The notes beneath the pieces were generated by a model. It was not told the origin of the DNA. It was given only the letters and a program-made list of their open reading frames with translations, and did no database searches. From the NCBI GenBank assembly GCA_017504435.1, contig JAFVRD010000001.1, positions 1-57,608 of the forward strand: a stretch of DNA of 57,608 nucleotides, given 5' to 3'. Shown here piece by piece: positions 1 through 57,608 of this stretch (position 1 is the first letter of the stretch; the number at the start of each line of letters is the position of its first letter). This DNA is from Lentisphaeria bacterium (GTDB lineage: Bacteria > Verrucomicrobiota > Lentisphaeria > Victivallales > Victivallaceae). A program made the position numbers and the translations under genes.

Positions 1-155
1 CTTTGCGTGCAAGAGGTATTCCTTTTCAAATTACCATGGATACACCTAACGCTGTAACGCTTGCAGCGATGGAAGAAGCCCGGCAGTTGGCAAAGGATCC
101 CAACGCCAAAACTTATGCCAGCGTTGAAGATGCTCTTGCGGAGCTTAAGAAATGA
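1..155 (+). CDS. RelB/DinJ-family antitoxin, C-terminal part (cut by window edge)
   Basis: The reading frame starts outside the window; codons run from base 3 to the stop TGA at 153-155. The visible 50 residues begin LRARGIPFQITMDTPN and end in an Ala/Glu/Lys-rich helix (ASVEDALAELKK). The phrase G-I-P-F followed by a short linker and a C-terminal acidic amphipathic helix is typical of DinJ/RelB antitoxins, whose N-terminal ribbon-helix-helix DNA-binding part would lie upstream. The stop overlaps the ATG of the downstream toxin (ATGA, 152-155), the usual translational coupling of antitoxin before toxin. In the family the C-terminal half wraps and inhibits the RNase toxin, and the complex represses its own promoter. 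The DNA-binding half is not visible, so the assignment rests on the C-terminus and on the partner gene. Confidence 0.8.
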   Translation, partial: LRARGIPFQITMDTPNAVTLAAMEEARQLAKDPNAKTYASVEDALAELKK

Positions 156-430
156 GTTATGCCGTTATTTGGACCAGTCGATTCAAGAAAGATTACAAAC
201 TTTTGATGAAGCAAGGAGCAGATATGTCTTTGCTTGACGATGTAATCAGACTGTTAAGCACTGGCGCAACCTTGCCGGAACAATACCATGACCACGCATT
301 GATCGGCAATTATTCGGATTTCAGAGAGTGTCATATCAAGCCGGATTGGCTGTTGATTTATTCATTAAGCAATGATACTTTGATTCTCACGCTTTCCCGA
401 ACCGGATCTCACAGTAATTTATTTTCGTGA
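152..430 (+). CDS. yafQ: YafQ-family toxin, ribosome-dependent mRNA interferase
   Basis: A 92-aa protein, exactly the length typical of YafQ. Residues matching the catalytic set known in E. coli YafQ are all present: His48 (DHAL), His61 (ECHIKPDW), Asp65, Trp66, His87 (TGSHSNLF) and Phe91. The family cuts mRNA on the ribosome and is held inactive by a DinJ-type antitoxin, here encoded immediately upstream with a 4-nt overlap. Nothing is truncated and the active site is intact, so the module should be functional if the antitoxin is complete upstream. It is followed by a strong intrinsic terminator, so the toxin-antitoxin pair forms its own transcription unit. Other RelE-superfamily toxins are less likely because of the His87/Phe91 ending. 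Confidence 0.92.
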   Translation: MSYAVIWTSRFKKDYKLLMKQGADMSLLDDVIRLLSTGATLPEQYHDHALIGNYSDFRECHIKPDWLLIYSLSNDTLILTLSRTGSHSNLFS

Positions 431-444
431 CAGTTCGGGCAAGA

Positions 445-484
445 AAAAAGGCACATCGGGATTTTCCTGATATGCCTTTTTCTG
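445..484 (+). terminator. Intrinsic terminator after the toxin gene
   Basis: An inverted repeat AAAAAGGCA-x-ATC / GAT-x-TGCCTTTTT with a short loop, ending in a run of T. It sits 15 nt after the toxin stop codon and closes the toxin-antitoxin unit. The A/T symmetry means it could also stop transcription from the other side. The rest of 485-660 holds no gene I can support. Confidence 0.8.
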
Positions 485-662
485 TTTTATGCTTTTATGA
501 CAGAAACCGTTTCCGCTGCTCATCCAGGCTTTCCGGAATACCTTTCCGGAGTTTATCCAAGGTCAATATTTCCGGCTGGCGGTTTTCCCGGATAAGTTCA
601 ACCATATCAGGCATATTGTTCTTTCAATTTTCCGTAAAATAAAAAAATATTCTTTTTTCTAC

Positions 663-690
663 TTGCAACTTGTTCTTCCGGTGATATATT
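663..690 (+). promoter_or_regulatory. Probable promoter of the esterase-rhaA-tatAC unit
   Basis: TTGCAA (663-668), a 16-nt spacer, and TATATT (685-690), about 55 nt upstream of the esterase start at 747. The -10 box is the TATATT form seen repeatedly in this window. Confidence 0.6.
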
Positions 691-746
691 AGAGGTACCG
701 TGGTGTATCGTTACTACAGCGGAAAAGAGTGTTTTCAGGATAAAAA

Positions 747-2792
747 ATGAGAGAAAAAGTTTTTTTGTTTTTACTCAGCGCAGGAGTGGTGATAATGTTA
801 TCTTTGGGATGTGCAGTTAAAGATGCCGCATCAAATACAACAGCGGAAAATCAAAATTTGCGTTTTGGAGCATTGTTTCAATCCGGAGCCGTTCTGCAGC
901 GGGACATCCCCCTGCCGGTCTGGGGAAAAGCTGTTCCAGGCAGCCGGGTGCGCTGCTCTTTGGACAATGATTCGGCGGTGACCTTCGCGGATTGTGAAGG
1001 AAATTTCAAACTCTATCTGCCGCCGCAAAAAGCAGGTTATAACAAAAAGCTCGTTCTGGAAGATATTGCATCCGGTCATAAAATCGTTTCGGAAAATATT
1101 GCCATCGGAGAGGTTTATCTTGCCGCCGGACAGAGCAATATGGAATTTCCGGTGCAGCGTACCATTGATGCTGAAACCACCGCCAAAATCCCCGCTGATG
1201 ACAACATCCGTTTTTTCCGGATCCAAGTGACCAAATATCCGTTATGTCAGCCGGAAGTGCGCGGCTCATGGCAGAGTGATTCGCCGGAAACCCGGGCGAA
1301 TTTCTCCGGTGTCGGTTATCACTTTGCCCGGACTTTGAAAGAAAAACTCAATGTCCCGGTCGGAGTTATCGGCGCATACCTCGGCGGCATGAATGCAGAA
1401 ACATTCATCAGCCGGGAAGCTCTGCTGAGCAATCCTGATTTCGCTGAACAAACCGCCCGTTATGATCTGCTGGCCTTTTCTGAGGAGAACTACCGCAATA
1501 TACCGGAAAACCAGGAACTGCCGGATCACGGAGCGCGGATTTACGATGGTATTGATGCTCTTTTTCCTGAAGAACCGGAGAAAACCGGCGAAAAACTTAT
1601 GTGGCACACTCCCGGTTTTGATGATTCAGCATGGGAATCCATGGAGTTGCCTGACAGCTGGACTCAGGCAGGCTACAATCATGCCGGAGTATTCTGGTTC
1701 CGTAAAACCGTAGATATCCCGGAAGCATGGGCGGGACGGGATCTGACATTGGGCATCGGCGCAGCGGATAAATGTGATGAAACCTTTTTCAACGGCAAAA
1801 AGGTCGGAGCCACCGGAGATTTCCGCAGATTTGAGAATTGGAATGTCCCCCGGGTATACACTATCCCCGGTAAATCGGTCAAAGCCGGACGCGCTCTGAT
1901 CGCAGTCCGGGTCGCATCTGCAGCATCCATTTGCGCTGATGGCGGTCTGATCGGTCCAGCCGCAGAAATGAAACTTGCCTGCGGACAGGAAAGTATTTCG
2001 CTGACCGGAGCGTGGAAGTTGAAAAAAGAACACGATTTCGGGACTGCCGGTATGACTTTTATGAGTACGATCGGCCCCGGATACGCCGGATCCCTGCACA
2101 TGCTTTATGATAATATGATCCACCCGCTGATCCCGTTTGCCATGCGCGGTGTCCTGTGGTATCAGGGAGAAGCCAACGCGATTTGCATGGCAGGAACATA
2201 TAAAAATCTGCTGCTTACTCTGATCAATGACTGGCGCAGCCGCTGGGGACAGAAGCAGTTGGATTTTATCATCATCCAACTGCCGGGATTCCAAACCATC
2301 CGTCCCTACGGCAAGCACAGTCAGTGGGCGCGTTTACGCGAAGCTCAGCGGCTCTCTGCCAATGCCAGCGGCAGTGATCTGGTGGTCACTTTGAAATACG
2401 GCGATGTCGATGACATTCACCCACGCAATAAAAAACCCGTTGGCGAAGCATCTGCGCTTGCCGCTGCCGCCAGAATCAATGGCAATGCCCCGTATCAAGC
2501 CCCGGAAGCACAGAGTTGCCGCCCGGAAAAAAATACATTGCTTATAAATTTCAACGCCCCGATATCAACCGATAACTCCCAAACACCTGCGGCGTTGGTA
2601 ATTGCCGGAAGTGACGGCATTTTCTATCCGGCTCAAGCGGAAATCTGCAATAATACCACCCTCAAATTATCCGCTCCGGAAGTCTCCATGCCGGTAAAAG
2701 TCCGTTATGCCTGGAGCGATAATCCGCTGATGGCAAATCTGTGCGGCAGCAATGGACTGCCGGTTTCTCCGTTTGAAATATCTGCTGATTGA
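747..2792 (+). CDS. Sialate O-acetylesterase, lipoprotein, SASA/SGNH family
   Basis: A 681-aa secreted esterase. Residues 1-22 form a lipoprotein signal (hydrophobic stretch, then LSLGC with Cys22 as the lipidated residue). The catalytic Ser motif is AAGQSNMEFP (Ser130), the WYQGEAN block lies near residue 471, and the Asp/His pair D-D-I-H is at about 555-558; together these are the hallmarks of the sialate 9-O-acetylesterase (SASA) family. Between the first two blocks (roughly 290-410) is an inserted jelly-roll module resembling the sugar-binding domain of GH2 enzymes (WHTPGFDDSAWE, FWFRKTVDIP), as in many gut members. The enzyme removes acetyl groups from sialic acid or from acetylated plant sugars; specificity cannot be told from sequence. 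It precedes rhaA by 30 nt and is likely co-transcribed. AGGA lies just upstream of the ATG. Confidence 0.88.
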   Translation: MREKVFLFLLSAGVVIMLSLGCAVKDAASNTTAENQNLRFGALFQSGAVLQRDIPLPVWGKAVPGSRVRCSLDNDSAVTFADCEGNFKLYLPPQKAGYNKKLVLEDIASGHKIVSENIAIGEVYLAAGQSNMEFPVQRTIDAETTAKIPADDNIRFFRIQVTKYPLCQPEVRGSWQSDSPETRANFSGVGYHFARTLKEKLNVPVGVIGAYLGGMNAETFISREALLSNPDFAEQTARYDLLAFSEENYRNIPENQELPDHGARIYDGIDALFPEEPEKTGEKLMWHTPGFDDSAWESMELPDSWTQAGYNHAGVFWFRKTVDIPEAWAGRDLTLGIGAADKCDETFFNGKKVGATGDFRRFENWNVPRVYTIPGKSVKAGRALIAVRVASAASICADGGLIGPAAEMKLACGQESISLTGAWKLKKEHDFGTAGMTFMSTIGPGYAGSLHMLYDNMIHPLIPFAMRGVLWYQGEANAICMAGTYKNLLLTLINDWRSRWGQKQLDFIIIQLPGFQTIRPYGKHSQWARLREAQRLSANASGSDLVVTLKYGDVDDIHPRNKKPVGEASALAAAARINGNAPYQAPEAQSCRPEKNTLLINFNAPISTDNSQTPAALVIAGSDGIFYPAQAEICNNTTLKLSAPEVSMPVKVRYAWSDNPLMANLCGSNGLPVSPFEISAD

Positions 2793-2822
2793 TTTTATAA
2801 ACTCTAAAGAAAGGATAAAACA

Positions 2823-4082
2823 ATGAACCGTACTGAACGCGCTTTTGAAATCGCCTGCGACATTTACCGTGAACATGGTGTCGATCCGGTCAAGGCTGTT
2901 GAAACCCTGAAAAATATCCCGGTATCACTTCACGCCTGGCAGGGTGATGATGTGGTTGGTTTTGAGAATTTTGAAACTGCTCTGACCGGCGGCTGTCAGG
3001 TCACCGGCAATCACCCCGGACGCGCCCGTACCGCAGATGAATTGCGCGATGATCTTGACGTGGTGCTGAAGTTGGTTCCGGGTACCAGCCGGGTCTGTCT
3101 GCAGGGACATCAGGTTGACAAAATGCTGCCCGGAGTGGATCGGGACGGCTTTACGATGGAACACTTTTCCGGCTGGCTGGATTGGGCAAAAGCTCACAAG
3201 ATCGGGATGGATATCGCTCCGTGTTTTTATTCCCATCCGAAACTGGATCACGGCTTGTCACTCTCCCATCCGGATGCCGGCATCCGTAAATTCTGGATCG
3301 ATCACGGTCAGGCGATCCGCCGCATCGGTGCCGAATTCGGCAAAACCCTCGGTTCACCTGCGGTCTGTAACTTCTGGATGCCCGATGGTTTCAAAGACAT
3401 TCCGGCAGACCGTTACGCCCCCCGGGTTCGGATGGCAGAGTCGCTGGATGCTATTTTTGCCGATAAGATCGATGAAAAATATGAACTTGACGCCGTGGAA
3501 TCCAAACTTTTCGGTATCGGTGTGGAATCCTGCACGATCGGTTCACATGACTTTTTCCTGATGTATGCGGCCCGGAACAACAAGCTCATCTGTCTGGATT
3601 CCGGTCATTTCCATCCGACCGAATCCATTGCCGACAAGCTCAGTTCCATCGTTGCCCAGCAGGGCAGGATCCTGCTGCATGTCAGCCGGGGAGTGCGTTG
3701 GGACAGTGATCATGTCATTCTGCTCAATGATGAACTGCTCTCCATTGCCCGTGAAGCGGCGGTTTACGGATTTATGGATAAAATTTTCTTCTGCCTCGAC
3801 TATTTCGATGCCAGTATCAACCGGGTCGCCGCAATGGTCACCGGTGCGCGCAATATGCAAAAAGCACTGCTGATCGCTCTGCTTGAACCGACAGAATTGC
3901 TGCGTAAAGAAGAGAATAATTGGGATTTCTCCGCCCGCATGGCGCGTCAGGAAGAGATCAAAACTCTGCCGTGGGGCAGCGTGTGGAACTACTACTGCGA
4001 AACTCAGAACATGACGGATGATTTCGGAGTTATGCAGGAAATTTCCGCTTATGAAAAAGCTGTCCTGCTTAAACGCAGCTGA
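2823..4082 (+). CDS. rhaA: L-rhamnose isomerase
   Basis: A 419-aa protein, the normal length for RhaA. It interconverts L-rhamnose and L-rhamnulose in the cytoplasm, the first step of rhamnose breakdown. Diagnostic stretches are WQGDDVVGFEN and LTGG near the N-terminus, and the metal-site regions CLDSGHFHPTE (Asp259, His262, His264) and WDSDH (Asp294, Asp296, His297). The start is well marked by AAAGGA before the ATG. The kinase for the next step is probably the FGGY kinase at 9339-10538; no rhamnulose-1-phosphate aldolase is visible in the window. Its position between an acetylesterase and the tat genes is unusual. Confidence 0.93.
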   Translation: MNRTERAFEIACDIYREHGVDPVKAVETLKNIPVSLHAWQGDDVVGFENFETALTGGCQVTGNHPGRARTADELRDDLDVVLKLVPGTSRVCLQGHQVDKMLPGVDRDGFTMEHFSGWLDWAKAHKIGMDIAPCFYSHPKLDHGLSLSHPDAGIRKFWIDHGQAIRRIGAEFGKTLGSPAVCNFWMPDGFKDIPADRYAPRVRMAESLDAIFADKIDEKYELDAVESKLFGIGVESCTIGSHDFFLMYAARNNKLICLDSGHFHPTESIADKLSSIVAQQGRILLHVSRGVRWDSDHVILLNDELLSIAREAAVYGFMDKIFFCLDYFDASINRVAAMVTGARNMQKALLIALLEPTELLRKEENNWDFSARMARQEEIKTLPWGSVWNYYCETQNMTDDFGVMQEISAYEKAVLLKRS

Positions 4083-4121
4083 TTGTTCAGAAATTGATCC
4101 GCCGGTCAGAAAGGAAAAAAT

Positions 4122-4349
4122 ATGCATATCGGAGCTTTTGAAATAATTGTAATTTTGTTAGTCATATTACTGCTTTTCGGAGCCAAACGCATTCCGGATC
4201 TGGCACGAGCTCTGGGCAAAGCATCATATGAGTTCAAAAAAGCCAAACAAACTTTGGAACAGGAAAGTCAGGAATTGATGGCAAGCGCAGAAAAGAATGC
4301 CGAACTCAGCGACCGGAAAACTGTTGACGAAACCGGAAAAGATGCCTGA
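4122..4349 (+). CDS. tatA: Twin-arginine translocase subunit TatA/TatE
   Basis: A 75-aa protein with one N-terminal transmembrane helix (residues 4-20), the conserved [14 protein letters not shown] hinge and amphipathic helix, and a charged tail, which is the complete TatA architecture. TatA oligomers form the protein-conducting part of the Tat system that exports folded proteins across the inner membrane. The gene follows rhaA by 39 nt and overlaps tatC by 8 nt. AAAGGA precedes the ATG. No tatB-like gene is visible; in tatAC systems TatA serves both roles. Confidence 0.92.
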
Positions 4350-5076
4350 ACCCGATAAATCTGCCGGTAACAGCTCTGAATCCGGTTTGCTCGCCCATCT
4401 GGAAGCTTTGAGACGAACTCTGCTGTACTGTATGGCTGTAACTGCCGTGCTGATTCCGGCAGGGTATTTTGCCGCACCGTATGCGATCGAATATCTGGTC
4501 AAATGGAGCATGCCGGAAAACTTCGGCAAAATGTACTATTTTGCTCCGATGGAGGTGTTTTTGCTGCATCTTAAAGTGGCATTGATTCTGGCTTTGACCG
4601 CAGGTTATCCGCTGAATATTCTGTTTTTGTGGCGTTTTTTACTGCCCGCGCTCTATCAAAATGAGCGCAGAATATTGCCGGCATGGCTGTTGGCATCCAC
4701 GGTACTTTTTGCCGGAGGGGCAGTATTCTGTGTCGGATTTATATTGCCGATGGTCATGAATTTTTCGCTTGGGTTTGCCGGAAATAATGTGGCTCCCATG
4801 CTCGGTCTGGCAAATTTTGTGACGCTTGCCGGGTGGATGATGCTGGCATTCGGGATCATGTTTCAAAGTCCGCTTATCGTATTGTTGGCGGTAAAACTCA
4901 ATTTTATTTCCACAGCGTCTCTTGCTGCGAAACGATCTTATGTAATCGTTATTATCCTGATCCTTGCCGCAATTTTCACTCCGCCGGATGTGGTCAGTCA
5001 ACTGCTGCTGGCAATACCGGCCTGGCTGCTCTTTGAGGCGGGTTTACTGTTAGCAAAACATCTGGAAAAAAAATAA
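4342..5076 (+). CDS. tatC: Twin-arginine translocase subunit TatC
   Basis: About 244 aa with six predicted transmembrane helices. The N-terminal [13 protein letters not shown] matches the conserved TatC start (HLxELRxR), and the first periplasmic loop carries the conserved P-M-E-V-F motif with its Glu. TatC recognises the twin-arginine signal peptide and recruits TatA. I chose the ATG at 4342 because GGAAA lies 5 nt before it and it overlaps the tatA stop; an in-frame ATG at 4297 would add 15 residues without family resemblance. It is followed by an intrinsic terminator at 5114-5145, which ends the esterase-rhaA-tatA-tatC unit. Confidence 0.92.
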
Positions 5077-5113
5077 GCTCTGTACTGAAAAAGTAATGAT
5101 AAAAAAAAAGGAA

Positions 5114-5145
5114 AGTCTGTGTACTGAACACAGACTGATTTTTTC
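5114..5145 (+). terminator. Intrinsic terminator after tatC
   Basis: Perfect 9-bp stem AGTCTGTGT / ACACAGACT with loop ACTGA, followed by GATTTTTT. Confidence 0.88.
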
Positions 5146-5221
5146 CGCAGCGGTATGATGCTGCTTTCAACTTCGATCTGTCACGCAAATAAATTGCGCA
5201 ACTTCGTTACAGAGCCAATAG

Positions 5222-5252
5222 AAAAAGACCGCCGGTTTTCCGACGGTCTTTC
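5222..5252 (-). terminator. Intrinsic terminator on the minus strand
   Basis: Stem AAAGACCG-x-CGG / CCG-x-CGGTCTTT with loop TTTT; read on the minus strand it ends in TTTTTC. It would end transcripts coming from the 5650-5886 gene and the possible gene at 5282-5614. Confidence 0.7.
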
Positions 5253-5261
5253 CCATTATAG

Positions 5262-5284
5262 TGACCCTTTTACGGGAAGGGTCA
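5262..5284. repeat. Second hairpin next to the terminator
   Basis: Perfect inverted repeat TGACCCTT / AAGGGTCA with a 7-nt loop, 9 nt from the terminator stem. It overlaps the stop codon of the doubtful ORF at 5282-5614. No T run follows on either strand. Confidence 0.6.
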
Positions 5285-5614
5285 ACATCTGAACACGCAA
5301 CAGGACAAATATGTTGTTTGTTTTTCAAATCTCTGCCGGACAATACGGGAGAAGCAATTGCCAACCGCCCGGACTGCTCTGCACAGGAAACTGGAAACGG
5401 TAATGCAAAGTTCGCAAACCCGTTTCAGGATGTACCGGCCGCACTCTGCCAGCGAACACTTGATCGAAAAAATCAATCCGCCATCCAGATGAGCCGGAGC
5501 GATACCGAAATTATGAAATTCCACAAACTCCTGCGCAGGGATACTGAACCGCAACTCCGCAAAACGGAATTCCGGTGTCGCCTCCCTGAGCGAATATGTG
5601 AAATTTCTGATCAT
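5282..5614 (-). CDS. Doubtful small protein downstream of the 78-aa gene
   Basis: A 110-aa frame starting MIRNFTYSLREATPEF, 35 nt after the 78-aa gene and before a minus-strand terminator. GGAG lies 10-12 nt before the ATG. The first 60 residues have codon use like real neighbours, but the C-terminal part is cysteine-rich and runs into a hairpin, so the end may be degenerate or frameshifted. I do not recognise a family. It may be a real second gene of the operon or simply the long 3' region of the previous gene. Confidence 0.35.
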   Translation of the reverse strand: MIRNFTYSLREATPEFRFAELRFSIPAQEFVEFHNFGIAPAHLDGGLIFSIKCSLAECGRYILKRVCELCITVSSFLCRAVRAVGNCFSRIVRQRFEKQTTYLSCCVFRC

Positions 5615-5649
5615 CGTTCAACGATCTCCGGTATCAGAGAAAATGGTGA

Positions 5650-5886
5650 TTACTGTTCGTTTTTCTGCAGAACGCCGGCATCGACCAATTTGTCGATCAG
5701 CTGCTGCATGGAGTTGAAAGCACCGAGGAAACCCTGGGGCGGCATGATGATGCGGACGTTGCTTGCCGGAACCGGAGCTTTGCCGTCTTCTTCCGGCTGG
5801 AGGGTAACGAAGTCGAAACGAACCATGTTGCCCGCGAAGTGGATCTGTCCGATACCGTCAGCGTAGATTTCTTTTTTGTCAGCCAT
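5650..5886 (-). CDS. Small conserved-looking protein, 78 aa, function unknown
   Basis: A compact 78-aa acidic protein (MADKKEIYADGIGQIHF...). It alternates beta-like segments (IYADGIGQIHFAG, VRFDFVTL) and ends in a helix after the phrase VRIIMPPQGFLGAFNSMQQ. This layout distantly recalls DUF3467-type small proteins, but I am not confident in the link. It has its own near-consensus promoter 140 nt upstream, a good AAAGGA ribosome site, and GC-rich third codon positions like well-expressed genes. It is preceded by a long leader that can fold. No membrane segment or signal peptide is present. Confidence 0.75.
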   Translation of the reverse strand: MADKKEIYADGIGQIHFAGNMVRFDFVTLQPEEDGKAPVPASNVRIIMPPQGFLGAFNSMQQLIDKLVDAGVLQKNEQ

Positions 5887-5904
5887 TTTCTTTTGTCCTT
5901 TCGT

Positions 5905-6020
5905 GTTTTATGACTTTTGGCTCAGCGCACCGACCCGTTCGGTACACCGTTATGTTCCGGAACAACCCGTTTGCCCCGGCAACATATTTCAACATTTCCG
6001 AACCACTCGGAGATGCTTAC
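5905..6020 (-). other. Structured leader of the 78-aa gene (candidate cis-acting RNA)
   Basis: Between the promoter and the ribosome site lies a leader of about 120 nt with several potential hairpins on the minus strand: CCGA-x4-TTCGG-like, the palindrome GTTCCGGAAC, CGGTGTACCG, and GC-rich pairings near the 3' end. No known riboswitch class is recognised. Confidence 0.35.
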
Positions 6021-6027
6021 TTCTGAT

Positions 6028-6056
6028 AGTATAACTGCAAAAACAAATAAATGCAA
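6028..6056 (-). promoter_or_regulatory. Promoter of the 78-aa gene
   Basis: On the minus strand: TTGCAT (6051-6056), 17-nt spacer, TATACT (6028-6033). Both boxes are close to the sigma-70 consensus. Confidence 0.75.
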
Positions 6057-6075
6057 GTATTTTTGCAATTTTTTT

Positions 6076-6507
6076 TCACTTTTTTTCTGAAAAACCGGAT
6101 TCTCCGGCAATTTCCACGATTTTTTTTACCGCTTTTTCCAACAATATTCCGGGCGTGACATCATCGCATCCGGCAATAAATATTCCGCAATTATTGAACG
6201 GCAGCAGCACTTTGACCGCGTCACTCTGCCCGATAGCTTCTGCCATCGCTCCGGTGATCTCTCCATACAGCGAATCCGCCGCCACGATACCGACCGGTCC
6301 GGCAATGACATCTGCTTTACGACTGTTGACTTTTACTGCATTCTCACCGGTGGCAACGATATCGGCACCGGCTTTTTTCATTGCGCTTGAGGCAATACTG
6401 TTGGTACCGACAGCGCAGATCCGCGCTCCCGGCAAAGCCTCTTTCAACCGGGCGACCAACGATTTGCCGACACCGCCGCCCTGACCGTCAACGATCAGAA
6501 TATTCAC
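6076..6507 (-). CDS. DUF3842 family protein
   Basis: A 143-aa protein that starts with a nucleotide-binding-like loop (MNILIVDGQGGGVGKSLV) and carries the phrases GTNSIASSAMKKAGAD, GENAVKVNS and GPVGIVAADS, which match the DUF3842 family as I know it from Firmicutes and related genomes. No biochemical function is established. The ATG at 6507 overlaps the murD stop, so it is translated in the lysS-murD-DUF3842 operon. No catalytic residues can be named. Confidence 0.8.
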   Translation of the reverse strand: MNILIVDGQGGGVGKSLVARLKEALPGARICAVGTNSIASSAMKKAGADIVATGENAVKVNSRKADVIAGPVGIVAADSLYGEITGAMAEAIGQSDAVKVLLPFNNCGIFIAGCDDVTPGILLEKAVKKIVEIAGESGFSEKK

Positions 6508-7733
6508 TTCTGTCCTCCGGATATCTGGATCGCCAATTCACGGAAACACTCCCCGCGTTCAGCATAATTTTTGAACATATCCATGCTCGCACACGCCGGT
6601 GAAAGCAACACCGTATCACCAGGCAAAGCCAGTTCTCCGGCACATTTCACCACTGCGGCGAAATCATCTGTAAAAATATACACCGGACAAACTCCGTCCA
6701 GCACCCGGGCAATGCGTTCCCGGTCGGCACCATATACCACCGCCGCCCGGAACCGGTCTGCCCTGCTTGCCAGCACGGAAAAATCCATACCTTTCCCCAA
6801 GCCGCCAAGCAGGATCACTATTTTGCCGTCTTTGCAGGAATCCACCGCCGCCAGCACTGCCGCCGGATTGGTGCCTTTGGAGTCATCAATATAGGTCACT
6901 CCATGAAAAACGCCCACTTTTTCAATGCGGTGCCGCCCGCGCCTGAACGAAGTCAATGCCTGTTTAAACTGCAACGATTTGACTGTTTCAAGCGGCAATA
7001 TCCGCAAAATCAGCTCCACTGCCGCCGCACAATTCTCCTCATTGTGAGTTCCCGGCAAATCGCTCTCCCGGAGATCAAAAATCTTTTCGCCGTCAACATA
7101 CAGAATTCCGGCATCAACAGTCACCCGTCTGGAACAATCATCACCGAAGCTCAATCCCCAAATGCGGTTCTCCGGAACGACGTGTTCAAAAATCCGTTTT
7201 TTGACATTGCAGTAACCGGTAAATCCATCCGGATAACGGTCAAGATGATCGCTGGCAAAATTGAGAATTGCCGCTGCCAGCGGAGCAAATTTTTCCACTT
7301 TTTCCAGTTGGAAACTGCTGACCTCCACCACCGCGACCTCCGTATCTTGCGGATCGGATGCCAGATCAGACAGAGGTCTGCCGATATTTCCCGCCGCAGC
7401 CGCCTTTACACCGCAGCAGTTGAGCAAGTGGACGGTCAATTCAGTAGTGGTCGTTTTGCCGTTGGTACCGGTTATCGCCAACACCGGCCGGTGCCAGCGG
7501 CGGAAACCGAATTCCATTTCACTGATGATCTCTCTTTTTTCCGCTTCCGCCTGTTGATAAAGCGGAGATTTTGCCGGATGCACTCCCGGAGACACCACCA
7601 CCGTCTTACCCGGCGGCAAAGAAACACCTGCACCATCGTTTACGACAATGCAGGGTATATTGTGCTTGCGGCACAATGTTCCGGCAGCAATTCCGGAAAT
7701 ACCGCCGCCAATGATGACAACGCTCTCCGGCAT
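6504..7733 (-). CDS. murD: UDP-N-acetylmuramoyl-L-alanine--D-glutamate ligase
   Basis: A 409-aa Mur ligase that adds D-Glu to UDP-MurNAc-L-Ala in peptidoglycan precursor synthesis. Residues 4-20 form a Rossmann-like start (VVIIGGGISGIAAG), the ATP loop AITGTNGKTTTT is at 86-97, and the MurD signature DDSKGTNPAAV with LLGGLGKGMDFS lies in the second half. It is somewhat shorter than the usual 430-450 aa, mainly in the N-terminal domain. It is not in a division/cell-wall cluster here but directly behind lysS (3-nt gap) and before DUF3842 (4-nt overlap). Confidence 0.92.
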   Translation of the reverse strand: MPESVVIIGGGISGIAAGTLCRKHNIPCIVVNDGAGVSLPPGKTVVVSPGVHPAKSPLYQQAEAEKREIISEMEFGFRRWHRPVLAITGTNGKTTTTELTVHLLNCCGVKAAAAGNIGRPLSDLASDPQDTEVAVVEVSSFQLEKVEKFAPLAAAILNFASDHLDRYPDGFTGYCNVKKRIFEHVVPENRIWGLSFGDDCSRRVTVDAGILYVDGEKIFDLRESDLPGTHNEENCAAAVELILRILPLETVKSLQFKQALTSFRRGRHRIEKVGVFHGVTYIDDSKGTNPAAVLAAVDSCKDGKIVILLGGLGKGMDFSVLASRADRFRAAVVYGADRERIARVLDGVCPVYIFTDDFAAVVKCAGELALPGDTVLLSPACASMDMFKNYAERGECFRELAIQISGGQK

Positions 7734-7736
7734 GGC

Positions 7737-9239
7737 TTATTTCAACCGCTTCATCTGCGGGAAAAGCACCACGTCACGGATGGATTCCGCACCGGTAAGG
7801 ATCATGACAAGACGGTCGATTCCCACGCCCATACCTCCGGCAGGCGGCATACCGTATTCCAAAGCGGTAAGGAAGTCCTCATCCACTTTGTTTTCCAAAG
7901 TGTCGCCCTCTGCTTTGGTCTGCTCAAACTGCTCCATGAAACGCTGACGCTGAATTATGGGGTTATTCAACTCACTGTAAGCCGGGGCGACCTCCATGCC
8001 GTTGATACCCAATTCAAAAACATCGACCAGTGACGGATCATCGGCACATGGATTGGCAAGCGGCAGCAGCTCTGCCGGGAGCCGGGTGACAAATGTCGGT
8101 TGGATATTATTGGGTTCGACCAATTTTTCATAAAGTTCATTGGTCACATCCAGATCCCGCATGGAATCATTGACATCCAAGCCCAGTTCCTGACCGCGTT
8201 TCACCCGTTCTGCCGGAGTGATATCAAACCAGTCGGCACCGCCTTTTTCTTTGACCAATTCATGATAGGTGGCACGACGGAACGGCGGCGTGAAGTCGAT
8301 GACTTTGCCGTTGCCGTGATCAATTTTAAGCGTACCGCAGACTTTCATGGCGATCGTAGAGATCATGGTCTCGATCAACTCCATCATGCCTTTGCAGTCG
8401 CTGTATGCCTGATAGATCTCCAGCATGGTAAATTCCGGATTGTGACGGCGGTCAAGACCTTCGTTGCGGAAAGAACGGTTCAATTCAAAGACCCGTTCAA
8501 AACCGCCGACCAGCAGCCGTTTCAAATAGAGTTCCGGAGCGATACGCATATAAACAGTGCTGTTGAGCGCACCGTAAAAAGTTTCAAACGGAGTTGCAGA
8601 TGCTCCTCCGGCAAGCGGCTGGAGCATCGGAGTTTCCACCTCCATAAAGCCGCGGTCGCAGAGGAAATTGCGGATCTCCCGGATGATCGCGGAGCGTTTT
8701 TTGAAAACATCTTTGACTTCCGGATTGGCGATCAGATCCAGATAACGCTGCCGGTAACGCTGCTCGACATCCACCAGACCGTGGAATTTCTCCGGCAGCG
8801 GACGCATGGATTTGGACAACAGCGTGATCTCTTTGACCCGGAGAGTGAGTTCACCGGTTTTGGTGGTAAAAAGTGTACCTTTGACACCGACGATATCGCC
8901 GATGTCCAATTTGCGGCACAGCGCAAACATCTCTTCGCTCATATCACTTTTGCCGGCGAAAAGCTGCAGTCTGCCGGTGCTGTCCCGGACATCGGCAAAA
9001 ATGGATTTACCCATACCGCGTTTGGCGGTCATACGTCCGGCGATAACGGCTTCGGGGCCGGGCAGTTCGCTTCCGGCGGGGGGCAGTTCTTTGGCGCGGA
9101 CATTTTCAATCAATTCCACATTGGGGAATGCTCCGCCGAAAGGATTGATACCGGCTTCCTGATATTCACGGATTTTGGCGAGACGCTGCTCAAACATATC
9201 CTGATTCTGAGCAGCACTGTTTTCTACGTTTTCGGACAT
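7737..9239 (-). CDS. lysS: Lysyl-tRNA synthetase, class II
   Basis: A 500-aa class II synthetase charging tRNA-Lys. The N-terminal OB-fold anticodon domain covers roughly residues 50-160 (VIAGRMTAKRGMGK), followed by class II motif 2 (RNEGLDRRHNPEFTMLE) and motif 3 (GGMGVGIDRLVM). The start at 9239 (MSENVENS) is preceded by GGAG at 8 nt; an upstream in-frame extension of 18 residues contains no conserved sequence. A consensus promoter lies at 9294-9322. First gene of the lysS-murD-DUF3842 operon. Confidence 0.95.
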   Translation of the reverse strand: MSENVENSAAQNQDMFEQRLAKIREYQEAGINPFGGAFPNVELIENVRAKELPPAGSELPGPEAVIAGRMTAKRGMGKSIFADVRDSTGRLQLFAGKSDMSEEMFALCRKLDIGDIVGVKGTLFTTKTGELTLRVKEITLLSKSMRPLPEKFHGLVDVEQRYRQRYLDLIANPEVKDVFKKRSAIIREIRNFLCDRGFMEVETPMLQPLAGGASATPFETFYGALNSTVYMRIAPELYLKRLLVGGFERVFELNRSFRNEGLDRRHNPEFTMLEIYQAYSDCKGMMELIETMISTIAMKVCGTLKIDHGNGKVIDFTPPFRRATYHELVKEKGGADWFDITPAERVKRGQELGLDVNDSMRDLDVTNELYEKLVEPNNIQPTFVTRLPAELLPLANPCADDPSLVDVFELGINGMEVAPAYSELNNPIIQRQRFMEQFEQTKAEGDTLENKVDEDFLTALEYGMPPAGGMGVGIDRLVMILTGAESIRDVVLFPQMKRLK

Positions 9240-9293
9240 AATAACTCCATCAAAAAATTCAGATTTGTTCTGCGTTATACATTCTTGGTACAT

Positions 9294-9322
9294 AATATAG
9301 CACCGTTCCGAAGTATTCGCAA
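9294..9322 (-). promoter_or_regulatory. Promoter of the lysS operon
   Basis: Minus strand TTGCGA (9317-9322), 17-nt spacer, TATATT (9294-9299), about 55 nt upstream of the lysS start. Confidence 0.75.
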
Positions 9323-9338
9323 CACCGGAAACGTTTTA

Positions 9339-10538
9339 TTACGCATGAAAATCCCGCATCACCTGCTGCTGGATGCAGATATTGCCGAATGCCGATGCTT
9401 CAGAATTACCGAAAGCCAGCGGCGCACTCAGTTCCCGGGCGATCAATTCTCTTATCAGCGGGCTGCTGCTGGCTCCGCCGACCAGAACGACCCTCTTGAA
9501 CTCCTTATCAAATGATTTGACCGCCTCTCCCAGCCGTTTTGCCACTCCCCGCAGCAGCAGCGCGGTAACATCACCGGGGGCAAGAGGTCTGCCGATCAAT
9601 TCAAATATCGCATCTTCCATATTTTCCGGAGAGAAAAGCGACGGTTCATCCGGGTTGATACTGCCGGTGACCGCAGAATTTGCCGCTGCCGCATCCAACG
9701 CCGGATAACCGGGGAAATCTCCGCGTTCTTTCCAGAGTTTCACGCATTGCTGAAACGGCCACATGCCCATGCCTCCGGCGGTGCGCGCCGATTTATGCCC
9801 CGGCAGCGGCAGCAGACCGAAATTTTCCGGTACAGGATCGTTTTTATCCCACGGTTCAGCCATCATAAACCAGGTTCCCAGAGAGATGAGCAATTCATCA
9901 TTCTGCACATTTCCGCCGACATAAGCTGCCGCAGTGTCATGTCCGGCTCCGGAAACCACCGGAACTCCGGCAAGCTTCGGCAACGCCGGATGATTGATCG
10001 TTCCGATGACTTCACTGTCCGCCATTCTGCCGAACAATTCATAGTCACACGGCAGTTTTGAAAATGCCGTCAGCGTATAATTGCTCCGTGCCGCGCCGCA
10101 CAGACAGTGGTGGATCAAATCAGATATATGGAGCATACAATGAGCTTTTTTACGCAATTCCGGAAATTTCTGTTCAATATATTCCAAGCGGGCTTTGGTA
10201 TGGATCTCGCTGTTTTTGTCCCGGTAGGAAAACGGATCGTGAACCAGTTTGCCGCTTTCATCAAGAAAACCGAAATCCTGCGCCCAGGAATCACAACTTA
10301 CCGATACGATGTTATCTGCCGCCGCATCAAGCTTGCTCAAACCTTCAATGACCCCGGCACTCAACTGTTCAAAATCCCAGAATATTCCTTTTTCGGCATG
10401 CAGCATCGGAGTCGGGAAACGGTGGATCTCCCGCAAATTACCGCTGCCGTCACCGAGCATCACCCGACCGCTGGTCGCTCCCAGGTCGATCGCAGCATAA
10501 ACCGCCGGACGTCCGTTTCGAAAAAGTATATCGCTCAT
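9339..10538 (-). CDS. rhaB: Rhamnulokinase-like FGGY carbohydrate kinase
   Basis: A 399-aa sugar kinase of the FGGY/actin-fold superfamily. The first phosphate loop is AAIDLGATSGRVMLG, followed by the RhaB-like EIHRFPTPML; later blocks are CDSWAQDFGFLD, GAGHDTAAAY, SLGTWFMM and, at the C-terminus, VVLVGGASSSPLI. These match rhamnulokinases better than xylulo- or glycerol kinases, but the protein is shorter than E. coli RhaB (489 aa) and the substrate is inferred. The start MSDILFRNG is preceded by AGGAG; a longer upstream frame is not supported. It is transcribed divergently from the aminotransferase gene. With rhaA at 2823 it would complete the first two steps of rhamnose use. Confidence 0.72.
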   Translation of the reverse strand: MSDILFRNGRPAVYAAIDLGATSGRVMLGDGSGNLREIHRFPTPMLHAEKGIFWDFEQLSAGVIEGLSKLDAAADNIVSVSCDSWAQDFGFLDESGKLVHDPFSYRDKNSEIHTKARLEYIEQKFPELRKKAHCMLHISDLIHHCLCGAARSNYTLTAFSKLPCDYELFGRMADSEVIGTINHPALPKLAGVPVVSGAGHDTAAAYVGGNVQNDELLISLGTWFMMAEPWDKNDPVPENFGLLPLPGHKSARTAGGMGMWPFQQCVKLWKERGDFPGYPALDAAAANSAVTGSINPDEPSLFSPENMEDAIFELIGRPLAPGDVTALLLRGVAKRLGEAVKSFDKEFKRVVLVGGASSSPLIRELIARELSAPLAFGNSEASAFGNICIQQQVMRDFHA

Positions 10539-10593
10539 AACCACTCCTGAATATTGTATAATAAAACGCTTCATTACAAATTCACACCCGGAT

Positions 10594-10622
10594 AATATAG
10601 CATAACAGAAGAGTGCTTTCAA
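10594..10622 (-). promoter_or_regulatory. Promoter of the rhamnulokinase-like gene
   Basis: Minus strand TTGAAA (10617-10622), 17-nt spacer, TATATT (10594-10599). Confidence 0.72.
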
Positions 10623-10685
10623 CCCTGAAAAAATAGAGCAAATGAACTTTTTGCGCATTTTTAGCTGTTTTTTTGATTTTTTAGC

Positions 10686-10714
10686 TTGCTTTATCAAAAC
10701 AATTATGCTACATT
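10686..10714 (+). promoter_or_regulatory. Promoter of the aminotransferase-SDR operon
   Basis: TTGCTT (10686-10691), 17-nt spacer, TACATT (10709-10714). The start codon follows about 85 nt later. It is divergent from the kinase promoter, with about 60 nt between the two -35 boxes. Confidence 0.65.
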
Positions 10715-10799
10715 AAGCAATGTAAGAGAATTTGAAGAGCTTTTATCATTCAAACGTGCGCCGGTTTTCCGGGGCAAAAATTTTTCAAGGAGGTCTTTT

Positions 10800-12125
10800 A
10801 TGGACAAAATGTTGGAGCGCATCTACAGCATGACCAACCGTGAACTCGAAGAGTGCGCGGCTCATCTCTCTCTTGGCGGCGGAACCCGCGGAGGCCCGGT
10901 TCTCGATCACGGTAAAGGTGTCCGGGTCTGGGACGTCAACGGCAAAGATTACATCGACTGCACCAGCCAGAGCTGGGCTTTGCTGCTGGGATATTGCAAC
11001 GAAGATATCAATCAGGTCATCCGTGAACACTCTTCCAATATGACCCACATCCACCAGGGTTTCGACAACAAAGTCCGTTTCTATCTCGCCCGTGAATTGG
11101 CGAAACATGCTCCGGAAGGCATGAACCGCGTTTCTTTCACCGTCGGCGGCGGTCCGGCGATCGAAGCGGCAATGAAAATCGCTTTCAAAAACGTCCAGCC
11201 CAGCCGGGAATTCGTCACTCTGTTTGACAGCTATCACGGTTCCACCCTCGGTTCCATGGGAGCTTCCTGGATCTCAACTAAAAGCGTCGGCAAATTTTTC
11301 GGCGGCAGCCGTTTCCTGCCCCTGACCCGCGCTTTCGTCCGCATCCCCAACCCTGTGACCTACCGTAACCCGTTGGGCGTGGATACTGAAGAATATATCG
11401 ACATCTGCTTGAAAATGACCCGCGAGATCTTCCAGCGCGGTGTCGCCGGCAAACCCGCCGGTGTCATCGTCGAACCCATCCAGGCTTCCGCCGGACAGCT
11501 GATCCTGCCCAAACGTTATCTGCAGGAACTCCGCGCCCTCTGCGATGAGTTTGAAACTCTGCTGATCTTTGATGAGATCCAGACCTACGGCCGTATCGGT
11601 GAAACTTTTGCCGCCAACTACTTCGGCGTCACTCCGGATATCATCTGCCTGGGTAAATCTGTCGGTGCCGGTCTGCCGCTGGCTGCGATCATTATTCATG
11701 ACAAACTGGAAGGTTTCTCACCGGACAGCGAAGAACTTCACACATTCGCCAACCCGACCCTCTCCATGGCATGCGCCGCCAAACAGCTCGAATTGTTCGA
11801 CAACGGCGTGTTGGAAAATGGACGCAACATGGGTAAATACCTCGGCGACGGTCTGAAAAAACTTCAGGAAAAATATCCCCAGATCGGCGATGTCCGTCAG
11901 CTCGGTATGCACATCGGTGTGGAATTCGCAGATGAAAAACTCAATCCGATGACTGAAGAAGCCACCAAGATCCGTACGGTCGGATTCAAAAACGGTCTGA
12001 TTCTCGGTACCGGCGGTGTCCGTAAAAACGTTCTCAAAGTCAAACCGCCCATGATCATCAATCAGGCGGAATGCGATGAGATCCTGGAGAAATTTGAAGC
12101 ATCTGTCAAAGAGGTGCTGGGATGA
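10800..12125 (+). CDS. Class III (PLP-dependent) aminotransferase
   Basis: A 441-aa aminotransferase of the class III group (ornithine/4-aminobutyrate type). The cofactor-site signature is LLIFDEIQTYGR (Asp258) followed by the Schiff-base lysine in IICLGKSVGAG (Lys286); the glycine-rich phosphate region is TVGGGPAIEAAMKIA. The amino donor and acceptor are not predictable. The start at 10800 has a perfect AAGGAGG at 10787-10793; a longer frame from 10686 would begin inside the promoter. The SDR gene overlaps its end by 4 nt, so the two enzymes probably act in one pathway, for example turnover of an amino sugar or amino polyol. That pathway is an inference. Confidence 0.85.
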   Translation: MDKMLERIYSMTNRELEECAAHLSLGGGTRGGPVLDHGKGVRVWDVNGKDYIDCTSQSWALLLGYCNEDINQVIREHSSNMTHIHQGFDNKVRFYLARELAKHAPEGMNRVSFTVGGGPAIEAAMKIAFKNVQPSREFVTLFDSYHGSTLGSMGASWISTKSVGKFFGGSRFLPLTRAFVRIPNPVTYRNPLGVDTEEYIDICLKMTREIFQRGVAGKPAGVIVEPIQASAGQLILPKRYLQELRALCDEFETLLIFDEIQTYGRIGETFAANYFGVTPDIICLGKSVGAGLPLAAIIIHDKLEGFSPDSEELHTFANPTLSMACAAKQLELFDNGVLENGRNMGKYLGDGLKKLQEKYPQIGDVRQLGMHIGVEFADEKLNPMTEEATKIRTVGFKNGLILGTGGVRKNVLKVKPPMIINQAECDEILEKFEASVKEVLG

Positions 12126-12895
12126 AACTCGACCTCACCAACCGCAAAACTCTCGTGATCGGCGGTGCACGCGGCATCGGAGCGGCTATCGTCCGCTTCT
12201 GTGCCGATGCCGGCAGTGCCGTGGCATGGAGTTATCTGGATTGTGAAGCCGACCGCAAAGCTACTGAAGCTCTCCTCGCAGAGCTTCAGGGCAAAGGTGT
12301 CAACGCCATTGCCTTTCCGGCTGATTGCACCAGCGAAGCTGATACCGTGAAACTCTATGAGCAGATCACTGCCCGGTGGGGTGAATTGGACAGTCTGGTC
12401 TACAGTGCCGGATTCACCAATCCGATGAATTTCTGCGACATCAGTTTTGACAACTGGCGCAAAGTGGTCGACATCAACCTCAACGGAGCATTTCTCGCCA
12501 TCCGCGAATCCATTCCGCTGATGCGCAAAGCCGGTAAAGGTGCTATCGTAATCATCGGTTCGGCAGCTATCGTTGCCGGCGGCGGCGGCAGACCTGACTA
12601 CGCGGCTGCCAAAGCCGGTCTGGAAGGTCTCAACCGGGCAGTCACCAAGAATTTCGCCCCGGAAAATATCCGTTGCAATATTGTCCATCCGTCCCTGATC
12701 GAAACGGATTTGCTCAAACAACGGCACCCCGATCCGGAAAAACGTAAAGAACTGGGCAACAAAGAAGTTCCCCTGCGCCGTCTGGGCCAGCCGGAAGATA
12801 TCGCATCTGCGACAATCTTTTTGCTCTCCGATGCTGCCAGTTATATAACCGGTCAGAGTCTCTACGTTGACGGCGGCAGAACTTTCTGCAAATAA
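12122..12895 (+). CDS. Short-chain dehydrogenase/reductase
   Basis: A 257-aa classical SDR oxidoreductase. The nucleotide-binding motif is GGARGIG (14-20), and the catalytic set is Asn119, Ser147, Tyr160 and Lys164 (YAAAK). The usual NAG motif reads SAG (95-97). It presumably oxidises or reduces a sugar or alcohol with NAD(P). It is translationally coupled to the aminotransferase by ATGA and followed by an intrinsic terminator, so the pair is a two-gene operon. The substrate is unknown. Confidence 0.88.
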   Translation: MKLDLTNRKTLVIGGARGIGAAIVRFCADAGSAVAWSYLDCEADRKATEALLAELQGKGVNAIAFPADCTSEADTVKLYEQITARWGELDSLVYSAGFTNPMNFCDISFDNWRKVVDINLNGAFLAIRESIPLMRKAGKGAIVIIGSAAIVAGGGGRPDYAAAKAGLEGLNRAVTKNFAPENIRCNIVHPSLIETDLLKQRHPDPEKRKELGNKEVPLRRLGQPEDIASATIFLLSDAASYITGQSLYVDGGRTFCK

Positions 12896-12936
12896 CTCTG
12901 CACAGCTCTTTTGAGAGATGTAAATACGGTTCTGCG

Positions 12937-12966
12937 GGGAAGCTACCTTTGGAGCTTCCCTGTTTC
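12937..12966 (+). terminator. Intrinsic terminator after the SDR gene
   Basis: Perfect 8-bp stem GGGAAGCT / AGCTTCCC (12937-12944, 12953-12960) with an 8-nt loop, followed by TGTTTCC. The trailing T run is weak. Confidence 0.65.
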
Positions 12967-13113
12967 CGGTCTTTCAAAAATTTGTAAATGGAATTGTTTT
13001 TATCGTTATGAATAAAAGCAATTCTGTTTTTTTATGCTCAGGCAACCGCAAAAAAAGAGCATGCTTCGGGAAAGTTTTTCAGGAGGGATTTACAACTATT
13101 TTTTTATTTTATA

Positions 13114-13142
13114 TTGTAAAATGCACCAAAGAATGCTATATT
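13114..13142 (+). promoter_or_regulatory. Promoter of the IclR regulator gene
   Basis: TTGTAA (13114-13119), 17-nt spacer, TATATT (13137-13142), followed 20 nt later by AGGAGGTGA and the GTG start. Confidence 0.72.
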
Positions 13143-13173
13143 TTCTCAGCAGATAAGATACAGGAGGTGACAG

Positions 13174-13917
13174 GTGATACAGGTAATTGAACGGGTGTTC
13201 CGGATCATGGAGGAATTGAGTCTGGACGGTGAAGTTTCGCTGGAGGCTCTGGCAAGAATTTCAAAACTGAATAAAGGTACGCTCTGCAACATCCTCCGGT
13301 CGCTGATCGAATTGGGTTATGCCCGCCGCACCCGTGAAGGTCATTATCAGCTGTCCGACAAGATCAAAGAACTGGCACAGGGCAATGACATTTCTCCGGC
13401 GGCATTGGAAAAAATGCAGAATTGCGTCATATCTCTGGCGGAAGCCACCGGCGAATCCGGAGTCATCGGCATATTGCGCCACACCAAAGTTGCCATTGCT
13501 GCCCAAGCCCAGTATCAGCGCAGTCTGATGGTGAATACTCACGAAATATATGCCGGGTTATCTCTGTTCGGCAGTGTCACCGGCAGAATTCTGTTTGCTT
13601 ATGTTTCGCCGGAAGAACGGTCATTGATCTGCCGCCAGACCGGATTTCCCGGAGCACTCTGGGATGATGCTGATTCGCCGGAAAAAGTTGAAACTGTCTG
13701 CGCCGCCGTCCGGAGCAAAAAAATTACCATTATGGAAAATCCGGCGACCGAAATCATCTCATTTGCAGTGCCGGTAACATTCGGAGAAAAAACCATTTCG
13801 CTCGGTTTGACCATGCCGCTGTTCCGCTGCAATACCGCAGAACGCAAACGCATTGTAAAAATCCTCAAAGAACACGCCGCACTGCTGAGCAGCACATTGT
13901 GTCCCAAAACAAAATAA
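13174..13917 (+). CDS. IclR-family transcriptional regulator
   Basis: A 247-aa regulator. Residues 1-60 form the winged helix-turn-helix (LEALARISKLNKGTLCNILRSLIELGY), and residues 75-240 form the IclR effector-binding domain, with the typical segments around GRILFAYVSPEE and ISFAVPV. The start is GTG at 13174, preceded by a perfect AGGAGGTGA. It stands alone between the aminotransferase/SDR operon and the Gfo/GH36 genes, so it is a good candidate to control one or both by sensing a sugar-derived metabolite; no operator was identified. Confidence 0.9.
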   Translation: MIQVIERVFRIMEELSLDGEVSLEALARISKLNKGTLCNILRSLIELGYARRTREGHYQLSDKIKELAQGNDISPAALEKMQNCVISLAEATGESGVIGILRHTKVAIAAQAQYQRSLMVNTHEIYAGLSLFGSVTGRILFAYVSPEERSLICRQTGFPGALWDDADSPEKVETVCAAVRSKKITIMENPATEIISFAVPVTFGEKTISLGLTMPLFRCNTAERKRIVKILKEHAALLSSTLCPKTK

Positions 13918-13961
13918 AAAACGGCTGCTTCCCGGAAGAGCCTTGCCCGTCGATACAAAAA

Positions 13962-13999
13962 GGGCTGCCACTTACCATTTTGAGTTACAGCGGCAGCCC
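13962..13999 (-). terminator. Terminator between convergent genes
   Basis: Stem GGGCTGCC / GGCAGCCC with a 22-nt loop. On the minus strand the stem is followed by TTTTTGT, so it mainly serves the Gfo/Idh gene; on the plus strand it is followed by GATTTTGATT. Confidence 0.75.
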
Positions 14000-14019
14000 G
14001 ATTTTGATTCAAAGCGGAT

Positions 14020-15282
14020 TTACTTTATATCGCAAACGATACCTTTGCGGCGGGATTCTTCTGCGGCAAAGACCATCAGATGGCTTTCCAGTGTTTCATC
14101 AATGCCGGTCAAAATCAGCGACTGATCATTATTTGCCAGAGCGGCAATAAAGTTGTCCATCAGACCGAAGTCGCCGCCGCCGTGTCCGGTAAGGATGCCT
14201 CCGTCATTGGCGGTTTCAGTATCAATGACTTTTTCGCTGTCATCCAGGAAGTGACGGACTTTCACAAAACGGCCGTCCGTTTCCAATTCGCCGTGAGAAC
14301 CGAAAATCCGGGTATGGCGGCTGCCGTGGAAATTGAATCCGGTCATCAGCATCTGCGCCGTGGAGCCGTCTTCAAAGGTCATATTGACGATCTGATTGTC
14401 GACCACATCATTGTCGCAGGCATACACACACCGTCCGTAGGGACCGTTTTTGAGCGCATCATCAAGAGAGTTTCTATCAATTACCGGAGCAAGCACGCTG
14501 ACGGGCCATTTGTCATGACCTTTGCACAGCCGGTCGCGGAAATAGATTTTTTTGGCAGAGTACGGGCAGAAAGATTCGACCACTTCCGGACAATCCACAC
14601 AACGGTCGGCGGCACCGGCGGGTTTTTCCGAGGCCCGGAAATGACGGGTGGAACCGAAAGAGTGGATGCGGGAACATTTTTTACCCATGATGCCCCGGAG
14701 CCAGTCGATATCGTGGCAGCTTTTTGCCAGCAGCATGAAACTGGATTCAGCCTCATTCCGCCAATTGCCGCGGACAAAGGAGTGAGCCTGATGCCAGTAG
14801 CCCAACGGTTCAAGGTGCTGAATAGTCATGATCTCACCGATCTCGCCGGATTTAAGGATATTGCGGACGGCTTCGGTGTATTTGGTATAACGCAGCACAT
14901 GGCAGACCGCAAACATAACTCCGGCCTCTTTGACCGCTGCAACGATACGGCGGCAGGATTCGGCAGTCGGAGCCATGGGTTTTTCCAACAGGATGTTATA
15001 ACCGCATTTGGCACAGGCGACCGCAGGGCCTTCATGGAGATTATCCTGGGTGGAAATGATCACACCATCACACATTTTCGGCTGGGCAACAAAATCTTCG
15101 TAACATTTGAACCGCTTTTCAGCAGGAATATTGTAAAGATCGCCCATCTTATTGCGCCGGAAATCATCCGGGTCTGCAACTGCAACGACCTGCATTCTTT
15201 CGGGATATTTACCGGCAAAAGAAGCATAACCGAATCCGCGCGCACCGGCGCCGATGACTGCCATAGTTACTGGTTTAGCCAT
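14020..15282 (-). CDS. Gfo/Idh/MocA-family oxidoreductase
   Basis: A 420-aa NAD(P)-dependent sugar oxidoreductase. The N-terminal Rossmann loop is MAVIGAGARGFGYAS, with the family-defining NILLEKPMAPT near residue 100 and the active-site-like CHDIDWL near residue 200. Cys-rich stretches (DRCVDCPEVVESFCPYS) in the middle recall a metal or structural cysteine cluster found in some long members of the family. It probably oxidises a sugar, inositol or sugar acid. It is divergent from the GH36 alpha-galactosidase with separate promoters, which suggests a shared role in oligosaccharide use. AAAGGA precedes the ATG. Confidence 0.88.
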   Translation of the reverse strand: MAKPVTMAVIGAGARGFGYASFAGKYPERMQVVAVADPDDFRRNKMGDLYNIPAEKRFKCYEDFVAQPKMCDGVIISTQDNLHEGPAVACAKCGYNILLEKPMAPTAESCRRIVAAVKEAGVMFAVCHVLRYTKYTEAVRNILKSGEIGEIMTIQHLEPLGYWHQAHSFVRGNWRNEAESSFMLLAKSCHDIDWLRGIMGKKCSRIHSFGSTRHFRASEKPAGAADRCVDCPEVVESFCPYSAKKIYFRDRLCKGHDKWPVSVLAPVIDRNSLDDALKNGPYGRCVYACDNDVVDNQIVNMTFEDGSTAQMLMTGFNFHGSRHTRIFGSHGELETDGRFVKVRHFLDDSEKVIDTETANDGGILTGHGGGDFGLMDNFIAALANNDQSLILTGIDETLESHLMVFAAEESRRKGIVCDIK

Positions 15283-15334
15283 AATGATCTGTCCTTTTTA
15301 TATAATTTTTACAAGTTCAGTGTACTGCTGGAAT

Positions 15335-15363
15335 AAAATACACGCCGATTCAGCTTAAAGCAA
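15335..15363 (-). promoter_or_regulatory. Promoter of the Gfo/Idh gene
   Basis: Minus strand TTGCTT (15358-15363), 17-nt spacer, TATTTT (15335-15340). Confidence 0.62.
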
Positions 15364-15469
15364 ATATTTTTTTATGAAAAATATGATTAAATCCATGTAC
15401 TTTATTTGCAACGGACATATATCAATTTCAATCAGCACGCTTTTTTTTGCGTTTTTTCCCATCCGGGAA

Positions 15470-15498
15470 TTGCAATGGCAAAATATTTGTTTCATATT
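15470..15498 (+). promoter_or_regulatory. Promoter of the GH36 gene
   Basis: TTGCAA (15470-15475), 17-nt spacer, CATATT (15493-15498), 45 nt before the start at 15543. Confidence 0.62.
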
Positions 15499-15542
15499 AA
15501 GCAACAGAAAAAAATCTTTCAAAAACAATAAGGAATGTCGAT

Positions 15543-17648
15543 ATGTTTGATTTACCTCCCACCCCCTTTACTTTTCAGGATAAATTTCCGGAAATCGCCG
15601 GAGTTTCCGGTCAATGGCAGGCCGCCGGCACAGAAAAACGTGCATTCACGCTTGCCGGAACTTCCGGAGAGGTAGAGGAACGCAAATTCATTTGCGGCGA
15701 TATAGTCTATACAGCAGTTCATTTTTGTGCATCGGATGATTCATTTCACGCATTCCGGGGCGTACTGCATAACTCCGGGGCAGTCAACGTGGCGGTGGAA
15801 AGTGCCGCCATGTGCAGTTTCAGCTGCAATCCGGATTCCCGGGAGTATTTCTGCATGAAACGTCTGAAAGCAGAAAAGCCTTATTCCGCATTTTATCACG
15901 GTGAAAATTTTGAGGCTGACAATGTGGTGATATTCCATTCGGACGGCAAAATGCTGCTCTTCGGATTTCTTGACCAGCACCGCCATTTATCTTCGCTGAA
16001 AATGAGTGACCGCACCTCAATACTCATTGATTATTTCAACAGCAAACTTTTCACCGCTTCCGCTGATTATGACGGCACGGTTCTCAATGCCGGACAGACT
16101 TGGGAAACTCAGTGGTGCGAGGTATTTTACGGAGATGATTTCAACGCGATGCTGAAGCTTCATGCCCAACGTGCCACCGCAGTTTCCGGTATCGCGCCGC
16201 GCAATATCCCCTCTCCGTTTGTCGCCAGTTCGTGGCACTATTTTGCCGGACATATCAGCGAAAACATGCTCGCCACCCAGTTGCAGGCGATCCGGGAACG
16301 CAAAATCCCCGCCGAAGTTTATCAGTTTGACGGCGGCTGGTACGAAGACATCGGCTGCTGGAAAGCTGATAAAAACAAATTCCCCAACGGCATGAAAAAA
16401 GCCGCTGATATGATCCGGGCCGCCGGAATGATCCCCGGCATCTGGCTTGCTCCTTTCATCATTTGCGTAGAATCCGCTACCGCACAAGCTCATCCGGAAT
16501 GGCTGCTGCGCAACCGGGATGGAGAGATCGTACCTTTCCGCTGTTCCCGCCCCTGCGCCGCACTTGATCTGTCCCGGCAGGATGTGCTGGATTACATTGA
16601 AAAAACTTTCCGGGAATTGCGGGAAATGGGATATACTTTTTTCAAAGCCGATTTTACTCAGGCTCTTTTCATGGATCCGCACCCGGCACCGCATGACCGG
16701 AGCAAAAATATTCTGGAGTGTTTCCGGGCCGGATTGCTGGCGATCCGGCGCGGGATCGGCGAAGAGAGTTTTTTCAACCTCTGCGGCGGACATACCGGAG
16801 CGGCCATGGGTATTGCCGACAGTCAGCGCACCGGTCATGATACTTACGCCCGGTGGACCAGTGACAATCCCGCCCCCGCATGGCACCGTATCCGGCAATG
16901 TATGTTCCGGGCATGGATGGGAGCATGGCGGCATAATGATCCGGATGCCATAACGATACGGCTCAACAACACTACACTGGATAATTCTGCTTACGGACCG
17001 ATTTCACTGGGAGATATGAATGATGATGAAGCGCGCACCATGGTGCTGCATCAATTTCTTGCCGGAGGAGCAGTGGCATTCGGGGAAAATTGCCGTGAAT
17101 TAAGTGATGAACGGCTGCAAATGATCCCCAAAGTCGCCCCATCCGCCGGTAAAACAGCCGAACTGCTTGATCCGTGGAATTGCCGCTGTCCGGAAAAATT
17201 CCTGACCCGGATATCTTCCGCCCCCGGCAATCCGGAAGGCTTCAACATCTATTCGCAGATCAACACTTCCGATGAAACCGCATACTGCATCATCAGGCTG
17301 ACTCCGCGACTCACTCCACCGTGCAAATCCGGAAAATTTGCCGTCGCCGATGCGGATTCACAGGAAGTACTGGGCATATTCCCCGCCGGAGCCGAAGTCC
17401 GCGGTGCCGATATTCCTCCGCATGGCAGCCGGGTACTGCGGATCGTTCCGGTGCCGGAAGAGCGTACGGCATTTCCGGTCATATCCGATGGACACTATGC
17501 CGGAACTGAATTAACGGCATTCAACGCCTCCGGACGCGATTTCACCGCCAGAATACACCATCCGTGGCAGCGTCAGCTGCAGTTGACTGCAGCACTGCCG
17601 GGTACAGACGGTCAATGGGAATTCGCCGCCGTTTCTTTGAGTGAATAA
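15543..17648 (+). CDS. Alpha-galactosidase-like glycoside hydrolase, GH36
   Basis: A 701-aa enzyme with the GH36/clan GH-D plan: an N-terminal beta-sandwich (about 1-230), a TIM barrel (about 240-560) and a C-terminal beta domain. Barrel markers are YQFDGGWYEDIGCWK, MIPGIWLAPFI, and YTFFKADFTQ with Asp370 as the likely nucleophile (most relatives read KWD or KAD here); RTGHDTYARW with Asp433 is the likely acid/base region. It should release alpha-galactosyl residues from raffinose-type oligosaccharides or host glycans. No signal peptide is visible, so it probably acts in the cytoplasm on imported oligosaccharides. AAGGA lies 8 nt before the ATG. Specificity for galactose over other alpha-linked sugars is inferred. 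Confidence 0.85.
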   Translation: MFDLPPTPFTFQDKFPEIAGVSGQWQAAGTEKRAFTLAGTSGEVEERKFICGDIVYTAVHFCASDDSFHAFRGVLHNSGAVNVAVESAAMCSFSCNPDSREYFCMKRLKAEKPYSAFYHGENFEADNVVIFHSDGKMLLFGFLDQHRHLSSLKMSDRTSILIDYFNSKLFTASADYDGTVLNAGQTWETQWCEVFYGDDFNAMLKLHAQRATAVSGIAPRNIPSPFVASSWHYFAGHISENMLATQLQAIRERKIPAEVYQFDGGWYEDIGCWKADKNKFPNGMKKAADMIRAAGMIPGIWLAPFIICVESATAQAHPEWLLRNRDGEIVPFRCSRPCAALDLSRQDVLDYIEKTFRELREMGYTFFKADFTQALFMDPHPAPHDRSKNILECFRAGLLAIRRGIGEESFFNLCGGHTGAAMGIADSQRTGHDTYARWTSDNPAPAWHRIRQCMFRAWMGAWRHNDPDAITIRLNNTTLDNSAYGPISLGDMNDDEARTMVLHQFLAGGAVAFGENCRELSDERLQMIPKVAPSAGKTAELLDPWNCRCPEKFLTRISSAPGNPEGFNIYSQINTSDETAYCIIRLTPRLTPPCKSGKFAVADADSQEVLGIFPAGAEVRGADIPPHGSRVLRIVPVPEERTAFPVISDGHYAGTELTAFNASGRDFTARIHHPWQRQLQLTAALPGTDGQWEFAAVSLSE

Positions 17649-17679
17649 AACGGTGATTTACTGAAAAACGGCAAGCACT

Positions 17680-17731
17680 CCTGAAATACACCGCCGTATA
17701 CTTGCAGCGGAGTGTTTCAGGATTCTTTTTC
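17680..17731 (+). terminator. Possible terminator after the GH36 gene
   Basis: Imperfect stem CCTGAAA-x4-CCGC / GCGG-x4-TTTCAGG followed by ATTCTTTTT. It overlaps the stop codon of the convergent antiporter gene. Confidence 0.5.
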
Positions 17732-19213
17732 CTGTCCGGGGAAGTATTTTTTCACGATCTCCCGGAGCTGACGGCGTTCAGCCATGATAAGCATGCCGTC
17801 GCCATTCTGGATCAGGGTGTTGCCATGAGGCGGAATAAATCCGCCATCCCGCCGGATCATGGTCACCAGCACACCCGGCGGCAAACCGATCTCTGCCAGA
17901 GTTTTGCCATCCAGACCGGATTCCGGCATCACTTTATATTCGTACATCGCCTGATGAGCCGAACCGTGGGTAACTTCCAATTCAAGAGGAGCCGGTTCGT
18001 GCGTTCCGGAATCATTTTTGGCAAGCTTCAGCCACCGCGCCACCGGCATCAGTGTCCAACCCTGAAATGTCACTGAAATCAATACCATGAAAAATATCAA
18101 TCTGAACATCTGCTGGGCATCCGGTACTCCGGCAGCCAGCGGAAATGTCGCCAGTACGATCGGAGCCGCCCCCCGGATACCGACCCAGGAGATCATGAGT
18201 TTTTCCCGTCTTGAAAATTCACTGCCGGCAAGACAGACAAATACCGCCAGCGGCCGGGCGATCAGCATCAGAAACAATCCCAGCAGAATTCCCGGCAGCC
18301 ATACCCCGACATCCAACATTTGCACCGGATCGGCAAGAAATCCCAATACCGTAAACAGACCGACCTGCATCAGCCATGCCACGCCATTGTAGAATTTGCT
18401 GATCGCTTTCTGATAATTGTAACGCCCGGCATTCATTGCCATGCCGCAGACATAACACGCCATAAAGCCGTTTGCTCCCAGAACTTGCGTCAAACCGTAA
18501 CAGACCAGCACCCAGGCGACACTGATCACAAAATACAATCCCTCATATTCCAATTTGACATTAAAAAGTTTTCTGCCCAGCCAGCCGCATCCGATCCCGG
18601 CAAGAATACCGCCGCCCAGCTGATAGAATATCAATACGCCGCCCAGCCAGCCGATCCGGGCTTCACCGCCGAATGCTGCGGCATTGACCAGTCCGATAAG
18701 CAATACGGTCAGAAATGCCGCAGTCGGGTCATTGCTGCCGCTCTCCAATTCCAATAGCGGTTTGAGTTTACCTTTCAGGCTGACACCTTTGCCCCGCAGG
18801 ATGGCAAAAACCGCCGCCGCATCTGTCGATGATATCAATGCTCCCAGCAGCAGACACCACAAAAATGAATATTTCATCCCCAGAATAAGGTACGCACCGC
18901 CACCTAAAAGCAGTGCCGTCAGTGCCACTCCGGGAATCGCCAGGATCAAGCCCCGCACCGCCACCTGCCGTACCGCTTTAGGCGAAGTATCCACGCCTCC
19001 TGAAAAAAGGATGAAACACATGGCAAGCACACCGAAAAAATTGATTTCGCGGGCAAACATAGTTCCCTCAAACGGCAGGAACTCCTCCGCAAAAACCCCC
19101 ACCGCTAAAAACATCAGCAGTGTAGGCAGATTGAACCGGCTGGATATTTTATTGGAAAATGCTCCGGCAAGCAGCAGCAAGCCGGATATCATAATAATCG
19201 AATCACTGTTCAT
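17717..19213 (-). CDS. Potassium/proton antiporter, CvrA/NhaP2 type
   Basis: A 498-aa membrane protein of the CPA1 family. Some 12 transmembrane helices occupy residues 1-390, with the ion-site phrases LISSTDAAAVFAIL and LELESGSNDP, and WVGIRGAAPIVLAT in helix 10-11. A cytoplasmic TrkA-C (RCK-C) domain follows (about 410-490: VMPESGLDGKTLAEIGLP). This is the layout of NhaP2/CvrA, which exchanges cytoplasmic K+ for protons in volume and pH control. GGGAG lies 8 nt upstream of the ATG. Its promoter contains a perfect 16-bp palindrome in the spacer, so it is likely to be regulated by a dimeric repressor. Confidence 0.88.
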   Translation of the reverse strand: MNSDSIIMISGLLLLAGAFSNKISSRFNLPTLLMFLAVGVFAEEFLPFEGTMFAREINFFGVLAMCFILFSGGVDTSPKAVRQVAVRGLILAIPGVALTALLLGGGAYLILGMKYSFLWCLLLGALISSTDAAAVFAILRGKGVSLKGKLKPLLELESGSNDPTAAFLTVLLIGLVNAAAFGGEARIGWLGGVLIFYQLGGGILAGIGCGWLGRKLFNVKLEYEGLYFVISVAWVLVCYGLTQVLGANGFMACYVCGMAMNAGRYNYQKAISKFYNGVAWLMQVGLFTVLGFLADPVQMLDVGVWLPGILLGLFLMLIARPLAVFVCLAGSEFSRREKLMISWVGIRGAAPIVLATFPLAAGVPDAQQMFRLIFFMVLISVTFQGWTLMPVARWLKLAKNDSGTHEPAPLELEVTHGSAHQAMYEYKVMPESGLDGKTLAEIGLPPGVLVTMIRRDGGFIPPHGNTLIQNGDGMLIMAERRQLREIVKKYFPGQEKES

Positions 19214-19233
19214 ACATCAAACTCCCTTTGCAA

Positions 19234-19262
19234 AATATACTGCTTTTAAAAGCAGAAATCAA
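19234..19262 (-). promoter_or_regulatory. Antiporter promoter with a palindromic operator-like spacer
   Basis: Minus strand TTGATT (19257-19262), 17-nt spacer, TATATT (19234-19239). The spacer (19240-19255) is the perfect palindrome CTGCTTTTAAAAGCAG, placed where a bound repressor would block RNA polymerase. Confidence 0.75.
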
Positions 19263-19272
19263 GTTTTGCAGA

Positions 19273-19301
19273 TTGACTTTTGCCCAATATTGCGGTATAT
19301 T
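19273..19301 (+). promoter_or_regulatory. Promoter of the pnuC-pepD operon
   Basis: TTGACT (19273-19278), 17-nt spacer, TATATT (19296-19301). It is back to back with the antiporter promoter, only 10 nt from its -35 box. Confidence 0.78.
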
Positions 19302-19340
19302 TCTCTGAAAGTAAATTTTACCTGTTTGGATCTGCTGATA

Positions 19341-20060
19341 ATGCTGAACATAATTTCGTGGCTGCGCCGGGAAAGTGCCGGCTGGACTCCCGCTGAAACA
19401 ATATACATGCTCACCTGCACCGCGGCAATAACCGTCATTTCCATCCGTTTGGGTGATGATCTAATGGGGATCATCAGTGCGGTCACCGGAACTCTTTACA
19501 CCATGTTTGCCGGCAAAGGCAAGATCAGTTGTTATTTTTTCGGGATCATCAATACCGTACTTTACGGTTATATCGCCCAAAAAGCCACTTTATACGGCGA
19601 TATGATGCTCAACTGGTTCATCTACCTGCCGATGATGTTTACCGGGTTGATAATGTGGCGTTCCAAACGTGATGATCAGGGATGTGTCTGCAAAACTGTC
19701 CTTTCCCGGAACAGCCGGATACTCTGGCTGCTGGTCACTGCTGCCGGGATCGCCGGATACGCATTTATTCTGACACGCATGGGCGACAAACAACCGGTCG
19801 TGGATGCCGCGACGACGGTATTATCGGTCACGGCGATGCTCCTGACGTTGAAACGGTGCGTGGAGCAATGGCTCCTGTGGATAGCGGTCAACACTCTTTC
19901 AGTGGCAATGTGGCTGAAAGTCTATTTAACATCTGGTAATTCCATCGCCACATTGCTGTGGTGGATAATCATGCTGATAACCGGCATCGTATTTTTCATC
20001 CAGTGGTGCATGGCATTGCAAAAATCTTCATCAAACAATTCTGCGGAGCAAATCAAATGA
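19341..20060 (+). CDS. pnuC: PnuC-family nicotinamide riboside/mononucleotide transporter
   Basis: A 239-aa protein with about seven transmembrane helices. The family features are the N-terminal SWLRRESAGWTPAET, the GTLYTMFAGKGKISCYFFGIINTVLYGYIA segment (aromatic-rich, binding nicotinamide ribosides in known structures) and the later VEQWLLWIAVNTLSVAMW. It imports NAD precursors by facilitated diffusion coupled to phosphorylation. The start at 19341 is the first ATG after the promoter; the ribosome site (GGATCTG) is weak. Upstream in-frame sequence is antisense to the antiporter gene. It overlaps pepD by 4 nt. Confidence 0.88.
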   Translation: MLNIISWLRRESAGWTPAETIYMLTCTAAITVISIRLGDDLMGIISAVTGTLYTMFAGKGKISCYFFGIINTVLYGYIAQKATLYGDMMLNWFIYLPMMFTGLIMWRSKRDDQGCVCKTVLSRNSRILWLLVTAAGIAGYAFILTRMGDKQPVVDAATTVLSVTAMLLTLKRCVEQWLLWIAVNTLSVAMWLKVYLTSGNSIATLLWWIIMLITGIVFFIQWCMALQKSSSNNSAEQIK

Positions 20061-21493
20061 GCGACATCATCAATCTTGAACCCCGGGCGGTATGGCATTT
20101 TTTTGATCTGGTCTGTTCGATACCTCACCCCTCCGGACATGAACAGCAACTGGCTGAGAAACTTATGGAAGAAGCTGAAAAACACGGTCTGTCCGCCCGT
20201 CGTGATGCAGCAGGAAATGTCCGGATCGACCGTCCTGCCGCTCCCGGCATGGAAAATCTGCCCACGATAATTTTGCAGGGCCACATGGATATGGTTCCGG
20301 AAAGCGACCATGAATTCGACTTCATCAACACTCCCATCTCACCGCGGATCGACGGCGAATGGGTCACCGCCTGCGGAACCACCCTCGGAGCTGACAACGG
20401 TATCGGCGTGGCCCAGGCAATGGCTATACTCTGTGACCCGGCACTGAAATGCGGAGCTTTGGCAGGAGTATTCACCTTTGAAGAAGAGACCGGCATGGGT
20501 GGTGCCGCCCAAATCGATCCGGCATTTCTGGCGGGTGATTATCTGCTCAATTGCGACAATGACAGCAGCGGTCAATTCTGTATCGGCTGTGCCGGTGGTG
20601 CAAGGCAGAAATTCACATTTGTTCCGGAATGGTGCCTGCCGGAGAAAAATGCCTGCGGACTGAGTATCACTCTGACCGGATTGCCCGGCGGACACTCCGG
20701 CAGCTGTATTCAGGATGACCGGGGCAATGCGATCCGGTTTCTGGCGGAATTTCTGGATATGCATCCGGAAATCGCGCTTTGTTCATTTGATGCCGGACAG
20801 GTTGACAATGCCATTCCGGCAGAAGCGGTCGTCCGCGGGGCATCAGTGATGCCGCCGGAGGAATTACAGAAACTTGCCGATGCATTCACACTTCTGATCA
20901 AAGAAGAGTGTACCCGTGCCGGAAACATGCGTATTATCATCACCCCGGCTGCTTTGCCGGAAAAAGTGTGGAGCACAAAATTCACCGGACAGCTCATCCC
21001 TGCCCTCGCCCTGGCTCCGGATGGTGTCATGGCGTATTCAGAGGAATTCAATGCAGTCCGGGACAGTTCCAATCTGGCGATCATCAAAAGTTCCGATGAC
21101 GCGGTGCGGGTCTTCACCAGCCAGCGCAGTCTGGTCGATGCCGAAAGAGATAATGTTTGCGATTTGGTCAAAAATCACTTCACCATGTTCGGTGCCGCCG
21201 CTGAAAAAGGCCATATTTATCCGGCAACGACCCCGAAACCGGCATCATCACTGCTGGCGCTGGCTCTCGATGTCCGGAAAAAAATGGGACTCCCCGCCTC
21301 GGTCAGAGTAATTCACGCCGGTCTGGAATCGGGTTGGTTCTCTATTAAAAATCCGGATTTGGAAATTCTCTCCTGCGGACCGCACATTGAAGAATACCAT
21401 ACCCCGCGAGAACGATTGTCGATCACCTCTGTACAGGAATTTGACCGTTTCCTCCGGCTGCTGCTGAATTCTTTAACGCAGCAGCGACCGTAA
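20057..21493 (+). CDS. pepD: Aminoacyl-histidine dipeptidase (PepD-like, M20 family)
   Basis: A 478-aa metallopeptidase, nearly the length of E. coli PepD (485 aa). Metal and catalytic blocks are LQGHMDMVPE, GADNGIGVA, FTFEEETGMGG and LLNCDND, and the C-terminal ILSCGPHIEEYHTP carries the last metal histidine. It cleaves dipeptides, including Xaa-His, in the cytoplasm. The start at 20057 overlaps the pnuC stop (ATGA) and has GGAG upstream. Pairing with pnuC is probably operonic convenience, as no functional link is known. Its 3' end overlaps the btuF-like gene on the other strand by 21 bp. Confidence 0.92.
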   Translation: MSDIINLEPRAVWHFFDLVCSIPHPSGHEQQLAEKLMEEAEKHGLSARRDAAGNVRIDRPAAPGMENLPTIILQGHMDMVPESDHEFDFINTPISPRIDGEWVTACGTTLGADNGIGVAQAMAILCDPALKCGALAGVFTFEEETGMGGAAQIDPAFLAGDYLLNCDNDSSGQFCIGCAGGARQKFTFVPEWCLPEKNACGLSITLTGLPGGHSGSCIQDDRGNAIRFLAEFLDMHPEIALCSFDAGQVDNAIPAEAVVRGASVMPPEELQKLADAFTLLIKEECTRAGNMRIIITPAALPEKVWSTKFTGQLIPALALAPDGVMAYSEEFNAVRDSSNLAIIKSSDDAVRVFTSQRSLVDAERDNVCDLVKNHFTMFGAAAEKGHIYPATTPKPASSLLALALDVRKKMGLPASVRVIHAGLESGWFSIKNPDLEILSCGPHIEEYHTPRERLSITSVQEFDRFLRLLLNSLTQQRP

Positions 21494-22270
21494 CTCCTGC
21501 AATGCTCCGGGCAGCGCCGGAGCCATCCGGCACAAACGGTTGACATCCGGATAGAAAAATTTGCGTTCCTTTACCGCCGGGATATTCCGGAATTCATTGC
21601 GTGAAAAGTATTTTTCAGTCGCTCCGGCTGGCATAAAACTGATGATCACCTCCGGAGCGGCGGCAATGATATGTTCACTGTTCAATACGAAATAATCCTG
21701 CTTGATCCCGCCGGAAATATTTTCAACTCCCGCCAGACTCAACGCATTGCTTAAAAAAGAACTTTCTCCGCAAGTGACCACCGGAGGCAGGGCAATGACC
21801 ACCAATGCCCGTACCGGATGTTCCGGAAGTGATGAACGCAGAGCGGCAAGTTCTTTTTCGGCCCGGCATGCCGCCTGTTCCGCAGCCGCTTCCCGGTGCA
21901 GAACTCTGCCGATCATCCGGATATTTCCGGGCAGATCGCTCACACTTCTGCCGGGAAGCTGTATTACCTCAATGCCGCACCGTTTCAGAACTCCCCACTG
22001 CGGTACCGGAGCAAGTGTATCGGTCAATATCACTTTGGCACGGCTTTTCAAAACCGGCTCGACAAAAGGTTTGCCCATATCGCCGACCATAGGAACGTGT
22101 TTCACCTCCGGAATATCGCACGCCGTACTGCGGCCTGCCAAATCAGCTTTACCGCCGACCGCAAGGATGATTTCCGTTACCGCCGGAGCAAGCGAGATCA
22201 CCTGCACCGGCTCTGCCGCGACCGCCAAACACCATACGGCAAACAACCAGAATATTTTTTTTATACGCAT
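21473..22270 (-). CDS. btuF: Cobalamin/iron-complex ABC transporter substrate-binding protein (BtuF-like)
   Basis: A 265-aa periplasmic protein with a signal peptide (about residues 1-19, cut after AVAA). It has the helical-backbone receptor fold of BtuF/FhuD proteins: an N-terminal VISLAPAVTEIILAVGG, then a central long helix, then PVVTCGESSFLSNALSLAGVENI, with VIISFMPAG before the C-terminal lobe. Length and motifs fit BtuF (266 aa in E. coli) slightly better than siderophore binders. Decisive context is the cobalamin riboswitch that heads the operon. It is 36 nt downstream of the pseudopilin-like gene. The permease and ATPase are not in this window. Confidence 0.82.
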   Translation of the reverse strand: MRIKKIFWLFAVWCLAVAAEPVQVISLAPAVTEIILAVGGKADLAGRSTACDIPEVKHVPMVGDMGKPFVEPVLKSRAKVILTDTLAPVPQWGVLKRCGIEVIQLPGRSVSDLPGNIRMIGRVLHREAAAEQAACRAEKELAALRSSLPEHPVRALVVIALPPVVTCGESSFLSNALSLAGVENISGGIKQDYFVLNSEHIIAAAPEVIISFMPAGATEKYFSRNEFRNIPAVKERKFFYPDVNRLCRMAPALPGALQELRSLLR

Positions 22271-22306
22271 TTTTTCATGTCCTGATAAAATGTTTTCACC
22301 GCATAT

Positions 22307-23293
22307 TCACTTTTTTTTGCGGCAGCGGAAAAGCTCATTGACCTCATCGCTGGTAGAACCGCCGAAATACCCGATATTGTAGGTGAATTCCAATTGCGCA
22401 GCAGAATACCCCCAGCCGCTTTTGGAAAAAGTCAACGGTCCCTCACTTGCAGCATGGCCGTCTGCCCAGCACACATTGACAAATTTATTATGCCGGAAAT
22501 GCATGGTCGGCGATGCTGAATATGAAACTTCATCACGGGTCAGCGCATCCGGCGGAAACAAATCTATCTGCTCATTGAATTGCCCCCGGTTGACACTGGC
22601 GTGATCCGCAAACATGATCGTCCGGTCCGGAGCAGTTAAATATGAACTTTTTGCCGGTACTGAAATACGGTAATTGTCTTTGGTATCATAAGTTCCTATC
22701 GCAGATGAATAACCATAGCCTCCGGTGCCGCCGTTGGTACTGGAAGAATAAACCAGTTCCACCGAGGAACACGCCCGCACTCCCTGACTTTTGCCCAGAT
22801 AGTCATTCAGACCGCCGACATTTTCCACCCCGCTGACTCCGTCGGATGATTTACCGCACCAGTAATCACCGCCGCTCCAGTCACTTTTCCAAACCGCACT
22901 GTAAATAAAATATCCACCGTTGGCAGAAGCATAAAGCTCATTTGCCAATCCCAACTGACGGATGGATGAAAGACAACTCGCCGTTTTACCGCGTTCCCGG
23001 GCGTTCTGCAGCGCCGGCAGCAACATTGCCGCCAGTATCGCAATAATTGCAATAACCACCAGCAATTCGATCAAAGTGAAAGTTTTTATGGGAGTGCCTC
23101 CCAAACCCTCTTCCCTTTTCAAGAAAAGCGGAGTGCGGATTATGGATTTTGGCAGAAAATCCATGATCCGGAACCTCAAAAGAATTCCCGAAGGTATAGG
23201 TGTTGATGCTTTTTTCAACAGATTTTCAAGCAGGTGCAAGAAACCTTTTCCGGATATGCCCGGAAAACGGTACGACAGGGGTAAGTGGTGCAT
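22307..23293 (-). CDS. Prepilin-like protein with H-X9-DG signature, under a cobalamin riboswitch
   Basis: A 328-aa protein. After an unusually long 70-residue leader comes a type IV prepilin cleavage/methylation segment ([17 protein letters not shown] at 70-86, with the conserved Glu76 at +5), then a hydrophobic helix, then a globular C-terminal domain. Residues 268-279 fit exactly the H-X9-DG signature (His268, Asp278-Gly279) of the large prepilin-like families in Planctomycetes and Lentisphaerota. The globular part is rich in Gly/Ser/Tyr. Such proteins are processed by prepilin peptidase and anchored in the inner membrane or assembled into pseudopili; individual roles are mostly unknown. 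It follows the riboswitch by about 30 nt and precedes the btuF-like gene, which suggests a role in cobalamin acquisition. AAAGGA precedes the ATG. Confidence 0.85.
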
Positions 23294-23325
23294 TTTTTAA
23301 TCCTTTCATGTTGCGCGCACTTTAT

Positions 23326-23402
23326 ACCGCGGTGAGGATCCGGCTCGGCGGGAAAACCCGCCACACGGTTGCGCGACAGCTCCAGATTCACACTGGATTC
23401 AC
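23326..23402 (-). ncRNA. Cobalamin riboswitch
   Basis: Read on the minus strand, 23400 to 23363 gives GAATCCAGTGTGAATCTGG, then AGCTGTCGCGCAACCGTG, which fits the conserved core of cobalamin riboswitches (GAAtCCgGTGcgAATCcgG, then aGCtGtCcCGCaACcGT). It is followed by a perfect GGCGGG-TTTT-CCCGCC hairpin and by GAGCCGGATCCTCACC, a diverged but recognisable B12-box position. The element ends about 30 nt before the ATG of the prepilin-like gene and so probably acts at translation or early transcription. The 5' core is a strong match; the B12 box is weaker. Confidence 0.78.
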
Positions 23403-23572
23403 TCAATACTATCCGCGAAGATTACAGTAATTCAGAAATTACCTCGTATAATATAACACATTTTCTTGTTTTTTACCATTTACTTTATCCGGAAATGTGA
23501 TATTTTATATAAAGTGAGGTTATTTCAAAACTCCTCAAAGTACAGACTTTTTTGATTTTTATGGAGAATTTC

Positions 23573-24862
23573 ATGGCATCTCTTGCTGAATTATCATCTG
23601 CACCGCAGCGGAAAAAATTGCGGATCCGCGCCTATGTGGCCGCCTGTTTCGGAGGTTTTGCCGATTTATTGCTGGACAATTCCGCCATTATCATTTTGTA
23701 TTTTGCCATGCTTAACGCCGGCAGTTCCCTGACCATGTTTTCCACCAGTCTGACCGGGATCACCAGTTTGTGTCTGCTTATCCCGGCATCCGGGATCGTC
23801 GACCGTTTCGGCCCGCAGAATATGATCAAATTTGCCTGTTCCGTATCCTGTATCGGACATCTTTTTACCGCCTGCGCGCCCTTTTTCGGGGATTTTGCCA
23901 AATATGCGGCTCTGCTGGGAATCATCCTGATCTGTCTTCCCAAACCGCTGTGGACCGCCTCGTGGTATCCGGTTCTGGGGCAAATACTGCTGCCCGGTGA
24001 ACGGGCGGATTTTTTCGGGTTCATGCGTTTTTCCTACAACATTATCACCGGCGGGGTCTTTTTTCTCATTGCGCTTGTCATGGGGGAAAATCCCCCGCTG
24101 CTGATGCTGCAGATCATCATTGCCGCGATCGGTATCCTGATGCTGGGCAGAGGTTACTTTATCGCTTCAATTCCCCTGCCGCCGCACATCCGGCAGAATT
24201 ATGACCTGAAAAAATCGTTTTCCATCTCCATCAAAAACAGCCCGTTGATCGGTTTCGCCGTATATGTCTGCTTTATGATGCTGGCATTTTCACCGGTGCT
24301 GCCGCTGACCATGATCTATTTGAAACGGTCACTGGATCTGCCGGACAATATGGTGCAGATGATCTCATCATTCGGTATCGCCGGTTGTGTATGCGCCTAC
24401 TTTTTCTACGGCAGGATCGTCAAAAAAACCGGGGCCCGCAATCTGGAACTGCTCGTGCATTGCTGTTTTATCCTGATCCCGCTGGCATTGGCATTCTGCC
24501 GGGGCTTTGCTCATGTGGAATATGTCATCGGACTGTTATTTCTGGCAGGGAACTTTGTTTACGGGATTTTTTTCTGTGCCTTTTCGCAGGAGATCCTCGC
24601 CCTTGCCCGCCCCGGCAATGCCACCATGGCAAACGCGCTGGGCAACACCTACATGCAGATCGGCAGTGCCGCCGGACGCGGAGCGACCAGTTTCATGCTC
24701 GGCTGCGGAGCATTATCCGCATCCTGGACGATGTGGGAACTGCCTTTTTCCGATTTTCAGGCAATTTTTCTGCTCTGTTCAGGAGTGGCTTTTTTTGCCT
24801 TGATCCTGATTTTCTGTCTGCCCAGTGTCGTACCGCAGCATGATGATTATTATGCACCTTAA
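23573..24862 (+). CDS. MFS transporter
   Basis: A 429-aa membrane protein with about 12 transmembrane helices in two halves, and the loop 2-3 phrase GIVDRFGPQNMIKF that corresponds to the MFS signature. Substrate unknown. Start: the ATG at 23573 has GGAG seven bases upstream; an earlier ATG at 23561 lies on that ribosome site and is less likely. It is divergent from the cobalamin-riboswitch operon and stands in a single-gene unit before the M42 peptidase. It is not obviously related to the MFS protein at 55061-56275. Confidence 0.82.
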   Translation: MASLAELSSAPQRKKLRIRAYVAACFGGFADLLLDNSAIIILYFAMLNAGSSLTMFSTSLTGITSLCLLIPASGIVDRFGPQNMIKFACSVSCIGHLFTACAPFFGDFAKYAALLGIILICLPKPLWTASWYPVLGQILLPGERADFFGFMRFSYNIITGGVFFLIALVMGENPPLLMLQIIIAAIGILMLGRGYFIASIPLPPHIRQNYDLKKSFSISIKNSPLIGFAVYVCFMMLAFSPVLPLTMIYLKRSLDLPDNMVQMISSFGIAGCVCAYFFYGRIVKKTGARNLELLVHCCFILIPLALAFCRGFAHVEYVIGLLFLAGNFVYGIFFCAFSQEILALARPGNATMANALGNTYMQIGSAAGRGATSFMLGCGALSASWTMWELPFSDFQAIFLLCSGVAFFALILIFCLPSVVPQHDDYYAP

Positions 24863-24930
24863 ACGCTTGGAAAAACAAAACAAATACATTATCTGAATAC
24901 AAAATCATTTTACATTTTCAGGAGAAAACC

Positions 24931-25998
24931 ATGTTCAACAAAAAAAGTATGTCCTTTCTGGAAAAGTTGATGCTCTCCAGCAGTCCGACCGGCTATGAGG
25001 CGCAGGCGGCAAAAATTTTCCGCGATTATCTGAGTGATTGCTGTGAAGTCAAATGTGATGTCATGGGCAATACCATTGCCGCACTCAATCCGGATGCTCC
25101 GGTCAGAGTGCTTATCGATGCCCATTACGATGAAATCGGCTTCCAGATCGTCTATATTTCCGATGAAGGTCTGCTCTATTTCCGCAACAATGGCGGCATT
25201 GATAAGCTCAATGTGCCGTCCAGTGAAGTGGATATCCTCACTGCCAACGGCATCGTGCCCGGAGTCATCGGCAAAAAACCGATTCATTTGCTCAGCGAAT
25301 CAGAAAGAAGTAAAGCACTGGAACTCAAGGACATGTGGATCGACATCGGTGCATCTTCCCGGGCTGAGGCAGAAGCATTGGTCGCGATCGGGGATCCGGT
25401 CGTCATGCGGGCAAACTTCCGGATGCTCAATGAAAACCGTTTCATTTCCAAAGGTACGGATGACAAAATCGGCGCATTCATTGTTGCCGAAACGATGCGG
25501 GCTTTGGCGAAACGCAAACTCAACGTTGCCGTCTACGGTGTCGGAGCAGTTCAGGAAGAGGTCGGTCTGCGGGGAGCGATCGCCAGCAGTTTCGCAATCA
25601 ATCCCCAGATCGGATTCGCCATTGATGTCGGCTTTGCCACGGATCTGCCGGACATTCCCAAAAAACAGTACGGAGATATCACTCTCGGCAAAGGCGTTGC
25701 CCTCAATCACAGCTGCGATAACAATATCGTCCTCGGCAAAATCATGCGTCAAACCGCCAAAGCGAAAAATATTCCGTATCAGGAAGCCGTTGCCCACCGT
25801 GCCACCGGCGGCACTGATGCGGCGGCGATCCAGCTTATCCGCGGCGGAGTGGCGACTGCCCTGTTGAGCATTCCCAACCGCTACATGCACAGCCAGGTCG
25901 AAATGTGTGATTTGCGGGATGCTGAATCCGCAGTCAAACTGTTGACCGAAACCATTGCCGGATTCACCGGCAGCGAATCTTTCATTCCGGTGGATTGA
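24931..25998 (+). CDS. M42-family metallo-aminopeptidase
   Basis: A 355-aa peptidase of the M42 (glutamyl aminopeptidase/endoglucanase-like) family. The dinuclear metal ligands are recognisable in order: IDAHYDEIGF (His), GTDDKIGA (Asp), VQEEVGLRGA (Glu-Glu), IDVGFA (Asp) and NRYMHSQVE (His). Such enzymes form large tetrahedral dodecamers in the cytoplasm and trim peptides. AGGAG precedes the ATG. Its stop codon overlaps the start of a 58-aa membrane protein (TGATG), followed by a 172-aa protein, so three genes form one unit. Confidence 0.9.
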   Translation: MFNKKSMSFLEKLMLSSSPTGYEAQAAKIFRDYLSDCCEVKCDVMGNTIAALNPDAPVRVLIDAHYDEIGFQIVYISDEGLLYFRNNGGIDKLNVPSSEVDILTANGIVPGVIGKKPIHLLSESERSKALELKDMWIDIGASSRAEAEALVAIGDPVVMRANFRMLNENRFISKGTDDKIGAFIVAETMRALAKRKLNVAVYGVGAVQEEVGLRGAIASSFAINPQIGFAIDVGFATDLPDIPKKQYGDITLGKGVALNHSCDNNIVLGKIMRQTAKAKNIPYQEAVAHRATGGTDAAAIQLIRGGVATALLSIPNRYMHSQVEMCDLRDAESAVKLLTETIAGFTGSESFIPVD

Positions 25999-26174
25999 TG
26001 AAAAAACTCGGAGTGGACAACTATGTAAATACCGGCGGATTCAACCGTCTCGCCGGCCGTCCGACGACTCCCGGATGCTGGCAGCCGGAACGTTCCAGCC
26101 GGCATTGGAGAATGTTTCTGGTACTGATCGGGTCTGCATTTGTTCTTACCGGTTTGTTTTTCATGGTCTTTTGA
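25998..26174 (+). CDS. Small single-span membrane protein, 58 aa
   Basis: This reading frame starts at ATG 25998-26000 overlapping the M42 stop, and ends at TGA 26172-26174. It encodes MKKLGVDNYVNTGGFNRL..., an N-terminal soluble part with Asn/Gly and Arg/Pro residues, then one hydrophobic helix (RMFLVLIGSAFVLTGLFFMV) at the very end, so it would be a tail-anchored protein. The next gene starts 18 nt later with its own AAGGAGA site. No family is recognised. Translational coupling and a clean membrane helix argue that it is real. Confidence 0.65.
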   Translation: MKKLGVDNYVNTGGFNRLAGRPTTPGCWQPERSSRHWRMFLVLIGSAFVLTGLFFMVF

Positions 26175-26192
26175 TTCAAGGAGAATATTTTT

Positions 26193-26711
26193 ATGGATAG
26201 TAATTTCATCACCTCTCTGCCGGCACAGGCGGCAGCACGCTGCATTATTGACACTGCCAAAGCTCTGGATCTGCTTACCGGACCGGTCACTGTATCTCCG
26301 CAGCTTGCCGATGCAGAAAAAACCCTCTTTATCAAAATGCTCAAAGCAATGGATGAACACCGGAAAGTTCACGGCGATACCCTGCAACCGGATGAAATAA
26401 GTTCTCTGTTTACATTTGTTTTTGCCAAAGCCGCTGAAAGTGTCACCAATATGTTCAATCACAAAACCGATGCTTTTGAATTGACCGGCATGTTCGACGG
26501 ACGTATCCCCATTTATGCAGATGACAGCATTACCGACGAATTCAAAAACTCTCCATTCCCTTTCAGCTGTGCCGAAAATTATCTGCAGTGGGTCGAAAAC
26601 GATGCTCCGCACCTCGTCGGCTGCGATATGACACTGCTTTTGTTTGAAGCATTGAAATGGTGTTTCCGGCTCAGCTGCCATTACGCTATGACCATTGTGG
26701 AAAACAAGTGA
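26193..26711 (+). CDS. Unknown cytoplasmic protein, 172 aa
   Basis: I do not recognise this protein. It begins MDSNFITSLPAQAAARC and is mainly helical, with no signal peptide and no membrane segment. It has several Phe/Glu-rich stretches (LFTFVFAKAAESVTNMF) and Cys residues in the C-terminal third (FSCAENYL, GCDMTLLLFEALKWCFRLSCHY). It has a strong AAGGAGA ribosome site and lies third in the M42 unit, so it may act with the small membrane protein. A short A/T hairpin follows at 26780-26802. Confidence 0.7.
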   Translation: MDSNFITSLPAQAAARCIIDTAKALDLLTGPVTVSPQLADAEKTLFIKMLKAMDEHRKVHGDTLQPDEISSLFTFVFAKAAESVTNMFNHKTDAFELTGMFDGRIPIYADDSITDEFKNSPFPFSCAENYLQWVENDAPHLVGCDMTLLLFEALKWCFRLSCHYAMTIVENK

Positions 26712-26779
26712 GCCGGATCCGCCACGAAATCCGGCAAATACAGTGCCGTTTGAGAGCGACTGCGTCCATATCCGGGTAA

Positions 26780-26802
26780 AAAAACGAAAAAATATCGTTT
26801 TT
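26780..26802 (+). terminator. Weak hairpin terminator after the 172-aa gene
   Basis: Stem AAAAACGA / TCGTTTTT with a 7-nt A/T loop; the T run is part of the stem. Weak in GC but well placed, 70 nt after the stop. Confidence 0.45.
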
Positions 26803-26816
26803 CAGGTGAAAACAGG

Positions 26817-26847
26817 TTGACTAAAACGGTTTTTGGTGCGATATTAT
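26817..26847 (+). promoter_or_regulatory. Possible promoter of the HU-like gene
   Basis: TTGACT (26817-26822) and TATTAT (26842-26847) with a 19-nt spacer, or GATATT with 17 nt. About 70 nt upstream of the start. Confidence 0.5.
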
Positions 26848-26917
26848 AAGAATGTCAATCAAGAAAAAATAATCTTTTTATAAAATTACAAATATAAAAT
26901 TCTTAAGGAGAGAAAAA

Positions 26918-27217
26918 ATGACGAAACGTGATCTCGTGGTAAAAATCGCCAAAGAAACCGGAATCATCCAGAGCGATGTCGCTGACATCGTGCAGCGCAC
27001 ATTGGACAGCATCGCCGGAGAATTGATTTCCGGAAATGATATTGAACTGCGCAACTTCGGCGTGTTTGAGATCAAAGTCCGCAAAAGCCGCAAGGGCCGC
27101 AACCCCCGCGATGTGTCCAATGAAGTGATCATCCCGGAACGCGCAGTTATCAAATTCCGTGCCGGTAAAGAGCTGAAAGAAGCGGTCGAAAAACTCGACC
27201 CCGCCCAGTTCCGTTAA
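26918..27217 (+). CDS. HU/IHF-family DNA-binding protein
   Basis: A 99-aa nucleoid protein. It has the two N-terminal helices (MTKRDLVVKIAKETGI), the saddle with LRNFGVFEIKVRKSRKGRNPRD containing the arm with the Asn-Pro that intercalates into DNA (RNP), and the C-terminal helix. It bends DNA and compacts the chromosome. Residues after the arm (VIIPERAVIKFRAGKELKEAV) are typical. IHF-like features are also present and the HU/IHF split is not resolvable here. GGAGAG precedes the ATG; a strong terminator follows, so it is transcribed alone. Confidence 0.93.
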   Translation: MTKRDLVVKIAKETGIIQSDVADIVQRTLDSIAGELISGNDIELRNFGVFEIKVRKSRKGRNPRDVSNEVIIPERAVIKFRAGKELKEAVEKLDPAQFR

Positions 27218-27252
27218 TCCGTTAAATCATGGATTTGACAAAGTGAAAAACA

Positions 27253-27297
27253 GCCTGACGAAATAACCCTTCGTCAGGCGTTTTGCTTTTTTTCTGA
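27253..27297 (+). terminator. Intrinsic terminator after the HU-like gene
   Basis: Perfect 10-bp stem GCCTGACGAA / TTCGTCAGGC (27253-27262, 27270-27279) followed by GTTTTGCTTTTTTTC. Confidence 0.92.
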
Positions 27298-27324
27298 AAA
27301 AATCAACTCTGGAGCAAGCAAATC

Positions 27325-28584
27325 ATGGCAGCATTCGCCCCTCCGCCGGGTACAGCGGACATTTTTCCTGCCGAAGCGGGAAGTTGGCGGTTCCTGGAAA
27401 ACACCGCCGCGGAGATCTTCTCAAATTACGGTTACGGTGAGTTGCGTACTCCCGTTTTTGAATACACCGAAGTGTTTCAACGCGGTCTCGGCGGCGAAAC
27501 TGAAGTCGTACAAAAAGAGATGTATACTTTCGAAGACCGGGGCGGCAGAAGCCTGACTCTGCGTCCGGAAGGTACTGCCGGAGTCATGCGGGCATTGACC
27601 AATACCGATGTCGCCAACGGTACTGAACAACGGGTTTTTTATTACGGTCCGATGTTTCGCGGCGAGCGTCCATCTGCCGGACGCAGACGGCAGTTCCATC
27701 AGATCGGCGTGGAAAATGTCGGGCGTTGCGCTCCGCTTATTGATGCGGAATGTATCGCCATGCTTTATAATTTCCTCAAAGCCATCGGCATTGAAGGAGC
27801 CCAATTCACGATCAACACCCGCGGCATCGGCGCTGACCGCGCTCCGGCGGAAGCCATGCTCCGGGAATACTTCGCCAGACACATCGATCAAATGTGTCCT
27901 GATTGCCGCACCCGGTTGGAGCGCAATATCTGGCGTATTCTGGACTGCAAACAGGATTCTTGCGGTAAAATCATTGCCGATGCACCGGATTATCTGCAAA
28001 GTTTCAGCCCGGAATCAAGAGAATACTTTGAGGAGGTCAAGTCTGCTCTCACCATGCTCGGTGTACCTTTCAAAGCCGATTCCAAACTTGTCCGCGGTTT
28101 GGATTATTATGTCCATACCGTATTTGAAGTCACCCATCCGGAATTGCCCGGACAGATCGCCATCGCCGGCGGCGGCAGATATGAATTATTCCTGCCGGGT
28201 GAGAAAAAACCCCTGCCGGGGGTGGGATTTGCCACCGGCGTGGAACGATTGCTGATGGTGCGCGATGCACTCAATGCGGTGCCGCCGGAAACTGCTGCGA
28301 CCGGGATATTCCTGATCGGATTGGGCAAAGAAGCACGGCTCGCCAATCTGACATTGGCAGATAAGTTGCGTACGGCCGGATTCCGGGTGGAGCTGGAGCT
28401 TGAAGAACGCTCTTTCAAAGCCCAGATGCGTTCTGCCAACCGCTGTCAGGCAAAATATACTCTGATCCGCGGTGAAAGCGAAATGGAAAAAAATATTGCG
28501 ATCATCAAAGATATGACTGACGGTTCTCAAACCGAAATCCCCGAAAGTGAATTATTTGCAAATATTTCTGCAAAAATGAAATAA
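27325..28584 (+). CDS. hisS: Histidyl-tRNA synthetase
   Basis: A 419-aa class II synthetase of normal length. Motif 2 reads TLRPEGTAGVMRAL and the His-binding motif reads LVRGLDYYVHTVFEV, with the C-terminal anticodon domain from about residue 325 (GIFLIGLGKEARL). It charges tRNA-His. The start has GGAG nine bases upstream. It heads a run of hisS-adk-map-infA on one strand with small gaps (16, 6 and -19 nt). Confidence 0.95.
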   Translation: MAAFAPPPGTADIFPAEAGSWRFLENTAAEIFSNYGYGELRTPVFEYTEVFQRGLGGETEVVQKEMYTFEDRGGRSLTLRPEGTAGVMRALTNTDVANGTEQRVFYYGPMFRGERPSAGRRRQFHQIGVENVGRCAPLIDAECIAMLYNFLKAIGIEGAQFTINTRGIGADRAPAEAMLREYFARHIDQMCPDCRTRLERNIWRILDCKQDSCGKIIADAPDYLQSFSPESREYFEEVKSALTMLGVPFKADSKLVRGLDYYVHTVFEVTHPELPGQIAIAGGGRYELFLPGEKKPLPGVGFATGVERLLMVRDALNAVPPETAATGIFLIGLGKEARLANLTLADKLRTAGFRVELELEERSFKAQMRSANRCQAKYTLIRGESEMEKNIAIIKDMTDGSQTEIPESELFANISAKMK

Positions 28585-28600
28585 TCAAGGAGAAAGAAAA

Positions 28601-29251
28601 ATGCTTACCAAGAAAAATCTGATTTTCCTCGGCGGCCCCGGTGCCGGCAAAGGAACCGTTTCCAACCAGATGATCGCCAAATACGGCGTCGCTCACATCT
28701 CCACCGGAGATATCCTCCGCGCTGAAGTTGCCAAAGGCACTCCGGCAGGCAAAGAAGCCGGTGCGATCATGAAATCCGGCGGGCTGGTTCCCGACGCTCT
28801 GGTCTGCGGCATGGTCGGTGAAAGACTCAAACAGCCCGATTGCGAAAAAGGCTTCATCCTCGACGGTTTCCCCCGTACCATCGCTCAGGCAGATACTCTG
28901 GCTGAAACTCTCAAAGCCATGGGCAAAAAAATTGATGCGGTGATCTACCTCAATGTAGCGGATGAAATCATTTTGGAACGTCTTACCGCCCGCATGAACT
29001 GCCGCGGCTGCGAAGCGATCTACAACAAAATTTTCATGCCCCCCAAAGTTGAAGGCATCTGCGACAAATGCGGTTCAGAGCTTTTCCAGCGTCCCGATGA
29101 TTCTCTGGAAACAGCCAAATCCCGTCTGGCAGTGTTCCACAAACAGACCCAGCCGCTGATCGATTACTACGAAAAACTCGGTCTGCTTTACACCTGCAAA
29201 AGCACGGAATTGAGTGAGATCGTTGCCGAACTCGCTCAGGAACTGGAGTAA
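28601..29251 (+). CDS. adk: Adenylate kinase, zinc-LID type
   Basis: A 216-aa long-form adenylate kinase interconverting ATP+AMP and 2 ADP. The P-loop is GGPGAGKGT (11-19), the AMP site includes STGDILR and GFPRT (near 89-93), and the LID domain carries four cysteines (Cys134, Cys137, Cys154, Cys157) that would bind structural zinc as in Gram-positive and some other enzymes. AAGGAGA precedes the ATG. It is followed by map and infA, the order known from the distal part of many ribosomal protein operons. Confidence 0.95.
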   Translation: MLTKKNLIFLGGPGAGKGTVSNQMIAKYGVAHISTGDILRAEVAKGTPAGKEAGAIMKSGGLVPDALVCGMVGERLKQPDCEKGFILDGFPRTIAQADTLAETLKAMGKKIDAVIYLNVADEIILERLTARMNCRGCEAIYNKIFMPPKVEGICDKCGSELFQRPDDSLETAKSRLAVFHKQTQPLIDYYEKLGLLYTCKSTELSEIVAELAQELE

Positions 29252-29257
29252 TTGCCA

Positions 29258-30028
29258 ATGGCTCCCGCCCGGATCATTCACACTCCGGAGGAGATCTCCC
29301 GCATCCGCCGTGCCGCGGCGGTAACGGCTCAAGTCCGGGATGCGCTGGCTCAATTGGCGCACCCCGGCATGACCACTTTTGAATTGGACATGCTGGCAGG
29401 AGATCTCATCAAACGTACCGGAGGCAAAAGTGCATTCAAAGGCTATTACGGTTATCCCGGCAATATCTGCATTTCCATGAACGATACTGTCGTCCACGGG
29501 ATCGGTTCGCCGGATCAGCTCATTACCGAAAATGACATTGTAAGTATTGACGTTGGTGTTTCCATTGACGGTGCCATCGGTGATACTGCCGCCACACTAT
29601 CGTTCAAAGAACCGGATGCAGATGTCAAACGTCTGCTGCAAGGTACTGAAGAATCCCTGATGTGCGGCATTGCAGCTGCCCGGGGCGGAGCATTTGTCCG
29701 CGATATCAGTGCTGCGGTGGAAAAATGCGCCCGCAAACACCGCCTTGCCATTGTCCGCGAATATGTCGGACACGGTTGCGGTATCAAATTACACGAACCG
29801 CCGCAGATACCGAACTTTACCGGCGGCGGCAAAGGGGCAAGATTGGACCCCGGAATGGTCATCTGCATCGAACCCATGCTCAATTTGGGGACCGATGCGG
29901 TCAAACTTGACCGCAATGATAATTGGACCGTGCGTACCCGCGATGGTAAATGGAGTGCGCATTTTGAACATATGATCCTGATAACAGAAAATGAACCGGA
30001 GATTTTAACGTGGCAAAAGACGATGTGA
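29258..30028 (+). CDS. map: Methionine aminopeptidase, type I
   Basis: A 256-aa enzyme that removes the initiator methionine. Residues match the dinuclear metal centre and catalytic histidines of E. coli MAP almost one to one: His80, Asp98, Asp109, His172 (in GHGCG), Glu205 (IEPM) and Glu237 (FEHM). The ATG at 29258 has GGAG about 10 nt upstream; a TTG six bases earlier is an alternative. The end overlaps infA by 19 nt. Confidence 0.95.
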
Positions 30029-30228
30029 TCAAAGTGGAAGGTGTGGTGAAAGAATTGCTCCCCAACACCATGTTTCGAGTGGAAATTCAGGGCGGCCATG
30101 TGGTCAATGCCCACATTTCCGGCAAAATGCGGATGAATTTCATCCGTATCCTGCCCGGAGACAGCGTGACCATGGAAATGTCACCCTACGATCTTACCAA
30201 AGGCAGAATCGTTTTCCGCAAAAAATAA
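30010..30228 (+). CDS. infA: Translation initiation factor IF-1
   Basis: A 72-aa OB-fold protein of exactly the usual size ([48 protein letters not shown]). It occupies the ribosomal A site during initiation. The start codon is GTG at 30010, inside the map gene, with GGAG about 9 nt upstream, so it depends on translational coupling. No rpmJ or rpsM follows, contrary to the common order; a terminator ends the unit. Confidence 0.95.
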
Positions 30229-30262
30229 ACTGTTGTGAAAACGGTTTTACCGATTTTTTGCC

Positions 30263-30313
30263 GGGGATGCTGCAAAACCTCAAAAAGGCAGGCCGCATCC
30301 CCCAGTTTTTTTT
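30263..30313 (+). terminator. Intrinsic terminator after infA
   Basis: Stem GGGGATGC / GCATCCCC (30263-30270, 30295-30302) with a 24-nt loop, then CAGTTTTTTTT. Confidence 0.85.
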
Positions 30314-30340
30314 ATCAGCACTCTTTTTGGGGTGCGGCAA

Positions 30341-31258
30341 TCACAATACGGTTGCAGAAATATCGCCGATGAACAGAACCGTCCCGGCGGAGATATGGCA
30401 ATTGGTCATGCCGATAAGTTTTGCACATTCATCGGATGGGCAGAAGGCACTGCCGGTCACTTTACCGATAACATTTCCTGCCGCATCGCAAATATCACTG
30501 CCGGGTTTCACCGGATGGCGTCCCAATTTGGCAGTGACAAGGTAATTTCCGGCAGAGAGACCGGCACTCCATTCACTTCCCCACGCCGGAGTACCGGATT
30601 CAATACGCAAACTTTCATACGCATGCAGTCCGGCAGGATGAACGGTCACGTTGCGGTAGAACAAATCATAAAGGTCAGCGGCATATTCCGCATTGAAAAT
30701 AAATTCAAAACCTTGTTCTCCGAATTTTTCCATACTCAATGTGATCGCCCGGAACTCCTCATTTTCATCAACGAAGGTCAATTTCTGCCATCTGCCATTT
30801 TCCGGAATCTCCGCATCGGCAGCGGCAGCAAGCACTTCGGCAGCTTTTTTGCCCAGCAAAGTAAAACTGCTCAATACTCCACTGAGATCATTGCCACCGG
30901 GAAATGGGACTTCACAACCGGGTGCTGCAATCGCCAGCAGATCATTTTCCGCCATCCGGCACACTGTATAAACCGCTTTTATTCCGCCTTGCTCAGCAAG
31001 CAGCATACAATCCTGAAACATTCCGCAGTTGAGAGTTGATACCGGCGTGGAGAATTTATCATCCAGTCCGGCAATATCGCCGTTGAATTGCCATATTTTC
31101 CGGTTGCCGCCATCAAAAATACCGCATCCACTGCGGCAGAAACGATGTTCCGCGACTGCTCCGCCCGGATAAAACAACGGCATATTCCAACCATTCACCG
31201 GAGCCATTTTGGCATCCAATTCCTTATGTACCTCGATCAGGGCAGTATTGACAGCCAT
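30341..31258 (-). CDS. GcvT/YgfZ-like aminomethyltransferase-family protein
   Basis: A 305-aa protein whose N-terminus (VHKELDAKMAPVNGWNMPLFY, then EHRFCRSGCGIFD) clearly belongs to the folate-binding GcvT family. The C-terminal domain (RHPVKPGSDI, GKVTGSAFCPS) fits as well. However, the central region that in real T-proteins holds the folate/catalytic Asn-Asp pattern is diverged, and the protein is about 60 residues shorter than GcvT. No gcvH or gcvP lies nearby. It may be a glycine-cleavage paralogue or a YgfZ-like Fe-S assembly helper. GGAGG precedes the ATG, 15 nt after murB-ddl. Confidence 0.8.
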   Translation of the reverse strand: MAVNTALIEVHKELDAKMAPVNGWNMPLFYPGGAVAEHRFCRSGCGIFDGGNRKIWQFNGDIAGLDDKFSTPVSTLNCGMFQDCMLLAEQGGIKAVYTVCRMAENDLLAIAAPGCEVPFPGGNDLSGVLSSFTLLGKKAAEVLAAAADAEIPENGRWQKLTFVDENEEFRAITLSMEKFGEQGFEFIFNAEYAADLYDLFYRNVTVHPAGLHAYESLRIESGTPAWGSEWSAGLSAGNYLVTAKLGRHPVKPGSDICDAAGNVIGKVTGSAFCPSDECAKLIGMTNCHISAGTVLFIGDISATVL

Positions 31259-31273
31259 GCGTTACCTCCACAA

Positions 31274-33346
31274 TTATTTTTTCCGATCCAACGTCCGGGT
31301 CACTGCCAGAAAGACCAGCAATATTCCTCCGGTGAGCAATGCCGATGCTGACAGCATGGAACGGTCAAAACGCATTCCCGCCCATCCCAGAGTCAACCCG
31401 GTCAGCAATGATGCCAGATTTAAGATACCATCGGCAAATTTCTGCAATTTTTTGATTGCCAGACCCCAGAATGATATTTTTTTGACCTGATTGACATCTC
31501 CGGAACGTTTCATAGCGGCGTATACCAAAGTGGCACACATTTTTTCCATGGATATCCCCGCCTGCCGTGCCGCTTTCGGTACCAGACTGTGATCGGTATT
31601 TCCGGGCAGCGAATTGCCCTCCAAAATCCGGGGTACTCCATCACTGCCGACAATGAAATCCACCCGCAGAATATCCCGGCATCCGGCGGCATGATAAAAT
31701 TTCAATGCGTATTCCCGGGCAAGTTTACGGCTGTTATCCGAAATCGTTTTGGGCGGACAGAAATACTGAGTTTCGCCGTTTTTATAATCATATTTGGCAT
31801 CCCAGGTATAAAAATCTGAACTTGGCGGCACGATCTCAATGACCTCCAATGCCGAAGCATTTATGACCGGCACCGTGATCTCGGCTCCGGGCAGAAACTC
31901 CTCTACCAGCAATTCATCGGCAAGTTTGAATTCCGCATCAAGAGCATTATCCCATTCATCTGCTGATGAAACTTTTACAACTCCGACCGATGAACCTTCA
32001 CAAGGGGCTTTGACAACGACCGGAAATTGCAAATTCTCCGGAAAACTCCGGTTGCGTTTATTGATCACCGCCCACGGCGCAGTAGGCAGAGAAATTTCAT
32101 CAAGCAAACGTTTGGTCGCTATTTTATCCATGACCAGTGCGCTGGACACCGAAGATGAACCGACAAAACGCAGCCGGGCATTTTCCAGTTTTTTCTGCAA
32201 TTCGCCATCTTCTCCGAAACCGCCATGCAAAACCGGATAGACCACATCACTTTGTACCATAGTATCGGTGATCTCACAACTGCGGATATCGCTTAATTCC
32301 ACCTTGAATCCGGCTTTTCGCAACGCGGTGGCAACTGTAGTACCGCTTTTCAGAGAAACTTCCCTCTCACTGCTCACTCCGCCATACAGCACATTTATCA
32401 GCGGAGAAGGTGTATCTGTTTCAATATCTCCGGCAACTGCCGGATTCACCGGCACGATTTCGGTCGTCAGATAAAATCCGTGTTTTTCGCTGACCGCACG
32501 GCGCAGAATACGGATCATCCGCAAATAATCTGCTTCAGATGCTTTGCCGGTATTGACCAGATAATTGGCATGTTTTTCACTGACGATCAGATCTCCGACC
32601 CGGAAACCGCGCAAACCGCACTGATCAATAAGCTTTCCGGCAGGATCCAAATCGGAAACATTCCGGAACGCACAACCGGCAGTCCTGCCGCCGGGTTCAC
32701 GCTGACGCCGCTTCTCGGTTTCTGCCAAAATCGCATCTTCTTCGCACTCGATGTCTCCGGCGGTCAGCTGAAATACCGCTTCGGTAATGACCACATCCGC
32801 AGGGATATCACTCCCCCGGTAGACCCAATGCATATCTCCGGCAGCAGCGCGCCACCTTTTTCCGTTGAAACGCACTCCGCTCAATTCTTTGACAAGCATC
32901 CCGATTTCCACGCCGTTGGCTCCGGCATTCATCCGCAATGCTCCGCCGATAGTACCGGGAATCCCGGATAACGGAGCCAACCCCGACAATCCGGATTTTG
33001 CACACAAAGATGCCAATACCGGCAGACGGGCAAACGCTCCGCAACGTACCGTCAAGTCATTTTCAAATACGACTTTGGAAAATTCTTTGCCGGAAATCTT
33101 GATCATCACTCCGTCGTAAGGAGTATCCATACCGACCAGATTGGTTCCGGCACCGAGGATGAAAACTTTTATCTGCCGCCGATGCAAATAACGCAGCAAC
33201 GCAGTCAATTGTCCGCAATCGGCAGGTTCAGCTAATACCGGCAGCAATGCACTGCCGATGCCAAGAGAAGTGATTTCCCGGTAGGAGACATTTTCAGAGA
33301 TCTTCAGTTCCGGAAATTCCCGGCGCAGGATTGCGGCTGTTTTCAT
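31274..33346 (-). CDS. MurB-Ddl fusion with C-terminal membrane tail
   Basis: A 690-aa bifunctional peptidoglycan enzyme. Residues 1-305 form MurB (UDP-N-acetylenolpyruvoylglucosamine reductase): FAD-binding FILGAGTNLV, PGTIGGALRMNAGA, RTAGCAFRN (Cys225 at the usual Ser/Cys proton-donor position), AGKLIDQCGLRGFRVGD, and the late Glu296 in TTEIVPV. Residues about 316-630 form D-Ala-D-Ala ligase (ATP-grasp): LYGGVSSEREVSLKSG, LHGGFGEDGELQ, VVVKAPCEGSSVGVVKV, LEGNSLPGNTDHSLVPKAA. Residues about 640-690 add two hydrophobic segments. The fusion would join two consecutive cytoplasmic precursor steps and tether them to the membrane. Gaps to hisI and the GcvT-like gene are 5 and 15 nt. Confidence 0.92.
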   Translation of the reverse strand: MKTAAILRREFPELKISENVSYREITSLGIGSALLPVLAEPADCGQLTALLRYLHRRQIKVFILGAGTNLVGMDTPYDGVMIKISGKEFSKVVFENDLTVRCGAFARLPVLASLCAKSGLSGLAPLSGIPGTIGGALRMNAGANGVEIGMLVKELSGVRFNGKRWRAAAGDMHWVYRGSDIPADVVITEAVFQLTAGDIECEEDAILAETEKRRQREPGGRTAGCAFRNVSDLDPAGKLIDQCGLRGFRVGDLIVSEKHANYLVNTGKASEADYLRMIRILRRAVSEKHGFYLTTEIVPVNPAVAGDIETDTPSPLINVLYGGVSSEREVSLKSGTTVATALRKAGFKVELSDIRSCEITDTMVQSDVVYPVLHGGFGEDGELQKKLENARLRFVGSSSVSSALVMDKIATKRLLDEISLPTAPWAVINKRNRSFPENLQFPVVVKAPCEGSSVGVVKVSSADEWDNALDAEFKLADELLVEEFLPGAEITVPVINASALEVIEIVPPSSDFYTWDAKYDYKNGETQYFCPPKTISDNSRKLAREYALKFYHAAGCRDILRVDFIVGSDGVPRILEGNSLPGNTDHSLVPKAARQAGISMEKMCATLVYAAMKRSGDVNQVKKISFWGLAIKKLQKFADGILNLASLLTGLTLGWAGMRFDRSMLSASALLTGGILLVFLAVTRTLDRKK

Positions 33347-33351
33347 CGTAC

Positions 33352-33693
33352 TTATATCTCCTGTAATGAACCGTCTGCAGTCACTTCACGGTAAAAGCAG
33401 CTCCGATTGCCGGTGTGACAGGCAATATTGCCGATTTGCTCGACTTTGAATACGACTGTATCAGCATCACAATCCACCAGAATTTGCATGATTTTCTGCA
33501 AATGTCCGCTGGTTTCACCTTTTTTCCACAGCTCCTGACGGCTGCGTGAGTAATAAGTGGCATATCCGGAACGCAGCGTTTCCGCCCACGATTCAGGAGA
33601 AATATACGCCAGCATCAATATTTCCCCGGTTTTATGATCCTGGGCAACTGCCGGGATCAAACCGCCGCATTTCTCAAAATCCAGTTTGACCAT
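33352..33693 (-). CDS. hisI: Phosphoribosyl-AMP cyclohydrolase
   Basis: A 113-aa stand-alone HisI (without the HisE pyrophosphohydrolase domain) that opens the adenine ring in histidine synthesis. It has the metal-binding DCDADTVVF and the following [13 protein letters not shown] with the zinc cysteines, and the N-terminal [20 protein letters not shown]. It lies in a mixed operon with rpe and murB-ddl; no other his gene is visible here. It is followed by murB-ddl after 5 nt. Confidence 0.93.
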
Positions 33694-33705
33694 GTTGCAC
33701 CTGAA

Positions 33706-33906
33706 TTATTTTTTACTGCCATTGCAATACACTTGCGTGAAAAGCATCGAAACGATCATCAGCAGCAGTGCGATCACAATATTGATCTTGTCATGCAATT
33801 CCCAGGAAATTCCATCCTCGTGAAAATTCAAACTGATGCCGTTGCAGATCACGATGACCGCCAGAATCGCAAAGAAGATATTTACAATAATTCCGACCAT
33901 TTTCAT
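33706..33906 (-). CDS. Small two-span membrane protein, 66 aa
   Basis: A 66-residue protein with two hydrophobic helices (about 4-22 and 41-60) separated by a short polar loop (FHEDGISWELHDK). GAGGTG stands before the ATG, and the gaps to rpe and hisI are 8 and 12 nt, so it is an integral part of the operon. No family recognised. Histidines and acidic residues in the loop might contact a partner. Confidence 0.65.
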   Translation of the reverse strand: MKMVGIIVNIFFAILAVIVICNGISLNFHEDGISWELHDKINIVIALLLMIVSMLFTQVYCNGSKK

Positions 33907-33914
33907 TTTTCACC

Positions 33915-34619
33915 TCACAGAGCAGTGTCCAGAAGTTCTTTGGCATCGTGCAGAACTTTGACAGCTTTGACCATGCCTTCCGGATGACGGAAAACCGATG
34001 TTCCTGCCACCAGAACATTGGCTCCGTTGGCAACGACTTTATTCACGTTTTTCTCGCCGATACCGCCGTCGACCTCAATATGACAATTCAAATTCCGGCG
34101 GGCGATCTCTCTGCGGAATGCGGCGATTTTCAGAACCTGATCCTCCATGAAACTCTGTCCGCCGAATCCCGGTTCCACTGTCATGACCAATACCATTTCC
34201 AATTTATCCAAATACGGGAACAACGCCTCTGCCGGAGTGGCAGGTTTCAGTGACATGCCTGCCGTACATCCCTGCGCATGAATACAGTCAACAGTCTGGT
34301 CAAGGTCATCAGAACACTCGTAATGAAATGTAATATGATCCGCCCCCGCTTTGGCAAATGCCGGAGCATAAAACAGCGGCCGGTCGATCATCAAATGCAC
34401 ATCAAACAATGCCTGATTGCGTTTACGTAAAGAGGAGATCACCGGTACTCCGAAAGAAATATTCGGCACCAGTTTACCATCCATCACATCCAAATGGAGC
34501 AATTCTGCTCCGGCTGCGACGACCTCATCACACTCTCTGCCCAATTCACAAAAATCCGCCGCCAGAATTGACGGGGAAACCAGGATTTCACTCCGGGAAA
34601 ATTTTCTGATATCCAACAT
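33915..34619 (-). CDS. rpe: Ribulose-phosphate 3-epimerase
   Basis: A 234-aa TIM-barrel enzyme of the pentose phosphate pathway, interconverting ribulose 5-phosphate and xylulose 5-phosphate. Family blocks: VSPSILAADF, LHLDVMDGKLVPNISFG (metal His and Asp), FDVHLMIDRP, TVEPGFGGQSF and VDGGIGEKN (catalytic Asp). I start it at the ATG at 34619 because AAGGA lies 10 nt upstream; the frame extends further but the extra part overlaps the CNNM gene. Confidence 0.94.
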   Translation of the reverse strand: MLDIRKFSRSEILVSPSILAADFCELGRECDEVVAAGAELLHLDVMDGKLVPNISFGVPVISSLRKRNQALFDVHLMIDRPLFYAPAFAKAGADHITFHYECSDDLDQTVDCIHAQGCTAGMSLKPATPAEALFPYLDKLEMVLVMTVEPGFGGQSFMEDQVLKIAAFRREIARRNLNCHIEVDGGIGEKNVNKVVANGANVLVAGTSVFRHPEGMVKAVKVLHDAKELLDTAL

Positions 34620-34660
34620 TTTCAGCATTTCCTTATTATATTTTGTTACTGTAAAATCTC

Positions 34661-35959
34661 TCAAAGCAAAGATTTGCGCCGCAAATGAAATTCCCACACC
34701 TGTGAACGGCGGATTTTGCGGACGAAAAACTCGGCATTTTTCCAAACCAGCGAATCACCGACTTTGACCTGACGCCCCATCTCCCGGGCAAACCATCCGG
34801 AAACTGATTCGGCACGGCGGGGCAAATCCAAATTAGTCTCTCTGACCAGCTGGGTCATGGGAATTCCACCGCCAACTACCCAGAGATTTTCCCGTGGAGA
34901 GTAAAACGTCCGCGGCAATGGATCAAATTCATCATCCAGATCCCCGATAAGCTCCTCCACAATATCTTCCAACGTGACCAATCCACGGGTCTCTCCTGTA
35001 TCCGGATCACTGATGATCGTCATGTGGCAATGCTGAGCAGCAAACATCTCCAACAGCTTGCTGGCAGTATCTTCCGGTTCCGCAAATGCGATCGGACGCA
35101 TGATCTCCGCCAGTTTCATATCTCCTTTGCCGTGATGTACCGCCAGAATGATCTCTTTAATATTCACATAGCCGGGGATATTGTTCCGGTTGCCGCCGAC
35201 ACACAGCGGATAACGGGTGTGAAAATCATTTCCGGTCACTGAAATCGCATCATCCAGCGACATATTCACATCCAGAAACGCCACGTCTTCGGCAGCAATC
35301 ATCACATCAGCAGCACAGCGTTCCGACAAATACGGCACCATCCGGATGATCCGTTCCTGCCGGCTGCTGATGACCTGAGAACTGCGCGCCATGGATGCCA
35401 ATGCCGAAATCTCCTCAGCCGGAGTCGGATGTTCCGGTGCCCTGCCCTCAAACGGGCGGTTGAATATTTTGGTCAATTTGATCAGCGGTGACAAAATCAC
35501 CGACGCAACACTCAACGGACGCGCAGTTACCTGCAGTATCCGGATATTGAAACGCACGCCTAACGTTTTCGGCAGCAATTCAGTATATTGCACCATCACC
35601 AGCGTAAATGCCAGTGAAAACAACCCCATATAAGCTCCGGCAAATAAACTTTGGAAACTGGCACCGGCGATTGATGCACCAATGGTATGGGCCGCCGTAT
35701 TCAAAATCAAAATAACTGCCAGCGGCTTATCAATGTCCCGTTTCAACGCAGCGATCACCTCTCCGGATTTCGGTGAACGCTGCCGCAGCTCCGCCAGCTG
35801 ACTTGGACTCAGACTCAGTATCGCGGCTTCCATCAATGAACAAATGTGTGAAACAAACAACGCACAGCATAAACTGCTGACAAATGCTACCCAGGCATGC
35901 CACTGCCCGAAACTCTCTGCTGATTGCCCGGAGGCAATCAATATAAATGCATCCTCCAC
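34661..35959 (-). CDS. CNNM/HlyC-CorC-type membrane protein with CBS pair
   Basis: A 432-aa protein with a DUF21 membrane domain (about 1-190, four hydrophobic helices and SLMEAAILSLSPSQLAEL), two CBS domains (about 205-330, with the typical ending GLVTLEDIVEELIGDLDDE) and a C-terminal CorC_HlyC transporter-associated domain (NLWVVGGGIPMTQL). Members of this group export Mg2+ or act in its control. The start is GTG at 35959 with GGGGA upstream. It sits 41 nt before rpe and 140 nt behind the TPR-like gene. Confidence 0.88.
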   Translation of the reverse strand: MEDAFILIASGQSAESFGQWHAWVAFVSSLCCALFVSHICSLMEAAILSLSPSQLAELRQRSPKSGEVIAALKRDIDKPLAVILILNTAAHTIGASIAGASFQSLFAGAYMGLFSLAFTLVMVQYTELLPKTLGVRFNIRILQVTARPLSVASVILSPLIKLTKIFNRPFEGRAPEHPTPAEEISALASMARSSQVISSRQERIIRMVPYLSERCAADVMIAAEDVAFLDVNMSLDDAISVTGNDFHTRYPLCVGGNRNNIPGYVNIKEIILAVHHGKGDMKLAEIMRPIAFAEPEDTASKLLEMFAAQHCHMTIISDPDTGETRGLVTLEDIVEELIGDLDDEFDPLPRTFYSPRENLWVVGGGIPMTQLVRETNLDLPRRAESVSGWFAREMGRQVKVGDSLVWKNAEFFVRKIRRSQVWEFHLRRKSLL

Positions 35960-36099
35960 TTTATATTCCCCGAATATTATTCTGCGGTCAACTTACATAT
36001 CCTGTGTTTTTATTCTGACACCGCAAAATGTTTGGTTGATTTTGACAATTGAGAAAAAACGTTACCCGGCAAACCGTACCGGGACGGGATCTGAGCAGA

Positions 36100-37704
36100 T
36101 CACATCGCTTTTTCCTCCTTGGTCTCCGCTTTTTCTGCGGCTATTGCGGCATTTAATATTGTCACCATTGCCGGTGGTAAATTCGCCCGGTTCCACTCCA
36201 ATATTCCGCTTTTCAACTGAGAATAAGGCGGCAGAGTGTTGCGTTTGACATCGCGGTTTTCCGCGCTGTATTTACGGTAAATATAGTTGGCCAGTCTCTC
36301 GTTGGCAACCGCAGCTTCACGGTTGCCATAGATCAGATTGAGAATACTGCGCTGAATAAGACCGCTGATAACAGCATGAGCTTTTTTCACGTCAGCATCC
36401 CGGACATCTTCAGCAAATTCGACCATGACAAATTCATCCAGAGTTTTCTGTTTCTGAGGTCCGTCTTCCTTGAGAAGTTTCTGGAAAAATTCTTTGGCTT
36501 TGGATACGTTCCCGTTGATATAGATCAGCGGAATGGCATCTTTCAGGTAGTTGATCCTGGCACTGCGAAAGCTCTCGGCACTGCCTAAATGACGCTCCTC
36601 TTCAATTTTTTGCGCTCTGAGAAAATTCTCATACGCAGCATCTGCCAACGCCAGATTCGGCGTGATCTGAATATCCGGATTGCCGTCTTTATCCCGGATC
36701 ATCAGCAGTTTGCCGCTCCGGAACGCGGATTGCAGCGATTGGGTGACGATCCGCATACAATGCACATCGTTGGCACCGTTTTTGTCCATACCGATCGTTG
36801 CCCAGTAGATCGCTTGAGATTCAGGTACCCGCCAATCCATTTTACCGTACCGGCGGTCGATTTCTGCCATTTTTTGCGCATCCAGACGCAATTTTTCATT
36901 CAGCAGCCTGACCCGGAACGCATTCTGGACGGTATTGAAATCCTTTTCGCCCAGTGAATTCTTAAACGTTTCCGGCAATGCCGCCGGTATCGGAGTCCGG
37001 AAAAGTGTATACAATTCCTGATAGTTCTTGCATCCGGCTGCTGCCGCAATGCCCCACAGCCGGTGGTCGGCAGGAAAAATCTCCATAAACGCTTCCTCGG
37101 ATGCCGGAGCCGAAGCCAGTGCTTCAATATCCGGCCGTTCATCTCCGAGGATCATCATCATCTGCAGAGCCAGCTGCCGTTTATAGTACAAATTTGCATC
37201 ATCCAGCACATTGCCCAGTTTATGAGAAAATATCCACGCCAGCTCTTTATACAGCACCGGATCATCAGGATTATAATCCAATGCCTTGTCCCGGATCAAT
37301 TTAATACCTTCATTGACCCAATACCAACGATCCTCATGATCTGAACTGGTCACGGAAATATTATACGCCAAATTCCACGCCAGATATGCCGTCCCTCCGG
37401 AATAATTGGGCTGCAAATCAGTTATCCAGCGTGCCAGCTGCACCATTTCAAAATAATTCTTTTTGGATTTGAGCGTTTCCGAACGCAGCCACAATACGTC
37501 GGCAAGCAATCCCCGGAAACTGCCCAGTGCCACAGATGAAAACGCCACTATCGGCGGAGCATCTGCCACTTTACCGGAAAAGCGCAACTGTTCCTGATCA
37601 ATAGTATTGTCCAATTTGCTCTCAATACCGCGTATTCCCAACAGTACTCCGGCGGTAACGGCAAGCAATATTGTAAAAAGTGAAATATTCTTAAATCGGT
37701 TCAT
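36100..37704 (-). CDS. Membrane-anchored TPR-like protein of the ABC operon
   Basis: A 534-aa protein with one N-terminal membrane segment (about 8-25) and a large soluble region of helical pairs. Segments such as LRSETLKSKKNYFEMVQLARWITDLQPNYSGGTAYLAWNLA and KELAWIFSHKLGNVLDDANLYYKR (each seen in part) look like tetratricopeptide-type repeats, though consensus is weak. The protein would face the periplasm or the cytoplasm and act as a partner of the ABC transporter encoded just upstream; it overlaps the permease gene by 4 nt. No enzymatic motif is seen. Confidence 0.72.
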   Translation of the reverse strand: MNRFKNISLFTILLAVTAGVLLGIRGIESKLDNTIDQEQLRFSGKVADAPPIVAFSSVALGSFRGLLADVLWLRSETLKSKKNYFEMVQLARWITDLQPNYSGGTAYLAWNLAYNISVTSSDHEDRWYWVNEGIKLIRDKALDYNPDDPVLYKELAWIFSHKLGNVLDDANLYYKRQLALQMMMILGDERPDIEALASAPASEEAFMEIFPADHRLWGIAAAAGCKNYQELYTLFRTPIPAALPETFKNSLGEKDFNTVQNAFRVRLLNEKLRLDAQKMAEIDRRYGKMDWRVPESQAIYWATIGMDKNGANDVHCMRIVTQSLQSAFRSGKLLMIRDKDGNPDIQITPNLALADAAYENFLRAQKIEEERHLGSAESFRSARINYLKDAIPLIYINGNVSKAKEFFQKLLKEDGPQKQKTLDEFVMVEFAEDVRDADVKKAHAVISGLIQRSILNLIYGNREAAVANERLANYIYRKYSAENRDVKRNTLPPYSQLKSGILEWNRANLPPAMVTILNAAIAAEKAETKEEKAM

Positions 37705-39131
37705 TTTCTCACCGCAGCTCCCAATTCACGCACACAGTAAAGCAATATTCCGGCAACAAACAGCGGCATACCGCGCAACACAAAATATTTCAGGAACAAT
37801 TTACCTATAAATGCGTATTCGACCAGATAACCGCCTGCCAGCAGATCAGTAACATCAAACCGCTGCAGCGGAATAACTCCCCACAACAGCACTCCGGCTA
37901 TGAATTGCCCCAGGTGGTCAAATGCCGATTCTGCGTAAAATTCCGAATCCGTCAGGATCATGGAAAAACTGCCGAACAGCAAATAACTGCAGACCATGAA
38001 TATTGCCGTCGGCATGGTCAATATCCCACCCAATGCACACGCCAGACCAGAAAGCAGCAACAGCTGGATCACCATGACCAGCATACCACGCAGGTAATTT
38101 TCCACAAATCCGGTCACCGGCACCAACAGCTGCGGACCGTCCGCCTGCTGATAATAATGTTTTTTACCATAACGATCAAAATTTGTCACCATGATCTGAA
38201 CTTTGCCATCCGGAGTTATCACACCTTTGGGCAGCACTTTTTCATGAAAAACTCCGGTCATCAGCATTTCCGGCTGCTGGCTCAATGCCTGAGGATATAC
38301 GTTGAATGTCTTGTTTTCCGGATTGATAAACGGCATTGCCACCTGCCACAGCCAATAACTGTTGCTCTGATCTTCGCTGGAAATCTTGCCCAGATAAGGA
38401 CGGTAACGCAAATAAATTCCGGTATCGTTCAACTCCAGAGGCAGATTCTCAAACGTCCATACAAAGGCTTTCCCGGGAGCGATTTCCACCGGTGCAGTCA
38501 ACCGCTTGAGCAATTCACTGCGCATACCGGCAATCTCATCATCGCTGAGACGTTTTCCTTCATTGGCTGCCGCATTCACACTCCGCTTGATCTGCTCATC
38601 GACGATTTTCCGGAAATCCGGACGGGTCGGATGAAAGCTGCGGCGTCCCACCAGAATCTTGGTGCGGATGCGCTCTTTTTCCGATTCAGCACGAACACGT
38701 TCCGACTGCCGTTCCGCCAAACGGCTCTCCTGGCCGGCACTCTGGTAGCGAAACATAACAATACCGTAAATCGTAACTGCCGAAATCGCCAACAGAATAA
38801 TGTTTATCAAATTGATCCCTGTCCATTTTCCCAACCATATCGTGATCCGGGAAACCGGTTTGGATGCCACCATGTGGATCTGGTAATTGTCAATATCCTG
38901 CGACATGATCCAGCATCCCAGCCATAATGACGACAGCGACAGAATTATACTCACCGCCCACAGACTGTACAACAGTGAAACCCGGATGAATTCTTCAGCT
39001 TTACCAACAGATATCGACACCGGGATCACCACGATACACAACAGCAGCAATGCCAGCAGAAGCTGAAAAATATGCGACCGCATCGAACTGCGGAACGTCA
39101 ATTTAACAATGGCAGAAAACGCTTTCATCAT
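37701..39131 (-). CDS. ABC-2-type transporter permease
   Basis: A 476-aa permease with an N-terminal helix (about 17-40), a second around 55-80 and a third near 105-125, then a large soluble insert of about 200 residues (rich in Arg/Glu and beta-like sequence), then four or more hydrophobic helices (about 340-470). This layout matches ABC exporters of the ABC-2/NosY kind with an extracytoplasmic domain. It overlaps the ATPase gene by 4 nt and the TPR-like gene by 4 nt. Substrate unknown. Confidence 0.82.
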   Translation of the reverse strand: MMKAFSAIVKLTFRSSMRSHIFQLLLALLLLCIVVIPVSISVGKAEEFIRVSLLYSLWAVSIILSLSSLWLGCWIMSQDIDNYQIHMVASKPVSRITIWLGKWTGINLINIILLAISAVTIYGIVMFRYQSAGQESRLAERQSERVRAESEKERIRTKILVGRRSFHPTRPDFRKIVDEQIKRSVNAAANEGKRLSDDEIAGMRSELLKRLTAPVEIAPGKAFVWTFENLPLELNDTGIYLRYRPYLGKISSEDQSNSYWLWQVAMPFINPENKTFNVYPQALSQQPEMLMTGVFHEKVLPKGVITPDGKVQIMVTNFDRYGKKHYYQQADGPQLLVPVTGFVENYLRGMLVMVIQLLLLSGLACALGGILTMPTAIFMVCSYLLFGSFSMILTDSEFYAESAFDHLGQFIAGVLLWGVIPLQRFDVTDLLAGGYLVEYAFIGKLFLKYFVLRGMPLFVAGILLYCVRELGAAVRK

Positions 39132-40294
39132 TCACCTTGTTTACCGCCGAGCAACGCATCAAGTTTATCATTGGCCTGACGCAGTTTTTCACTGTCTGAA
39201 ACTTCTTCTCCGGCAGTTGTTTTTTCAGTTTTCTTTTGAACCGGCTCGTTCAAAACCTCCGCCAGACGTTCATCCCTGTCAATTTGCGGTGCTTTTTCAA
39301 CCACCGCATCCGGAAGCACTTCCGATCCGGAATTCAGCAGAGATTCCAAAACCGCGCTCTTGTTATCACCACTGCCGGTGAGATATTCTGCGATCTGACC
39401 GCTGGAATCAACTCCGCTGGTGGCAACACTTTCTTCGCGTGCTTTGGCAATAACATCCAGGAAAAATTCCTCCAGTGTACGGCGCGGATGATCGATTTTG
39501 AATTCATCACCATGCAGATTTTCCCGGAGCAGTTCCAGCACTTTATCCATCACCGGTTTCGGCAGATGCGGAGTAAGGATCCTGGTCTTTTCACTGACCG
39601 CCAGCAGGTCATCCAAGGCACCTTCGGCACGAATCTGACCGCCGTAAAGAATGATCACCCGGTCACATACATCTTCAACATCACTGAGCAAATGACTGGT
39701 GACAAGCACCGTTTTACCGCGTTTTTTCAATGCGAGGATCAGGTCTTTCACCTCCCGGCACCCCAACGGATCCAAACCGCTGGTCGGCTCATCCAGAATC
39801 AGAAATGCCGGATCATTGATCATCGCCTGTGCCAGACCGATCCGCCGCGCCATACCTTTGGAAAACTCCCCGACTTTGCGGTAGCGGGCATGAGATAAAC
39901 CGACCATATCCAGTAATTGGTCGATCCGCATTTTGCGATCCTGCGCGGAAATATTGAACAGCGAACCGAAAAAGTCCAATGTCTCCTCTGCAGTGAGGAA
40001 TTTATACAAATACGACTCCTCCGGCAGATAGCCGATCTCTTTTTTGGTATCGACTGCCCGGGGAGATTTTCCGAAAACGGTGACTTTTCCGCCGGTGGGA
40101 TAAAGCAGTCCCAACAGCATTTTCACAGTAGTGGATTTTCCGGAACCGTTCGGTCCCAGCAAACCGACCACCTCTCCCGGACGGATCTCAAAATCAATTC
40201 CATTGACAGCTCTGGCCTTGGGACGGTTCCAGAAATCCCGGAACATTTTGGTCAATCCTACCGCCTGAACTATCGGTTCATAATCGCGTTCCAT
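39128..40294 (-). CDS. ABC transporter ATP-binding protein
   Basis: A 388-aa ATPase. Walker A is GLLGPNGSGKSTTVK, the signature motif is FSKGMARRIGLAQAM, Walker B with catalytic Glu is FLILDEPTSGLDP, and the H-loop is VLVTSHLLSD. After the nucleotide-binding domain (about 1-235) comes a long C-terminal region with Glu/Lys- and Ala-rich stretches that is not part of the canonical domain; it may regulate assembly. I start at ATG 40294 with AGGAA upstream; a TTG just before is an alternative. It follows the P-type ATPase by 17 nt. Confidence 0.92.
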   Translation of the reverse strand: MERDYEPIVQAVGLTKMFRDFWNRPKARAVNGIDFEIRPGEVVGLLGPNGSGKSTTVKMLLGLLYPTGGKVTVFGKSPRAVDTKKEIGYLPEESYLYKFLTAEETLDFFGSLFNISAQDRKMRIDQLLDMVGLSHARYRKVGEFSKGMARRIGLAQAMINDPAFLILDEPTSGLDPLGCREVKDLILALKKRGKTVLVTSHLLSDVEDVCDRVIILYGGQIRAEGALDDLLAVSEKTRILTPHLPKPVMDKVLELLRENLHGDEFKIDHPRRTLEEFFLDVIAKAREESVATSGVDSSGQIAEYLTGSGDNKSAVLESLLNSGSEVLPDAVVEKAPQIDRDERLAEVLNEPVQKKTEKTTAGEEVSDSEKLRQANDKLDALLGGKQGE

Positions 40295-40311
40295 CAAATT
40301 TCCTCACCTGT

Positions 40312-42342
40312 TTAAGCATTATCTCCGGCGGATTCATTTTCCGCCAGAGTCAACTCTTCACCGGTACGCACCAGACGCGCACTGTTGAAAATAATTATCA
40401 AGGTACTTCCGGCATGCAATACTGCCGCCCAAATCGGGGACATCATACCGATGATCGACAGGATCATACCGCCAAAAACAAACAGCATGCCGAACAACAA
40501 ATTCTGATTGATTATCACCTGGGATTTTTTCGCCAGATAAATCAACAGGGCAATGCGGCGCAAATCATTGGTCATCAATGCTACAGAAGCACTGTTGATC
40601 GCGATGTCACTGCCGATCGCGCCCATGGCGATGCCCAAATCTCCTGCCGCAAGTGCCGGAGCATCATTCACACCGTCGCCGACGACCGCCACCCGGTTGC
40701 TCTTTTTGACATTTTCCACAAATTCAACTTTGGTTTCCGGCAGACAACCGCTTTTGAATTCATCAATATTGAGTTTGGATGCCACCTCTTCAGCAACTGA
40801 CTGCCGGTCTCCGGTGACCATGGCACAGTAGCGCACACCCAGTTTGCGCAAATCATTGAGCAATACCGGAGATTCTTTGCGGATTTTATCCCGGAATCCG
40901 ATCCAGCCCAGCAATTTCTCATCCCGGCTGACATAAACCACACTCATTCCGGCGGCTTCTTCCGGGTCGCTTTCAGGCACTTCAATGCCAAATGAACGCA
41001 TCCAATTGCCGCGGCCGACCCGCAGCAATACGCCATTGTAAGAACCCGATACGCCACGACCGTGAACTTCTGTAAAACCGGTAACATCATCTATTTCCAG
41101 TTCAGCTTCCCCGGCAAGTTTCATGATCGCCAATGCCGTCGGGTGATTGCTGAAACGTTCCACCGCCGCTGCACTGCGAAGCAATTCCGCCGGAGTAACG
41201 CCGTCATTGCCCTGCAGTTTGACTACTGAAAGCAAACCGTCTGTCAATGTACCGGTTTTGTCAAATACAAACGCCGTTATCCGGCTTGCCAATTCCAGAT
41301 GGCTGATGTTTTTGATAAAAATACCCAGCCGTGCCGCCGCTGCGACTGCAGCAACTACTGCTGTCGGAGTGGCAAGCACCACCGCACACGGACAGGCAAT
41401 GACCAGAAACGCAATAACAGAATTCATATCCCGGCTGAACCACCAGGTGATCCACGCTACCATCAATACAGTCGGAGTGTAATATCCGGCATAACGGTCT
41501 ATGATACGCACCACCGGAGTCCGGCTGGATTCTGCTTGCATGATCATATCTTTCACCTTGCCCAAAGTGGTATCTCCGCCGACTTTGGTAACCCGGACAT
41601 CCACCGCCCCGGTAAGGTTCTGGGTACCGGCAAACACATCATCTCCGGAACTTTTTTCCACCGGCACTGATTCACCGGTAATAGAGGCTTGATTGACGGT
41701 ACTTTCACCGGAAACGATGGTGCCGTCCACCGGGAAATTTTCTCCCGGACGGATTCTGATGGTGTCACCGACCGCCAGAGATGAGGCAGCAACATCACTT
41801 TCACTGCCATCGGCATTGACCCGGTGAGCTGTGTTGGGAGTCAATTTGATAAGTGCCTCGATCGAACGCTGTGCGCCGCTGGCAGTGCGGGTTTCCAGAA
41901 TGATCGTCACCAACAGGAAAAACGCAATGATACCGGCTGTCTGAAAATCTGCCTTTACCAATGCCGCCAGAATCGCCAGTGCCACCAATTCATTCATATA
42001 GACCTTGCCTTTGATCAGATCTTTGAATGCGGTGATGATGATCGGCAACGCCAGAATGAATGCCCCCAGCAATGCTGATATACTGGCAGCGAATACCTGT
42101 TCCGGCAGAAGTTTTTCCAGAATAAAACTGTTGGCAGTCAAAATACCGCCGACGAGCGCAAAACAAACTCTGCCCATTGCCCGGTCATGGCCGACTCCGC
42201 CTTCAGCTTTATGGTCATGACCGCAAATACAGGTGCTGTCCTCCTGATGGTCGTGGCCGCAGCAGCATTTCCCGTGGTCATGTTCATGGCTGTGGTCGTG
42301 ACCGCAGCAGCATTTTTCATCGTGTTTGTCACTCATGGTCAT
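40312..42342 (-). CDS. P1B-type heavy-metal ATPase with His/Cys-rich N-terminus
   Basis: A 676-aa metal-exporting ATPase. The transport motif CPC is at 317-319 (IACPCAVVLATPTA), the phosphorylation motif is DKTGTLTDG (Asp361), the actuator loop contains ITGESVPVEK, the nucleotide-binding SNHPTA is present, and GDGVNDAPAL lies near the end. Instead of the usual HMA domain (GMxCxxC) the first 52 residues hold three related patches rich in Cys and His (CCCGHDH, CCCGHDH, CICGHDH). This would bind Zn, Cu, Ni or Cd; the ion is uncertain, the CPC motif and His-rich tail resemble Zn/Cd pumps. It overlaps hflK by 4 nt. Confidence 0.92.
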   Translation of the reverse strand: MTMSDKHDEKCCCGHDHSHEHDHGKCCCGHDHQEDSTCICGHDHKAEGGVGHDRAMGRVCFALVGGILTANSFILEKLLPEQVFAASISALLGAFILALPIIITAFKDLIKGKVYMNELVALAILAALVKADFQTAGIIAFFLLVTIILETRTASGAQRSIEALIKLTPNTAHRVNADGSESDVAASSLAVGDTIRIRPGENFPVDGTIVSGESTVNQASITGESVPVEKSSGDDVFAGTQNLTGAVDVRVTKVGGDTTLGKVKDMIMQAESSRTPVVRIIDRYAGYYTPTVLMVAWITWWFSRDMNSVIAFLVIACPCAVVLATPTAVVAAVAAAARLGIFIKNISHLELASRITAFVFDKTGTLTDGLLSVVKLQGNDGVTPAELLRSAAAVERFSNHPTALAIMKLAGEAELEIDDVTGFTEVHGRGVSGSYNGVLLRVGRGNWMRSFGIEVPESDPEEAAGMSVVYVSRDEKLLGWIGFRDKIRKESPVLLNDLRKLGVRYCAMVTGDRQSVAEEVASKLNIDEFKSGCLPETKVEFVENVKKSNRVAVVGDGVNDAPALAAGDLGIAMGAIGSDIAINSASVALMTNDLRRIALLIYLAKKSQVIINQNLLFGMLFVFGGMILSIIGMMSPIWAAVLHAGSTLIIIFNSARLVRTGEELTLAENESAGDNA

Positions 42343-43475
42343 TTACCCTCCCCGTCACCGTTGCCGGCGGCGGCAGATTTTTTCAATTCAGGATTCAACT
42401 TCATCCACAACTGCTTGCCGGTTCCCCTGGTTCCCAGCAGAAATTTATCGCCCTGCAACTCAACAGCGATATCATTGAGCATATCCGTGTACAGTGCCAT
42501 TGTCACGGTTTCCGGACTGCGTTTATACTGTTCAAGTATCCGCAAAAAGTAAGTTTTTTCGGCTTCAGTTTTGGCAATGACCCGCATTTTATAGGTTTCG
42601 GCATCAGCAATAATGGCGGCGGCAGAACTTTTTGCCTCATTCTCCACCTCGACCCGGTATGCCGCAGCTTCATTGCGCAAAGTACTGCGGGTATTGCTGG
42701 CAGCAGTAACCTCATCAAATGCCGCTTTGGTCTTGCCCGGAGGATAAATCCGGTTCAAAGCCACATTCTCAATAACAATACCGCAATCATCCGCTGATAC
42801 CAATGCACTGAATTTGCTTTGCACCGCTTCACTGAATGCCGCCTGACCGGCGTAGAGAATGGAACCGATCCGGCTGGAACTTGACACCATGATCACCGCA
42901 TCACGGAACCGGTTGCGCAGATAAGTCACCGGACCGCGGGTGGATTGCATGTTATCAGCATCGGTAAATACATCATCCGGAGTGATTTTGCCGTTTTCCA
43001 CCGGGAATTGCGGCGTCAGCAGTGAAATATAATATTTTTCCGGATTGGCGACCCGGTATGCCACTGTCCATGAGGTGTGAACGATATTGGCATCCCCCGT
43101 CAGCAGATAATTATCCCGCCCCGGTTCCAGAGCATCCCCATCCGGATTTCCGGTCGTGGAAGCCGCGAAATCAATATCCAGCAATTGCTGGCTGGTCTGC
43201 ACCCGGATAAACTGATTCACCGGATAAGGCAGAAACCAGTGACCGCCGGATGTATATGTCCCGATGATCTTGCCGAAACGGGTCACGATCACCGCCTGTT
43301 GAGGTTCAACCGAAAAGTATCCGGCTCCGCTGAAAAAGTAGATCAGCGTGCCGATAATACCCAACAGCAGAAACAAAAATGCCAACTGCAAACTCCGGGC
43401 CAGAGACTTCAAACCGGCGTCATAACGTCCGCTGCGGTCAAACTCCCCGGAAATCACGCTTTTGTTTTCATCCAT
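42339..43475 (-). CDS. hflK: HflK-like SPFH-domain membrane protein
   Basis: A 378-aa stomatin/prohibitin (SPFH) protein: an N-terminal cytoplasmic tail, one membrane helix (about 30-50), the SPFH domain (about 50-240) and a C-terminal helical region (about 260-330). In E. coli HflK pairs with HflC in a ring that controls the FtsH protease. Length and order fit HflK. It lies 17 nt from hflC, and the following gene overlaps it. Start: ATG with a GGAGAG-like site. Confidence 0.85.
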   Translation of the reverse strand: MDENKSVISGEFDRSGRYDAGLKSLARSLQLAFLFLLLGIIGTLIYFFSGAGYFSVEPQQAVIVTRFGKIIGTYTSGGHWFLPYPVNQFIRVQTSQQLLDIDFAASTTGNPDGDALEPGRDNYLLTGDANIVHTSWTVAYRVANPEKYYISLLTPQFPVENGKITPDDVFTDADNMQSTRGPVTYLRNRFRDAVIMVSSSSRIGSILYAGQAAFSEAVQSKFSALVSADDCGIVIENVALNRIYPPGKTKAAFDEVTAASNTRSTLRNEAAAYRVEVENEAKSSAAAIIADAETYKMRVIAKTEAEKTYFLRILEQYKRSPETVTMALYTDMLNDIAVELQGDKFLLGTRGTGKQLWMKLNPELKKSAAAGNGDGEGK

Positions 43476-43492
43476 GACAGCAACTCTCCTGC

Positions 43493-44410
43493 TTATTTCG
43501 CACCCGGCAGAGCCGCAGCACCCGGTTTGAGCAAATCAAACGGCGGTACGGCAGTGTCAAGAACCACGGTAGTGCGACCTTTCATAACATTGCGTAAAGC
43601 ATCAAGTTTACGCAGAAATGCTGCCAATTCCGGCTGTTTTTCAAACTCTTTATAAAATTCAACTGCCGCCGCGTCGCCCTCGGCACGGATCTTCTGGGCT
43701 TTGGCTTCCGCTTCTGCGATCATGGTGCTTTTTTCACGGTCAGCCTTGATCCGGATCTCTTTTGCCTCACGTTTTCCTTCCGCAAGGTTTTTATCGGCGA
43801 ATTGTTTGCGTTCAGCGACCATACGGTCAAACACTTTATCAGTAATGGTTTTGGGTACACCGAGAGTATTGATGCCGACTCCGATGATATCGATACCCAT
43901 ACCGTCGGTATCCCGGATCAATCCGGCTTTGATATCATTCTGGATTTTTTCCAATTCAAGTTTTTTGGGGTCAGTATTGACGATCTGATTGAAGTCATAC
44001 TGCCCGAATGCGGTGTTTTTGGCACTGCGCATCATGGTATTGAGCAGATCTTCAGCGTTGGTCACATCTTTGAGTTTGCTGAAAAACTGTCCGGCATCAG
44101 AAATCCGGTAGTTGACATAAATCCCGGCGATAATATTGTGACCGTCTTTGGTGGAAGTTTCTTCCAATTTACCGCTGCTGCCCTCATAACAACGGATACG
44201 GCGGTCAAAAAAGTAAACTTTCTGAAAAGGAAACGGCCAGCGGAAATGCAGTCCGGCATCGCTTACCACCTCCGGACGTCCGAATGTGGTGACAACAGCA
44301 ACTTCAGTCTGATTCACCTGAAACGAAAACACTGCGGTCAGCAATACCATTGCCACGATCAATCCCAGCAGCATAGTCGGCCAATGTTTGAAAAAATCAC
44401 TTTTTCCCAT
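43493..44410 (-). CDS. hflC: HflC-like SPFH-domain membrane protein
   Basis: About 305 aa: one membrane helix (about 12-30), then the SPFH domain (VAVVTTFGRPEVVSDAGLHFRWPFPFQKV) and a helical region with KADREKSTMIAEAEAKAQKIRAEGDA, which is a signature of HflC. It forms the partner of HflK. An ATG at 44410 is preceded at a distance by GGGAG; a TTG six bases upstream is an alternative start. Distance to the large SPFH gene upstream is 41 nt and to hflK 17 nt. Confidence 0.88.
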   Translation of the reverse strand: MGKSDFFKHWPTMLLGLIVAMVLLTAVFSFQVNQTEVAVVTTFGRPEVVSDAGLHFRWPFPFQKVYFFDRRIRCYEGSSGKLEETSTKDGHNIIAGIYVNYRISDAGQFFSKLKDVTNAEDLLNTMMRSAKNTAFGQYDFNQIVNTDPKKLELEKIQNDIKAGLIRDTDGMGIDIIGVGINTLGVPKTITDKVFDRMVAERKQFADKNLAEGKREAKEIRIKADREKSTMIAEAEAKAQKIRAEGDAAAVEFYKEFEKQPELAAFLRKLDALRNVMKGRTTVVLDTAVPPFDLLKPGAAALPGAK

Positions 44411-44451
44411 AATCAAATAAACTCCCGATGATTATATTTTTATATTTATGC

Positions 44452-46374
44452 TTATTTTTTCGCGGTATCATTGCTCAACTCTGCCGTGTCGATATCGACC
44501 AGATCCAACCGGTCACGGGTTTCAAAGTTAAGCTGGTAAACTTCATCTGTCAAAGTGGATGACACGATATATTTGCGGATATCCCGTGCATCATTTTCCA
44601 ACAGCTCCATCTGGGCATTGAGCCGGAACATCGCCGGCATGGCAAGAAATGCCCGCAACTGCTGCTTGAAGCGGTCACTTTCAGCGGCAGCGATCATCCG
44701 TTTTTTCTCGGCACTGCTCTCGGCTTTGGCAACGATCTCATCCGCAGCCGCCCTGGTTTCCGGAATAATCGTGGCCTCATAAGCCTGTGCTTTGAGAATT
44801 TCGGTCTCTTTTTCTTCCAATGCTCCGATAACATTCTGATATGCCGGAGCAACCTTTTCCACCGGGGGATGTGCATCCATGATCCCGACCCGGATGATCT
44901 CGATACCCAATTCATCGCGGTCTGCCAATTCCTGGATCCGTTTACGCAATTTAACTTCGGCATCATGACGCCCACTTGCCATCAACGCATCCATGGAAGC
45001 TCCGGAAAGATATTCAACAACTGCCTGTTCTCCGATTTTATTCAATGTTTTCACCGGAGAAGTATTCTCATACGCATATTTCAATATCCCGTCGCGGCGT
45101 ATCGTATATTCAATGGGGATAGCCATATTCACAAAAGACATGCTTGCCTCTCCGGCAGCAGCTTTACCGCGGTCTCCGGCAACTGCAACGAGGAAAGGTT
45201 CTTTGGCACCGTGATTATTTGTCCACAACACCACACTGCTGGCGGAACGCTCTTTTGCCGATTCCACACTTTCACCGACAATAATACGCTTAACTTCGGT
45301 ACAGCTGAATGTTCTCATGCCCCCGAAAGGATACGGCAGCGTCCAGTAAACTCCGGAATCCAGCACTCCGGAAGCGATTTTTCCGAAACGTTCTTTGATC
45401 CCGACCCGGTTTGGACCAACCTCGTGAATACAGGTAAACCCCCAAAGCAGCACCGCCCAGAGAATAAGTACCGGAAAAAACGATCTTTCAATAAATGAGT
45501 ATATCCAGGTGCCGGAAACTTTGAATCCGAATTGATAATCAAGTGCCGATGCGATATTGCGCAGCACGCCGCCGGGCTCGGTAAAAAGCGACAGCAGTTG
45601 ACTCTCAAAAACCGGACGGCTCTCTCCCAGAGAACGGGGACGGTAAAATTCAATAATGAAATTAACGGCGAATTCACAACCCAACACCGCCAGTATCCAG
45701 AACACTACTTTGGAACTGACGGCATCCACCTGCGGAATATTGCTCCCGTAAAAAACCGCAGAAATTGCCGCCGTCAGCAAAATCAGAAAACCGGCAAGCA
45801 GCCATGCTCCCACCGGACGCAACCAGCGGAATCCCGGCATCCGGGACTGTCCGACAAAAAATGCTCCGGCAAACACCGATACCATCATCATCACCGCCGC
45901 GATCAATGCCGTATGCACCGGATTACCTGCCATCACCATTCCGGCATCAGCGGCACGCAACTGCCAATCCGCCCGGATAAACCACAGCATCGTACCGGTC
46001 AATGCGGCGGCAAGCACCGCCAGCACAAACGGTGCAAACCGGCAATAATTGGCGAAACTCCTTCCGGCGGTAAAACGGACATCCTCCTCTACATTCAATG
46101 CCCGGCTCTCCATACGTTTGGCAAGCAGTTTTTTCTCCTCTTCCTCCCGCATAGCTCCGCCATACAATATTCCGTACACCACCGCTGCCAATGCAAAAAG
46201 CAATGCCAGAGCGAACGGTACCGCCGCCAGTGACAACACCGCCCCGCCGCGGCTGGAACCAAGATACGAAGACACCGCCAGCAGCAGCAAAGCCCCGGCA
46301 CTGCCGATCCATGACAGTTTAGTCATCAAACCGGCCCGTTCATCGGCACGTTTGAAATCGTCAATTTTTTCCAA
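44452..46374 (-). CDS. Large polytopic SPFH protein
   Basis: About 640 aa. Residues 1-320 contain six to seven hydrophobic helices (for example around 25-45, 50-75, 115-140, 155-175, 190-215, 225-245, 300-320). An SPFH domain follows (HEVGPNRVGIKERFGKIASG, WTLPYPFGGMRTF), then a long Ala/Glu/Lys-rich helical region (ALEEKETEILKAQAYEATII) of the stomatin type. It is much larger than HflK or HflC and has an extra membrane domain I cannot name. The start codon is uncertain: AAAGGTGA is best placed for a TTG at 46374; a GTG at 46383 would lie on the ribosome site. It is the first gene of the SPFH/ATPase/ABC operon. Confidence 0.8.
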   Translation of the reverse strand: MEKIDDFKRADERAGLMTKLSWIGSAGALLLLAVSSYLGSSRGGAVLSLAAVPFALALLFALAAVVYGILYGGAMREEEEKKLLAKRMESRALNVEEDVRFTAGRSFANYCRFAPFVLAVLAAALTGTMLWFIRADWQLRAADAGMVMAGNPVHTALIAAVMMMVSVFAGAFFVGQSRMPGFRWLRPVGAWLLAGFLILLTAAISAVFYGSNIPQVDAVSSKVVFWILAVLGCEFAVNFIIEFYRPRSLGESRPVFESQLLSLFTEPGGVLRNIASALDYQFGFKVSGTWIYSFIERSFFPVLILWAVLLWGFTCIHEVGPNRVGIKERFGKIASGVLDSGVYWTLPYPFGGMRTFSCTEVKRIIVGESVESAKERSASSVVLWTNNHGAKEPFLVAVAGDRGKAAAGEASMSFVNMAIPIEYTIRRDGILKYAYENTSPVKTLNKIGEQAVVEYLSGASMDALMASGRHDAEVKLRKRIQELADRDELGIEIIRVGIMDAHPPVEKVAPAYQNVIGALEEKETEILKAQAYEATIIPETRAAADEIVAKAESSAEKKRMIAAAESDRFKQQLRAFLAMPAMFRLNAQMELLENDARDIRKYIVSSTLTDEVYQLNFETRDRLDLVDIDTAELSNDTAKK

Positions 46375-46498
46375 TCTTATCACCTTTTTTTGATTTCAAT
46401 TCAAAAACAAACAACCATCTGTTATATATACACCGGAGCCGGTACTTTTTCAAGTCCGTCTCCGGTAAAAAACGTGATGTTTCATCAGTATCGGCAAA

Positions 46499-47332
46499 TT
46501 ATTCCGCTTTATTTTCGACCACGGTTCCGGCAGTAATGATTGCGGCACCGGCAGCAGTGCGGCCGGTGATTTTTCCGGTAACAGTGACATTTTTGCCGTC
46601 AAGTACGGCAAGTTTTCCGGGTTCCGCAAAAACGATAAATCCGAGATTGCGTCCGTTGGGAGAATCCAGCAATGCGTATGCAGTTTCCGGAATTTCACTG
46701 TATTTCCACTTGGCAAGAGTACCTTTCATGGTCACATCTTCGACTTTTTCCACCGGCACGATGCCGCTTTTTGCCGCCGGAGCCGCCGTTTTGTTTTCAG
46801 CGGGGGCAGCTTTGGCATCAGCATCAGCGTTCGGAACAGTTTCAGCGGCTTTTTTCGGAATTCCGCTTTTCGCAAAGGCATTCTTATCGTAGGAAACGCA
46901 AAATGCCGCCACAAAAACCCGGAGATCAGCAGGAGGTTTGATCCGCACCCAGCCATTGGCACGCTCATCAAGACGTTCCACTTTTGTCCCTTTGGGCAAA
47001 ATTCCCAATGAAACTGCGGAGGTGGACATGGCAGTACGGATATTGAGTTCACCATTGAGTGTGCCGTCAGGATTGACCCGGGCTTCTGAAATATAGAGCT
47101 TCAATGCCTCCGGAGCGGCGATTTCCAGCCAATTGCCGACCTCCCGGATGATCCGGACATCAGTATTCTGCGGCAGTTTTCCGGCAACCGGAGAATCAAG
47201 TCCTGCCCCGGAACGGACATTCAGCCAATCGGCATTGACCTTGCCCGGCACTGCATTATTTTCCTGAACTGCAGCCGCGCATACGACGGAAAAAAATGCG
47301 GCAACGAGCATAAAAAAAGATTTATTTGTCAT
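46499..47332 (-). CDS. Secreted protein with two SH3b domains
   Basis: A 277-aa protein with a signal peptide (about 1-20, cut after CAAA). Two bacterial SH3 domains follow: residues about 30-88 (ADWLNVRSGAGLDSPVAG, GNWLEIAAP) and 92-150 (LNIRTAMSTSAVSLGILPKGTKVE, GWVRIKPP). Then comes an Ala/Pro/Lys-rich linker (about 160-195) and a C-terminal OB-like domain (MKGTLAKWKYSEIPETAYALL... VTGKITGRTA). Such proteins bind peptidoglycan or guide cell-wall enzymes. It is divergent from the Xer gene with a consensus promoter. Confidence 0.85.
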   Translation of the reverse strand: MTNKSFFMLVAAFFSVVCAAAVQENNAVPGKVNADWLNVRSGAGLDSPVAGKLPQNTDVRIIREVGNWLEIAAPEALKLYISEARVNPDGTLNGELNIRTAMSTSAVSLGILPKGTKVERLDERANGWVRIKPPADLRVFVAAFCVSYDKNAFAKSGIPKKAAETVPNADADAKAAPAENKTAAPAAKSGIVPVEKVEDVTMKGTLAKWKYSEIPETAYALLDSPNGRNLGFIVFAEPGKLAVLDGKNVTVTGKITGRTAAGAAIITAGTVVENKAE

Positions 47333-47377
47333 AAAACACTTCCTTTCATTGAAAAAAACCTCTTTTGACAGTAATTT

Positions 47378-47406
47378 AATATAGCTTACAGAAAGAGTAT
47401 TGGCAA
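47378..47406 (-). promoter_or_regulatory. Promoter of the SH3b gene
   Basis: Minus strand TTGCCA (47401-47406), 17-nt spacer, TATATT (47378-47383). The -35 box touches the start codon of the divergent Xer gene. Confidence 0.7.
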
Positions 47407-48393
47407 ATGGATAATAAAAAAAAAGCGGTGGAAACCGGAAAAAAACTTGCCGGATTTATCCGGAATCTGCGTTCAGAGAAAAATTCCTCCGAACACACCA
47501 TCAACGCATACTTTGCTGACATCGTTGAATTTGCAATCAAAGTAAGAAATTCCGATGCTTCTTTTGACGATTGGAAAAATGTTGACCGGGATCAGGCGCG
47601 GACATTCATAATGGAACTCCACGATTCCGGCAACACCAAACGCTCCATACAACGGAAACTTTCCGCACTTCGCAGTTTTTACCGCTATTTACTGCTTCAC
47701 GGAGAAGTGCCGCTTAATCCTTTTGATAATCTTCCGCCGGTAAAAACCGACAAACCACTGCCCAAAGTAATGAGTATCAATCAAATCGAATCTCTTCTCA
47801 ACGCCGTTTCGCTCTACTGGCAGGCCAAATCCGCTGCCAATCTCGTCCGGGATGATGAAAGTGCGGCATTTGCCTGCGCCAGAGATACCGCATTGACCGA
47901 AGTGATATATTCCGGAGGACTGCGTATCAGCGAAGCTTTGAATCTGAATTACGGCGATACCGATATTTCCAGCGGCATCATCAAAGTCCGCGGCAAAGGC
48001 AAAAAAGAACGTCTTGCCGTCCTCGGAACTCCAGCCAAACGGGCTTTGCGCGAGTATCTGAAAATACGCAATCAGCACGGTGCCGCCAGAGATGCCGCAG
48101 CACCGCTGTTTATCAATCAGCGGTTTTCCCGGCTGACTCCGCGTTCTTTCCAGAGAAATCTCAAAGAATATCTGCTCCAGGCAGGATTACCTCCGGATTT
48201 TACGCCCCATAAATTGCGCCACAGTTTCGCTACTCATCTGCTGGATGCCGGAGCTGATTTACGCAGCGTTCAGGAGATGCTCGGACATGAAAATCTCAGC
48301 ACCACCCAGATATATACCCATATCAGTGCGGAACGGTTGAAAAAAACCTACCGGCAGACTCATCCGCTGGCAGCGGCAGCAGGTAAAAAATGA
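47407..48393 (+). CDS. xerC: Tyrosine recombinase, XerC/XerD family
   Basis: A 328-aa recombinase with the N-terminal SAM-like core-binding domain (about 12-105) and the C-terminal catalytic domain. The active-site set is complete: Arg173 (GGLRISEAL), Lys197/199 (RGKGKKERL), His268 and Arg271 (HKLRHSFATHLL), His294 (LGHENLSTT) and the nucleophile Tyr303 (YTHI). The length is slightly above XerC/D (about 300) because of an insertion near 138-155. It resolves chromosome dimers, or might be a mobile-element integrase; the chromosomal operon context (overlap with hrpB) favours the former. XerC versus XerD cannot be decided. Confidence 0.85.
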   Translation: MDNKKKAVETGKKLAGFIRNLRSEKNSSEHTINAYFADIVEFAIKVRNSDASFDDWKNVDRDQARTFIMELHDSGNTKRSIQRKLSALRSFYRYLLLHGEVPLNPFDNLPPVKTDKPLPKVMSINQIESLLNAVSLYWQAKSAANLVRDDESAAFACARDTALTEVIYSGGLRISEALNLNYGDTDISSGIIKVRGKGKKERLAVLGTPAKRALREYLKIRNQHGAARDAAAPLFINQRFSRLTPRSFQRNLKEYLLQAGLPPDFTPHKLRHSFATHLLDAGADLRSVQEMLGHENLSTTQIYTHISAERLKKTYRQTHPLAAAAGKK

Positions 48394-50846
48394 ATCAAGA
48401 TCTCCCCGTTTCCGCCATCCTGCCGGAACTCGGCAATATTTTGCGTTCCTCCGGCTCTGTGATCGTTCATGCCGCCCCCGGTGCCGGCAAGACGATGCTC
48501 GTGCCTGAATTCATCCACCGTCTTGCTCCGGACGGGCAGACCATTCTGGTCGAGCCCCGGCGTATCGCCGCCCGGGCGGCGGCAGCGGGCATCTGTGCGC
48601 TCCACGGTCTGACACCTGGTAAAGATTGCGGATTTGCCGTCCGCGGGGAAAAAAATGCCGTCCCCGGATGCGGAATTTTAGTTGTCACTCCGGGAATTTT
48701 ACTGCAAATGCTCCAAAATGATATGGAATTACCCGGTATATCGGCTTTGATTTTTGATGAATTTCATGAACGTTCACTGGAATCTGATCTGGCATTCACG
48801 CTGGCACTGGATGTCCGGGATTCTCTGCGCGAAGACCTCCGGCTGTGTGTCATGTCCGCCACACTGGATACTGACCGCATCGGAGAATTTCTCCATGCCG
48901 AAGTATTGCACGCGCCGGGAAGAAGTTTCCCGGTGGAAACAGTGTACCGCCCTTTTTCCGCCGACCTCAAAGCATTGCCCGGAGAATGTGCCCGGACGGT
49001 GCTGGAAATACTGCCCCGTTCTGAAGGAGATATGCTGGTCTTTCTCCCCGGAGCGGCGGAGATCGACAAAACCTTTGCCATGCTGCAGAATGCCCTGACG
49101 GAAAATATCTCTTTGACCCGGCTCCACGGTTCACTGCCTTTTGATATCCAAAAACAGGTTCTGCGCCCCTCAGTTCCCGGTCAACGCCGGGTGATCCTTG
49201 CCACCAACGTGGCAGAAAGCAGTCTGACGATCGACGGAGTCCGGTGTGTTATTGATTCCGGCTGGGAAAAAACTTCTGTATTTCACCACGGTGCCGGAAT
49301 GAGCTTTCTGGAACTGCGGCGCATCACCATTGATTCTGCAGAACAGCGTGCCGGACGGGCAGGACGCACTGCGCCGGGATTGGCTGTACGCGGATGGGAT
49401 GCCTTTCAGGAAAGCAGTTTTCTGCCGCATCGGATCCCGGAAATCATCAACTGTGATCTTTCCCAACTGGTGCTCTCCCTTGCCGCCTGGGGCGCATCGG
49501 CGGATTCGCTGCGCTGGCTGGATCCGCCGCCGGAAGCCGGATTGCTCTCCGCCGCAAAAACATTGACCGCTCTGGGCATGCTGGACAGCAGCGGCAAATT
49601 AACACCGCTGGGTGCAAAAGCCGCAGCTTTGCCGGTGCAATTACGTTCTGCGGCGATCATGCTGAACGCTCCGCCGGAAAGCCGTTTTCTGGCGGCATCT
49701 TTGACTGCAATACTGGAAGAACGCGATGAATACCGCAATTATGCCGGAGCCGATTTACGCGACCGGCTGAATTTATGGGAAACTCATCCGGAACGTTTCC
49801 ACATCCAGCACACCATCCGGGAACGGCTGATGAAAATTTTTCCCGGTCCACGCGAATTTCATGGCGATGCCGGAACTTTGATCGCGCCGGCGTTTCCGGA
49901 GTGGATCGGGGCATGCCGCACCCGGCACGGAACGGAATTCCGGCTTGCCGGCGGCAGAGCTGCAACTTTGCAGGAAAATGATCCGCTGCGGGGAGCAGAT
50001 TTCCTTGCCATTGCCGCGCTGGACGGTTCCGGCAGCAAAGACGGGGTCATCCGTCTGGCAATTCCGATCGACAGAAACGACCTGGAAACTTTGTTCAAAG
50101 ATCGTATTTCGACTGAGACCGAAGTCTCTTTTGATCCGGCAAACGACCGTTTCACAGCCTGTGAAATGCGTAAATTCGGTTCATTGCCACTGAGCTCCCG
50201 ACCATGTCCGCTGCCGGACAATGAGAGTTTGTCCCGGGCATTGATCAAAGAGGCTCTGCGGCGCAACATCCAGCTGCCGCCGCCGGAAGCTGCCGCCGCC
50301 TGCCGTCTGCTGAACCGGGTCAGAACAGGACGCAATGCCGGAATGAGTGAACTGCCGGATCTGTCTCCGGAAAATCTGCCTTTAATATTGAAAGAAACCG
50401 CACCGTCTTTCCTGCGGGGCGTGAATTCTTTTGCCGGATTGAAAAAAGCCCCGTGGTACGATATTTTGAGTTCAACCCTTGATTACCGTCAGAAATGCGA
50501 GCTTGACCGGCTGTGTCCGGAGTGTTTCCGTTCTCCTGCCGGAATGGAATTCAAAATCGACTACTCCGGCGATACCCCGACCCTTGCCATTCCGGTTCAA
50601 CAGCTTTACGGCGTAAAGACTCATCCATGCATCGGCATCAACCGGACACCGCTGAAACTTGAGCTGCTCTCGCCTGCGATGCGCCCTTTTCAAATCACAT
50701 CCGATCTTCCCGGATTCTGGACAGGATCATGGGCACTGGCAGTCAAAGAGATGCGTTCCCGCTACCCCAAACATCTCTGGGCAGATGACCCTGCCAACGC
50801 CGAACCGATGCGCCGTTCAGTCAAGACCGCCAAATCGCCCCGGTGA
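48390..50846 (+). CDS. hrpB: ATP-dependent helicase HrpB
   Basis: An 818-aa DEAH/RHA-type helicase, typical HrpB length. Walker A is AAPGAGKTMLVPEF, motif II is IFDEFHERSLESDL, motif III is VMSATLDTDRI, and motif VI QRAGRAGRTAPG is present; the C-terminal HrpB-specific region spans about 530-810. Family members act on RNA or RNA-DNA hybrids; function in most bacteria is undefined. It overlaps the Xer gene by 4 nt and the convergent nadE by 26 bp. Confidence 0.92.
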   Translation: MNQDLPVSAILPELGNILRSSGSVIVHAAPGAGKTMLVPEFIHRLAPDGQTILVEPRRIAARAAAAGICALHGLTPGKDCGFAVRGEKNAVPGCGILVVTPGILLQMLQNDMELPGISALIFDEFHERSLESDLAFTLALDVRDSLREDLRLCVMSATLDTDRIGEFLHAEVLHAPGRSFPVETVYRPFSADLKALPGECARTVLEILPRSEGDMLVFLPGAAEIDKTFAMLQNALTENISLTRLHGSLPFDIQKQVLRPSVPGQRRVILATNVAESSLTIDGVRCVIDSGWEKTSVFHHGAGMSFLELRRITIDSAEQRAGRAGRTAPGLAVRGWDAFQESSFLPHRIPEIINCDLSQLVLSLAAWGASADSLRWLDPPPEAGLLSAAKTLTALGMLDSSGKLTPLGAKAAALPVQLRSAAIMLNAPPESRFLAASLTAILEERDEYRNYAGADLRDRLNLWETHPERFHIQHTIRERLMKIFPGPREFHGDAGTLIAPAFPEWIGACRTRHGTEFRLAGGRAATLQENDPLRGADFLAIAALDGSGSKDGVIRLAIPIDRNDLETLFKDRISTETEVSFDPANDRFTACEMRKFGSLPLSSRPCPLPDNESLSRALIKEALRRNIQLPPPEAAAACRLLNRVRTGRNAGMSELPDLSPENLPLILKETAPSFLRGVNSFAGLKKAPWYDILSSTLDYRQKCELDRLCPECFRSPAGMEFKIDYSGDTPTLAIPVQQLYGVKTHPCIGINRTPLKLELLSPAMRPFQITSDLPGFWTGSWALAVKEMRSRYPKHLWADDPANAEPMRRSVKTAKSPR

Positions 50847-52590
50847 TATCGGCGCCCATTTGCCATGCGCCCCGGGCTGAAAGCGAAAATGGTCCTGCCT
50901 GAATACCATCCGGCGCGGCAGTACGCTTGAATTGCTGAGTGAAAAATCTGCGGCAAAAGAGTTCCCGCACCCGGCGCACCTCCTCTGCCGGATACTTTCC
51001 GGCAAAAGCGTGCTCGGCCAATACAAGCACTTTTTCCGGCTCGGAAACTCCATTCAAAAACTGCCAGAGAAAATAATCGTGTAATTCATACGCGCCGAGG
51101 ATCGCTTCGGTTTTCTGACCGATCTCCCCGTTTTCATCCGGCGGCAGCAGCTCCGGACTGACCGGAGTGTTGATGACATCCTGCAGAATCGCTGCGGCTT
51201 CAGCAGGAAGTCCGGCAGCGGCACACTCCAGCAGCAGCGCAATGGAACTTTTGGGAATGGAACTGTTCACATTATACATCGCCATATGATCTCCGTTGAA
51301 TGTGCACCAGCCCAGTGCTATTTCGGAAAGGTCTCCAGTCCCCACCACGATCCCGCCGGTCTGGTTGGCGATATCCATCAATATCTGAGTACGCTCTCTT
51401 GCCTGGGTATTCTCATAAACGCTGTCGTGTTTCTGCGGATCATGACCGATATCGGCAAAATGCTGTCCGCATGCCGCAGTTATCGGGATCTCCCGGATCG
51501 ATGCCCCGATAAGTTCCGCCAAACGTAAAGCGTTGTTCTTTGTCCGTCCGGTAGTACCGAATCCGGGCATAGTCACCGCAATAATATTTTTCCGGGGGAT
51601 TTGAAATTCGTTACAGCACCGGTCGATAACGACCAGCGCCAAAGTGGAATCCAGCCCGCCGGAAATCCCGATGACCATAGACTTGGAATAACTGCGGAAA
51701 TATCTCAACGCCAGAGCTTCAGCCTGAATCGACAGCGTTTCATCACAAAACTCCCGCCTTTCAACCGGATTTTCCGGCATAAACGGATGAGCAGGATTGT
51801 CAAAAAACTGCAGATCCGGTGCCTGCGGCAAAGCTTCAAGCAGCACTGATTGGGATGCCGGAGTTTTATTCAATTGTGCAGCTGCCAGAATATCACCGTC
51901 AAGATCGTAAAAACAAACTTCCGGGGCTTCAGAAACTGTGCCTCCGGAAAGCACTCTGCCGTTACAGGCACAAACCGGCTTTCCGCCATAAATCACATCA
52001 GTACCGGACTCGCCGTTACCGGCAAAAACTTCCGCAACCGCTGCACCGCTGCATCCGGATACTGTCCGGGCAAACTCCCGGTGTCTCCGTTCCGCCCCCG
52101 GCAAACGCGGTTCCGCTCCGGCAAAAATACGGAGCATTGCATGAGTATCCTGAGGGAAATCCCCGGCAAATTCCACCGACACAGTAAGACCGCCGCAATC
52201 AAACAGCGTTCCGGACGGGAAACGCTCTCCATCCAGAAACTGATCGGCAGAATCTTTGACCGTTACCGCTGCGATTTCTCCATGAGATGCCCAAACCATG
52301 GTATTCAGGACTTTTCCGCCGCACAACACCGGCACTCCGAATACAGCCGGCACATCTCCGGTGGCTGCGGCAATATCATTAGCTGCCGCGGCCGCACGGT
52401 CAAGCAGGTACATCTGTTTGAAAAGTATTCCGCAACTGCTTCCGGTGACTGCCAATTCCGGAAAGACGACCAGCGATGCACCGGCAGTGACAGCTTTCCG
52501 GTACGCCTCAATGATCTTTTCCTGATTGAACTTCACATCAGCCGGATGCAATTCCGGGACAGCCAGAGCGAGACGGTATATATTGAACAT
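50821..52590 (-). CDS. nadE: NAD+ synthetase of the glutamine-dependent type, amidase cysteine missing
   Basis: A 589-aa two-domain enzyme. Residues 1-260 are a nitrilase-like amidase domain with Glu45 (FPELAVTG) and Lys112 (AVTVKDSADQF), but the place of the catalytic cysteine, normally in VEICEDLW, reads VEFAGDFP with Ala142. Residues about 275-570 form the NAD synthase domain: ISGGLDST (Ser310-Asp314-Ser315) and VVGTGDLSEIALGWCTFNGDHM. It should make NAD+ from deamido-NAD, but glutamine hydrolysis at this site looks impossible, so it may use free ammonia. The total is shorter than usual (about 650). It has its own promoter at 52621-52649 and is divergent from the BY-kinase gene. Confidence 0.88.
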   Translation of the reverse strand: MFNIYRLALAVPELHPADVKFNQEKIIEAYRKAVTAGASLVVFPELAVTGSSCGILFKQMYLLDRAAAAANDIAAATGDVPAVFGVPVLCGGKVLNTMVWASHGEIAAVTVKDSADQFLDGERFPSGTLFDCGGLTVSVEFAGDFPQDTHAMLRIFAGAEPRLPGAERRHREFARTVSGCSGAAVAEVFAGNGESGTDVIYGGKPVCACNGRVLSGGTVSEAPEVCFYDLDGDILAAAQLNKTPASQSVLLEALPQAPDLQFFDNPAHPFMPENPVERREFCDETLSIQAEALALRYFRSYSKSMVIGISGGLDSTLALVVIDRCCNEFQIPRKNIIAVTMPGFGTTGRTKNNALRLAELIGASIREIPITAACGQHFADIGHDPQKHDSVYENTQARERTQILMDIANQTGGIVVGTGDLSEIALGWCTFNGDHMAMYNVNSSIPKSSIALLLECAAAGLPAEAAAILQDVINTPVSPELLPPDENGEIGQKTEAILGAYELHDYFLWQFLNGVSEPEKVLVLAEHAFAGKYPAEEVRRVRELFCRRFFTQQFKRTAAPDGIQAGPFSLSARGAWQMGADITGAIWRS

Positions 52591-52620
52591 TGTTTGATCT
52601 CCACATTACAGTTTTCCTAC

Positions 52621-52649
52621 AATATACTTCAAATATGCAATAAAGTCAA
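52621..52649 (-). promoter_or_regulatory. Promoter of nadE
   Basis: Minus strand TTGACT (52644-52649), 17-nt spacer, TATATT (52621-52626). Confidence 0.78.
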
Positions 52650-52667
52650 AAAAAAACTCTTCCACGA

Positions 52668-52696
52668 TTGGAAAAATCATCCGCTTATGATATATT
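52668..52696 (+). promoter_or_regulatory. Promoter of the kinase-phosphatase operon
   Basis: TTGGAA (52668-52673), 17-nt spacer, TATATT (52691-52696); start codon about 60 nt downstream with GAGGAGAG. Confidence 0.72.
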
Positions 52697-52757
52697 ATCT
52701 CGCAAAGGTTTATTATATCAGACAGCAATCCGTTTATTTTGAGGAGAGAAAAACGCT

Positions 52758-54314
52758 ATGGTAGTCCGGGATCTGGATTTTTTATTTTTTTATGAATTTT
52801 TCAAGCGCAATGCACTGATGATAGTATCAGCGGCAATTATTTTCGGAGCGGCAGGTTATCTGGCCAACCGTTATCTGATACCGAAAACCTATGCTTCGCA
52901 CGCATCAATTTTTATCGGTCGTATTGACTCTCCGAACGATATCGAAAAAACTTCCAGCAATGCCAATACGCTGCTCTACCGGGAACTTATCATCGGTACA
53001 CAGCTGAAAGAGGATTATCAGGAATTGCTTTCCCGTGACCGGATCGTAAACAATATCGAAACTGAATATCAAAAACGTTTCAATCATGAAATTCCACGTT
53101 ACAGCATCTCCGCCACAGTAACTAAAAAAGCCCGTTTTCTGGATATCGTAGTCACCGCAAAATCTCCTGAATACGCTCAAAACATTGCCCGGTGTGCCAC
53201 TGATGTTTTTGTAAAAGAGGCGATTGAACTGATCGGGATATCCAATACCAAAGTCGTGGATTATCCCAATTTACAGCCCAAACCGGTCTCTCCGCGAGTA
53301 TTCCGGAATACTGTTTTCAGTGTTGTATTCGGCATCATATTGGTGGGAGGTATACTTTTTATATTGACGATTTGCGATACCAAAATTTATTCTGTGGAGG
53401 AATTGCGGGGGATTATCGAACCGGTATTGGGCTTGATCCCGCTGGACAGTGAACTTGTCAAACAGGTCAATTCCGGTGACTCATCCAATCAAATCGTCTC
53501 CATGCGTTCCTCCGGTGAAGACCGGTCAAATATTGCCGAAAGTTTCCGTTCGATCCGTACCAATATCCAGTACAGCGACTCCAGACATAATGAACAAGGC
53601 AAAATATTCGTATTCACCAGTGCAATGCCCAATGCAGGAAAGACATTCACCAGTGCCAATATTGCGGTTTCTCTTGCCGAAGCCGGATGCAAGACCCTGA
53701 TCATAAACTGCGACTTGCACAAACCGGCACTGGGGGCTACTCTCGGTGTGGACGGAACTCATGGGGTGGTCAGCATTCTTGCCGGAGAAGTGGACTTTGA
53801 ACATGCTGTATTGCGCAACAAAATCGGTAAGCTCAATGAAAAACTGCCATTGGATATTCTGCTTTCCGGGCCGATTCCACCCAACCCGTCACGCTTGCTG
53901 CTCTCTGATGAATTTGCCACTCTGCTGACTCAATTGCGTACCCAATACGAATATATCATCATTGACGCGCCGCCGGTATTCGGAGTGACCGACGCATCTA
54001 TTCTCGGTACATTGGCAGACGGCGTCATTATTGTGTCGCGTGCCGGAAGTGACCGCAAAGAACAAATCACTTACGCATTGGAACAACTCTCTCAAGTGCA
54101 GCTTACTGTACTTGGTGCCGTTCTCAATGGCTTCCGTGCCAATGATCCGGGAAATTACGGCTATGGTTACGGCTACGGTTACGGATATGGCTATGGTTAC
54201 GGATATGGTTACGGATACGGCTACGGTTACGGATACAGTTACAGTGCCGCCGGGGAAATCAGAAAAAGACGACGTAAAAAGTTATTCAACAAGATCAAGA
54301 AATTTTTTTCCTGA
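52758..54314 (+). CDS. BY-kinase/polysaccharide co-polymerase fusion with Gly-Tyr tail
   Basis: A 518-aa protein. Residues 1-205 form a Wzz-type domain with membrane helices at about 18-38 and 186-205. The cytoplasmic bacterial tyrosine kinase domain follows: Walker A SAMPNAGKTFTSANI (288-302, Lys295), Walker A' LIINCDLHKP (Asp319) and Walker B YIIIDAPPV (near 398). The C-terminal tyrosine cluster, autophosphorylated in Wzc/CapAB, is here a (Gly-Tyr) tract with 15 Tyr (467-495), followed by SAAGE and a basic tail RKRRRKKLFNKIKK. The family controls length and export of capsule or exopolysaccharide. No polysaccharide biosynthesis gene is visible nearby. Confidence 0.92.
   Translation: MVVRDLDFLFFYEFFKRNALMIVSAAIIFGAAGYLANRYLIPKTYASHASIFIGRIDSPNDIEKTSSNANTLLYRELIIGTQLKEDYQELLSRDRIVNNIETEYQKRFNHEIPRYSISATVTKKARFLDIVVTAKSPEYAQNIARCATDVFVKEAIELIGISNTKVVDYPNLQPKPVSPRVFRNTVFSVVFGIILVGGILFILTICDTKIYSVEELRGIIEPVLGLIPLDSELVKQVNSGDSSNQIVSMRSSGEDRSNIAESFRSIRTNIQYSDSRHNEQGKIFVFTSAMPNAGKTFTSANIAVSLAEAGCKTLIINCDLHKPALGATLGVDGTHGVVSILAGEVDFEHAVLRNKIGKLNEKLPLDILLSGPIPPNPSRLLLSDEFATLLTQLRTQYEYIIIDAPPVFGVTDASILGTLADGVIIVSRAGSDRKEQITYALEQLSQVQLTVLGAVLNGFRANDPGNYGYGYGYGYGYGYGYGYGYGYGYGYGYSYSAAGEIRKRRRKKLFNKIKKFFS
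54156..54242 (+). repeat. Gly-Tyr codon repeat within the BY-kinase gene
   Basis: Twenty-nine codons alternating TAC/TAT with mostly GGN codons, giving NY, thirteen GY and SY. The third bases vary (GGC/GGT/GGA, TAC/TAT), so it is not a perfect DNA repeat but a 6-base periodic tract that can still mispair and change copy number in frame. Confidence 0.95.
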
Positions 54315-54329
54315 AACAGATAAAATATC

Positions 54330-55070
54330 ATGATAGATCTTCATGCCCATATTTTATACGGCTTTGATGATGGTGCAAAAGACCGGGACACCTGCTGCCG
54401 GATGTTGGAGTTGTATGCGGCAGGAAAAGTTGATACCGTATGTGCCTCCAGTCACAGTGCGGCAAACATCGATAACAGGTATGAAGAATATTTTGCCAGA
54501 AGTGCCGAGTTGGCAGCTTCTTTCGGGATCACCCTGCTCCCGGCACTGGAGTATGCGTTGACAGATTTGCTTGCACATCCCGATAAACATCTGGGAAATG
54601 GAAAATATTTTCTGTTGGACACTGCCAATTTCCCGGTGGACAACGCACTGATAAACAAATTGAAACCTTTGAATTCCGCGGGCAATTGTTTCCTTTGGGC
54701 TCATCCTGAACGGCTGCATATTGCCGACCCGGTAAAAACTGCCCGCAATTACGCACTGCTGCGCGGCAGTGGATGCCAGCTCAACGGAGCAAGTTTGTTG
54801 GGATTATTCGGTAAAGAAGTCAAAATTGCAGCATGGAAACTTTTAGAATCCGGTTTTTGTTCGGTAATATCTTCCGATGCGCACACCACGGACGAAGTAA
54901 ATGCATGGCTGAAAGCCAAACAGCAATTGACAGCTTTTTATCCGGATGATATGGTAAATTTCTGGTTTGACACCAACCCGCAGCGTATTATTTCCGGTCT
55001 GACCGCCGAACGCAGAGAAACGCCGACTCTCTCATTGAAAAAACGGTTTTTACGCCTTTTTCAAAACTGA
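54330..55070 (+). CDS. Protein-tyrosine phosphatase of the CpsB/CapC (PHP) family
   Basis: A 246-aa metal-dependent phosphatase. Motifs of the PHP fold: MIDLHAHILYGFDDGAKD (the first two His plus Asp), CASSHS, ALEYALTD, AHPERL and SSDAHT, with QLNGASLLGLFGK near residue 150. Members dephosphorylate the tyrosine tail of the partner kinase, here encoded 15 nt upstream, and form the reversing half of the phosphorylation switch. Function is supported by the adjacency. Its 3' end overlaps the convergent MFS gene by 10 bp. Confidence 0.92.
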   Translation: MIDLHAHILYGFDDGAKDRDTCCRMLELYAAGKVDTVCASSHSAANIDNRYEEYFARSAELAASFGITLLPALEYALTDLLAHPDKHLGNGKYFLLDTANFPVDNALINKLKPLNSAGNCFLWAHPERLHIADPVKTARNYALLRGSGCQLNGASLLGLFGKEVKIAAWKLLESGFCSVISSDAHTTDEVNAWLKAKQQLTAFYPDDMVNFWFDTNPQRIISGLTAERRETPTLSLKKRFLRLFQN

Positions 55071-56275
55071 CGTTTCAAACACAATGCGGTTGCAAACATC
55101 ACTGCCGCAGCCAACGCAAAACAACTCAGCACGCTCCACATTACCAGTGATGAAGCATGAGTAAAAAGTATTCCGCCCAGCCACGGTCCAACCGAATAAC
55201 CGATCCCGCGCATCAGTGAACTTACCGACATCATCCGTCCGGCATTCTCTGGATCTGTTTCCTGTGAAACTGATGTATATAATGCCGGCTGAGTAATGAT
55301 TTCGCCAATAGTAAGCACCGTTACCGCCACAGCGATCATCACGGCACTTCCGGATAATCCCAACTGAAAGTATCCGGCGGCATAAAGCAGTGTACCCACG
55401 CACAACTGCACTTGTATCGGCACTTCCAATCTGGTCAAAAGCGCAACTAAAGGCACTTGCAACACCAGTACCATAAAACCGTTGAGCGAATATATCGTCC
55501 CCAATGCCCCGGTGGATATTCCGACTCTGCCGGTCGCAAACACCGACATCGTTGAGTATAATTGCGATACCAGCAGCATCAGCAGCAACGTACCGAGCAT
55601 CAGCAGCATAAATCTGATATTGCCGAATATCAATTTTACAGCCGGTATATTCCGGACAGTTTTTCTATAGCTTTCTTTATATGTGGTTATCTGCAGCCGG
55701 CAGCAGCAATAATGCGTATAAACCGTACCTGCCATACAAAGCATACCTGTCAGAATAAAAAACGCCCAGAATGGTGTTTTCGCAAAAAACGCCCCCAGCA
55801 TCGGTCCTACTGTCCAACCGATATTATATCCCATCCGGATCTTGCTATAGTATTCCGACCGTTTCTCCGGAACAGTATTTACCACCAAATAGGCATCTGA
55901 ACCAACCTGAAATGCCGTCCCGACAGCAGTATTGATCATCAATGCCGCGACAAACCACCAAAACGGAGCCTGTATATAAACAAAAAATGCCAACAGAAAA
56001 AATATTATCCCGCGAAAAAATTGTCCGGCAAGCATCATTACCGCGTACCCGAATTTGTCGGTCAGCCAACCGCATGGCACCGGAGCAATAATGACCGCCA
56101 ATCCGAGCAGAGGGAAAATCATGCTGACCATTGAATACGGCAAACCGCGTTCCTGGCATAAGTATATAGGAATAAATGGATAAACAATCGCGTATGCCAG
56201 CTGATTAAAACTCCACGACGCCGCCAGAGCAACGCCTTTGTCATTACGGATCACAGTAAATATTTTACTGAACAT
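55061..56275 (-). CDS. MFS transporter
   Basis: A roughly 404-aa membrane protein with about 12 transmembrane helices. The cytoplasmic loop between helices 2 and 3 carries GWLTDKFGYAVMM, the MFS marker, and the first helix has the aromatic-rich ASWSFNQLAYAIVYPFIPIYL. The start at 56275 (MFSKIFTVIRND) has AAGGA 12 nt upstream; a longer frame to 56383 adds sequence without membrane character. Substrate unknown; resembles drug/sugar efflux members. Confidence 0.82.
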   Translation of the reverse strand: MFSKIFTVIRNDKGVALAASWSFNQLAYAIVYPFIPIYLCQERGLPYSMVSMIFPLLGLAVIIAPVPCGWLTDKFGYAVMMLAGQFFRGIIFFLLAFFVYIQAPFWWFVAALMINTAVGTAFQVGSDAYLVVNTVPEKRSEYYSKIRMGYNIGWTVGPMLGAFFAKTPFWAFFILTGMLCMAGTVYTHYCCCRLQITTYKESYRKTVRNIPAVKLIFGNIRFMLLMLGTLLLMLLVSQLYSTMSVFATGRVGISTGALGTIYSLNGFMVLVLQVPLVALLTRLEVPIQVQLCVGTLLYAAGYFQLGLSGSAVMIAVAVTVLTIGEIITQPALYTSVSQETDPENAGRMMSVSSLMRGIGYSVGPWLGGILFTHASSLVMWSVLSCFALAAAVMFATALCLKRQF

Positions 56276-56446
56276 ACTTTCATCACATCCTTCTTTTGAC
56301 AACAATAACCTTTTTAAGGCAGCATCTATTCCACTCTTTTCAATACTATAACCTAATATAATTTTTAAATCGTGGAAAATCAAGTACGGTTACAGTTTGC
56401 AAAATGCCGGATGAAATAAGTCCGTAGATTTGTCAAGAGATTACCT

Positions 56447-56501
56447 GTCATCCACCGTTTTTTGCAGGGGGACGCTTTGTAAACAAAAAACGGTGTATGA
56501 C
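56447..56501. repeat. Large inverted repeat upstream of the MFS gene
   Basis: Arms GTCAT-x-CACCGTTTTTTG (56447-56464) and CAAAAAACGGTG-x-ATGAC (56484-56501) pair over 17 of 18 positions around a 19-nt loop. It lies in the 274-nt gap between the peptide gene and the MFS gene. It could end transcription from the peptide gene, but no T run follows the stem. It may also be a protein-binding or processing site. Nothing else is recognised in 56276-56549. Confidence 0.8.
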
Positions 56502-56549
56502 GCGGTAAAGTCGCAGATAACGAAGTCGGGTACGTATGTACACTCCGGC

Positions 56550-56663
56550 TTATTCGTCATCTCCCTCAGGATAAGTTTCGCCGACACTCTCTCCGGAGAT
56601 GAATTGACCGAATTTCGCTTCTTCCAAAGCCGGTGATTCGTAAGTGAATTTCTGTGCTTTCAT
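56550..56663 (-). CDS. 37-aa peptide encoded directly after the surface protein gene
   Basis: ATG at 56663, stop TAA at 56550-56552. The peptide (MKAQKFTYESPALEEAKF, then GQFISGESVGETYPEGDDE) is short and highly acidic at the end. The N-terminal Lys/Tyr-x-x-Pro pattern followed by an acidic Gly/Ser tail resembles small orphan peptides seen in gut Bacteroidota and other anaerobes, and loosely leader regions of ribosomal peptides; this is a resemblance only. It starts 14 nt after the stop of the surface protein gene, so it is translated from the same message. The ribosome site (AAAGAA) is weak. Confidence 0.6.
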   Translation of the reverse strand: MKAQKFTYESPALEEAKFGQFISGESVGETYPEGDDE

Positions 56664-56677
56664 TTTTTATTCTTTCG

Positions 56678-57608
56678 TTATGCGAGGGTTGCAAATTTGA
56701 TACTTTTTTCATCTTCAAAGATTTTGAAGCCGCCTCCGGTGTAAACGCCGCCGGCAAGCTCCATTTCGGTCTCTCCGATCATGAATTTGGCGTTTTCAAA
56801 CTCATTCAGACTTACCCCGGTCATCACGATCCAATCGGCGTTATCCAACACGGCATCTTCCAGATCGAAACAGATTTCGGTCAGTCCGGCAAAATCCGCA
56901 TTGGTCAGATTCAATGTACTGCCGTCGGTAATGGTGAGTTTATCAATGCCGTCGAGCAATGCAACTGTGGCAGTCGTATCAATGACCAGTGAACTCGTTC
57001 CGGTATTTTCCAGGAAGCTGCCGTCGCCGCTGATGCGGTCAAAAGTTTTTGCTTCGCCGCTGATGGTAACGGTGACATTGCCGGACACCAGACTGTTGTT
57101 GTACCGTCCGCCCATGAAAATGGAGTCAACTGCTGCCGAGCCAGTTACCGTAACCGTGACCGTTCCGGTAACGTTGGTTTCGCCAGTACTGTCGTTGCCG
57201 CCGCCGACATAGATGGTGCCAACTTTCGCGCTGTTTTCAATCCGGATATTCACATTGCCGACATTGCTGATGCCGTTGGTCTGCGCCCAGCCGCCGCCGA
57301 ATACGCGGTCAACTGAACCGCTTGAAACCGTAATGTTTGCTTCATCGACTTGAGCCAAGCCGAATTTGCTGACAAATGCTCCGCCGTAAACCGCACCGGT
57401 AATATCTGTGGCAACAGTAACATAGCTTTCGGCAACTTGATACTGGGCGTTTACAGCGGCAGTGTTATTGAAGCCCTGAACATAACCGGCTCCGAAAATG
57501 CTGGCTCCGGGGTCGGTGTTGGTTCCGCCAAAGGCGAAATCTCCGCCGGTCAATGTCAAAGTGACCTTTCCGACCGTGTGGGTGGTGGTGGTATCTGCCG
57601 CAGTTACC
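56678..57608 (-). CDS. Repetitive surface/autotransporter-like protein, C-terminal part
   Basis: The 5' end lies beyond the window; about 310 residues are seen. The sequence is dominated by Gly, Thr, Val, Asn and Ala in short beta-strand-turn units such as GDFAFGGTNTDPGASIFGAGYV, GNVNIRIENSAKVGTIYVGGG, VTVTVTGSAAVDSIFMGGR and GNVTVTISGEAKTFDRISG (each stretch read separately), which is the pattern of a beta-helix adhesin. The C-terminus is less repetitive and acidic (FMIGETEMEL, FKIFEDEKSIKFATLA) and could be an anchor or secretion domain. No beta-barrel translocator is visible at this end, so secretion mode is unclear. Confidence 0.7.
   Translation of the reverse strand, partial: VTAADTTTTHTVGKVTLTLTGGDFAFGGTNTDPGASIFGAGYVQGFNNTAAVNAQYQVAESYVTVATDITGAVYGGAFVSKFGLAQVDEANITVSSGSVDRVFGGGWAQTNGISNVGNVNIRIENSAKVGTIYVGGGNDSTGETNVTGTVTVTVTGSAAVDSIFMGGRYNNSLVSGNVTVTISGEAKTFDRISGDGSFLENTGTSSLVIDTTATVALLDGIDKLTITDGSTLNLTNADFAGLTEICFDLEDAVLDNADWIVMTGVSLNEFENAKFMIGETEMELAGGVYTGGGFKIFEDEKSIKFATLA

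Follow-up and report, generated by a model that had tools for sequence, protein, structure and literature searches.

The window, the whole 57,608-nucleotide stretch of DNA that was analyzed, encodes a BY-kinase whose C-terminal tyrosine cluster is an almost pure Gly-Tyr (GY) tract with 15 tyrosines. This tail is real: it is an unusually long instance of a known element, in a recurrent form. We found no description of GY repeats on BY-kinases in the literature that we searched, an absence that is no proof of novelty. The BY-kinase family controls sugar-polymer synthesis. By analogy with Escherichia coli Wzc, we consider it somewhat better than an even bet (roughly 55%) that the tract would serve as an extended autophosphorylation tail, an unbroken YxY rack for sequential phosphorylation like that of the Wzc ratchet. 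The relevant features of the window are as follows.

52758 to 54314, forward strand: BY-kinase, 518 amino acids (ORF and translation; TIGR01007; Pfam AAA_31; fold matches to Wzc and CapAB)
53619 to 53645, forward strand: Walker A motif, SAMPNAGKT (alignment to E. coli K-12 Wzc around K540)
53697 to 53723, forward strand: Walker A' region, LIINCDLHK (alignment to E. coli K-12 Wzc)
53952 to 53975, forward strand: Walker B motif, YIIIDAPP (alignment to E. coli K-12 Wzc; 35 aligned sequences)
54156 to 54242, forward strand: Gly-Tyr tract of 15 Tyr, 13 Gly, and 1 Ser in 29 codons, residues 467 to 495 (direct reading and script)
54156 to 54236, forward strand: strict Y(GY)13 core of the tract, 14 Tyr, 13 hexamer units (script count)
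54246 to 54308, forward strand: predicted basic C-terminal helix, residues 497 to 517 (AlphaFold2 model; charge count)
54330 to 55070, forward strand: CpsB/CapC-type PHP tyrosine phosphatase (PF19567, 69.8 bits; cutoff, 27)

The kinase and its genomic setting

The 518-amino-acid ORF is a BY-kinase of the Wzc/CapAB kind. It scored 168.2 bits against TIGR01007 (polysaccharide biosynthesis tyrosine autokinase; cutoff, 108.05) and exceeded the cutoff for Pfam AAA_31, with Wzz falling just under its cutoff in the N-terminal part, and it gave both sequence and fold matches in the PDB to Wzc and CapAB. The AlphaFold2 model (mean pLDDT, 83) matched the kinase-domain structures of CapAB, Wzc, Etk, and BceF with target-normalized TM scores of 0.81 to 0.91. 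A short Wzz-like membrane part is fused to the kinase domain, after which come the GY tail and the basic C-terminal helix.

Two of the three nucleotide-binding motifs have their expected form. The Walker A motif contains GK[ST] as PNAGKT, with G294 and K295 invariant in the 35 aligned sequences, and the Walker B motif matches hhhhDxxP as IIIDAPP. The Walker A' region departs from the published DxDxR signature (PMC5260027): it reads NCDLH, with Asn for the first Asp and His for the Arg, and retains the second Asp (D319), which is invariant in the 35 aligned sequences. Asn at the first position is common across the family, and G, E, or H occurs there in other lineages. Judging from its sequence, an NxDxH motif may alter kinase activity, so our claim of catalytic activity is lowered; the resemblance to BY-kinases is unaffected. 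Based on the alignment to E. coli K-12 Wzc, the Wzc pocket residue Pro536 is conserved, and the pocket acid E675 aligns with Gln436, next to Glu435, with a one-position ambiguity in the sequence alignment. One clade of BY-kinase-like proteins (L009, L045, L109, and L114) ends just past the core and lacks any Tyr tail; its Walker B region is altered (DVSCHLG), and its members are possible pseudokinases.

The kinase stop codon and the phosphatase gene downstream of it are 15 bp apart, and in 25 of 31 family loci the kinase has a homologous phosphatase gene as its neighbor. We presume this phosphatase to be the cognate eraser of the kinase. A search for Wza (PF02563, Poly_export) was positive in the E. 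coli control and gave no match in the 95%-complete genome. The kinase would thus have no Wza channel to act with, and the part of the Wzc model that involves coupling to Wza cannot apply. Candidates for the Wzy polymerase are two Wzy_C proteins above the cutoff on other contigs of the genome (C42 and C11; loci L229 and L230).

The window kinase resembles E. coli Wzc (K30 and K-12; PCP-2a, with Wzb) in its fold, its Walker A and B motifs, its Tyr-rich YxY tail, and the adjacent phosphatase gene. Wzc of K30 has five phosphorylated tyrosines (PMC11986026), a large periplasmic domain, and Wza, whereas the window kinase has 15 alternating tyrosines, a short periplasmic part, a PHP-type phosphatase, Asn in Walker A', and no Wza found in its genome. 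The arrangement of a short Wzz-like modulator, a kinase, and a CpsB/CapC-family phosphatase is also that of CpsC/CpsD with CpsB in Streptococcus pneumoniae and of CapAB in Staphylococcus aureus; unlike both of these, the window kinase is a single fused chain. The title of Morona 2003, as cited in PMC4574921, gives the CpsD tail as (YGX)4. Going by that title, the two tails share Gly-containing Tyr repeats, with a period of 3 (YGX) in CpsD versus 2 (GY) here. The window tail holds 15 Tyr, compared with three in the CpsD cluster mutated in PMC4574921. Among the Bacteroidota, whose Wzc-like kinases include many relatives with pure GY tails, Porphyromonas gingivalis Ptk1 is an active, autophosphorylating BY-kinase with a C-terminal Tyr cluster (PMC4082711), in which 6 Tyr within 16 residues are autophosphorylated (PMC8863745); it is likened to the window kinase here by its published description.

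The Gly-Tyr tract

Read in frame, positions 54156 to 54242 are YGYGYGYGYGYGYGYGYGYGYGYGYGYSY. The original prediction took this tract for the tyrosine cluster of a BY-kinase, and the count of 15 Tyr in 29 codons, together with the TIGR01007 and fold matches, bears this out. The strict alternation runs through Y(GY)13, after which the 14th spacer is Ser (SY). At 29 residues, the cluster is longer than the 10 to 20 amino acids usual for BY-kinases (PMC5260027). All but one of the 15 tyrosines are preceded by a Tyr at position i-2, and the first two, Y467 and Y469, are near-invariant in the 35 aligned sequences. In the 2.26-Mb genome, all seven overlapping matches to (GY)7Y lie inside the kinase tract and the reversed control pattern has no match, indicating that the tract is not a product of chance.

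The tract is not the extreme end of the protein. It is followed by a 23-residue basic segment, and the net charge of the protein beyond Y(GY)13 is +9. The AlphaFold2 model gives residues 466 to 500 a pLDDT below 50, which predicts disorder. As modeled, the basic helix that follows could possibly bind membranes, and comparable segments come after many GY tails.

GY tails among relatives

Within the same family of organisms, 37 of 78 genomes carry the kinase, and the tails vary between YYYYYHYHYHY types and long GY runs. Of the 139 kinases compared, 128 contain YxY, and the commonest spacer is Gly, even in kinases without long tracts. We detected (GY)7Y or longer in 25 genomes from a sample of 388 from the same phylum, 24 of them at the C terminus of a BY-kinase; in the remaining genome, the pattern is a perfect (TACGGG)n repeat without a kinase. 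A sample of 395 Bacteroidota genomes yielded 37 positives, of which 36 lie on a BY-kinase and the last is a 33-residue frame formed by a perfect repeat near a contig end. GY tails recur on BY-kinases in at least two bacterial phyla, and long GY frames in these two phyla are almost confined to BY-kinase C termini.

The longest pure run among the kinases compared has 15 Tyr, and pure GY tails of 6 to 15 Tyr are common in other lineages. An expectation of four to eight irregularly spaced tyrosines thus suits E. coli Wzc and similar kinases but not the family as a whole. A tree of the 139 kinase cores shows 18 changes of the long-GY state (at least 6 Tyr), of which 11 or more fall on well-supported branches; these counts are indicative only, because the Bacteroidota kinases in the tree were mostly picked by their GY tract. 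Tract length varies between relatives, as had been anticipated: the pure run has 14 Tyr here versus 12 in a 69%-identical orthologue, and 10 of 15 species pairs with >90% core identity differ by one or two units. Poly-His or His-rich stretches come after the GY tract in the BY-kinases L007, L136, and L167.

Codon use within the tract

The description of the tract as an almost pure dipeptide repeat holds for the protein and fails for the DNA. The 13 hexamers of the window tract include no identical neighbors, and the longest perfect match at period 6 is 5 bases, with 14-base matches at periods 12, 18, and 30. The tract lacks the perfect tandem DNA units of a simple-repeat contingency locus. Across 36 tracts, 39 of 274 neighboring hexamers were identical versus 57 to 59 expected. 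When tracts were thinned to one per 80% core identity, leaving 48, identical neighbors were again rarer than expected from shuffles (70 of 363 versus 93.8; P = 0.0002), both in the Bacteroidota (P = 0.0126) and in the rest (P = 0.0058). Same-residue codon pairs outside the tracts, drawn from the longest ORFs of each locus with the gene status of each unchecked, were neutral in identity for Tyr and enriched for Gly. These control pairs show no avoidance, so the deficit is specific to the tracts. Selection against instability may explain it, or pure repeats may simply be short-lived.

Between species of one genus, the identity of Gly and Tyr codons is 0.73 to 0.92 in the kinase core versus approximately 0.35 to 0.65 for tract codons compared in register, with the residues unchanged. 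Tract codons are thus nearly randomized while the residues stay Gly and Tyr, which indicates selection on the peptide. The repeat units thus turn over, and the peptide is retained. A recent internal duplication in the window tract was considered based on an excess at lag 5 (30 bases) and was not accepted (P = 0.04 for that lag alone and 0.19 over all lags).

These data bear on the suggestion that the tract is a hypermutable contingency element in which slippage in steps of 6 bases alters the number of tyrosines between strains and so tunes kinase output. That 10 of 15 pairs of close species differ by one or two units fits such a process, as do the tracts of L123 and L134, whose codons are identical in register save for a two-unit difference at one end, and the perfect or near-perfect hexamer repeats of several Bacteroidota kinases (G512, G619, G623, and part of G454). 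In these last kinases, slippage is plausible from the DNA. At the window locus, by contrast, no adjacent hexamers are identical, and the deficit in the 48 thinned tracts, set against neutral or enriched control pairs, runs counter to it. The scrambled codons and this deficit, which holds in both kinase groups, led us to reject 6-base slippage as the simple reading of the window tract, and we regard the contingency explanation as unlikely here, though it may hold over longer time scales. At four Bacteroidota loci (L221 to L224), (TATGGC)n, (TATGGA)n, or (TATGGG)n repeats that are pure or nearly so encode the GY tails of BY-kinases, and length variation between strains is best sought there.

Proposed function of the tail

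In E. coli Wzc, the tail enters the active site of a neighboring subunit, where a Tyr at i-2 occupies a tyrosine pocket and orders the tail; YxY acts as a one-way ratchet, with phosphorylation proceeding from the C-terminal to the N-terminal end, and progressive phosphorylation loosens the octamer, so that control lies in the extent of phosphorylation (PMC11986026, PMC8285477). The Wzc ring is lost after the fourth phosphorylation (PMC11986026). With 14 of 15 tyrosines having a Tyr at i-2, the window tail forms an uninterrupted YxY rack. Each (GY)n step would be a YxY step with a small, flexible spacer, and as many as 15 equivalent positions would line up without a break along the tract, versus about four. 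Such a rack could provide a graded, many-step count ahead of ring disassembly, and the adjacent CpsB-type phosphatase would reverse the phosphorylation of the tail. For the window kinase, we infer the tail phosphorylation, the ratchet, the ring, and the controlled polysaccharide.

The BY-kinase identity, the i-2 Tyr pattern, the prevalence of YxY, the restriction of long GY frames to BY-kinases, the retention of Gly and Tyr, and the neighboring phosphatase all suggest a phosphorylation rack. Against it stand the NxDxH sequence in Walker A', the ambiguous pocket acid, the genome without a detected Wza, and a tail that the model renders as disordered; moreover, Wzc rings need four phosphates, which leaves 15 sites unaccounted for. 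The probability of roughly 55% given above takes both sets of observations into account.

Alternatively, the tract could serve chiefly to join the kinase to a basic C-terminal helix that may bind membranes, as a flexible linker or a segment that forms condensates; phosphorylation, if any, would then free the helix electrostatically. We think this quite improbable. The tail is predicted to be disordered and leads into the +9 segment with its helix, and the EcpK pseudokinase has been described as having a basic helix at its C terminus, possibly in contact with the membrane (PMC12004946). A net charge of at least +3 follows the Tyr-rich part in 45 of 66 GY kinases versus 11 of 73 others, but this association is not significant on independent tree pairs, 42 of the 66 GY kinases have no clear basic amphipathic window, and a linker has no need of Tyr at every second position. 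A causal link between the GY tail and the basic C-terminal helix was accordingly not accepted, despite the strong raw association. Neutral low-complexity expansion, in which few tyrosines are needed and the rest drifts, would account for the wide length variation among relatives with similar cores and for the at least 11 changes of the long-GY state on supported core-tree branches, but it is very unlikely given that Gly and Tyr are retained while synonymous sites turn over and that BY-kinases account for nearly all long GY frames in two phyla.

A broader form of the phosphorylation rack, which we advance tentatively and consider doubtful as a whole, is that long GY tails are a recurrently evolved device for counting ordered phosphorylations, whose length would time ring disassembly and set polymer length and whose DNA would be kept codon-scrambled by selection against repeat instability. 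Cycles of tail phosphorylation are the presumed means by which polysaccharide copolymerase kinases set chain length; the E. coli model has approximately four steps. Natural tails of 6 to 15 equivalent YxY steps form a series in which step number can be compared with ring stability and polymer length. The codon scrambling also suggests that these repetitive coding tracts are maintained, or persist, in a slippage-resistant form.

Elsewhere in the window, positions 40312 to 42342 on the reverse strand encode a P-type-ATPase-like protein with repeated N-terminal Cys/His motifs (CCCGHDH and CICGHDH) that are probably metal binding.
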